Shown here: positions 1 to 38,546 of the stretch, one piece after another
Position numbering within the stretch: the first letter of the stretch is position 1
Layout: each line of letters starts with the position of its first letter
From: Acidobacteriota bacterium
Lineage (GTDB): Bacteria; Acidobacteriota; Vicinamibacteria; Vicinamibacterales; UBA2999
DNA: 38,546 nucleotides
NCBI GenBank assembly: GCA_027622905.1
Contig: JAQBVV010000016.1
Coordinates: 1-38,546 of the forward strand
Direction of reading: 5' to 3'
The notes under the pieces: generated by a model
What the model was told of the DNA's origin: nothing
What the model saw: only the letters and a program-made list of their open reading frames with translations
Database searches by the model: none
Program-made: the position numbers and the translations under genes

Positions 1-290
1 TTCCTGGCGAATCCGACCGCCGCAGGCGTGGGTTCTCCGGCGGGCGTGAACGCCGCGGAGACCGGTGGCCCCGTCACGACCTCTTCGAAATCGGTCTGGT
101 GGTCGGCGAGCTTCGCGACGCGCGCCGTCAGTCGTCGTGGCGTACTGAAGCTCTCCGCCGGCGCCTGCGGCGTGAGCCGCGCGGCCTTCAGACGTGCGTC
201 AAGGTGTCGGGCGAGTTGCGCCGTCAGTCCGGGGAGCCATCCCGCCGGAAGCTCCTCGGTCCCGATCTCGATCAGCAGTTCGCGGTCCAT
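1..290 (-). CDS. glyS: Glycyl-tRNA synthetase beta subunit, N-terminal fragment (runs off left edge)
   Basis: The reverse strand opens with ATG at 290 and stays open to the window edge for about 96 codons. The product begins MDRELLIEIGTEELPAG, and the IGTEELP block is the N-terminal signature of the bacterial glycyl-tRNA synthetase beta subunit. With the alpha subunit it forms the alpha2/beta2 enzyme that charges tRNA-Gly in the cytoplasm. The start lies 3 nt downstream of the glyQ stop codon, the usual glyQ-glyS operon order. The ORF track misses it because the gene is cut by the edge. The rest of the gene lies outside the window. Confidence 0.95.
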   Translation of the reverse strand, partial: MDRELLIEIGTEELPAGWLPGLTAQLARHLDARLKAARLTPQAPAESFSTPRRLTARVAKLADHQTDFEEVVTGPPVSAAFTPAGEPTPAAVGFAR

Positions 291-293
291 GCC

Positions 294-1208
294 CTAGGTC
301 GCCTCTTCCGCCGCCGGGGTGCCTGCCGCGCCGACGTCGGGCGACGGGGGGGCGGACGATTCGACGTACGCCGCAGCGATGCCGACCGCGAGCTGTCGCA
401 CGCGAAGGATGTAGGTCGTGCGCTCCGTCACACCAATGCTGCCGCTGGAATCAAGCACGTTGAACAGATGCGAACATTTGAGACAGTGCTCGAGGGCTGG
501 TCCCACCAGGCCGGACGCGAGCAACTGCTCAGAGAATCCGAAGTACTGGTCGAACAGGTTGCGATGCAGCGAGGCGAACTCCCCGGCCGGCATGTCGACC
601 TGGCCAAAGGCGTACTTCGATTGCTCGATCTCCTCCCGCAGTCGCACCTCGCCGTACTTCACACCCCCACCCCATTCCAGGTCGAAGACGTTGTCCACGC
701 GCTGCAGAAACATCGCGATCCGCTCGAGTCCGTACGTGATCTCGCACGCGATAGGCGCCAGATCGATGCCACCCACCTGCTGAAAGTATGTGAACTGGGT
801 GATCTCCAGGCCGTCCAGCATGACCTGCCAGCCGATTCCCCAGGCGCCGAGCGTCGGCGACTCCCAGTTGTCCTCTTCGAACCGGATGTCGTGCTGCCGC
901 GGGTTGATGCCACAGGCCTCGAGGCTGTCGAGGTAGATCTGCTGGACGTCGTCCGGCGACGGCTTCAGGATGACCTGATACTGGTGGTGCTTGAACAGGC
1001 GGTTCGGGTTCTGACCAAACCGGCCGTCGTCCGGCCGGCGGGACGGCTGCACGTACGCCACGCTCCACGGCTCCGGCCCGAGCACGCGAAACAGTGTTTC
1101 AGGATGCGACGTGCCGGCACCTACTTCCAGATCGAGGGGCTGCTGCAGTAGACATCCGTGCGACGCCCAGTAGGCTGAGAGCTTGAGGATGAGATCCTGA
1201 AATGTCAC
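294..1208 (-). CDS. glyQ: Glycyl-tRNA synthetase alpha subunit
   Basis: This is the catalytic subunit of the heterotetrameric bacterial glycyl-tRNA synthetase. It forms glycyl-adenylate and transfers glycine to tRNA-Gly together with GlyS. The 304-residue protein has the family opening ([17 protein letters not shown]), the [14 protein letters not shown] block and the [17 protein letters not shown] block. Length is normal (about 290-310). The last 15-20 residues are Ala/Pro rich and probably a disordered tail. It is followed 3 nt later by glyS, so the two subunits are presumably made together. recO lies directly upstream (22 bp gap) and may belong to the same transcript. Confidence 0.97.
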
Positions 1209-1229
1209 AACGGCGGCAGTCTCACATTT

Positions 1230-1958
1230 CTAATTGTGGCGGCGGAGTTCGCGCAGTACGCGGTCCGATCGCAATGTCTTCTCCAGATGCGTGGCGATCA
1301 GTCCACGGTGCACCTGCTCCAGTTCCCTGAGCGCGCGTCCCTCGGCCGGCAGCTCGCCCGCCCGATCGGGCCCGAGACTGCGCGACGCCGCCAGAAACGC
1401 CATCGCCGCGTCCGACAGCGTGCCGCGCGCCTCCGGGTAGACCCCCTGCAGCCGGAGGAGCCAGTACTCGAAGTACCGCGCGAGCGGCTCAGCCGGCGCA
1501 CCGGCCCCCAGCGCGTGGAGCATCGAGGCCCCCAGGCGATAGAGGCGCTCGTCGGCGTCCGCCTCCTGGGCCCACTCATCGAGCAGTTCCGCAAAGTACC
1601 CGACGTATCCTAACGCGTCGGCGTCGACCGCGCGCGTCGTCTCCGGTGCCGCCCCGCTCGTGGAGGCATCCCTGGCCGTCGTCCGCCCCTGGGTCGCGGG
1701 ACCGATCAATCCCAGCGGCGACCGGATCGACTCGGCGAAGTTCAGCCCGACCAGCTCGCGTCGCTCCTTCTCAAAGTACGCCACGCGAGCTTCCGTGAGC
1801 GGCTCCAGGGCGCCGACAAACGGCGACCTTGCCCGCCTGGCCCCTTTGGCCACCCCCCGCTTCTTCCCCCGATCGCGGGTCAGGAACACGACGATACGGT
1901 CAGATTCACCGAGCTTATATGTGCGGAGGATCAGCGCATCGGCGTGGTACAGCGGCAC
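1230..1958 (-). CDS. recO: DNA repair protein RecO
   Basis: RecO is the recombination mediator that, with RecR, loads RecA onto SSB-coated single-stranded DNA in the RecFOR pathway. The N-terminal OB-fold (about residues 1-80) is recognisable from the opening YHADALILRTYKLGESDRIV and the GARRARSPF segment; the rest is helical. The 242-residue length is typical. There is no cysteine anywhere in the protein, so the four-cysteine zinc motif of some RecO proteins (such as the Deinococcus one) is absent, as in the E. coli type. A low-complexity Thr/Ala/Gly stretch around residues 90-110 looks like a loop insertion. It lies between mgtE and glyQ, all on the minus strand. Confidence 0.9.
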   Translation of the reverse strand: MPLYHADALILRTYKLGESDRIVVFLTRDRGKKRGVAKGARRARSPFVGALEPLTEARVAYFEKERRELVGLNFAESIRSPLGLIGPATQGRTTARDASTSGAAPETTRAVDADALGYVGYFAELLDEWAQEADADERLYRLGASMLHALGAGAPAEPLARYFEYWLLRLQGVYPEARGTLSDAAMAFLAASRSLGPDRAGELPAEGRALRELEQVHRGLIATHLEKTLRSDRVLRELRRHN

Positions 1959-2001
1959 AGAGTAGTCTGGCGTCTAGTGTACTTCCACCGCAGAGGGTCC
2001 G

Positions 2002-3375
2002 TCAGGCCATCGGCACGAGGTATCGCAGGAAGAGCGTGGCCAGGCCCAGAAACGAGAAGAACCCGAACACGTCGGTCAGTGTCGTGATGAACACCGACGA
2101 GGCCAGCGCGGGATCGATGTTCGCGGCCCGCAGACCCAGCGGCACCAGCGTACCCGCGGTTGCCGCCACGAACATGTTGATGATCATCGCCGCACACAGA
2201 ATCAGGCCCAGCACCGGGTTGCCTCTCGTGCCCCAGGCCACCAGGGCCGCGATCAAGCCGAGGACGACGCCATTGCCCAGGCCGACGATCGCCTCCTTCA
2301 CCAGCGCCTGGCGGGAGTTGCCCCAGGTCAGTTCGCCGAGCGCGATACCGCGCACGATCACCGTGAGCGTCTGCGTGGCGGCGTTGCCACCCATGCCCGC
2401 CACGATCGGCATGAACACCGCCAGCGCCGTGATGCGCTCGATGGTCCCCTCGAAGAGCGCCACGACAGAGGCTGCCATGAACGCCGTCGCGAGATTCACA
2501 CCCAGCCATGGCAGCCGCTTGCGAAGCGACTCGCGCGCGGGCGTGAACGCCCGTTCATCGCCGGCGACACCGGCAAGCCGATAGATATCTTCGGTCGCCT
2601 CGTCCTTGATGACGTCGATGATGTCATCCACCGTGATGACGCCGACCAGCTTGTTTTCCTCGTCCACCACTGGAATCGCCAGCAGGTTGTACGAGGCGAC
2701 CTGCTGGGCCACCTCCTCCTGGTCGGTCTCCACCCGCGCACTGATCAGATCGGCCGTCATGATCCGCTTGAGCGGCGTCTCCGGCGACACGAGCAGCAGT
2801 CGGCGCAGCGACGTCACCCCCACCAGATGGCGACGCTCGTCGACGACGTAGAGATAGAAGACCATCTCGACGTCGCGGTTGGTCTGGAGCTCGGTGATCG
2901 CCTCGCCGACCGTCATCTCCTCGTCGAGGGCGAAGACGTGCGGGTTCATGATGCGGCCGGCTGTCTGCTCCTGGTACTCGAGCAGGTGCTCGACAACGCC
3001 AGACTCGTCGGGCCGCATCAGGTCGAGCACCGCAGCGGACAGCTCGTCCGGCAGGTGGTCGATCAGCGCTGCCGCATCGTCCGACGGGATCTCCTGGGCA
3101 AGCTTCGCGATCTCTTCGGCCGGACGGGTGGCCAGCAGCGTGGCGCCCGCCTCCGGACCCAGTTCGGAGACGGCCTCCATGGCAAGCCGGCCGTTCCGAT
3201 CGGCGAGCAGCGTGAACGTGGCCTGGCGATCCTTCTCCGGGAATTCGCTGAAGATCTGGGCGAGGTCGGCGGGGTGCTGCTTCTGCAGCAGGTTCAGCAG
3301 GTTGGCGGTCGCACCGATGCGCAGCAGTCGCTTGACCGAGTCAAGCACGAGATCGATTCTTCGCTGCGGCGCCAT
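2002..3375 (-). CDS. mgtE: Magnesium transporter MgtE
   Basis: MgtE is an inner-membrane Mg2+ channel gated by cytosolic Mg2+. The 457-residue protein shows the standard order: a helical MgtE N domain (about 1-130), two CBS domains (about 135-255, with IPVVDEENKLVGVITVDD in the second), a plug helix and a five-helix membrane domain (about 285-455). The pore region keeps GMGGNAATQT and the ITTLTDVFGF segment, whose Asp corresponds to the Mg2+-binding Asp of the Thermus protein. Length is normal. It is separated from upstream era by 166 bp with no recognisable gene, so it may have its own promoter. No Mg riboswitch was recognised by eye. Confidence 0.95.
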   Translation of the reverse strand: MAPQRRIDLVLDSVKRLLRIGATANLLNLLQKQHPADLAQIFSEFPEKDRQATFTLLADRNGRLAMEAVSELGPEAGATLLATRPAEEIAKLAQEIPSDDAAALIDHLPDELSAAVLDLMRPDESGVVEHLLEYQEQTAGRIMNPHVFALDEEMTVGEAITELQTNRDVEMVFYLYVVDERRHLVGVTSLRRLLLVSPETPLKRIMTADLISARVETDQEEVAQQVASYNLLAIPVVDEENKLVGVITVDDIIDVIKDEATEDIYRLAGVAGDERAFTPARESLRKRLPWLGVNLATAFMAASVVALFEGTIERITALAVFMPIVAGMGGNAATQTLTVIVRGIALGELTWGNSRQALVKEAIVGLGNGVVLGLIAALVAWGTRGNPVLGLILCAAMIINMFVAATAGTLVPLGLRAANIDPALASSVFITTLTDVFGFFSFLGLATLFLRYLVPMA

Positions 3376-3541
3376 GGCATGAGTCCTTCAGGCACGGGTA
3401 AACAGGTCAATTTAGCACGCGGGACGGTGCGCTCGACACTGCTTTTCTGTTCTCTGCTTCTGTGCTCGTCTGCGCCCTTCGACCAGGACCGCCCCGCCCG
3501 CGGTGCCGGTCGACGCGGTCGGCCGCGGCGGAATCCGACCG

Positions 3542-4438
3542 CTAGGAACGCGCCCGGTCCTGCAGGCCCATGTCATCCAGGACGCGATCGTTGTCGCGCC
3601 ATTCGGACTTCACTTTGACGTGCAGGTCCAGGTACACCCGGGTATTCAGGAACCGTTCGAGCTCGATTCGCGCCGCCGACCCGATCTGCTTGATCATGGC
3701 CCCGGCCTTGCCGATGACGATCGGCTTCTGTGAGCTCCGCTCCACGAGAATGGTGCAATAGACCGCGACGACCTTGTCGGAGTCGCCGTCGGCCACTCGA
3801 TCGACGACCACCGCGGTCGAGAACGGTAACTCGGCGTGCGTGAGGCGAAGCACCTGTTCCCGCACGATCTCGCTCACGAAGAACCGGTCCGGTTGATCGG
3901 TCACGTAGTCGGCCGGATAGAACGGGGCACCCTCAGGCAGATACTTGAGAAACAGCATCTCCAGCAGATCGACGTTCGTGCCATCGGCCGCTGAAATCGG
4001 CGCGATCTCGACAAACGGGTGCGCCTGCCTGTAGCGGTCCATGATCGGCAGCAGCCTGGCCTTCGCGATCAGATCCACCTTGTTCAGGGCCAGCATCACC
4101 GGGACCTTCACGCCTCTCAGCAGCCCGATCAGATGACGGTCACCCGGCCCCTCCTTCGCCGAGGCATCCACCACGAGCGTGAGCACATCGACGTCACGCA
4201 TCGCATCGAGCGCCACGTCAACCATGCGCACGTTCATGCGGTGCGTCGGCTTGTGTACTCCCGGCGTGTCGACGAAGACCACCTGCCCGTCGTCGTAGTG
4301 CTTGACGCCCACGATGCGGGTTCGCGTCGTCTGCGGCTTGTCGGACACGATGGCCAGCTTGTGGCCGACGATGCGATTCAGCAGCGTCGACTTGCCGGCG
4401 TTCGGGCGTCCGATGAACGAGACGAAGCCAGCCTTCAC
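3542..4438 (-). CDS. era: GTPase Era, 16S rRNA/30S assembly factor
   Basis: Era is a GTPase that binds the 3' end of 16S rRNA during 30S subunit maturation. The 298-residue protein has G1 at residues 10-17 (GRPNAGKS), the G3 motif DTPG followed by VHKP, and G4 NKVDL. The C-terminal third is the KH domain (VIGKAGAMIKQIGSAAR). Start and length fit the family. It lies 9 bp after the CorC-like gene and close to ybeY and phoH, a very common bacterial neighbourhood for ribosome maturation genes. It is the last gene of the apparent hisS-aspS-phoH-ybeY-corC-era operon. Confidence 0.97.
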   Translation of the reverse strand: MKAGFVSFIGRPNAGKSTLLNRIVGHKLAIVSDKPQTTRTRIVGVKHYDDGQVVFVDTPGVHKPTHRMNVRMVDVALDAMRDVDVLTLVVDASAKEGPGDRHLIGLLRGVKVPVMLALNKVDLIAKARLLPIMDRYRQAHPFVEIAPISAADGTNVDLLEMLFLKYLPEGAPFYPADYVTDQPDRFFVSEIVREQVLRLTHAELPFSTAVVVDRVADGDSDKVVAVYCTILVERSSQKPIVIGKAGAMIKQIGSAARIELERFLNTRVYLDLHVKVKSEWRDNDRVLDDMGLQDRARS

Positions 4439-4447
4439 GCGTCGCTG

Positions 4448-5686
4448 CTACTCCGGGGCCTCGACGGCACCGGCGCGCTGCACGCGCACTTTCGTGATCC
4501 GCCGACGCTCCACCTCGACGACCTCGACCGCGAGACCATCGACCTCGAACGTCTCACCGACGTACGGAATCCGACCAAGATGCGCTAGCAGATACCCGCC
4601 AACCGTCTCGAATCCCTCGCGCTCGATCCGCACGCCCAGACGGTCCTTGACTTCGTCAACAGCGACCTTGCCGTCGAACACGAACACCCCGTCCCCTTCG
4701 TCGGTGACGGTATCGCTTTCGACGTCGAACTCATCGCGAATCTCGCCGACGATTTCCTCCAGCAAGTCCTCCACCGTGATCAGGCCCGCCGTGCCGCCAT
4801 GCTCGTCAACGACGATCGCCGTCTGCGCCTGGCGGCGCTGCATCTCCTTGAGCAGTTCAGCACCCCGCTTGCTCTCGGGCACCATGTACGCCGACCGCAT
4901 CAGCGTGGTCAGCGGCGGCCTGGCATCCGGCGGCAGCGCGGCCAGATCCTTGACGAAGACAATGCCGACGATGTTGTCCAGGCTTCCCCTGTAGACGGGA
5001 ATCCGCGAGTACTGCTCCTCCCGGAACAACGTCCGCAGATCATCGATGGATGACTCGGCCCGGATCGCGACGATATCGGGACGCGGTGTCATGACCTCGC
5101 GCACCACGGTCTCGGTGAAATCAACGATCGACTGAAGCAGTTCGCGGCCCTCGGCTTCCGAGATCGTCCCCTCGGTGTCCTGCTCGTCAGGGAGGCTGGC
5201 TCCATTCGACGCCGGGCTTGCGTCACCGCCATGGCCCACCGCCTCACGATCGCCGCGCGCGCCCGACATCTCGCTGAGCAGGCGCGTCAGGGGACGCATG
5301 GCCCGCTCGAGAGGATGGAACACCACCAGGAGGAGGTCGAGGGCCTTCTCCGGACTGCGACGCGTCAGAAGCATCGGCAGCAGGTGCTCGCAGACCGTCA
5401 CGAATGCGATCAGCGACACGCAGAAGGTCGCCACGGCCAGCGCATCGTTCACCGTGCTGAGCCTGGCGATCAGCACGCCTGCCAGCACGGTACACAGCCC
5501 GATCAGGATCCGAACGGGTATGAAGAGCTGGAGCGGGTCGTCCAGGTACGGACCGAGCCGATCGTCGCGCCCTCCCCGTTCAGCCATCAGCCGCAGCGAC
5601 AAGCGCATCAACGCGCTGAACGCGGCCTGCACTGACCCGAGGAACACCGTCACGCAGGCGATGAGGAATAGGGAAAGTGGCGTCAC
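4448..5686 (-). CDS. CNNM/CorC-family membrane protein (DUF21-CBS-CorC_HlyC)
   Basis: This 412-residue protein belongs to the hemolysin-related CNNM/CorC family, implicated in Mg2+/Co2+ efflux. Order: an N-terminal DUF21-type membrane region with three or four hydrophobic helices (about 1-125), a linker rich in Gly, Ser and acidic residues (about 140-170), a CBS pair (with REVMTPRPDIVAIRAESS and VVDEHGGTAGLITVEDLLEE), and a C-terminal CorC_HlyC domain (VGGYLLAHLGRIPYVGE). The start overlaps the ybeY stop by 4 bp, so the two are translationally coupled. It is often annotated as a hemolysin, but haemolytic activity is not implied. Transport direction and ion cannot be read from sequence. Confidence 0.9.
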   Translation of the reverse strand: MTPLSLFLIACVTVFLGSVQAAFSALMRLSLRLMAERGGRDDRLGPYLDDPLQLFIPVRILIGLCTVLAGVLIARLSTVNDALAVATFCVSLIAFVTVCEHLLPMLLTRRSPEKALDLLLVVFHPLERAMRPLTRLLSEMSGARGDREAVGHGGDASPASNGASLPDEQDTEGTISEAEGRELLQSIVDFTETVVREVMTPRPDIVAIRAESSIDDLRTLFREEQYSRIPVYRGSLDNIVGIVFVKDLAALPPDARPPLTTLMRSAYMVPESKRGAELLKEMQRRQAQTAIVVDEHGGTAGLITVEDLLEEIVGEIRDEFDVESDTVTDEGDGVFVFDGKVAVDEVKDRLGVRIEREGFETVGGYLLAHLGRIPYVGETFEVDGLAVEVVEVERRRITKVRVQRAGAVEAPE

Positions 5687-6159
5687 CGATGTCTCTCGAT
5701 CAAGCCTTCGCGCAACCCGCCGCGACGACGCAATCTCGCTTCGGCGCGCGCCATCCGACCATCGTCATGTTCGTGATCATACCCAAGCAGATGCAGAAGG
5801 CCATGCAGCGCCAGCACGCGCAGTTCCGTCTGGAGGGTATGGCCCGCGGCGCGAGCCTGCCGCCCGGCCACGCCTGCCGCGATCACGATGTCGCCGAGAC
5901 ACCCGGGGTCGCCAGACGGAAACGACAGCACATCCGTGGCTTGGTCCTGCTGTCGATACACGCGATTCAACCGACGGACACGATAATCAGACACGATGGC
6001 GACCACGACGGTGCCTCGAGCGCGGGCCGGTGCGATCGTCCGCAGCCACGTGGCGAGTCCGGGAGACCGGGTCGCACCGTCAGCAACGACCTCGACCATG
6101 ACGCGCGGCGGCACCGCGGGCCGGGCTGGGCGACGTGGGCGTCCAGTCCGGTCAGTCAT
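5683..6159 (-). CDS. ybeY: Endoribonuclease YbeY, rRNA maturation factor
   Basis: YbeY is a zinc-dependent endoribonuclease involved in 16S rRNA 3' processing and ribosome quality control. The 158-residue protein carries the family zinc motif HGLLHLLGYDHEHD near residues 118-131, with three histidine ligands, and the upstream TDVLSFPSGD block. The N-terminus (MTDRTGRPRRPARPAVPP) is a basic Pro/Arg-rich stretch before the conserved fold. Its start overlaps the phoH stop by 4 bp and its stop overlaps the next gene by 4 bp, placing it firmly in the operon with phoH and era. Confidence 0.94.
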   Translation of the reverse strand: MTDRTGRPRRPARPAVPPRVMVEVVADGATRSPGLATWLRTIAPARARGTVVVAIVSDYRVRRLNRVYRQQDQATDVLSFPSGDPGCLGDIVIAAGVAGRQARAAGHTLQTELRVLALHGLLHLLGYDHEHDDGRMARAEARLRRRGGLREGLIERHR

Positions 6160-7118
6160 GCATCCTTCGGCGAACCAGCGGCCGTAAACGACTCGTAGGC
6201 CCGGACGATCTGCTGCACGAGCTTGTGGCGCACGACATCCGTATCGTCGAAGCGCACGAAACCGATCCCCTCGACCCCCGCGACGACATGCAGCGCCTCC
6301 ACCAGGCCCGACATACGCATGCTGGGCAAATCGATCTGGGTGATGTCACCGGTCACCACCGCCTTGGAGCCGAATCCAAGCCGCGTGAGAAACATCTTCA
6401 TCTGTTCGGACGTGGTGTTCTGGGCCTCGTCCAGAATCACGAACGCGTCATTCAGCGTCCGCCCCCGCATGAATGCGATCGGCGCCAACTCGATGACACC
6501 GCGCTCGATCAGCCGCCCGGCCTTCTCGGCGTCCATCATGTCGAAGAGCGCATCGTACAGCGGGCGCAGATACGGATTGACCTTCTCCTGCAGGTCTCCA
6601 GGCAGGAAGCCGAGCTTCTCGCCGGCCTCGACGGCCGGTCGCGCGAGGATGATGCGGCTGACCTTCTTGGCAATCAGGTAGTTCACCGCCTGCGCCATGG
6701 CGAGGTACGTCTTGCCGGTGCCGGCCGGACCTACGCCGAACACGATGTCGAACCGCTCGATCGCGTCGAGGTACGTGCGCTGGTTGACGCTCTTCGGGTT
6801 GACCCGGCGACGGGTGCCCTGGCGCTGCCCATCCTTGACGAAGTAATCGCGCAGATCCAGATCCGAGTTCCCGGCGACCAGCTGCGCGGCCGTCTGCACG
6901 TCGCCATTGGCCAGGGCATAACCCTCCGAGAGCAACGCACCCAGCTGGTCGAACAGGCGCTGCGCCCGCTGCTCGCCGTCACGCTTCCCGCGAACCGTCA
7001 GTTCCGATCCCTGCGTGCGGATCTGCACGTGCAGCAGCGTTTCGATGTACCGGAGATTGACGTCGTGCGCGCCGTAGAGCGTCTCGATACCCTCGCTGGG
7101 CAGGGCGATCTTTCTCAT
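6156..7118 (-). CDS. phoH: PhoH-like ATPase (start revised from ORF track)
   Basis: The product is a PhoH-family P-loop ATPase with a probable role in RNA metabolism; the family usually neighbours ybeY. Walker A is GPAGTGKT and Walker B is VILDEAQNT. The N-terminal part carries the KH-like region typical of the longer PhoL form. The ORF track starts at 7181, inside aspS. I prefer ATG at 7118 (MRKIALPSEG), because it overlaps the aspS stop as ATGA, the same 4-bp overlap seen at the next two junctions, and matches the start of family members. That gives 320 residues. The biochemical substrate is not established. Confidence 0.93.
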   Translation of the reverse strand: MRKIALPSEGIETLYGAHDVNLRYIETLLHVQIRTQGSELTVRGKRDGEQRAQRLFDQLGALLSEGYALANGDVQTAAQLVAGNSDLDLRDYFVKDGQRQGTRRRVNPKSVNQRTYLDAIERFDIVFGVGPAGTGKTYLAMAQAVNYLIAKKVSRIILARPAVEAGEKLGFLPGDLQEKVNPYLRPLYDALFDMMDAEKAGRLIERGVIELAPIAFMRGRTLNDAFVILDEAQNTTSEQMKMFLTRLGFGSKAVVTGDITQIDLPSMRMSGLVEALHVVAGVEGIGFVRFDDTDVVRHKLVQQIVRAYESFTAAGSPKDA

Positions 7119-8890
7119 ACCTTGGGCACGAGATGCAGTTCCCGGAGTTGCTTGGCGTCGACCGGCGACGGCGCCGAGCACATCAGATCCACGGCGGCCG
7201 CGGTCTTCGGGAACGCAATGACTTCGCGAATCGACTGCTCGCCCGCCAGCGTCTGGATGATCCGGTCGAGGCCGAGCGCGATCCCGCCGTGCGGCGGCGT
7301 GCCGTACTCCAGGGCCTCGAGAAAGAAGCCGAACCGCAGCTTGGCCTCATCAGGGCCGATATTGAGCAACGAGAACACCTGCCGCTGCACGGCTGCGTCG
7401 TGAATTCTGATGCTCCCCCCGCCGATCTCGCTGCCATTCAGCACGAGGTCGTAGGCCTTGGCGCGCACGCGCCCCGGCTCGGTCTCGAGCAGCGCGACAT
7501 CGTCCTCGTGCGGCGATGTGAACGGATGGTGCATCGAGTTGTATCGGCGTGCCTCCGGATCCCACTCCAGCAGCGGGAAGTCCACCACCCAGACGAACGC
7601 GTACGCATCCGGATCCAGCAGGCCCTTCTGGCGAGCCAGCGCCAGCCGCAGCTTCCCGAGCAACGTGGATGTGGCATCCGGCTCCCCGGCCGCCACCAGG
7701 ACGAGTTCGCCCGGGCCTGCCGATGCCGCGTCGAGCAGGCCCACGACCTCTGCCTCGCCCAGCGCCTTCATCACCGAGCTGGTGACCGTCCCATCGTCCG
7801 CACGGCGCGCCCAGACCAATCCGGCCGCACCCATCTGCTTGGCCCGGTCGACGATCCCGTCGACTTCGCTTCTGGAGTATCCGCCGGCGTGCTTCACGAC
7901 GAAGCCCCGCACGGTGCCTCCTCCCGCGACGATCTCGCGGAACACGCGAAAGCCCGACTCCCTGAACAGGCCGCCGAAGTCCTGGATCGGCATGCCGCAG
8001 CGCAGATCGGGCTTGTCGGAGCCGTAGGTGGCCATCGCATCCGCGTACGCCATGCGCTGAAACGGCGCGGAGACCGACTTCCCTACCACCGCGCACACCT
8101 CGACCATCAGCGGCTCGATCATGTCGAAGATCGTCTCTGGCCGGGCGAACGACATCTCCACGTCGACCTGCGTGAACTCGGGCTGCCGGTCGGCCCTGAG
8201 GTCCTCATCCCGGAAGCAGCGGCAGATCTGCACGTAGCGGTCGACGCCGGACATCATCAGAAGCTGCTTGAACAGCTGCGGCGACTGCGGCAGCGCAAAG
8301 AACTCGCCCGCATGGACGCGGCTGGGCACCAGATAGTCGCGGGCCCCCTCGGGGGTCGACTTGGTGAGAATCGGGGTCTCGATATCCCAGAAGCCGTTCT
8401 CGTCGAAATACCGGCGGATGGTCGCGGTGACGCGGTGCCGGAGCCCCATGTTGGCCTGCAGCCGTGGACGCCGCAGGTCGAGGTAGCGGTACTTCAGTCG
8501 CACGTCCTCGGAGACCGCCGTATCGTCAGCGATCGGGAACGGCGGCGTCTTCGCCTCGTTGAGCAGTGTCAACCGGCGCACGACCACTTCCACCTCCCCG
8601 GTGGCGAGCTTCTCGTTCACCGTGTCGGCCGACCGCCGTCGCACCTGCCCCTCCACGCCGATGACGAACTCCGACCGAAGGCGCTTGGCCTTGGTCATCA
8701 GGGCCTCATCGTCTTTGTCGAAGACGACCTGCGTGAGACCCGCACGGTCGCGCACATCGACAAACAGCACGCCGCCAAGATCGCGCACCCGGTGCACCCA
8801 GCCGAGGAGGACCACGTCCGCCCCGACATCCCCGAGTCGCAAGTCATTGCCGGTGTGCGTCCGCGTCAGTTCGCCCAGCTGCTCAGCCAC
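7115..8890 (-). CDS. aspS: Aspartyl-tRNA synthetase
   Basis: This class II synthetase charges tRNA-Asp in the cytoplasm. The 591-residue protein has the N-terminal OB-fold anticodon domain (GWVHRVRDLGGVLFVDVRDR), motif 2 (CRCFRDEDLRADRQPEFTQVD), the bacterial GAD insertion domain and motif 3 (GGIALGLDRI). Length is normal for the bacterial type. The RDL in the anticodon domain has Leu where non-discriminating AspRS enzymes often have His, which hints at a discriminating enzyme. That is inference from one position. It starts with GTG at 8890 and overlaps the hisS stop by 8 bp. Confidence 0.97.
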   Translation of the reverse strand: MAEQLGELTRTHTGNDLRLGDVGADVVLLGWVHRVRDLGGVLFVDVRDRAGLTQVVFDKDDEALMTKAKRLRSEFVIGVEGQVRRRSADTVNEKLATGEVEVVVRRLTLLNEAKTPPFPIADDTAVSEDVRLKYRYLDLRRPRLQANMGLRHRVTATIRRYFDENGFWDIETPILTKSTPEGARDYLVPSRVHAGEFFALPQSPQLFKQLLMMSGVDRYVQICRCFRDEDLRADRQPEFTQVDVEMSFARPETIFDMIEPLMVEVCAVVGKSVSAPFQRMAYADAMATYGSDKPDLRCGMPIQDFGGLFRESGFRVFREIVAGGGTVRGFVVKHAGGYSRSEVDGIVDRAKQMGAAGLVWARRADDGTVTSSVMKALGEAEVVGLLDAASAGPGELVLVAAGEPDATSTLLGKLRLALARQKGLLDPDAYAFVWVVDFPLLEWDPEARRYNSMHHPFTSPHEDDVALLETEPGRVRAKAYDLVLNGSEIGGGSIRIHDAAVQRQVFSLLNIGPDEAKLRFGFFLEALEYGTPPHGGIALGLDRIIQTLAGEQSIREVIAFPKTAAAVDLMCSAPSPVDAKQLRELHLVPKV

Positions 8891-10211
8891 GTTCTTTCAA
8901 CGCCTCAAGAATGGCGGCTCCGGCCGCCGATTGTTCGTAGGTGTGCTGCGTCTGCGCAGCCAGATCCTTCACGGTCACCGTGCCTGCTGTGATCTCGTCC
9001 TCACCCAGCAGGGCCACGAACGGCACGCCGCGTCCGTCAGCGTACTTGATCTGTTTCCCGAGCTTCTCCGCCTCCGGATACACCAGGACTCGCAGCCCGC
9101 AGGCCCGCATCTGGTCGGCCACGCGCAACGCATGCGATGCGGTGGACATGTCGAACATCGCCACCATCACGTCGGCCGGGGCATTCGCCAGCGCCGGGGG
9201 GAACATGCCGCGCTCGGCCATGACGACGAGGATGCGCTCGAGACCCAGCGAAAACCCGCAGGCCGGGATCTCCTGTCCCGAGAACATCCCGATCAGATGG
9301 TCGTACCGTCCCCCGCCACCAAGACTGCCTGGCAGGTCGGCCACCGACACCTCCATGATCGCACCGGTGTAGTACGACAAACCGCGTGCCAGACTGGGAT
9401 CCACACGCATACTGCTCGCCGCGCGCGTGCCGCCGACGAGTCGCACGATCGCCCGCAGATTGTCGAGCGCCGACTGCCCGGGCTCACTGCGAACGTGGGT
9501 CGCCAGCCTGTCCAGCTCTGCGTCGCAACTGCGCGCAGTCGCGTCGGTGCCCGGCCGCAGGTCGAAACACGACAGCAGGGCCGCCCGCGCCTCGGGCTCG
9601 ATGCCCCTCGCGGTGAGTTCGCCCTCCACGCCATCGGCGCCGATCTTGTCGAGCTTGTCGATCGCGACCAGCGCCGGGCCGTGGAGTCCCTCGGCGACAC
9701 CCGCGGCGTCCAGCAGCGCGGTCAGCACGCGCCGGTCGTTGAGCCGGATCACGAAATCACTGAACCCGAGCTCGGTCAGCACGTCGGACACCGCCGTGCA
9801 CAGCTCGGCCTCCACCACCGGCGAGGTCGACCCCAGCAGGTCCACGTCGCACTGATAGAACTCGCGGAAGCGGCCGCGCGCCGGGCGATCGGCACGCCAG
9901 ACCGGTTGAATCTGATACCGCCGGAACAGCCGCGGCAGCTTCGCCTGGTGCTGGGCGACAACCCGCGCCAGCGGTACCGTCAGGTCGTACCGGAGCGCGA
10001 GGTCGGCCTCCCCGGTCTTCTCGTGCTCGCCTCGCTTGAGGATCTTGAAGATGAGCTGGCTGCCTTCGTCCCCGTACTTGCCGAGGAGCGTCGCCAGGTT
10101 CTCGACGGCCGGCGTCTCCAGCGGCTCGAACCCGTAGCGCTGGTAGACGCGCGTGATGACGCCGATGACGTACTCGCGGCGCCGCACGTCCTCCGGCAGG
10201 AAATCGCGCAT
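8883..10211 (-). CDS. hisS: Histidyl-tRNA synthetase (N-terminus probably under-called)
   Basis: This class II synthetase charges tRNA-His. It has motif 2 (FREFYQCDVDLLGS), the two HisA motifs (RGLSYYTG and the GGGRYDHLIG block) and a C-terminal anticodon-binding domain (about 345-430). The first canonical start in frame is ATG at 10211, giving MRDFLPED. Most HisRS proteins have the conserved Arg-Gly before this point, and the upstream in-frame codons here read TEPARG, so translation probably begins further up. No ATG, GTG or TTG is available before the in-frame stop; only CTG codons are. The gene overlaps aspS by 8 bp, and the two synthetases are commonly adjacent. Confidence 0.95.
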   Translation of the reverse strand: MRDFLPEDVRRREYVIGVITRVYQRYGFEPLETPAVENLATLLGKYGDEGSQLIFKILKRGEHEKTGEADLALRYDLTVPLARVVAQHQAKLPRLFRRYQIQPVWRADRPARGRFREFYQCDVDLLGSTSPVVEAELCTAVSDVLTELGFSDFVIRLNDRRVLTALLDAAGVAEGLHGPALVAIDKLDKIGADGVEGELTARGIEPEARAALLSCFDLRPGTDATARSCDAELDRLATHVRSEPGQSALDNLRAIVRLVGGTRAASSMRVDPSLARGLSYYTGAIMEVSVADLPGSLGGGGRYDHLIGMFSGQEIPACGFSLGLERILVVMAERGMFPPALANAPADVMVAMFDMSTASHALRVADQMRACGLRVLVYPEAEKLGKQIKYADGRGVPFVALLGEDEITAGTVTVKDLAAQTQHTYEQSAAGAAILEALKERG

Positions 10212-10248
10212 GCCGCGCGCCGGCTCTGTTCGGGGTTTGGCGCTCGTT

Positions 10249-10770
10249 CTAGACAGAAGGCTGCTCAGTCTGAAAGTCGAGGCGATAGCGCACGTAATTC
10301 TCCGCGTACCACAAGATGGATGCGTCTTCCTCCGGCGTCAGGGCGCGCCGGACCTTCCCCGGCAATCCCATCACCATCGACCCTGGAGGGACAACGAACC
10401 CCTCAGGCACCAGCGTGCCGGCCGCGACGATCGAGCCGGTACCGATGTGGCATCCGTTGAGCAGGATGGCTCCCATCCCGATCAGGCATCGGTCTTCGAT
10501 GGTGCACCCGTGAATCACGGCGCTGTGTCCGATCGTGACGTCATTGCCGACCACCGTGGGATGGGTGTCGCGCATCACATGCACGAGTGTCAGATCCTGG
10601 ATATTGGAGCGGGCACCGACGCGGACATCGTTGACGTCGCCGCGGACCACGACGTTCATCCAGACGCCGCTCTCCGGTCCAATCGTCACGTTACCGATGA
10701 CCTGTGCGCTGGTATCCACAAACGCCGAAGCGTCAACCCGTGGCGAAACACCGCGATGCGACCGAAGCAT
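10249..10770 (-). CDS. Gamma-carbonic-anhydrase-like hexapeptide-repeat protein
   Basis: This 173-residue left-handed beta-helix protein is of the gamma carbonic anhydrase/YrdA/PaaY group. Hexapeptide repeats run from about residue 20 to 140 (VIGNVTIGPESGVWMNVVV and onward). Three histidines in the expected places (LVHVMRD, TIGHSAVIHGC) could bind a metal as in the Cam/YrdA family. Family members are usually cytosolic trimers. Carbonic anhydrase activity is demonstrated only for some, so the function here stays open. It lies between dcd (27 bp upstream) and hisS (37 bp downstream). Confidence 0.88.
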   Translation of the reverse strand: MLRSHRGVSPRVDASAFVDTSAQVIGNVTIGPESGVWMNVVVRGDVNDVRVGARSNIQDLTLVHVMRDTHPTVVGNDVTIGHSAVIHGCTIEDRCLIGMGAILLNGCHIGTGSIVAAGTLVPEGFVVPPGSMVMGLPGKVRRALTPEEDASILWYAENYVRYRLDFQTEQPSV

Positions 10771-10797
10771 GTCTGGATTATAAGAGGTGGCTGGCTG

Positions 10798-11355
10798 CTA
10801 GAGCTTCGGGAGCGTCAGACCGCGCTGCCCCTGGTACTTGCCCTTCTTGTCCGCATACGAGACGTCGCACATCTCATCGCTCTGGAAAAACAACACCTGG
10901 GCGATGCCCTCGTTCGCGTAGACCTTGGCCGGCAGCGGCGTCGTGTTCGAGATCTCCAGGGTGACGTACCCCTCCCACTCGGGCTCGAACGGCGTGACAT
11001 TCACGATCAGGCCGCACCGCGCGTAGGTGGACTTGCCGACACAGACCGTCAGGACATCGCGGGGTATCCGAAAATACTCGATCGTCTTGGCCAGCGCGAA
11101 CGAGTTCGGCGGGATGATGCACACGTCCGCCTGCACATCGACGAACGAGCGCGCGTCAAAGTGCTTGGGATCCACGACGGTGCTGTTGATATTCGTGAAC
11201 ACCTTGAATTCATCGGCGACGCGGATGTCGTAGCCGTACGACGACAGGCCATACGAGATGACCCCGGCGCGCACCTGCTGGTCCTCGAACGGCTCGATCA
11301 TGCCGTGCTCGAGCGCCATCCGCTTGATCCACTTGTCTGCTTTGATCGAAGGCAT
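10798..11355 (-). CDS. dcd: dCTP deaminase
   Basis: Dcd deaminates dCTP to dUTP for thymidylate synthesis, acting as a cytosolic trimer. The 185-residue protein begins [10 protein letters not shown] and has [16 protein letters not shown], the active-site block [10 protein letters not shown] and the substrate-binding region [23 protein letters not shown]. Ending in [13 protein letters not shown], it is a standard full-length monofunctional Dcd. It could in principle be a bifunctional deaminase/dUTPase, but the C-terminus matches the deaminase type. The neighbouring ndk fits nucleotide metabolism. Confidence 0.95.
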
Positions 11356-11389
11356 TGGTCAGGGCTCTCGGGAGAAACGAGTGATCACG

Positions 11390-11587
11390 CTAGCGTTTGC
11401 CGAAAAACGCGAACAACAGCGTCAGGACGATGCTCGCGATGATGGACGTGGCCAGCGGGAAATAGAACGAGACGCTTCCCCGCCGGATCGTGAAATCTCC
11501 GGGCAACCGGCCGAGCGGCACGCCAAGATGGATCATGCCCCCCACCGCCGCCAGCACGAGACCGATCACGATCAGGATACGACCCAT
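11390..11587 (-). CDS. DUF2905 small membrane protein
   Basis: This 65-residue protein consists of two hydrophobic helices (about 4-22 and 44-62) joined by a short polar loop containing GRLPGDFTIRRGSVSFYFPLATS. The GRLPGD-I-R-FYFP pattern is the DUF2905 signature, so this is a real small gene and not a shadow. It is a predicted inner-membrane protein of unknown function. It lies between ndk and dcd on the same strand, 34 bp from dcd. Family members are widespread and no biochemical role is known to me. Confidence 0.87.
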   Translation of the reverse strand: MGRILIVIGLVLAAVGGMIHLGVPLGRLPGDFTIRRGSVSFYFPLATSIIASIVLTLLFAFFGKR

Positions 11588-11641
11588 ACCTCTGCCCCGC
11601 GGGTGTCAGCGCCCTCCGCAGCACCCGCCTCGGCGCCGCCC

Positions 11642-12064
11642 TCAGCGCAGTTCGAGCCCCCGGAAGAAATAGCCCAGCTCGAACGCCGCCGTCTCCGGGG
11701 CGTCGGAGCCGTGCGTGGCATTCCGGTCGATCGAACTGCCAAAGTCCTTGCGCAGCGTGCCGGCGTCAGCCTTGCCCGGATCGGTGGCGCCCATCAACGT
11801 GCGCCACTCCGCGATGGCATTGGGCGCCTCGAGCGCAAGAAGCACGCACGGGCCGGATGACATGAAGTCCGTGAGCGCGCCAAAGAAGGGTCGCTCCCGG
11901 TGCACCGCGTAGAAGCCCTCGGCTTCGGCCTTCGTCAGATGCTGCAGCCGCATCGCCCGCACGGTGAACCCGGCCGCCTCGATGCGCGCCAGGACCTGCC
12001 CAGTCAGTCGACGCTCGACGGCATCGGGTTTGATAATCGCAAACGTTCGTTCCATAAGCTCCAT
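11642..12064 (-). CDS. ndk: Nucleoside diphosphate kinase
   Basis: Ndk transfers the gamma phosphate from ATP to other (d)NDPs through a phosphohistidine intermediate. The 140-residue protein has the N-terminal [12 protein letters not shown] block, and the catalytic histidine is H118 in NATHGSD. Two starts are possible: ATG at 12064 (MELMERT) and ATG at 12055 (MERT). The second matches most family members and has a GGAG three bases upstream, so it may be the real one. It lies 19 bp downstream of sucD in the sucC-sucD-ndk arrangement, common in bacteria and consistent with the enzymes working together on nucleotide phosphates. Confidence 0.96.
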
Positions 12065-12083
12065 CGGTCAGACCGCACGCGGC

Positions 12084-12956
12084 CTACTGTCCGAGTACCT
12101 CGCGCATCTTGATACCCATGTCCGCCGGGCTGGTCACGACATGCACGCCAGCCGCGGTCAATGCCGCCATCTTCTCCGCCGCCGTGCCTTTACCGCCGGC
12201 GATGATCGCTCCCGCGTGCCCCATCCGCCGCCCCGGCGGCGCGGTCTGCCCGGCGATGAATCCCACCACGGGCTTGGTGAACTCACGCGTGATGAAATCA
12301 GCCGCCTCCTCTTCAGCGGTCCCACCGATCTCCCCGATCATGACCACCGCGTCGGTCTCGTCGTCGGCCGCGAACAATCGCAACGCATCGATGAAGCTGG
12401 TGCCAATGAGCGGATCGCCACCGATCCCGATGCAGGTCGTCTGCCCCATCCCTTGCCGTGTCAGCTGGTGGATCGCCTCGTAGGTCAGGGTGCCGCTCTT
12501 GGACACGATCCCGATCCGCCCTTCCGTGCAGATATGGCCGGGAATGATGCCCGCCTTGGCTTTCCCCGCCGAGATGACGCCCGGACAGTTAGGGCCCACC
12601 AGTCGCGTGGGCTTGCCCTTCATGAACGTCGTCGCGCGCAGCATGTCGACGGTCGGAATCCCCTCGGTGATGCAGACGGCGAGCGGAATGCCCGCGTCGG
12701 TCGCCTCCATGATCGCGTCGGCCGCAAACGGCGGCGGTACGAAGATGACGGTGGCGTTCGCGCCGGTCTCACGCATCGCGTCGTGCACGCTGTTGAAGAC
12801 CGGCCAGGACCCGTGCCGGGTGCCACCCTTGCCCGGTGTCACGCCGCCGACAACCGTGGTGCCGTAGTCGGCAGCCTGTTTGGCGTGGAAGGTGCCCTCA
12901 CGGCCGGTGAGTCCCTGTACGATCAGCCTGGTGTTCGTGTCGAGTAGGACAGCCAT
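12084..12956 (-). CDS. sucD: Succinate-CoA ligase (ADP-forming) alpha subunit
   Basis: SucD is the CoA-binding, phosphohistidine-bearing subunit of succinyl-CoA synthetase, which makes ATP (or GTP) from succinyl-CoA in the TCA cycle. The 290-residue protein has the N-terminal CoA-binding Rossmann domain ([21 protein letters not shown]) and the phosphorylated histidine H247 in [14 protein letters not shown]. Length is exactly that of the family. It follows sucC by 14 bp and precedes ndk, all on the minus strand downstream of mdh, forming a small TCA-cycle operon. Confidence 0.97.
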
Positions 12957-12970
12957 GTGTGACCCGGGCC

Positions 12971-14137
12971 CTACGCCGTTCTGGCAGCCGCCACGACGTA
13001 CTCGGCCGCTTCGCCCATCGAATCAGCTGTCCTGAAATTCAATCCGCTTTCCTTCAGCAACCGTTTCCCCTCTTCGACATTGGTGCCTTCCATCCGAATC
13101 ACGATCGGCACCGGCACGCCGAGCTCCGTCACCGCTGCGATCACGCCCTGTGCGAGCACGTCGCACCGCAGAATGCCGCCGAAGATGTTGATCAGCACGG
13201 CGCGCACGTTCCGGTCGGATGTCAGGATCTTGAAGGCGTTCCGGATCTGGTCAGCGTTGGCCCCGCCGCCAACATCCAGAAAATTCGCCGGCTCCCCGCC
13301 TGACAGCTTGATGATGTCCATCGTCGCCATCGCCAGGCCGGCGCCGTTGACCATGCACCCGATGTTGCCATCCAGGCGAATGTAGTTCAGCGAGAACTTC
13401 GACGCCTCCACCTCCAGCGGATCCTCCTCGGACAGGTCCCGCAACTCCCGCAAGTCCGTGTGGCGATACAAAGCGCTGTCGTCCAGGGACACCTTCGCGT
13501 CGAGCGCCAGCAGACCGCCGTCCTTCGTGAGAATCAGAGGATTGATCTCGATCATCGACGCATCGGACTCGATAAACGCCGTGTAGATCGACTGGAGGAC
13601 CTTGACCAGCTTCTGGGCCGGCCCCGCCGCCAGCCCCATGCCGAAGGCCAGCTTGCGTGCCTGAAACGGCATCACGCCGACCGCGGGATCGATCGTCTCC
13701 CTGAGGATCTTCTCCGGCTCGGAGGCCGCGACCTCCTCGATGTCCATGCCGCCGGCCGCACTCGCAATGAACACGGGCCGGGCGGTCGCGCGATCGATCA
13801 CGAGACTCAGGTAGAGTTCGCGCTCGATCTGCACCCCTTCCTCGATCAGGAGACGGCCGACCTTGCGGCCCTCGGGACCGGTCTGGTGCGTCACCAGCGT
13901 CATCCCGAGTATCTGCTTGGCGATCTGCTCGGCTTCATCCGGCGACTTCGCCAGCTTGACGCCGCCACCTTTACCCCGACCACCCGCATGGATCTGCGCC
14001 TTGACAACGGTGACGCCACCTCCGAGGCGGCGCGCGATCGCGCCCACCTCGTCGGTCGAACCCGCGACTTCCCCGCGCGGCACGGGCACGCCGAACCCCG
14101 CGAGGAGTGACTTGGCTTGATATTCGTGAATCTTCAC
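12971..14137 (-). CDS. sucC: Succinate-CoA ligase (ADP-forming) beta subunit
   Basis: SucC is the nucleotide-binding subunit of succinyl-CoA synthetase. The 388-residue protein begins [22 protein letters not shown], an ATP-grasp domain with the [20 protein letters not shown] loop, and ends with the CoA-ligase-like domain ([44 protein letters not shown]). All expected blocks are present and length is normal. It lies between mdh (25 bp upstream) and sucD (14 bp downstream). Confidence 0.97.
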
Positions 14138-14162
14138 TGGACGAAGTTCGAAAGTGTATCGC

Positions 14163-15089
14163 CTAGACGCCGATCACGTCGACCAGTTCTTTCACGGACG
14201 CCGCGGACTTCTGCAGCGCGGCATTTTCCTCGGGCGACAGCGTGATCTCGATGATCTGCTCCACGCCTCTGGCGCCCAGCTTGACCGGCACGCCGACAAA
14301 CAGATCCCGGACACCATACTCGCCCTGCAGAAACACGGAGCACGGCAGAATCTTCTTCTTGTCCTTGAGAATCGCCTCGACCATCTGGGCCGCCGCCGCA
14401 CCAGGAGCGTACCAGGCGCTCGTGCCGACCAGCTTGGTGATCTCCGCCCCGCCGTTGGCCGTCCGTACCGCGATCGCGTCGATCTGCTCCTTCGACAGCA
14501 GTTCCGTGATGGGGATGCCCGCCACCGTCGAGTACCGAGGCAGCGGCACCATCGTGTCGCCATGCCCGCCGAGGACGAACGAGTGCACGTTCTCAACCGA
14601 GACGTTCAACTCCATCGCGATGAACGTGCTCATCCTGGCTGAGTCCAGCACGCCTGCCATGCCGATGATCCGCTCGCGTGGAAACTTGGTCAAACGATAG
14701 AGCGCCTGCGCCATCGCGTCGAGCGGATTCGCCACCGGGATCACAATACTGTCAGGGCAATGCTTGACGACCAGCGGTGCGATGCTCTGCATGATGGCAA
14801 AGTTGTCGCGCACAAGGTCGTCGCGACTCATGCCGGGCTTGCGAGGCTTCCCGGACGTGATGACAACAATGTCGGAACCCGCGGCCGCCTCCCAGTCGCT
14901 GCCGCCGATGATCCGCGAATCGGAGCCGAGAATCGGGCACGTCTCGTACATGTCCAGCGCGATACCCGCTGCCTTCTGGTCCGCGATATCGATGACGACG
15001 ACGTCAGCCAGTTCCTTTTCTGCGATGGAGCGCGCCACCGTCGCGCCAACGTTGCCTGCCCCACCGACCACCGTGACTTTGCGTTTCAT
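14163..15089 (-). CDS. mdh: Malate dehydrogenase (LDH-like type)
   Basis: This enzyme oxidises malate to oxaloacetate with NAD+ in the TCA cycle. The 308-residue protein belongs to the lactate-dehydrogenase-like MDH group. It has a Rossmann glycine motif (GGAGNVG), an Asp at the end of the second strand (VVIDIA) favouring NAD, Arg83 and Arg89 in [10 protein letters not shown] that select a dicarboxylic substrate over lactate, Arg152, and the catalytic histidine H176 in GGHGDTM. GAGGAC lies upstream of the ATG as a plausible ribosome-binding site. It is first in the mdh-sucC-sucD-ndk run and is divergent from serA. Confidence 0.96.
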
Positions 15090-15372
15090 TGAACTTGTCC
15101 TCAGTTCGCTCGGACCGTCAGGCCCGTTCCAGTTTTCGGGTCACCTGAGCACTCGGTTCGGCCGAGCCCTTAGGGCGAGTCCCGCACACCTACTCCCGAT
15201 TACCCACAGCTTCTGTTGAAAACCCTGTTGAAAAATCTCGGCCGCAGCGGCGAATCCGGCACGAATCCGAACGTTCTAGCGATTTGCACCATCGTGGTGC
15301 GACCCACCCGAGTGCGGCACCCGTCACGTCGACGGCAAACCCAGATTATACTTGCTGGAGTCGTACTCTGAT

Positions 15373-15495
15373 GCTGCCTTTTCAACAGAGCTTCTTCAAA
15401 TTGCTTCTTCAAATTCACACTCTGCTTTTTCAACGCAGCACTCTCAACGCTGCCTTTTCTTTCAACGCTGCCTTTGCAACGCTGCCTCTTCAACG
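15373..15495 (+). repeat. Degenerate tandem repeat, consensus near GCTGCYTYTTCAACG
   Basis: The units GCTGCCTTTT-CAAC, GCTTCTTCAAATT (twice), CTGCTTTTTCAACG and three successive CAACGCTGCCTYT units follow one another with variable spacing. The block is strongly pyrimidine-rich on the plus strand. It sits immediately upstream of serA. It could be a decayed minisatellite-like array or an untranslated leader element. Translation on the minus strand gives a Lys/Arg/Gln-rich sequence that looks like a by-product of the repeat. Confidence 0.7.
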
Positions 15496-15516
15496 ACGGG
15501 CGCTGCGTTTGTCTTT

Positions 15517-15538
15517 CGCATCTCGCATTTCACATTTC
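15517..15538 (+). repeat. Short CGCATTTC-type repeat next to serA start
   Basis: CGCATCTCGCATTTCACATTTC is three degenerate copies of a 7-8-nt unit ending 12 bp before the serA start codon. In translation such tracts give RISHFTF-like peptides. The short low-complexity tract lies where the ribosome-binding site would be expected, and no purine-rich Shine-Dalgarno is visible there. Confidence 0.55.
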
Positions 15539-15549
15539 TGGATACGCCA

Positions 15550-17127
15550 TTGAAAATCGTTATCGCTGACGGTCTCGCCGCCCCGGCACAGGCCCTGCTG
15601 ACCGCTGAAGGGTGGGACATCGATGCCCGCAGCGGTCGAACGCCCGACGAACTCGCGGGCGATCTTGCCGAAGCCGACGGACTCATCGTTCGCAGCGCCA
15701 CGAAGGTGACCGCCGCGATCATCGCCGCGGCGCCACGCTTGCGCGTGATCGCCCGAGCCGGCACCGGTGTCGACAACGTCGACATCGCCGCCGCCAGCGC
15801 GCGCGGCATTGTCGTCATGAATGCTCCCGGCGCCAACAGCATCAGCGTCGCCGAACTGGCCCTGGGCCAGATCCTGTCGCTGGCCAGGCATCTGCCTGCC
15901 GCCGACGCGGCCATGAAGCAGGGCAAATGGGAGAAAAAGAAGTTCCTCGGCGAGGAAATCCGGAACAAGACGCTCGGCCTTGCCGGTCTCGGGCGCATCG
16001 GCCAGGAGGTGGCGCGTCGCGCCGCGGCATTCGGCATGCGCATCATCGCCCACGACCCCTTCATCTCCGAGCAGGTCGCCGGCGACCTGGGCGTGAAGCT
16101 CGTCACGCTGGACGAACTCTTTGCGAGTGCCGACTATGTGTCGCTGCACATGCCGTCGAACGAGAAGACCCGCAATCTGGTCAACGCGGAGCGTCTCGCG
16201 CGGGCACGAAAGGGCATCCGCATCATCAACACCGCGCGGGGTGACCTGATCGACGAAGGGGCGCTGGCCGATGCGCTCGAAGCCGGGCAGGTCGCCGGCG
16301 CTGCGCTCGATGTCTTTCACAAGGAACCGCCGTCCGATCCCCGACTGCAGAACCTCCCACAGGTCGTCGCCACGCCGCACATCGCCGCGTCGACCAGAGA
16401 AGGACAGGAACTGGTGGGGATCGAAACAGCGGCCGCGCTGCGGGACTTTCTTCGAGACGGCATCATCCGCAACGCGGTCAACTTTCCGTCGCTGTCCGCC
16501 GAGGAGTTTGGCCGGCTCCGACCCTTTGTCGAACTGGGCGAGCGGCTGGGCGCGTTCCTGTCCCAGATGAACGACGACCGGGCGCACACGCTGAGCGTCC
16601 GCTACTACGGCGGTCTGGCCGAAGGGCGCAACGACATCATCGTCAACGCCGTACTCGTCGGCGTGTTCACACCCATCCTGTCCTCGGGTGTCACGCTGGT
16701 CAACGCGCGCGCCGTCGCGGCCGACCGCGGCATCGAGATTGTCGAATCACGCAGTTCCAGGACACGAAACTACACAAATCTCCTGTCGGTCAAGCTGCAC
16801 ACGAGCGAGGGCGAGCACTGGGTGGAGGGCGCCGTCTTCGAGCGCGCCAGCCCGCGCGTCGTTCAGATCAATGGGATCAGCGTCGAAGCGCCGCTGGAGG
16901 GCACGATGATCGTGATTCGCAACAACGATCAACCCGGCGTCATCGGCGAGATCGGCACGTTGCTCGGGCGGCACGGCGTGAACATCGCCAACTTTGCGCT
17001 GGGCCGAGACGGGACCAAGGCCGTGGGCGTGGTCATCGTGGACGAGACGTCACCGATTCCGGATTCCGTGCTCGCCGATCTGCGCAAGGTTTCGGCGATC
17101 GAGGACGCCCGCATCGTCAGGGTGTAG
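15550..17127 (+). CDS. serA: D-3-phosphoglycerate dehydrogenase, long form with ACT domain (TTG start)
   Basis: SerA catalyses the first step of serine synthesis, oxidising 3-phosphoglycerate with NAD+. The ORF track extends to 15352, but that part translates the upstream repeats. Homology begins at TTG 15550 (M)KIVIADGLA, giving 525 residues, the usual size of the long form. The NAD motif GLGRIG is at residues 146-151. The catalytic Arg (NTARGDLIDE), Glu (HKEPP) and His (TPHIAAST) are present, followed by the intervening ASB domain and a C-terminal ACT domain (IVIRNNDQPGVIGEIG) that may give serine feedback control. It stands alone, convergent with the next gene. Confidence 0.95.
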   Translation: MKIVIADGLAAPAQALLTAEGWDIDARSGRTPDELAGDLAEADGLIVRSATKVTAAIIAAAPRLRVIARAGTGVDNVDIAAASARGIVVMNAPGANSISVAELALGQILSLARHLPAADAAMKQGKWEKKKFLGEEIRNKTLGLAGLGRIGQEVARRAAAFGMRIIAHDPFISEQVAGDLGVKLVTLDELFASADYVSLHMPSNEKTRNLVNAERLARARKGIRIINTARGDLIDEGALADALEAGQVAGAALDVFHKEPPSDPRLQNLPQVVATPHIAASTREGQELVGIETAAALRDFLRDGIIRNAVNFPSLSAEEFGRLRPFVELGERLGAFLSQMNDDRAHTLSVRYYGGLAEGRNDIIVNAVLVGVFTPILSSGVTLVNARAVAADRGIEIVESRSSRTRNYTNLLSVKLHTSEGEHWVEGAVFERASPRVVQINGISVEAPLEGTMIVIRNNDQPGVIGEIGTLLGRHGVNIANFALGRDGTKAVGVVIVDETSPIPDSVLADLRKVSAIEDARIVRV

Positions 17128-17194
17128 CGTCAGGGAGTTACCGCAGGGTGTAGTCCGCGCCCGTGGGCGGGTGGCGGCGCCGAGGCCGGGACTG

Positions 17195-17758
17195 CTAGGG
17201 TTGGAAGCCGAGGCGCAGCGTCGTGCCGTCGGCGCGCTGGAGTTCGACGGCGTCGCTCTCGATTCGCACCACGCGGTAGAGTCCAAGCACCTCGTCGCCC
17301 TCGCGGACCAGCAGCACATCGTCGGGCGCACTGAGCACCGCGGTTCGCTCGACGCTGGGCCCATCTGGGCCTTCGCGCCGATCCTCCGCCACACCGGCCA
17401 GCGACACGAGTGGAGCCGGCCGCGAGTCGGGGACCGTCTCGGCCGGGCCCGCGGCGGCCGGCGCGGTGATGTCTCCCTGGTCGCCGACCGGGTCCGCTGG
17501 CACGCTCGCGCGCGGCCTGGCAGCACCGAATCGAAACGGATCGCGTTCAGGCCTGGCGTAGGCCGACTCCAGCCGCAGGCGTGCCGCGAGTCGCGCAGCC
17601 TCCCGCTCGATCTCCGACGGCGTCGCAGCCACCGCGTGCGACTGGATGTCACGGGCGGCAATGCCTGGGTCCGGCACGCCTGACGGGGGCGGGGCGGACA
17701 CAACCCACCCAGCCAGTACGGTGGCTCCGGAGACGGCAGCGTAGGCTTTCCAGGTCAT
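17195..17758 (-). CDS. Predicted membrane-anchored protein, PilP/GspC-like
   Basis: This 187-residue protein of uncertain identity has an N-terminal hydrophobic segment (about residues 5-21) that could be a signal anchor, then a Pro/Ala-rich periplasmic linker containing RDPFRFG. The C-terminal region (about 115-187) has the pattern LVSLAGVAEDR...DDVLLVREGDEVLGLYRVVRIESDAVELQ, resembling the small beta domain of PilP or GspC proteins of type IV pilus and type II secretion systems, including the typical (N/D)PF motif before it. No other pilus gene is in the window. I am moderately sure of the fold class only. Confidence 0.5.
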   Translation of the reverse strand: MTWKAYAAVSGATVLAGWVVSAPPPSGVPDPGIAARDIQSHAVAATPSEIEREAARLAARLRLESAYARPERDPFRFGAARPRASVPADPVGDQGDITAPAAAGPAETVPDSRPAPLVSLAGVAEDRREGPDGPSVERTAVLSAPDDVLLVREGDEVLGLYRVVRIESDAVELQRADGTTLRLGFQP

Positions 17759-17897
17759 TAGCGGTCTATCGGTACTCTAGCACTCTCGGCCTTTCGCTCG
17801 TCCGACGACAGGTCCCCTTCGTTCGTGCCCTCTCGGACACCCCGACACCGACAACGTCGCGGCATCCCGCGCGCAAGCGAGCGACCCCTTTTGCGCG

Positions 17898-17906
17898 TGC
17901 TATGAT
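17898..17906 (+). promoter_or_regulatory. Extended -10 element, likely kdsB promoter
   Basis: TGCTATGAT is a good extended -10 (TGnTATAAT-like) motif ending 5 nt before the kdsB GTG. With the usual 6-7 nt to the start point, transcription would begin at or next to the GTG, predicting a leaderless mRNA. No -35 match and no Shine-Dalgarno are visible. This is a motif match only. Confidence 0.4.
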
Positions 17907-17911
17907 TCGCC

Positions 17912-18691
17912 GTGCCGCCCTTCACGCTGCCGGACTTCTCACAACAGAAGGACCAGCCCCCGCATCTCGTCGTCGTCATTCCGGCTCGCTATCAATCGAC
18001 GCGCTTTCCCGGAAAACCGCTCGCAGACATCGCGGGCAGACCGATGATCGAGCACGTGTACGCGCGAGCCGCCGAGGTGCCGGGCGTGTCGGCGGTCATC
18101 GTCGCCACCGACGACGACCGTATCGCGGAGGCGGTGGCGCGGTTTGGCGGCGTCGCGCGGATGACGCGGTCGACGCACCGTACGGGTCTCGAACGGGTGG
18201 CGGAGGTCGCGGCCGACCTGACGTGCGACATCGTCGTCAACGTCCAGGGCGATGAGCCGCTGCTCGAGCCGCGGATGGTGACCGAGGTCGCCTGCGCCAT
18301 CGAGGCCGACGAGCGCGTCCGGATGTCGACCCTTCGCAGGCGGATCGATGACCCGGCTGACGTCAGCAATCCCAACGTGGTGAAGGTGGTCGTCGATCTG
18401 CAGGGCGATGCGCTGTACTTTTCCCGCGCGACGGTGCCCTTCGTGCACGGCACGGCGACGCCGACCTTCAGGCATATCGGCCTCTATGCCTACCGCCGGG
18501 CCTTTGCATGCGAGCTGGCCGCGTTGCCCGCGACACCACTTGAAATTGCGGAATCGCTCGAACAGCTGCGCGCCCTGGAACATGGCTTCAGCATTCGGGT
18601 GGTCGAAACCCAGTACGACTCCATCGGGGTGGACACCCCGGAGGATCTTGAGCGTGTTCGCCGGCGTATGGCGGTCGAGACGCGCGTATGA
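17912..18691 (+). CDS. kdsB: 3-deoxy-manno-octulosonate cytidylyltransferase (CMP-KDO synthetase)
   Basis: KdsB activates KDO with CTP to CMP-KDO for attachment to lipid A. The 259-residue protein has the signature VVVIPARYQSTRFPGKPL near residues 20-37, TDDDRI and VNVQGDEPLL. GTG at 17912 is the only canonical start upstream of the conserved region; it adds a short leader (VPPFTLPDFSQQ) and lacks a visible ribosome-binding site. pyrG, which makes its substrate CTP, starts 9 bp downstream, and kdsA follows, so the three form a coherent KDO/CTP operon. Confidence 0.95.
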   Translation: MPPFTLPDFSQQKDQPPHLVVVIPARYQSTRFPGKPLADIAGRPMIEHVYARAAEVPGVSAVIVATDDDRIAEAVARFGGVARMTRSTHRTGLERVAEVAADLTCDIVVNVQGDEPLLEPRMVTEVACAIEADERVRMSTLRRRIDDPADVSNPNVVKVVVDLQGDALYFSRATVPFVHGTATPTFRHIGLYAYRRAFACELAALPATPLEIAESLEQLRALEHGFSIRVVETQYDSIGVDTPEDLERVRRRMAVETRV

Positions 18692-20359
<1,668 letters not shown>

Positions 20360-20389
20360 ATCCTGCCCGTCAGCCGGTAAGATAGGCCC

Positions 20390-21247
20390 GTGAATCCCGT
20401 TCAGATTGGGTCAATATCGATCGGCGCCGGACACCCCCTGGTCTTCATCGTCGGTCCCTGCGTCATCGAAAGCGCCGAGCACGCGGTCGAGACCGCGATC
20501 GTCCTTCGCGACATCGCGAGCCGCTGCGGCGTGTCGCTGATCTTCAAGGCCTCGTACGACAAGGCGAACAGGACCTCTCGCGCGTCGTACCGCGGCCCCG
20601 GTCTCGACGCCGGGCTGAAGATCCTCGCCGAGGTCCGGGCCACGTCCGGGCTGCCGGTGCTCACCGACATCCACGAAGCCGCCCACGCCGCACCCGCAGC
20701 GGCTGTCGTTGACGTCCTGCAGATCCCCGCATTTCTGTCGCGACAGACCGACCTCCTGATCGCCGCGGCGCGTACCGGGAAGGCGGTGAACGTGAAGAAG
20801 GGACAGTTTCTCGCCCCGTCGGATATGCGGCACGTCATCGACAAGGTGATCGCGGAAGGCAACGAGGCGATCCTGATCACGGAGCGCGGCGCCAGCTTCG
20901 GGTATCACGACCTCGTCGTCGACATGCGCGCGATCCCGATGCTCCACGAGCTTGGCTGTCCCGTCGTGTTCGATGCCACGCACAGTCTGCAACTGCCGGG
21001 CGCCGGCAATGGCGTGACCGCCGGGCTGGCCCAGTACATCGAGCCACTGGCGTCGGCCGGTGTGGCAGCCGGCGCCGATGCGGTGTTCATGGAAGTCCAC
21101 CAAGCCCCCTCGCGCGCCAGGAGCGACGCCTCGACGGCCCTTCGACTGGACGCGCTCGAGGCGCTCATCCTGAAGCTGCAGCGCATTGACGTTGCCGCCG
21201 GTCAGCGCGCCACGATCGACCCGGCCCCCCGCGGAGCGCGCGCGTGA
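20390..21247 (+). CDS. kdsA: 3-deoxy-8-phosphooctulonate synthase, metal-dependent class
   Basis: KdsA condenses phosphoenolpyruvate with arabinose 5-phosphate to KDO-8-phosphate. The 285-residue TIM-barrel protein starts with GTG at 20390. The residue that separates the two enzyme classes is Cys24 (FIVGPCVIES), as in the metal-dependent Aquifex type, rather than the Asn of the E. coli type. The other expected metal ligands are also present: His198 (ATHS), Glu235 (FMEVH) and Asp246 (RSDAS). This predicts a divalent-metal-requiring enzyme. It lies 30 bp after pyrG and 45 bp before the LapB-like gene. Confidence 0.95.
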   Translation: MNPVQIGSISIGAGHPLVFIVGPCVIESAEHAVETAIVLRDIASRCGVSLIFKASYDKANRTSRASYRGPGLDAGLKILAEVRATSGLPVLTDIHEAAHAAPAAAVVDVLQIPAFLSRQTDLLIAAARTGKAVNVKKGQFLAPSDMRHVIDKVIAEGNEAILITERGASFGYHDLVVDMRAIPMLHELGCPVVFDATHSLQLPGAGNGVTAGLAQYIEPLASAGVAAGADAVFMEVHQAPSRARSDASTALRLDALEALILKLQRIDVAAGQRATIDPAPRGARA

Positions 21248-21292
21248 CGACCTCGCTGGCTGTCAGCCGCGCGCTCGCCACGTAGTCCCCAT

Positions 21293-22531
21293 ATGACCAC
21301 CCAGTTCCACCTGCTTGCCGTGCTTGGCGCCCTGCTGGTCGGGCTGGCCGTCGGCAAGGCCTGGGAACGCTACAAGCTTCGGAACGGTCGCTGGATCGAC
21401 CGTCGCCGACTTCGCGAGACCCCGCACTACATGCTCGGTCTGAACTTCCTTGTCGACAGCCAGGTCGACCAGGCCGTCGAGGAGCTCACCCACGCCGCGA
21501 GCACCGAACCTGAAGCGCTCGAGATCCAGATGATCCTGGGCAACCTGTACCGCGAGAAGGGACAGGTGGGCCGCTCGGTGACCGTCCACCAGGCGCTGCT
21601 GAAACGACCCGACCTCACCGAACTGGAGCACGCGTACGTGCTGCTGTGCCTGGGGCTCGACTTTCGCCACGGAGGATTCGTGGACCGGGCGCTGGAGGCG
21701 TTCCAGGAGGTGCTGCAGCTCGACCCGCTGAACCGCTATGCCCTGATCAACTTGCAGAAGCTGCACGAAGACCAGCATCAGTGGGCAGAGGCGTTGGAGG
21801 TGCGCGAGCGACTGGCCAGGATCGATGCGGGCCGCCGGCCGGACGACCAGCAGATCCTGGGCTTCCTGCGCAACGAGATCGGCAGCGCGCAGCAGCGCGG
21901 GGGCGACGGCGCCGTCGCGGCGCGCACGTTTGCGGAAGCCATCGACGCCGACGCCCGCACGACGCCGGCATACCTGAATCTCGGAGACGTCCGTGAGAAG
22001 GAAGGGAACCTCCCCGCCGCCATCGACATCTGGGAGCAACTGATCGACGCCATGCCCGAGCACGCGTATCTGGCGTTCGAGCGGCTGGAGCGTGTGTACC
22101 GGGCGCTGGGCACGCCGTCCGGATTTGCGGCGCTATGTCAGCGACTCATCGACCGCGACCCGCTGGGATGGCGGGCCCGCCTGGCGCTCGCGCGGCACCT
22201 CTCAGCCGCCGGCCAGCATCGTGAGGCATTCGATCGACTGCTCGACGCGCTGCCCCATCACCCGCACGGCCTCGCCATTCACCAGCAGGTGTGGGAAACG
22301 CTGGCGTCGCTCGACTTCGACACGCAGCTGATCCGGCGGTACGTCGATCTCACCCGCGAGGCCGTGTTCTACCTCGACCCCCACATCTGCCGCAGATGTC
22401 GCTACCGCAGCACCGAGCTCCTCTGGCAGTGTCCGCAGTGCCGCGAGTGGAACACCTTCGCACACGAACGGATGGTGCCGGCGAAAGAGACCGCCACGAC
22501 CTCGGGTGATCCAGTAATGGATCCGGAATAG
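21293..22531 (+). CDS. lapB: LapB/YciM-like TPR protein, regulator of LPS synthesis
   Basis: This 412-residue protein has an N-terminal membrane anchor (about residues 6-21), a run of TPR repeats (about 45-340) and a C-terminal rubredoxin-like zinc ribbon with Cys366, Cys369, Cys380 and Cys383 (CRRC and CPQC). This three-part build is that of LapB/YciM, which in E. coli works with FtsH to control LpxC turnover and hence lipid A synthesis. Its position right after kdsA supports a role in LPS control. The arginine-rich ribbon and the domain order are convincing; orthology in detail is inferred. Confidence 0.88.
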   Translation: MTTQFHLLAVLGALLVGLAVGKAWERYKLRNGRWIDRRRLRETPHYMLGLNFLVDSQVDQAVEELTHAASTEPEALEIQMILGNLYREKGQVGRSVTVHQALLKRPDLTELEHAYVLLCLGLDFRHGGFVDRALEAFQEVLQLDPLNRYALINLQKLHEDQHQWAEALEVRERLARIDAGRRPDDQQILGFLRNEIGSAQQRGGDGAVAARTFAEAIDADARTTPAYLNLGDVREKEGNLPAAIDIWEQLIDAMPEHAYLAFERLERVYRALGTPSGFAALCQRLIDRDPLGWRARLALARHLSAAGQHREAFDRLLDALPHHPHGLAIHQQVWETLASLDFDTQLIRRYVDLTREAVFYLDPHICRRCRYRSTELLWQCPQCREWNTFAHERMVPAKETATTSGDPVMDPE

Positions 22532-22586
22532 ACAGTCCGCTCGGAAAGAAGCGCGTCCCCCCCCGGATGCTGCACCGTTCGTCACA

Positions 22587-23492
22587 ATGCATACATCTTC
22601 CCGCGGCCATCTGCCGCAACTCGAGAGCGAAGGCATCCTGATCCTGCGGGAGGTGGCGGCCCAGTTCGAGCGGCCGGCGTTGCTGTTCTCCGGCGGCAAG
22701 GACTCGATCGTGGTCGCGTGGCTGGCCCGCAAGGCCTTCGCACCCGCGCGCGTGCCGTTTCCGCTGCTCCACATCGACACCGGGCACAACTTCCCGGAGA
22801 CGCTCCGCTTCCGGGACGACTTCGCCCGCACGATGGACTGCACGCTGCTCGTCCGGCAGGTGCAGGACTCGATCGATCAGGGGCGGGTGCAGGAGGAGAC
22901 CGGCGCAGCCGCCAGCCGCAACGCCTTGCAGACGACCACGCTGCTGGACGCCATCAAGGAACTGGGCCTTGACGTCGCGATCGGCGGGGCACGGCGCGAC
23001 GAGGAAAAGGCCAGAGCGACGGAGCGCATCTTTTCGCACCGCGACGTGTTCGGCCAGTGGGACCCGAGAAATCAGCGCCCGGAGTTGTGGAACCTGTACA
23101 ACGGGCGGAAGAATCACGGCGAGCACTTCCGCGTCTTTCCGCTGTCGAACTGGACCGAGCTCGACATCTGGCAGTACATCAGCGCGGAGGACATCCCGCT
23201 GCCCGGACTGTACTTCGCCCACCAGCGCGAGATCGTCGAGCGGGACGGAATGCTCCTGGCCACGACCGAGCACCTTCGGCTCGACCCGAGCGACACGGTC
23301 TCGACACGCACCGTGCGCTTCCGCACGGTGGGAGACGCCACGTGTACCGGCGCCGTGGAGTCCAGCGCATCGACGGTGGCCGACATCATCATCGAAACGG
23401 CCGCCGCCAGGATCACCGAGCGCGGGGGCCGCGCGGACGACAAACGATCCGACACGGCCATGGAAGACCGTAAGCGGCAGGGCTACTTCTGA
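22587..23492 (+). CDS. cysD: Sulfate adenylyltransferase subunit 2
   Basis: CysD is the catalytic subunit that makes APS from sulfate and ATP, driven by the CysN GTPase. The 301-residue protein has the PP-loop SGGKDS at residues 35-40, the HIDTGHNFPE block and the conserved C-terminal RKRQGYF ending. ATG at 22587 gives a normal length. It overlaps cysNC by one base (TGATG), so the subunits are translationally coupled. The pair supplies APS/PAPS for cysteine synthesis or sulfation; no reductase or sulfotransferase is in the window. Confidence 0.97.
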   Translation: MHTSSRGHLPQLESEGILILREVAAQFERPALLFSGGKDSIVVAWLARKAFAPARVPFPLLHIDTGHNFPETLRFRDDFARTMDCTLLVRQVQDSIDQGRVQEETGAAASRNALQTTTLLDAIKELGLDVAIGGARRDEEKARATERIFSHRDVFGQWDPRNQRPELWNLYNGRKNHGEHFRVFPLSNWTELDIWQYISAEDIPLPGLYFAHQREIVERDGMLLATTEHLRLDPSDTVSTRTVRFRTVGDATCTGAVESSASTVADIIIETAAARITERGGRADDKRSDTAMEDRKRQGYF

Positions 23493-25441
23493 TGCCGAGC
23501 ACACGACAGCCCGGTGACACGCGCGGAGAGACGCCCGAGCAGACAGGCTCGGCGCCGATGATGGACCTGCTGCGCTTCACCACGGCGGGGAGCGTGGACG
23601 ATGGTAAGAGCACGCTGATCGGACGGCTGCTCTACGACACCAAATCGATCTTCGAGGATCAGCTCGAGGCCGTGGAGGGCGCCAGCCGCAAGCTCGGCGA
23701 GGACCACATGAACCTCGCCCTGCTCACCGACGGGCTGCGAGCCGAGCGCGAGCAGAAGATCACCATCGACGTGGCGTACCGCTACTTCGCCACGCCCCGC
23801 CGCAAGTTCATCATCGCCGACACGCCGGGGCACGTGCAGTACACGCGCAACATGGTCACCGGCGCATCGACGGCCGACCTGGCGGTGGTCCTCGTGGATG
23901 CCGGCAAGGGGGTGCTCACCCAGTCCCGGCGACACGCCTTCATCACGTCGCTGCTGGGCATCCCCCACATGATCGTGGCGGTCAACAAGATGGATCTGGT
24001 GGACTTTGCCCAGTCGGTCTACGACGAGATCGTCGCCGACTTCGGCCGGTTTGCCGCGCGACTCACCGTCAAGGACATCACCTACATCCCGATCTCGGCG
24101 CTCGAAGGCGACAACGTCGTGGAGCGGTCGACGCGCATGCCCTGGTACCAGGGCGGGCCACTGCTGAGCAAGCTGGAAACGGTGGCGGTTGGCGCGCGCA
24201 CCAACAGCATCGACTTCCGATTCCCGGTGCAGTACGTGATCCGTCCGAACCAGACGTTCCGCGGGTACGCCGGCGTGGCGGTGTCCGGATCGGTGGCGGC
24301 CGGCGACGATGTCGTCGTGTTGCCATCCGGCATGGCGACCCGGATCAAGTCCATCGAAACGTTCGACGGCCCCCGGGACCTGGCGGATGTCGGCGAGTCG
24401 GTGGTCCTGACCACGACTGACGAGATCGATATCTCGCGCGGCGACATGATCGTTCGTCCCCGGAACCTCCCCGCGGTGGCGCGCCGGCTGGATGCTTACC
24501 TGTGCTGGATGGACGCCACGGATCTGGCCGTCGGTCGACCGTACCTGCTGGCACACACCACCAGACGCATCCAGGCGATCGTCAAGGGCATCGACTACCG
24601 CGTCAACGTGGACACGCTGCACCGCGACCCGGCGTCAACGCTGGCCATGAACGAGATCGGGCGCGTCGAGATCGAAGCCGCCGACCCGATCTTCTTCGAC
24701 TCCTACCGCCTGAATTCCGCCACCGGTTCGTTCGTGCTGATCGACCTGCAGACCAACGCCACGGTCGCGGCCGGGATGATTCGCGGAGAGACGCACGACG
24801 TGGCCGCCGCAACTCACCCTGCGGCTGCAACGGCCACCACCGTGTCCGCCGGGGTGGTCTGGGAAGGCTGGAATATTCCGCGCGAGGCCCGCGAGGCCCG
24901 CCAGGGACACCAGGCCGCGGTGCTCTGGCTGACGGGCATGTCGGGCGCCGGCAAGACCACCATCGGGAGACTCGTGGAGCGGCAGCTCTTCGAACAGGGT
25001 TGCCGGACGATGCTCCTCGACGGTGACAACCTGCGCCATGGACTCTGCGGAGACCTGGGCTTCTCGCCTGCCGACCGCGACGAGAACATCCGACGCGCCG
25101 GCCAGGTCGCCCACCTGTTTTTCGAGCAGGGCGCCATCGTGCTGTGCGCCTTCGTCTCGCCATATGCGGCGGGACGCTCCAACGTCAGGGGGCTGATGCC
25201 GGCCGGGCGATTCGTCGAGGTCTTCGTGCAGGCCGACGTGGAAACCTGCCGGGCGCGCGATCCCAAGGGGCTCTACGCCAAGGCCTCGACGGGCGGCCTC
25301 GATCAGTTCACGGGGGTGTCAGCGCCCTACGAGGAGCCGGCAGAACCGGAGTTGACGATCGACACGCGCACGATGACCGCCCAGGCCGCCGCCGAGATGG
25401 TGATCGACTTCCTGCGCCGGAGCCGCCTGATCGACGTGTAG
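23492..25441 (+). CDS. cysNC: Bifunctional sulfate adenylyltransferase subunit 1 / APS kinase
   Basis: This 649-residue fusion has an EF-Tu-like GTPase domain (P-loop GSVDDGKS at 33-40, DTPGHVQY, NKMDLVD) followed by beta-barrel domains (about 240-440), and a C-terminal APS kinase domain (about 455-645) with its own P-loop GMSGAGKT near 482-489 and the FVSPYAAGR and DPKGLYAKA blocks. The N half powers APS synthesis with CysD; the C half phosphorylates APS to PAPS. The fusion is known as CysNC or NodQ. It is the last core gene before the accessory island, whose ParE remnant begins 9 bp further on, convergent. Confidence 0.96.
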   Translation: MPSTRQPGDTRGETPEQTGSAPMMDLLRFTTAGSVDDGKSTLIGRLLYDTKSIFEDQLEAVEGASRKLGEDHMNLALLTDGLRAEREQKITIDVAYRYFATPRRKFIIADTPGHVQYTRNMVTGASTADLAVVLVDAGKGVLTQSRRHAFITSLLGIPHMIVAVNKMDLVDFAQSVYDEIVADFGRFAARLTVKDITYIPISALEGDNVVERSTRMPWYQGGPLLSKLETVAVGARTNSIDFRFPVQYVIRPNQTFRGYAGVAVSGSVAAGDDVVVLPSGMATRIKSIETFDGPRDLADVGESVVLTTTDEIDISRGDMIVRPRNLPAVARRLDAYLCWMDATDLAVGRPYLLAHTTRRIQAIVKGIDYRVNVDTLHRDPASTLAMNEIGRVEIEAADPIFFDSYRLNSATGSFVLIDLQTNATVAAGMIRGETHDVAAATHPAAATATTVSAGVVWEGWNIPREAREARQGHQAAVLWLTGMSGAGKTTIGRLVERQLFEQGCRTMLLDGDNLRHGLCGDLGFSPADRDENIRRAGQVAHLFFEQGAIVLCAFVSPYAAGRSNVRGLMPAGRFVEVFVQADVETCRARDPKGLYAKASTGGLDQFTGVSAPYEEPAEPELTIDTRTMTAQAAAEMVIDFLRRSRLIDV

Positions 25442-25449
25442 TAGAGGAA

Positions 25450-25605
25450 TTACCTTCCGCCGATTGAGTCGTCCTGCAGAACGCGCTCGACGTCCTGTGC
25501 GCCGTGTAGCACGGCGACAACAGTAAGAGGCACGCTCGCGGGGTCGTAGACGATCAGGTACGAATAGACGGTCCAGAACTTGACTTGCCGCGCCGTAAGG
25601 TCTTC
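25450..25605 (-). pseudogene. ParE/RelE-type toxin gene remnant, C-terminal half only
   Basis: The minus-strand reading frame ends with EDLTARQVKFWTVYSYLIVYDP and continues VVAVLHGAQDVERVL, the C-terminal half of a RelE/ParE-superfamily toxin (FW..YSYLIVY.P and VLHGARD are typical). Upstream in the reading direction the frame runs straight into repeat C1, so the N-terminal half and any partner antitoxin are missing. The larger ORF in the track (153 aa) is the toxin tail plus translated repeat. Expected to be non-functional. Confidence 0.75.
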
Positions 25606-25608
25606 ACT

Positions 25609-25863
25609 GTCACGGCCACGGAAGCCGGCATCTCGACTCCGCCGTCCGCACGGCACGCCCACCCGGAGGCGCAGGACCTGGAATCCCTTTCGAATCGACA
25701 GCGCTCTGGCGACCGCGTCGGCTAGAGCGTTTTTCGATTCGGTGGAGACCGAAAAACGCGGGAAAGCGCTTTTCGAAAACGCCCGGCCCCCGCGAGAAGC
25801 CCTGGACCGAAACGAAAAGCGCTCGGGCTCCGCGAGACACCGGCTCCTGCGTCCGTGGTGGCC
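25609..25863 (+). repeat. Repeat C, copy 1 (left-truncated, interrupted by element A)
   Basis: It begins at GTCACGGCCACGG, inside what was a ParE gene, and ends at GTCCGTGGTGG. It matches copies 2-4 closely over the core (CCGGCATCTCGACTCCGCC, then GCACGGCACGCCCACCCGGA). It lacks the left 100 bp or so present in copies 2 and 4. A 102-bp element (A) sits after GCGTCGGC. Same orientation as the other copies. Confidence 0.85.
25723..25824 (+). mobile_element. MITE-like element A, copy 1
   Basis: A 102-bp segment interrupts repeat C. Its ends, TAGAGCGTTTTTCGATTCGG and the reverse complement of CCGAAACGAAAAGCGCTC, match at 16 of 18 positions after the first TA. An internal palindrome (GCGTTTTTCG ... 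CGAAAAACGC) gives strong secondary structure. There is no coding capacity. Copy 4 of repeat C is uninterrupted at the same site, which shows that A is an insertion. The right-hand terminal TA present in copy 2 is missing here. Confidence 0.65.
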
Positions 25864-26000
25864 CATCGCTGGAGGCCAGCGTGCGTTGCAGTTGATGGGC
25901 GCCGATCTCACCGCCCTCGATTCGCCGACTTCCGACCGCTTTCTCGTAGCGTTAGAACACTCAGCCGAGCCGCGAGCATGAACACCGACGCTGCAACCTG
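25864..26000. other. Unassigned stretch between repeat C1 and the mazEF promoter
   Basis: About 137 bp with no recognisable gene, attC site or repeat. A GTTAGAA at 25951 resembles an integron R' core but is not preceded by a matching hairpin. The plus-strand ORF crossing it (25580-25981) is mostly translated repeat. Confidence 0.4.
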
Positions 26001-26035
26001 TTGAGTATGATCATACTTTAGGCCATACTCCTTAC
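26001..26035 (+). promoter_or_regulatory. mazEF promoter with overlapping palindromic operator
   Basis: TTGAGT (26001-26006), a 17-bp spacer and CATACT (26024-26029) make a plausible -35/-10 pair, with the start point expected at or beside the mazE GTG (26036). The same stretch holds a perfect 12-bp palindrome GTATGATCATAC (26005-26016) and a second inverted pair GAGTATG/CATACTC, so three GTATG/CATAC half-sites overlap the promoter. This is the layout expected for autorepression by a type II antitoxin. No ribosome-binding site is visible. Confidence 0.55.
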
Positions 26036-26338
26036 GTGGGTAATAGCGAGCGCGTCACCGTCACGCTGTCCGGTGACCTCGTCGAGGGGATCGATCGGCT
26101 CGAGAGGAATCGCAGCCGCTTCATCGCCGAAGCTATCCAGCACGAGTTGGATCGGCGGCGTCGCGATGCCCTCCTCCAGTCGCTCAGTAGCCCACATCCG
26201 GAGACGACCGAACTCGCCGACATGGGCCTGGCCGACTGGACTTCCGACCTGCCCAACGATGAGGGGCTCGTCGATCCAAGAGGCGGAACCGCCGTTCGCT
26301 GGATTGAAGACCGCGGCTGGGTGAAAGAAACGGCGTGA
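26036..26338 (+). CDS. MazE-like/RHH antitoxin
   Basis: This 100-residue protein has an N-terminal ribbon-helix-helix DNA-binding region (about 5-45: RVTVTLSGDLVEGIDRL...RSRFIAEAIQ), the fold used by CopG/ParD/MazE-type antitoxins. The C-terminal half is acidic and Trp-containing (WTSDLPNDEGLVDP), as expected for a toxin-binding tail. It starts with GTG at 26036 and ends in a GTGA overlap (4 bp) with the toxin gene, so the pair is coupled. It likely binds the palindrome just upstream. Confidence 0.83.
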   Translation: MGNSERVTVTLSGDLVEGIDRLERNRSRFIAEAIQHELDRRRRDALLQSLSSPHPETTELADMGLADWTSDLPNDEGLVDPRGGTAVRWIEDRGWVKETA

Positions 26339-26685
26339 AGTTCGAACGAGGCACCGTTGTTCTCGTTGAGCTTGATCCGACGGTTGGCCACGAGCAACGT
26401 GGTTCGCGCCCCTGCATCGCGGTCAGCGATCCGACCGTCAATGTAGATCAGCGCTTCCCCTTGATTGCAGTGGTGCCGGTCACCGGTACCGAAGGGGCGG
26501 GTGCTCTGTATCCCACGTTGTCCCCAGGAGTCAGTGGCCTCACGAAACAGTCGTGCGCTCTCGTGGACCATCTCCGGTCCATCGACAAGCGCCGCATCCG
26601 GCGGATCTTCGGCCAGGTGTCGCCGGGCGAGCTCGCGAGCATCGACCAGGGCCTCGCACTATTCCTGGGCCTCGGCGCCAGCTGA
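26335..26685 (+). CDS. MazF/PemK-family endoribonuclease toxin
   Basis: This 116-residue protein of the PemK/MazF family cleaves RNA when not held by its antitoxin. It has the N-terminal KFERGTVVLVELDPTVGHEQRGSRPCIAVS block, where the Arg-Gly-x-RP segment contributes to the active site, and the later KQSCALVDHLRSIDKRRI block found in the family. It is complete and uninterrupted. The TGA stop lies inside the first bases of repeat C2 (CGCCAGCTGAATCGCCGT), so the last codons are shared with the repeat. Confidence 0.88.
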   Translation: MKFERGTVVLVELDPTVGHEQRGSRPCIAVSDPTVNVDQRFPLIAVVPVTGTEGAGALYPTLSPGVSGLTKQSCALVDHLRSIDKRRIRRIFGQVSPGELASIDQGLALFLGLGAS

Positions 26686-26896
26686 ATCGCCGTAGGGCTA
26701 CCAGACGGTCTTTCAACCATCGTGACCGCCGGTAGCTCCCAAGGAGGCCGCCGCGCACAACGAGTCGCGCAGAGGCCCAAGTCTCACGGCCACGGGAGCC
26801 GGCATCTCGACTCCGCCGTCCGCACGGCACGCCCACCCGGAGGCGCGAGGCCTGGCATCTCTTTCGAATCGACAGTGCTCTGGCGACCGCGTCGGC

Positions 26897-27000
26897 TAGA
26901 GCGTTTTTCGATTCGGTGGAGGCCGAAAAACGCGGGAAAGCGCTTTTCTAAAACGCCTGGCCCCTGCGAGAAGCCCTGGACCGAAACGAAAAGCGCTCTA
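26897..27000 (+). mobile_element. MITE-like element A, copy 2 (both TA ends present)
   Basis: A 104-bp segment nearly identical to copy 1, inserted at the same place after GCGTCGGC in repeat C. The ends are TAGAGCG and CGCTCTA, with the inverted match extending about 20 bp (18 of 20). Finding the same element at the same site in two C copies suggests that a C+A composite was duplicated, rather than two independent insertions. Non-coding. Confidence 0.65.
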
Positions 27001-27131
27001 GGAGCCTGCGCGGCAGAACTGTTTCGGCCAGATTTTCGGGGTACCGCGACCCCTCTCTGGTGCCGATCGCGGCTCCTGGGGCAACGTCGCCAGCTGAAAA
27101 ATCGTGCCGTTTTCTGGCGCGCAGGCTCCTA
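26999..27131 (+). mobile_element. MITE-like element B with 14-bp perfect terminal inverted repeats
   Basis: A 133-bp segment bounded by TAGGAGCCTGCGCG and its exact reverse complement CGCGCAGGCTCCTA. With one mismatch the inverted match continues to CAGAA (19 of 20). It shares its left TA with the right TA of element A and is followed by GCTCCGCGAG of repeat C. Copy 1 lacks it at the corresponding place, so it is an insertion. Terminal TA on both sides recalls Tc1/mariner-type or IS630-type MITEs, but no transposase is present. Confidence 0.7.
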
Positions 27132-27176
27132 GCTCCGCGAGACACCAACTCCCGCGTCCGTGGTGGCCGCCTCGAG

Positions 27177-27258
27177 ACCCAACCCGGGGTGACGTCGCCG
27201 CTTCAGCCGCAGCGGCTCATGATCCACCCCGCCGCTGTCGGCTGCAAGCGGGTTAAAC
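27177..27258 (+). other. Integron attC-like site 1
   Basis: This 82-bp site has a left core ACCCAAC (27177-27183, fits RYYYAAC) and a right core GTTAAAC (27252-27258, fits GTTRRRY). Between them, CCGCTTCAGCCGCAGCGGC can pair with GCCGCTGTCGGCTGCAAGCGG leaving single extra bases on one side, like the extrahelical bases of attC hairpins. AACCCG/CGGGTT next to the cores also pair. About 14 nt between the left core and left arm are unpaired, so it is somewhat degenerate. It lies just before the DUF433-DUF5615 pair. Confidence 0.6.
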
Positions 27259-27277
27259 CCCAAAAACGATCGAGCTG

Positions 27278-27283
27278 TATACT
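27278..27283 (+). promoter_or_regulatory. Putative -10 box of the DUF433-DUF5615 cassette
   Basis: TATACT preceded by TG-rich sequence lies 18 nt before the DUF433 ATG and downstream of the attC-like site, so the cassette would carry its own promoter, as toxin-antitoxin cassettes in integrons usually do. The only -35 candidate, TTAAAC in the attC core, is spaced 19 bp away. Motif match only. Confidence 0.35.
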
Positions 27284-27301
27284 CAGGGAACAAAAGACAA
27301 C

Positions 27302-27526
27302 ATGGGAACCAAATCCGCAGTTGTCCACAGCGACCCGGAAATCATGGGCGGAACGCCCGTGTTTGTCGGAACGCGCGTGCCCTTTCAGACACTCCTTGAC
27401 TATCTCGAAGCGGGCGATCCCCTCTCAGAATTCCTCGAAGACTTTCCGACGGTAGGTCGGGAGCAAGCGGTGGCGGCTCTCGAAGAGGCCAAGGACGCCC
27501 TTCTTGCGCGTGCGCATTCTGCTTGA
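27302..27526 (+). CDS. DUF433 antitoxin-like protein
   Basis: This 74-residue protein shows the DUF433 pattern: HSDPEIMGGTPVFVGTRVPFQTLLDYLEAGDPLSEFLEDFPTV. This small helix-turn-helix-like family typically accompanies DUF5615 (PIN-like) genes as the presumed antitoxin. It overlaps the next gene by 23 bp, which couples the two. It is the first gene of a roughly 656-bp unit (27253-27908) bounded by two attC-like sites. Confidence 0.85.
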   Translation: MGTKSAVVHSDPEIMGGTPVFVGTRVPFQTLLDYLEAGDPLSEFLEDFPTVGREQAVAALEEAKDALLARAHSA

Positions 27527-27830
27527 CGAGTGCCTGCCGAAACGCTTGAAAGGCGATTTGGTCGGGTACGACGCACGAACGGTGCCCGAAATGGGCTGGG
27601 CGAGCAAGCGGAATGGCGAGTTGCTCACCCTGGCAGAGACGCAATTCGATGTGTTTCTGACAGTCTATCGCAATCTCTCATTTCAACAGAATATTGGTCG
27701 GTTCAAGATCGCGGTCGTGGTCATAGTAGCCAAGAGTAACAAACGCACTGACCTGCAACCATTGATCAAAGACGTGTTGGCGGCTCTGCCCACAGCAATA
27801 CCCGGCCACGTCACGAAAGTGGGTGCCTAA
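27504..27830 (+). CDS. DUF5615 PIN-like toxin candidate
   Basis: This 108-residue protein of the DUF5615 (PIN-like) family is the presumed RNase toxin partner of DUF433. The start RILLDECLPKRLKGDL carries the first acidic site (LLDE), and the FDVFLTVYRNLSFQQNI block is characteristic. Most relatives that I recall have Asp in this block (LT-x-D); here it is Tyr (LTVYRN), so catalytic activity may be lost or changed. The TAA stop abuts the left core of attC-like site 2 exactly, the usual arrangement for a gene cassette. Confidence 0.83.
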   Translation: MRVRILLDECLPKRLKGDLVGYDARTVPEMGWASKRNGELLTLAETQFDVFLTVYRNLSFQQNIGRFKIAVVVIVAKSNKRTDLQPLIKDVLAALPTAIPGHVTKVGA

Positions 27831-27914
27831 ACCTAACCAGGCGAGACCAGGCGCTGAACCCGACGGCCGCCGGTGCCCTCATGAGCGGCCGCTGGTGAGC
27901 GCCGGGTGTTAGAC
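27831..27914 (+). other. Integron attC-like site 2
   Basis: This 84-bp site starts at the base after the DUF5615 stop. The left core is ACCTAAC (27831-27837) and the right core GTTAGAC (27908-27914); CTAAC/GTTAG are complementary. The inner arms GGCGCTGAACC and GGTGAGCGCC, and CGGCCGC with GCGGCCG, pair with one or two extra bases, as in attC hairpins. CCAGGCG is duplicated near the left core (CCAGGCG-AGA-CCAGGCG). This is the clearer of the two sites. No integrase or attI is in the window. Confidence 0.72.
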
Positions 27915-27974
27915 CGTTCGTCCATCAGTTGAGACGAGTGTGGGGCTGAGGTTGGCGTCGAAGAGCAGCTTCAC
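27909..27974 (-). pseudogene. DUF5615 gene truncated at the attC-like site
   Basis: GTG at 27974 overlaps the stop of the minus-strand DUF433 gene as GTGA. The product begins MKLLFDANLSPTLV, the typical DUF5615 N-terminus, then diverges and ends after 21 codons. Its TAA is part of the right core of attC-like site 2 read on the other strand (GTCTAAC). About 80-90 codons of the toxin are missing, so the junction with the attC-like site is where the gene was cut. Confidence 0.75.
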
Positions 27975-28192
27975 GCCACCGAACTTACGCGACGCTCACG
28001 CGCGGCGGCGAAGGCAAGGCTGGCGCGAATATCCTCGGTGGCCAGATCCGGGAAGTCGCTCAGCAACTGCGCTTCGGTCATGCCACCAGCGAGATACTCC
28101 AGCACGTCGTAGACGGTGATGCGCGTGCCCTTGATGCACGGCTTACCACTACGGACGCCGGGATTGACGATGATTCGTTGCTCCCACTCCAT
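27971..28192 (-). CDS. DUF433 antitoxin-like protein, second copy, inverted
   Basis: This 73-residue protein (MEWEQRIIVNPGVRSGKPCI, then KGTRITVYDVLEYLAGGMTE) is a canonical DUF433 member. The ORF in the track (to 28699) extends upstream through repeats; ATG 28192 matches the start of the family. It is oriented opposite to the first DUF433-DUF5615 pair and is only distantly similar to it. It now lacks a functional partner because the DUF5615 gene behind it is truncated; an orphan antitoxin could still neutralise related toxins. Confidence 0.82.
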   Translation of the reverse strand: MEWEQRIIVNPGVRSGKPCIKGTRITVYDVLEYLAGGMTEAQLLSDFPDLATEDIRASLAFAAARERRVSSVA

Positions 28193-28241
28193 GGAGCCGA
28201 TTCTACTCCCTTCTTCTCGAGGCGCCGTTCCAATGCCGTTT

Positions 28242-28292
28242 GGTGGAAAGACACGGTTCTTCGCGTCGCTCGGCTTCTCCCGCGAGTACTCC
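28242..28292 (+). pseudogene. Short relic of a DUF6883 gene
   Basis: About 50 bp (GGTGGAAAGACACGGTTCTT to CGCGAGTACTCC) nearly duplicate the segment at 28577-28630 inside the DUF6883 gene, with about five differences. In that gene it encodes GGKARFFASLGFSREYP. No start or remaining frame is present, and it runs directly into repeat C3. It is the leftover of a second, lost DUF6883 copy or of a partial duplication. Confidence 0.6.
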
Positions 28293-28463
28293 CACGGAGG
28301 CCGCCGCGCACGACGAGCCGCGTAGAGGTCCAGTAGAGGGCCAGGTGTCGCGGCCGCGGGAGCCGGCATCTCGACTCCGCCGTCCGCACGGCACGCCCAC
28401 CCGGAGGCGCGAGGACTGGCATCTCTTTCGAATCGACAGCACTCTGGCGACCGCGTCGGCCGG
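28290..28463 (+). repeat. Repeat C, copy 3 (no element A, truncated both sides)
   Basis: It runs from TCCCACGGAGGCCGCCGCGC to GCGACCGCGTCGGCCGGG. It lacks the left 70 bp or so of copies 2 and 4 and the right-hand CTCCGCGAGACACCGGCTCC block. A short extra stretch (CAGTAGAGGGC) distinguishes it. The A insertion site is intact. It ends 29 bp before the DUF6883 start codon. Confidence 0.8.
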
Positions 28464-28492
28464 GTGATTCGACGTGGGACAATGCAGGCAAC

Positions 28493-28836
28493 GTGAAGCT
28501 CCGGAACGCTCAGCTTGCTGTCGTCGAACGTGGCAAGGTCCTCGACTATCTGCTGGATGAAGCCCACCCGGACAACGGTGGGAAGGCACGATTCTTCGCG
28601 TCGCTCGGCTTCTCCCGCGAGTATCCCGAGCGCCTGATGAGGGCCCTCCGGCAGGTCGCCGAACACGGCGAGGTCGCGAAAAGCGCGGCATCGGTGCATG
28701 GAGAGAATACGTTGTTGACGGCTGGTTGTCGGTGCACACTCAAGAGAGCCGGCAAAGGTCGGTCCGCACGGTTTGGATTATCGACCACGGCGGGGCGGCA
28801 CCGCGACTCGTGACCGCGTATCCTGGCAAGGAGTGA
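28493..28836 (+). pseudogene. DUF6883-family gene with a frameshift at an A run
   Basis: GTG 28493 opens KLRNAQLAVVERGKVLDYLLDEAHPD, continuing KARFFASLGFSREYPERLMRALRQVAEHGEVAK, the DUF6883 pattern. After the AAAA at 28679-28682 homology moves to another frame (EYVVDGWLSVHTQ, then SVRTVWIIDHGGAAPRLVTAY) and ends at TGA 28836. One extra A would restore a single frame of about 114 codons. This is a real frameshift, an assembly error or, less likely, programmed slippage. It is followed 8 bp later by a DUF4926 gene, a pairing seen often elsewhere. No function is established for either family. Confidence 0.72.
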
Positions 28837-28844
28837 CCATTCGA

Positions 28845-29078
28845 ATGATCAAGGAGCACGATCGAATCGTTCTGAACGAGCCCGTGCCCGGCGAAGGCCT
28901 CGAAGTTGGCGACGTCGGCACGGTGGTTCACGTTTACGCGGACGGGAAGGCGTTCGAGGTCGAGTTCACGACACTCGACGGTAAGACCGCCGCCGTCGCA
29001 ACCGTGGAAGCACTCGCGGTCCGGCCGGTCACCGGTCACGAGATCACGCACTCTCGCGAGCTGACGGACGCCAGATGA
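28845..29078 (+). CDS. DUF4926 protein
   Basis: This 77-residue protein starts MIKEHDRIVLNEPVPGEGLE, followed by VGDVGTVVHVYADGKAFEVEF and ATVEALAVRPVTGHEI, the DUF4926 signature of a small all-beta protein. The ORF track start at 28773 lies in the preceding gene; ATG 28845 is the family start. GTDs in this family accompany DUF6883, and the pair has the size and coupling of a toxin-antitoxin module, but that role is inference. Its TGA stop lies inside the first bases of repeat C4, the same arrangement as mazF with C2. Confidence 0.82.
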   Translation: MIKEHDRIVLNEPVPGEGLEVGDVGTVVHVYADGKAFEVEFTTLDGKTAAVATVEALAVRPVTGHEITHSRELTDAR

Positions 29079-29317
29079 ATCGCCGTTGAACTGGGAGACG
29101 GTCTTTCAGCCATCATGACCGCCGGTCGCTCCCAAGGAGGCCGCCGCTCACAACGAGCCGCGTAGAGGTCCAAGTGTCACGGCCGCAGGAAGCCGGCATC
29201 TCGACTCCGCCAGCCGCACGGCACGCCCACCCGGAGGCGCGAGGCCTGGAACCGTTTTCGAATCGACATCTCCCTGGCGACCGCGTCGGCCGGCTACGCG
29301 AGACACCGGCTCCCGCG
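29069..29317 (+). repeat. Repeat C, copy 4 (uninterrupted, nearly full length)
   Basis: It begins CGCCAGATGAATCGCCGTTG, overlapping the DUF4926 stop, and runs through GACGGTCTTTCAGCC, CAAGGAGGCCGCCGCTCAC and the shared core to GAGACACCGGCTCCCGCG. At about 249 bp without insertions it is the reference copy. It reads GTCGGCCGGCTACGCGAG straight across the position where copies 1 and 2 carry element A. The 75 bp between it and rfbA hold nothing recognisable. Confidence 0.85.
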
Positions 29318-29393
29318 GCAGCGGTCGCGAGCTGCGCTGTCCTTCTGCGTCCCTCATCGAGGCGCAGTGGGAGGCGTGGGAAGCGATCGCGCC

Positions 29394-30278
29394 TCAGTCC
29401 GCCTCGGTCTCCTTGAGCAGGCTCAACAGGTACTGCCCGTAGCCGTTCTGTTCGTAGGGCGTGGTGAGAGCCCGCAGTGCGTCAGCATCGATCCACCGCT
29501 TGCGGAAGGCGATCTCCTCGGGGCACGCGATCTTGAGTCCCTGCCTGCGCTCCACGGTCCGGACGAACTGATTGGCCTCGATCAGGCTTTCGTGGGTGCC
29601 CGTGTCGAGCCAGGCGAAGCCCCGTCCCATCACTTCCACCGCGAGCGATTTCTTGTTCAGGTAGACCCGGTTGAGGTCGGTGATCTCGAGTTCGCCCCGC
29701 GGCGACCGCTCAAGGCTCCTGGTGTACTCCACGGCGTGCTCATCGTAGAAATACAGCCCCGTCACGGCGTAGTTCGATCTGGGCTTCTGCGGCTTCTCTT
29801 CCAGGCTGACGACCCGCCCCTGCCGATCGAACTCTGCGACGCCGTATCGTTCCGGGTCGTGCACGTGGTAGGCGAAGACCGTGGCGCCAATCGCCCTGTC
29901 CGACGCCGACGCCAGAAGCCGTTGGAGTTCGTGCCCGTAAAAGATGTTGTCGCCCAGCACCAGCGCCGACGGGTGCTGCCCCACGAACGAATCTCCGATG
30001 ACGAACGCCTCCGCGAGTCCGCCGGGCGACGGCTGCACGCGATAGCTCAGGTTCAGCCCCCACTGCGACCCGTCCTTCAGCAGTTCTTCGAACATCGGGA
30101 GATCGCGGGGCGTGGAGATGATCAGAATCTCCCTGATGTCGGCCAGCATCAGGGTCGACAGCGGGTAGTAGATCATCGGCTTGTCGAACACCGGCAACAG
30201 CTGCTTCGACACGGCGAGGGTTGCCGGATGGAGTCGCGTGCCGGCCCCGCCAGCCAGGATGATGCCCTTGCGTGTCAT
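29394..30278 (-). CDS. rfbA: Glucose-1-phosphate thymidylyltransferase
   Basis: RfbA (RmlA) makes dTDP-glucose, the first step of dTDP-rhamnose synthesis. The 294-residue protein has the nucleotidyltransferase signature [22 protein letters not shown] near the N-terminus, [11 protein letters not shown], and the [20 protein letters not shown] and [11 protein letters not shown] blocks of the family. Length is normal. It is the last gene of a minus-strand group with rfbC; rfbB and rfbD are not in the window, so the rest of the pathway must be elsewhere. The accessory island begins right after its stop codon. Confidence 0.96.
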
Positions 30279-30323
30279 GTCGTGCTCTCCGAACCGATCG
30301 CGCGTCTCAGCAGGGCTTCCACG

Positions 30324-31094
30324 TCAGCCGGTCTTTCGCGTTTCAAACCAGCGGCGCAACGAAGCCGGGGTTTCACCGGAACGTCGCCCGGCGAGCAGGC
30401 CTTCCACGCTGACGTCCTCGTCCAGTTCGGGCCAATGCAGGCCCTCACCCTCACCGATAATCCGCCAGTGCGCTCGTGCCTCGTTCGTACCATGTGCAAG
30501 CCGCGGGTACCAGCTGAGGGGAACCGCAATGGTCCGACTATCGATGAGATCGACCACGAGTGCGTCGCCGGTAATCGAGACGCGCTGCGCCCGACCTTCG
30601 GTCATAGCAATCCGTGACGATGAGGTACTTTGCCCTTGTCGGCCAGCAAGGACCAAAAGCTCATTGTCCCCTTTCGCGACCACCAGCACGACACTCCCGA
30701 TTGGCACGTGCTTTGGGACCAGCTCCCTGATCCGACGCACGAGGCGCCAGTAGTCAATTTTCTGCTGAAACGCCTCGCGAGCGTCTGACGACAGCTGGGC
30801 AGAAAAGAAGTCGCACAAGAGAGACCGGAGTTCTTCGTCTCGTCTCGCGATATCGCGTCTTATTGCGTCGAGCAGGACGTCACCGCTCGCCTCTTGATCC
30901 CCCTCTTTAATGGCGGCCGTCTTGGTCACCGACCGTGGGGCGGGCGGTTTGCCAGGCCTCTTCGCAGAAACCTTGAGCTTGCTGCGATGACTGGATCCAT
31001 TCTCCAGTCCCACCTCCTCGGCCGCCGTTGGGCTGGCCAGCAATTTGCCTGCTGGGGCATCGGCAGTTCGACGTACCAAACTTTTTCTACTCAT
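30324..31094 (-). CDS. Chimeric ORF: glycan-cluster domain fragment fused to DUF2442
   Basis: This 256-residue ORF has a basic, low-complexity N-terminus (1-65), a helical stretch, then YWRLVRRIRELVPKHVPIG and VVLVVAKGDNELLVLAGR (about 112-150), resembling part of the uncharacterised domain in the neighbouring 205-aa ORF. From about residue 165 it is a complete DUF2442 domain (RVSITGDALVVDLIDSR, PLSWYPRLAHGT, GLHWPELDEDVSVEGLLAG). An internal ATG at 30605 would give a free-standing 93-aa DUF2442 protein, the usual form of this antitoxin-like family. The start overlaps the rfbC stop (ATGA). Whether the fusion protein is functional is unknown. Confidence 0.6.
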   Translation of the reverse strand: MSRKSLVRRTADAPAGKLLASPTAAEEVGLENGSSHRSKLKVSAKRPGKPPAPRSVTKTAAIKEGDQEASGDVLLDAIRRDIARRDEELRSLLCDFFSAQLSSDAREAFQQKIDYWRLVRRIRELVPKHVPIGSVVLVVAKGDNELLVLAGRQGQSTSSSRIAMTEGRAQRVSITGDALVVDLIDSRTIAVPLSWYPRLAHGTNEARAHWRIIGEGEGLHWPELDEDVSVEGLLAGRRSGETPASLRRWFETRKTG

Positions 31095-31753
31095 TTCTCG
31101 CCCTTCGTGCCAATGTCGGTCGTCGCGGTCGACGACGGCACCACATCCGGTAACGCAGCTCTGAACTCACCAAAACTCGCCAACCGCCGATCGCGTTCGG
31201 AAACGGTGGGCTGTCCAATCGGCCATCGGATCGCAAGGTCGGGGTCGCTCCAACGGATGCCGTCTTCCGTCGCGGGGTTGTACGGGACGTCCACCTTATA
31301 GAGAATATCGGCCGGTTCGTCTCCAAGGACACAGAAACCGTGCGCGAATCCCTCCGGTATCCAGAGGAGCCTGCCGTTGGTGTCGCTGAGTTCGAGTCCG
31401 ACGTGCCGCCCAAAGGTGGGCGAATCCGGCCTGATGTCCACGACGACATCCCAGATTCGCCCCCGGACGACGCCGACGAGCTTCCGCTGCCACGGTGACT
31501 GCTGATAATGGAGTCCGCGCAACACACCCGGCGCCGAGCGCGAGTGGTTGTCCTGAACAAAGGTGGTCGGCAATCCGTGAGCGTCGAACGCGTCCGTTCG
31601 ATATCGCTCGACGAAGAATCCGCGCGCGTCTCCCCAGACCTTGAGTTCGATCAGGCGCAGCCCATCGAGGTCGAGCGGCGTGACGCGAATCCCGCCGGGG
31701 GGACTCTCATCCTCTGGAGGAACCGCGCCTTGCGATTGCTTCGCGACCGCCAT
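31091..31753 (-). CDS. rfbC: dTDP-4-dehydrorhamnose 3,5-epimerase (start revised)
   Basis: RfbC (RmlC) epimerises dTDP-4-keto-6-deoxyglucose at C3 and C5 on the way to dTDP-rhamnose. The cupin core shows GDARGFFVERYRTDAF, the active-site His in RGLHYQ, the Asp in VVVDIRPDSPTFG, and WIPEGFAHGFCVL. The ORF track start (31789) lies inside the upstream gene; ATG 31753 (MAVAKQSQG) lies 2 nt after that gene's TAG and is preceded by GAGAG, giving 220 residues. An N-terminal extension of about 20 residues and a C-terminal tail after the cupin make it longer than the typical 180-190. Confidence 0.92.
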   Translation of the reverse strand: MAVAKQSQGAVPPEDESPPGGIRVTPLDLDGLRLIELKVWGDARGFFVERYRTDAFDAHGLPTTFVQDNHSRSAPGVLRGLHYQQSPWQRKLVGVVRGRIWDVVVDIRPDSPTFGRHVGLELSDTNGRLLWIPEGFAHGFCVLGDEPADILYKVDVPYNPATEDGIRWSDPDLAIRWPIGQPTVSERDRRLASFGEFRAALPDVVPSSTATTDIGTKGEK

Positions 31754-31755
31754 AC

Positions 31756-32373
31756 CTACTCTCTCGACTCCCCACGTTGCTGGTCCCAATCACCTGCCGA
31801 CACCGCACTGCCCTCGCGCTCGGGCTGGTCCGGCCGCAGGTCGAAAATGGCGCACGAGTCCTCGTCGCGCGCAAGCGGCCGATAACGCGTCAGGAGATGT
31901 TCGCCGAACGCCTGGTAGTATTCCAGCCACCACACCGTTGTCGACGGCACGACGACAAATTCGGCGCCTTTCGCTCGCAGTCGTTCCAGTTCGTCAATGC
32001 ACGCGGCGCTGTCTGCCGGGTAGTGACCGGCGTAGCCCCCGTCCTGATCCTGCGGGAAGTGCCACGCGCGACGGCCCGCCAGATCGAGCAGATCGTCGTC
32101 GCCCTTGCTTACTACCAGTACGGTCGCGTCGGTCGGCACCGCATCGGAAACCGTCCGCCGAATGCGCTCGACCAACGCGGCGTATCCTGATCGGGCTCGC
32201 CGTGTGTGGGGCTGCACCCGTTCGGGAGACGGAAACTGTCCACGGTCCCCATTGGGCGCAAAGGTGCCGTATGCGACCCCCTTCACGAGGAAGCGTTGTT
32301 CGCCACAGCGCAGGAACTTCCCGTCTGGAAGTGCGCGCGAGGCAGTCTGACCACACAAGGCGATCGACGACAA
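31756..32373 (-). CDS. Chimeric ORF: glycosidase-type N-terminal scrap plus glycan-cluster domain
   Basis: This 205-residue ORF starts with TTG. Residues about 15-55 (GKFLRCGEQRFLVKGVAYGT, then FAPNGDRGQFPSPERV) resemble the first strand and loop of a TIM-barrel glycoside-hydrolase domain that precedes glycosyltransferases in related bacteria, but the barrel is missing. Residues about 68-185 (YAALVERIRRTVSDAVPTDA, VLVVSKGDDDLLDL, WHFPQDQDGGYAGHYPADSA, WWLEYYQAFGEHLLTRY) form an intact uncharacterised domain that I associate with polysaccharide gene clusters. It looks like an internal deletion of a larger gene. It is first in the rfb operon here. Confidence 0.5.
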   Translation of the reverse strand: MSSIALCGQTASRALPDGKFLRCGEQRFLVKGVAYGTFAPNGDRGQFPSPERVQPHTRRARSGYAALVERIRRTVSDAVPTDATVLVVSKGDDDLLDLAGRRAWHFPQDQDGGYAGHYPADSAACIDELERLRAKGAEFVVVPSTTVWWLEYYQAFGEHLLTRYRPLARDEDSCAIFDLRPDQPEREGSAVSAGDWDQQRGESRE

Positions 32374-32560
32374 GATACGGCTGGCCTCTCTTTTTCACGT
32401 CAGGCGGGGGGTCCTGCGAATTAAAGTCCTAGAAAGTCCTTCAGACTACGACCACAAGATTAAAGTGTGCAACGTCCTTCTATCGCGTGTCAATGCCCAA
32501 AAGTGTAATTTCAATAACGATTTAGCTCCATTTACCGTCTTGGTCTGGCTGTCGAGGGCG
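32374..32560 (-). other. AT-richer upstream region of the rfb operon
   Basis: These 187 bp lie between coaE and the first rfb-operon gene and are clearly less GC-rich than the flanks. On the minus strand there is a perfect TTGACA (32494-32489) and AT-rich sequence downstream of it, but no -10 at 16-18 bp, so the promoter is only suspected. AAAGTCCT occurs twice close together (near 32420). No ORF is supported. Confidence 0.35.
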
Positions 32561-33169
32561 CTACGGGAAGAGCACGCCAAACAACCTCGTTACCTGCCTG
32601 TCAGTTTCCTCGTAGTCGCCATCGGTCGAAATCACGTAGTTCGCGCGGCGCACCTTTTCGTGAATAGGCAACTGCACGCCGATCCGCAGTCGTGCCTCTG
32701 CATCAGACATGCCATCTCGCGCTATCAAACGACGAATCTGCGTGGCCGGATCGCACGCGACCACGATGACGGCGTCGAAATCACGATCCCGGCCCACTTC
32801 ATACAAAAGCGGAATATCGGCGATCGCGCAGGGGAACTGCTCTGCGTCCAGGGATGCAAACCACCGATCGGTGGCCCGTCGAACCTCGGGGTGCACGATC
32901 GCCTCCAGCGCCAATCTCGACTCCGGGTCGGCAAACACGATGTCAGCGAGGCGCTGGCGGTCGAGGGTCCCGTCCGGGTGCAGCACATGCCGGCCAAAGC
33001 GAGCCACGACCGAGGCCAGACCCGCCGTGCCAGGAGCCACGGCGTCGCGCGCCAACGCATCGGCATCAATGGTGGGAACGCCGAGCGCCTCGAATCGCGC
33101 TCGCACGTAGCTCTTCCCTGTAGCGATTCCGCCCGTCAGGGCGACGCGTCTGACGTCTGCGCGATCCAC
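32561..33169 (-). CDS. coaE: Dephospho-CoA kinase
   Basis: CoaE phosphorylates the 3'-hydroxyl of dephospho-CoA, the last step of CoA synthesis. The 202-residue protein has the P-loop GGIATGKS at residues 13-20, the IDADALARDAVAPGT block and the lid/CoA region (HPEVRRATDRWF, IPLLYEVGRDRDFD, RLIARDGMSDAEARLRI). Length is normal. The following 134 bp towards folD contain nothing recognisable. Confidence 0.95.
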   Translation of the reverse strand: MDRADVRRVALTGGIATGKSYVRARFEALGVPTIDADALARDAVAPGTAGLASVVARFGRHVLHPDGTLDRQRLADIVFADPESRLALEAIVHPEVRRATDRWFASLDAEQFPCAIADIPLLYEVGRDRDFDAVIVVACDPATQIRRLIARDGMSDAEARLRIGVQLPIHEKVRRANYVISTDGDYEETDRQVTRLFGVLFP

Positions 33170-33303
33170 GTCCCGCCTCCCCCGATAGGTCCCGCTAGTT
33201 CCCGCAGAGACCCAGCGCGGATTTCACGTGCGCGTAACGGACCGTCGAGGCGCCCCCCTGGCAGGAGTGGACTGCCTGCGGTTCCGGTGCCGGAGCTACG
33301 CGC

Positions 33304-34260
33304 TCATGAAATCCGCGCTGGCGACCTCCCGCTGGCGCCAACGCGTGCCCGCGCGGCACGCAGCGTGTTCATCATGAGCATCGCAATCGTCAGCGGTCCG
33401 ACCCCCCCGGGAACCGGCGTCAGCGCGCCGGCCACGTCAGCGACACTCGGATGGACATCGCCCACGAGCATGCTGCCGCGCTCACGGAATCGCGCCAGCC
33501 GTGGATGTCCTTCCGGGAACAGGGAGGCCGCGACGCTCGCGTCGGTCACGGTGTTCATCCCGACATCAACGACCGTGGCGCCTCGCTTGACGAAGTCCTT
33601 GGTGACCAGGCCGGTTCTGCCGACGGCGGCCACGAGGATGTCGGACGATCGGCACACTGCGGCCAGGTCGGACGTCTTGGAGTGGCAGATCGTCACGGTC
33701 GCGTCGCGCTGGAGCAGAAGGAGCGCCATCGGCTTGCCCACGATCTCGCTGCGCCCGATGACGCACGCATGGCGCCCGGCGATGGGAACACCTTCGCGCG
33801 TCAGGAGTTCGATGATCCCGAGCGGAGTGCACGGTACCAGCGTGGGACGGCCCTGGACGAGGCGACCGACATTGCCCGGCGTGAACCCATCCACGTCCTT
33901 CTCAGGTGCGATCGTGTCAAACACCCGCGAGGCGGCGTCGCGACCGAGCGAGCCCGGCAGCGGCGCCTGCACCAGTATCCCGTCGTGGACCTCACTCGCA
34001 TTGAGTCGCCCGACCAGTTCGAGAACATCGGTGAGCGCCGCGCTCCCGGGGAGTCGTTCAAGGTCAGCGCGGACACCGACCTCACGACCGGTCTTCAGCT
34101 TGTTGCGAACGTAGACCTCGGAGGCCGGATTCTCTCCCACCAGCACGATGGCGAGCCCTGGCGGACGACCGTACTGCCGGGTAAACGCCGCCACCTCCGG
34201 CGCGACCTCGTCTCGCAGTTGATCGGCCAGCGCGCGGCCGTCAAGTACTCGTGCCGTCAC
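33304..34260 (-). CDS. folD: FolD, methylenetetrahydrofolate dehydrogenase/cyclohydrolase (start revised)
   Basis: FolD interconverts 5,10-methylene-THF, methenyl-THF and 10-formyl-THF. The ORF track start (34596) runs into the divergent symporter gene. GTG at 34260 (MTARVLDGRALADQL), with CAGGG just upstream, places the catalytic pair at Tyr50 and Lys54 (VYVRNKLK), the same numbering as E. coli FolD; ATG 34302 is an alternative. VQAPLPGSL, GRSEIVGKPMALLL and PVPGGVGPLTIAML are all present. The protein would be 318 residues, slightly long because of a C-terminal tail (ARARVGASGRSPARIS). Confidence 0.94.
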   Translation of the reverse strand: MTARVLDGRALADQLRDEVAPEVAAFTRQYGRPPGLAIVLVGENPASEVYVRNKLKTGREVGVRADLERLPGSAALTDVLELVGRLNASEVHDGILVQAPLPGSLGRDAASRVFDTIAPEKDVDGFTPGNVGRLVQGRPTLVPCTPLGIIELLTREGVPIAGRHACVIGRSEIVGKPMALLLLQRDATVTICHSKTSDLAAVCRSSDILVAAVGRTGLVTKDFVKRGATVVDVGMNTVTDASVAASLFPEGHPRLARFRERGSMLVGDVHPSVADVAGALTPVPGGVGPLTIAMLMMNTLRAARARVGASGRSPARIS

Positions 34261-34410
34261 CGAACCCTGCTCGTTTCCGTCCCCATGAAGACGAGCGTAC
34301 ATCAGTCGCGCGAGCTTTGACTCGCCTCGAGGTTTGACTTTTGTGACCAGTTCCCGGATTCTCCAACTGCTCGTCGCCGTCGCCACACCAGCATCGGAGG
34401 TTAGACACAG

Positions 34411-36171
34411 ATGTTGTCCCGCGTGTTCTTCCGCGTCAGTACGGCTCGCCGCGCGATACTCCTCGCGTGCGTCGTGGCAACCGTCAGCGCCGCGGCGGCG
34501 TTCGCGCCACGCGAGGTCGCCACGGCAACCACGGCACGGGACCCGGTTGCCCGCGGGTCTGGCGCACTCGTTCCCATGTCGTCGGCACCGTCGCAAGGCT
34601 CAGAATGGGACTGGTCGTCGTCGCCGAACACGCCGTCAGTCGTGCCTCCGACGCTGCTGCGCGGGTCACCTCCCGCCTACCAGGCCGCCCAGGCATCGTT
34701 GCCCTCCGACCCGGATCCAGCCGGATTCATGGATGGAGCCGATCGGATGATGGGCGTCGTGAACGGCTGGATCGCGACGGCCTTCTTTTTCGATCTGATC
34801 TTCTGGAACGACGCACAGCGGCTGCCATTCATCGTCCTCTGGCTGGTTGTCGGCGCGATCTTCCTGACGCTCCGGATGGGATTCATCAACCTCCGCGCGT
34901 TTCGGCACGCCATCCATGTGACCAGCGGGCGCTACACCAATCCGAACGAACCAGGCGACGTGTCGCACTTCGACGCGCTGAGCACCGCGCTCTCGGCGAC
35001 CGTGGGCCTGGGCAACATCGCGGGCGTCGCCATCGCCATCACCATCGGCGGACCGGGCGCCACCTTCTGGATGATCATCGCCGGCCTGATCGGCATGACG
35101 ACCAAGTTCACCGAATGCACGCTCGGCCAGATGTATCGCGAGGTGCGCCGCGATGGTCACGTGCTCGGCGGTCCCGTGCAGTATCTGTCCAAGGGATTCG
35201 CCGAGCGTGGCATGCCAGGTATTGGCCGCGTCCTGGCTGTCTGCTTTGCGCTGCTCTGTATCGGAGGATCGCTCGGTGGCGGCAACGCCTTCCAGGTCAA
35301 CCAGTCGATGAATGCGATTCAGGAGACCGTCCCCTGGCTCGCGTCCGCCCCGTGGGCCTACGGCCTGGGTATGACGGCGCTGGTCGGCATCGTGATTCTT
35401 GGCGGCATCCAGCGGATCGCTCACGTGGCGGACAAGGTCGTGCCGTTGATGGCGACCGTCTACCTCGCCGCGGCGCTCACGGTGATTCTGTCGAGCCTCG
35501 ATCAGGTCCCAGGCGCACTGGCCGCCATCGTGACCCAGGCCTTCGCTCCTGATGCGGTCTACGGAGGATTCGTCGGCACCCTGGTGACCGGGTTTCAGCG
35601 CGCGGCGTTTTCCAATGAAGCCGGCGCCGGCTCGGCCTCCATCGCGCACTCGGCCGCCAGGACCAAGTATCCCGTGCGGGAGGGCATCGTGGCGCTCCTC
35701 GAACCCTTCATCGACACGGTCGTGATCTGTACCATGACGGCGCTCGTCATCAATATCTCCGGCGCGTACAACAACCCCGCCTACGCGGATCTGATCGCAG
35801 GTGCCAGGGGGGCCGCGCTCACGTCGCGTGCATTCAGCGAACACATCACCTGGTTCCCGTACGTCCTGTCAGGGTCGGTGTTCCTGTTCGCGTTCTCGAC
35901 GATGATTTCCTGGTCGTACTACGGCGAGCGCTGCACCGTCTGGCTGTTCGGTGACGCCTCGTCGAAATATTTCAAGGCGCTGTTTCTCGTGTTTGTCTTT
36001 CTCGGTTCGATCATCACGTCCACCAACGTGCTCGACTTTGGCGACCTGATGATCCTGGGCATGGCATTGCCGAACCTCGTCGGCGTCTACCTGCTGCACG
36101 GCAAGGTGCGTGCGGCGCTCGGAACCTACTGGACCAGCTACAAGGCGGGACAGCTGCAGACCTACAAGTAG
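34411..36171 (+). CDS. AGCS-family sodium:alanine (amino acid) symporter with N-terminal extension
   Basis: This 586-residue inner-membrane transporter of the alanine/glycine:cation symporter family contains the AGCS signature region DALSTALSATVGLGNIAGVA and GPGATFWMIIAGLIGMTTKF, GGPVQYLSKG, and AFSNEAGAGSASIAHSAA, with about ten membrane helices. Before the first family-type helix there are about 105 extra residues: a signal-like hydrophobic segment (about 15-32) and a Ser/Pro/Ala-rich stretch that may be periplasmic. It is divergent from folD (150 bp apart) and convergent with thiE. Substrate is probably Ala or Gly with Na+, by family. Confidence 0.92.
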   Translation: MLSRVFFRVSTARRAILLACVVATVSAAAAFAPREVATATTARDPVARGSGALVPMSSAPSQGSEWDWSSSPNTPSVVPPTLLRGSPPAYQAAQASLPSDPDPAGFMDGADRMMGVVNGWIATAFFFDLIFWNDAQRLPFIVLWLVVGAIFLTLRMGFINLRAFRHAIHVTSGRYTNPNEPGDVSHFDALSTALSATVGLGNIAGVAIAITIGGPGATFWMIIAGLIGMTTKFTECTLGQMYREVRRDGHVLGGPVQYLSKGFAERGMPGIGRVLAVCFALLCIGGSLGGGNAFQVNQSMNAIQETVPWLASAPWAYGLGMTALVGIVILGGIQRIAHVADKVVPLMATVYLAAALTVILSSLDQVPGALAAIVTQAFAPDAVYGGFVGTLVTGFQRAAFSNEAGAGSASIAHSAARTKYPVREGIVALLEPFIDTVVICTMTALVINISGAYNNPAYADLIAGARGAALTSRAFSEHITWFPYVLSGSVFLFAFSTMISWSYYGERCTVWLFGDASSKYFKALFLVFVFLGSIITSTNVLDFGDLMILGMALPNLVGVYLLHGKVRAALGTYWTSYKAGQLQTYK

Positions 36172-36183
36172 GCACCGAGACTG

Positions 36184-36825
36184 CTACGCAAGGGCGTCCA
36201 CGAACGCGCGGACACGGCGCCCTGGGTCGCCCGTCGCCAGCAGGTCTGCGATCACCGCGACCGACGACGCGCCGGCCGCGATCACAGCCGGGGCGGTGTC
36301 GAGCGTGATACCTCCGATGGCCACGACCGGCAGCCCGAGCGACAGGCGAGCCGCTTCCGACACCCGCGCCAACCCGACCGGCTCGTATCCCGTGGCCTTC
36401 GTCCTCGTGCCGAAGACAGGACCGATGGCGATGTAGGTCAGGGGCTCGTTGACCGCGGCCTGAATCTGCGCGACAGTGTGTGTCGAGTGGCCGACGACGG
36501 CCCCCGGCCCCAGCAGCAGGCGCGCGGCGCGCGGCGCCAGGTCGTCCTGCCCGACGTGCACCCCGGCCGATCCGGACATCCGAGCCAGGTCAGCACGGTC
36601 GTTCACGACGATGCGCGTGCCGTACGGCTCCGCGGCGCCAACCACCGCGTCGCAGAGGGCGAGAAACGACCCCGAGTTCAGGTGCTTGGCGCGCAACTGG
36701 ATCAGCGGCGCGCCGCCGTCGAGAAACACCCTGGCTAGATCGAGGCTGTCCCAGTTCGCCGCCGCGGCAACCTCGACGTCAAGAATGGCGTGAAGCGAAG
36801 GCAGCCTACCGTGAACAGAGTCCAT
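36184..36825 (-). CDS. thiE: Thiamine-phosphate synthase
   Basis: ThiE joins the thiazole and pyrimidine units to thiamine phosphate. The 213-residue TIM barrel has PLIQLRAKHL, VVNDRADLA, GVHVGQDDL, the pyrophosphate-binding AIGPVFGTRTK and VAIGGI. The start overlaps the upstream M24 peptidase gene by 20 bp, so they are probably co-transcribed. No other thiamine gene and no obvious TPP riboswitch are in the window. TenI-like regulators share the fold, but the conserved binding residues favour ThiE. Confidence 0.9.
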   Translation of the reverse strand: MDSVHGRLPSLHAILDVEVAAAANWDSLDLARVFLDGGAPLIQLRAKHLNSGSFLALCDAVVGAAEPYGTRIVVNDRADLARMSGSAGVHVGQDDLAPRAARLLLGPGAVVGHSTHTVAQIQAAVNEPLTYIAIGPVFGTRTKATGYEPVGLARVSEAARLSLGLPVVAIGGITLDTAPAVIAAGASSVAVIADLLATGDPGRRVRAFVDALA

Positions 36826-37966
36826 GCGGCACCGCCGTCAACACGTCGCAACCCGTCTCGGTCACCAGGACATCGTCCTCGATGCGCACGCCACCGACGC
36901 CCGGCACGTAGGCACCGGGCTCGATCGTGAAGACCATGCCAGGCTCGAGGCGCACGCCGGCGGCGTCGGCCCGGGCGCGCGCGATCCGCGGGAGCTCGTG
37001 CACGTCGAGGCCGAGACCGTGACCCGTGCTGTGACCGAACGCCGCACCCAGCCCGCGCGAATCCAGCAGGCTGCGCGCGGCGGCATCCACGGCGGTCGAC
37101 TCAACCCCCGGCCGGACAGCCGCGATGGCTGCCTGATGCGCATCGTAAACGGCGTCGTACAGCCGCCGAGCGTCGGAAGACGGCGCACCCACCGACGCCA
37201 TCCGCGTCAGATCGCAGCAATACCCATTCAACACGCCGCCGAAATCGAGCACAACGAGATCGCCGTCGGCCAGCACGCGGTCCCCGGGGTGATGGTGTGG
37301 TCGCGCGGCATTCGGACCGGAGGCGACGATCGTGTCGAAGGCTGGTCGCTCGTAGCCGGCGTCGCGGATCGCGGCGTCGATCGTCCCCGCGACCGCCCAC
37401 TCGGTTTCGCCGGCTCGAACCGCGTCAAGCGCTGACCGGGCCACCCCCGTCAGCCGCGCCGCCGCGTCGCGCAGCGTTGCGATCTCGAAGGAGTCCTTGA
37501 CCACCCGCGCGTCCTCCACGATGGATTCGGTCGCCGTGAAGGTGACGTCAACCTGTCGCGCTCCCGCCATCCGCTGCCACCGTCCGTGCGTCGCAACCGG
37601 CACATGGGCAGCTTCGAATCCCACGACCGACGCACCAAGGTCGCCCAGACACTCGAGCAGCGCCTCGTCGTAGCTGGCCGGCACGTCGCGCACGACAAGA
37701 TCCGGACACGCGGACGACGACCGCTGCAGCGATGCCACCGCGTCGCGGTACCTGAAGTCGACAAGCAGGTGGGCGCCGTCACGCGTGAGGACGAACACGC
37801 CAGCGGAGCCCGTGTGATTACTCAGATAACGAATATTGGGCGCGCACGTCACGACGAGCGCGTCGAGGCTCAGCGTGTCGAGACGCTGGCGAAGGCGCGC
37901 GTGTCGGGCCACCAGCAGAGTGGACGCCGGCAGGCGCGCGCGATCGAGGGGGCTCTCGGCCGTCAC
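36806..37966 (-). CDS. M24-family metallopeptidase (Xaa-Pro aminopeptidase/prolidase type)
   Basis: This 386-residue protein has a creatinase-like N-terminal domain (about 20-150, with SLDALVVTCAPNIRYLSNHTGSAG) and a C-terminal pita-bread domain. The five metal ligands are visible: Asp in VVLDFGG, Asp in CCDLTRMA, His in GHGLGLDVHE, Glu in FTIEPGAYVPG and Glu in VRIEDDVLV. It probably cleaves dipeptides or N-terminal residues next to proline in the cytoplasm; no signal peptide is seen. It overlaps thiE by 20 bp. The exact substrate cannot be told. Confidence 0.92.
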   Translation of the reverse strand: MTAESPLDRARLPASTLLVARHARLRQRLDTLSLDALVVTCAPNIRYLSNHTGSAGVFVLTRDGAHLLVDFRYRDAVASLQRSSSACPDLVVRDVPASYDEALLECLGDLGASVVGFEAAHVPVATHGRWQRMAGARQVDVTFTATESIVEDARVVKDSFEIATLRDAAARLTGVARSALDAVRAGETEWAVAGTIDAAIRDAGYERPAFDTIVASGPNAARPHHHPGDRVLADGDLVVLDFGGVLNGYCCDLTRMASVGAPSSDARRLYDAVYDAHQAAIAAVRPGVESTAVDAAARSLLDSRGLGAAFGHSTGHGLGLDVHELPRIARARADAAGVRLEPGMVFTIEPGAYVPGVGGVRIEDDVLVTETGCDVLTAVPHGLCSR

Positions 37967-37984
37967 GCCGAGAGTCTATCCTAG

Positions 37985-38546
37985 CTAGGTCACCGTCACG
38001 TTCACCGTGACGGTACCCGTCCGTCCGGTGCTGTCGGTCACCGTTAACCGCACGACGTAAATGCCCGCCACGCCGAACGTGTGTGCCGTCGTCGGCCCGG
38101 TTGTGGTCGTGACGGTGCCGTCGCCGAAGTTCCACGCCCAGGACGTGATCGTGGCGCCGCCCGGCGCGGTCGAGGCGACGCCGTTGAACTGCACCGCGAT
38201 CGCCGTCGTCGGATTGGTGGGCGACGCGGTGAAACTTGCCGTCACCCCGCTCCCGACGATGGTGAACTGGAGCGATGCCGTCGCCGTCTGGCCGAGGTCA
38301 TCTGTCACCCGCACCGACGGCACGTAGGTACCGACCGCGCTGTAGGTCTTGGTCACCGTCGGCACAGTGGTCGTCTGCGAATTACCGTCGCCCCAGGTCC
38401 AGAAATAGCTACTGATCCCGTGGCCGGTGGCAGCGGCCGCCGTCGCGGTGAACGTCGCCGGCTGATCGGCAAGCGGCGGACTCGGCACCACGGTCGAGAC
38501 TGAGCCACGCTGAGACATTACCGTCGCCGTGAGCAGCGGTTGCAAC
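37985..38546 (-). CDS. PKD-repeat surface/secreted protein, C-terminal fragment
   Basis: The minus-strand frame is open to the right edge, so this is the C-terminal end of a longer protein; the M at 38545 in the track is probably only an internal TTG. Two PKD-type beta-sandwich repeats are visible, each with a W-x-(W/F)-G-D-G core (YFWTWGDGNSQTTT and WAWNFGDGTVTTTT) and a Y-x-V-x-L-x-V-TD end (YVVRLTVTDSTGRTG). Composition is Thr/Val/Ser-rich and almost free of Lys and Cys, as in extracellular adhesin-like or enzyme-linker regions. It ends directly after the last repeat, with no anchor motif. Confidence 0.85.
   Translation of the reverse strand, partial: LQPLLTATVMSQRGSVSTVVPSPPLADQPATFTATAAAATGHGISSYFWTWGDGNSQTTTVPTVTKTYSAVGTYVPSVRVTDDLGQTATASLQFTIVGSGVTASFTASPTNPTTAIAVQFNGVASTAPGGATITSWAWNFGDGTVTTTTGPTTAHTFGVAGIYVVRLTVTDSTGRTGTVTVNVTVT

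Follow-up and report, generated by a model that had tools for sequence, protein, structure and literature searches.

Gene order and genomic setting

The window, a stretch of 38,546 nucleotides, corresponds to positions 1-38,546 of contig JAQBVV010000016.1 of an Acidobacteriota bacterium (GCA_027622905.1; GTDB Vicinamibacteria; Vicinamibacterales; UBA2999), whose assembly is a draft of 239 contigs with 97% completeness and 4% contamination. It carries an operon on the minus strand in which two chimeric open reading frames, recognised as such in the initial annotation, alternate with two dTDP-sugar genes. The first chimeric frame, p205 (31756-32373, minus strand; 205 aa, TTG start), is followed by rfbC (31091-31753, minus strand; TIGR01221, 215.8 bits at a cut-off of 155.75), encoding dTDP-4-dehydrorhamnose 3,5-epimerase, by the second chimeric frame, p256 (30324-31094, minus strand; 256 aa, ATG start), and by rfbA (29394-30278, minus strand; TIGR01207, 490.1 bits at a cut-off of 360.65), encoding glucose-1-phosphate thymidylyltransferase. 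The start of rfbC was taken as the in-frame ATG located 2 nt past the p205 stop, and the rfbC stop overlaps the ATG of p256 by 4 nt (ATGA). Both chimeric frames are, as first described, open and coupled to rfbC. The spacing between p256 and rfbA is 45 nt, and rfbB is located elsewhere in the same genome, outside the operon.

The operon occupies one end of a stretch of about 10 kb (22532-32560) between a lapB-like TPR gene (21293-22531, plus strand) on the left and coaE (32561-33169, minus strand) on the right. Among 18 relatives that have both flanking genes on one stretch, the gap between them is 0-107 bp in 15, and 626, 1391 and 4530 bp in the remaining three. Since 10 kb are found here between genes that are nearly adjacent in relatives, the site is a variable island, containing sulfate-activation genes, dTDP-sugar genes and several toxin-antitoxin parts. 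The presence of 0.6-4.5 kb at this junction in three relatives raises the possibility of an insertion hot spot.

Besides the operon, the island contains cysD and a cysN-cysC fusion (22587-25441), several toxin-antitoxin-type genes (26036-29078) and, among the latter, dispersed repeats about 106-215 bp long that occur three or four times (25610-29329). The toxin-antitoxin-type genes include a PemK/MazF-type toxin (26335-26685) with a likely partner upstream, two DUF433 genes (27302-27526, and 27971-28699 on the minus strand), a DUF5615 gene with a match below the cut-off (27504-27830) and a DUF4926 gene (28773-29078).

Composition of p205 and the KGD-WWL domain

Of the six possible frames, that of p205 has the highest codon score in each half of the gene. 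Residues 1-54 (32212-32373, minus strand), ending in GQFPSPERV, match the beginning of GH2_C-GT2 fusion proteins, with identities of up to 70% in alignments of 37-54 aa; these proteins were found in 16 of 58 relatives as frames of 725-1344 aa. The N-terminal motif of these proteins (GKFL..RFLVKGV.YGTF) is present in p205, as seen in an alignment with ten relatives; thus, the glycosidase-like start noticed in the initial annotation can be assigned to the beginning of this enzyme. Neither the GH2_C barrel nor the GT2 domain was matched by Pfam in p205.

From residue 55, p205 reads QPHTRRARSGYAALVERIRR. Its residues 55-63 (QPHTRRARS; 32185-32211, minus strand) match the linker located behind the GT2 domain of proteins combining GT2 with the domain described below (GT2-KGD proteins), where the corresponding sequence is WQPHGRRTGERYRGVAERIR (WQPHGRR) in L059, WAPHARR in L102 and WRPHGRR in L078. 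The retention of this PHxRR linker indicates that the 3' half of p205 comes from a GT2-KGD gene and not from a free domain.

Residues 59-180 (31834-32199, minus strand) form a complete copy of an unnamed domain of about 120 residues, defined here from 20 sequences and designated KGD-WWL. The match covers positions 3-120 of the 121 in the profile (143.5 bits). In a leave-one-out comparison p205 scored 132.4 bits, ranking 7th of 20, and it keeps 14 of the 15 conserved columns, i.e. the domain is undecayed. By sequence comparison, p205 is the start of one enzyme joined to the end of another, with the catalytic parts of both gone. As its domain is undecayed, a folded, catalysis-free product is plausible, the alternative being a recent origin of the gene, and p205 may still function as a module devoid of catalysis.

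None of the 16 sequences of the first KGD-WWL alignment matched a Pfam family, and only two isolated weak matches were obtained for them in NCBIfam; a PDB sequence search with p205 and the KGD-WWL profile gave no meaningful match. For two distant members, one of them p205, AF2 predicted a confident alpha/beta fold (pLDDT 90.5 and 91.4, pTM 0.83 and 0.86, the first value of each pair being that of p205). Foldseek searches of the PDB and viral libraries with the models returned nothing at E <= 0.001.

In other proteins KGD-WWL is a C-terminal module. Its N-terminal partners according to Pfam are GT2, GT1-group and GT47 glycosyltransferases, methyltransferases including TylF, PIG-L deacetylase and sulfotransferase, as well as polysaccharide pyruvyl transferase, for which the Pfam match was below the cut-off. 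A sulfotransferase-KGD fusion was observed in the relative L019, and may be compared with the sulfate-activation genes of the island. The earlier description of one uncharacterised domain in both frames is therefore to be refined: the domain is whole in p205, reduced to one third in p256, and elsewhere attached to many glycan enzymes. Runs of two or three genes all ending in KGD-WWL were found in L083 (1-13834), L081 (6233-9564) and L165 (1-3600), several of these neighbouring genes belonging to different enzyme families.

The distribution of KGD-WWL is patchy: within the phylum it was found in 5 of 396 genomes and within the class in 3 of 193 (the genome of the window being counted in both), while the phylum of L059, which comes from an Actinomycetota MAG, gave 3 of 297. 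A scan of genome contigs with one protein returned only L059, a plasmid search gave no match, and no relative was found in viral contigs with the KGD profile A4. Tentatively, KGD-WWL might be an undescribed module that gathers unrelated enzymes on one glycan or carrier, with p205 as a catalysis-free survivor acting in trans in the rfb operon; we regard this as doubtful.

Composition of p256

The first 112 residues of p256 (30759-31094, minus strand) form a low-complexity and then helical N-terminal region. Coding signal is weak in residues 1-65, none of the six frames being favoured there; in residues 66-152 the frame of p256 ties for the best codon score, and it scores best in the remainder of the gene. 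Residues 113-154 (30633-30758, minus strand), ending in GRQG, represent the first third of KGD-WWL (about 42 residues): the profile matches over positions 5-46 of 121 only (16.2 bits, i-E 7e-7), short of a full domain. This piece, containing VLVV(S/A)KGD, is indeed common to both frames, as had been noted, with 22 of 39 residues identical and E = 1e-9 for the pair.

The closest relative of this part is a stand-alone KGD protein (L103), with 48% identity over residues 98-154 of p256. Likeness ends at the join, where L103 reads GRNG-WHFPQ and p256 reads GRQG-QSTSSS. The cut, placed after LAGR in the initial annotation, is thus better placed just after GRQG, whereas the replacement by DUF2442 proposed there was borne out: residues 155-256 (30327-30632, minus strand) comprise a whole DUF2442 protein of the DhiA antitoxin type (PF10387, 73.4 bits at a cut-off of 23.9, positions 3-71 of 72). 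It is 69-76% identical to stand-alone frames of 105-106 aa (L085-L088); a CAA codon occupies the position of their ATG, and the DUF2442 protein follows from STSSS onward.

DUF4160 and DUF2442 form the DhiTA type II toxin-antitoxin pair, whose activity was shown in E. coli as well as in Dickeya dadantii (PMC8198452); for Thermus, a role of the pair in plasmid stabilisation was proposed (PMC12724237). Full reading of two relatives placed the DUF2442 gene directly downstream of a DUF4160 gene (called by eye). A PF13711 search of the whole genome detected no DUF4160 toxin gene adjacent to p256; its sole match lies on another contig (C58), beside a partial DUF2442. That pair (L053, 1468-1777) is itself partial and apparently broken.

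Judging by these matches, p256 is probably an orphan antitoxin fusion, and on the glycan side it probably descends from a small KGD protein of the stand-alone type seen in L103. With two thirds of KGD-WWL gone, an antitoxin-like domain is probably the most that p256 can contribute. The proposal that both frames are fusions derived from large glycan-assembly genes therefore stands as regards fusion, but an origin from large genes applies to p205 only, with its two parents (GH2-GT2 and GT2-KGD), and not to p256, whose other half is an antitoxin.

Origin of the two frames and comparison with known systems

Each half of p205 and p256 matches a distinct full-length protein, the middle parts of these proteins are missing, and the joins fall at a linker or a gene start. 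The genome of the window was found to contain no full-length parent and no further KGD gene. The draft state of the assembly, with its many contigs and some contamination, could suggest that the joins are assembly errors. However, the sequence common at the joins to those relatives of the parents that were compared is only a few bases long, which is not enough for an assembler overlap; neither join has a long repeat, the listed repeats ending at about 29329; and both joins are in frame, all of which makes such errors the least probable explanation of the two frames. The dispersed repeats were also considered as agents of deletion, and rejected on their position.

Another explanation could be that GH-start/KGD and KGD/DUF2442 are established architectures missed by sampling. 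The KGD domain is rare and patchy, so its sampling is thin, and the genome sets searched include no other member of the genus of the window. Nevertheless, no relative with the same arrangement was found in these sets: all KGD frames from nine other genomes stand alone or have other partners, and no DUF2442 frame of a relative matches the KGD piece of p256. We consider this explanation very unlikely, if slightly less so than misassembly.

The reading that we find fairly probable is that the operon is the remainder of a glycan-assembly cluster that was larger and laterally variable, p205 and p256 being remnants of at least two in-frame deletions. An ancestral cluster situated between two conserved housekeeping genes would have been mostly lost. 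p205 would have arisen from one deletion that brought the 5' end of a GH2-GT2 gene into frame with the 3' end of a GT2-KGD gene. For p256, another deletion would have left the 5' part of a stand-alone KGD gene fused to the DUF2442 frame of a DUF4160-DUF2442 pair, taking out the remaining KGD domain together with the DUF4160 toxin. Deletion between neighbours is made plausible by known arrangements: in one genome (L165) two GT2-KGD genes are followed by a stand-alone KGD gene, and in L080 a GH2-GT2 gene directly adjoins a GT2-KGD gene. The deletions are reconstructed rather than seen, because no close relative has the undeleted ancestor, the genus being otherwise unsampled. A literature search yielded nothing relevant to such fusions. 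The product of p205 might be a folded KGD-WWL domain serving in trans as a non-catalytic accessory, for tethering or ligand binding, while p256 would yield an antitoxin-like domain whose cognate toxin is not encoded alongside. The latter frame may have stayed open partly because losing it would interfere with translational coupling along the operon.

Open frames and an undecayed domain in p205 fit selection for the products as well as they fit a recent origin, and were counted against the remnant reading. Both frames might accordingly be selected functional genes, p205 as a working, catalysis-free KGD-WWL protein with a part in assembling a glycan that contains dTDP-sugars, and p256 as a regulator of the operon through its DUF2442 part. 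In-frame structure, tight coupling to rfbC, and the leave-one-out rank and conserved columns of p205 are in line with this, as is the finding that a stand-alone KGD protein adjoins GT2-KGD genes in L103 and L165; the antitoxin of Dickeya represses the dhiTA promoter (PMC8198452). Yet just one third of KGD-WWL is left in p256, its antitoxin has no adjacent partner, and neither gene was found in any second genome examined. Moreover, two random joins would both be in frame with a chance of 1/9, for which reason openness alone is weak evidence. Selection for both products is thus unlikely in our estimation, although it is a better candidate than missed architectures or misassembly.

Even if p205 and p256 are, as is probable, remnants, they lead to a domain of about 120 residues without a sequence match in Pfam or the PDB, which at least six kinds of glycan-assembly enzyme carry at their C-terminus, often encoded in tandem. 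A module shared by otherwise unrelated enzymes of one pathway would offer a handle on how such pathways hold their enzymes on one substrate. The locus is also an example of an antitoxin frame taken up into a biosynthetic operon, the toxin being absent.

Among known structures, the KGD-WWL models show weak Foldseek likeness to the soluble C-terminal domain of AglB/GT-C enzymes, AfAglB (3vu0) recurring for two different members, and to SAM-methyltransferase-like folds; with a best E of 0.011 and TM-scores < 0.5, these give a lead only and no fold assignment. The N-terminus of p205 resembles that of GH2_C-GT2 fusion glycosyltransferases (PF02836 and PF00535), but p205 lacks the remainder of the barrel, the entire GT2 domain and the C-terminal region of these enzymes. 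With the GT2-KGD proteins (L059, L102, L078) p205 shares the linker and a complete C-terminal KGD-WWL, but not the GT2 catalytic domain. The stand-alone KGD protein of L103 (1015-1872), which adjoins two GT2-KGD genes, consists of a long variable N-terminal extension and a KGD domain, and matches p205 (52%) as well as p256 (48% around the shared piece); its KGD domain is complete, whereas that of p256 is cut after GRxG and followed by DUF2442. Residues 155-256 of p256 correspond to the complete DUF2442 protein of DhiTA, but in contrast to that system there is no neighbouring DUF4160 toxin, the start codon is replaced, and DUF2442 is both coupled to rfbC and fused behind a fragment of a domain from glycan enzymes.
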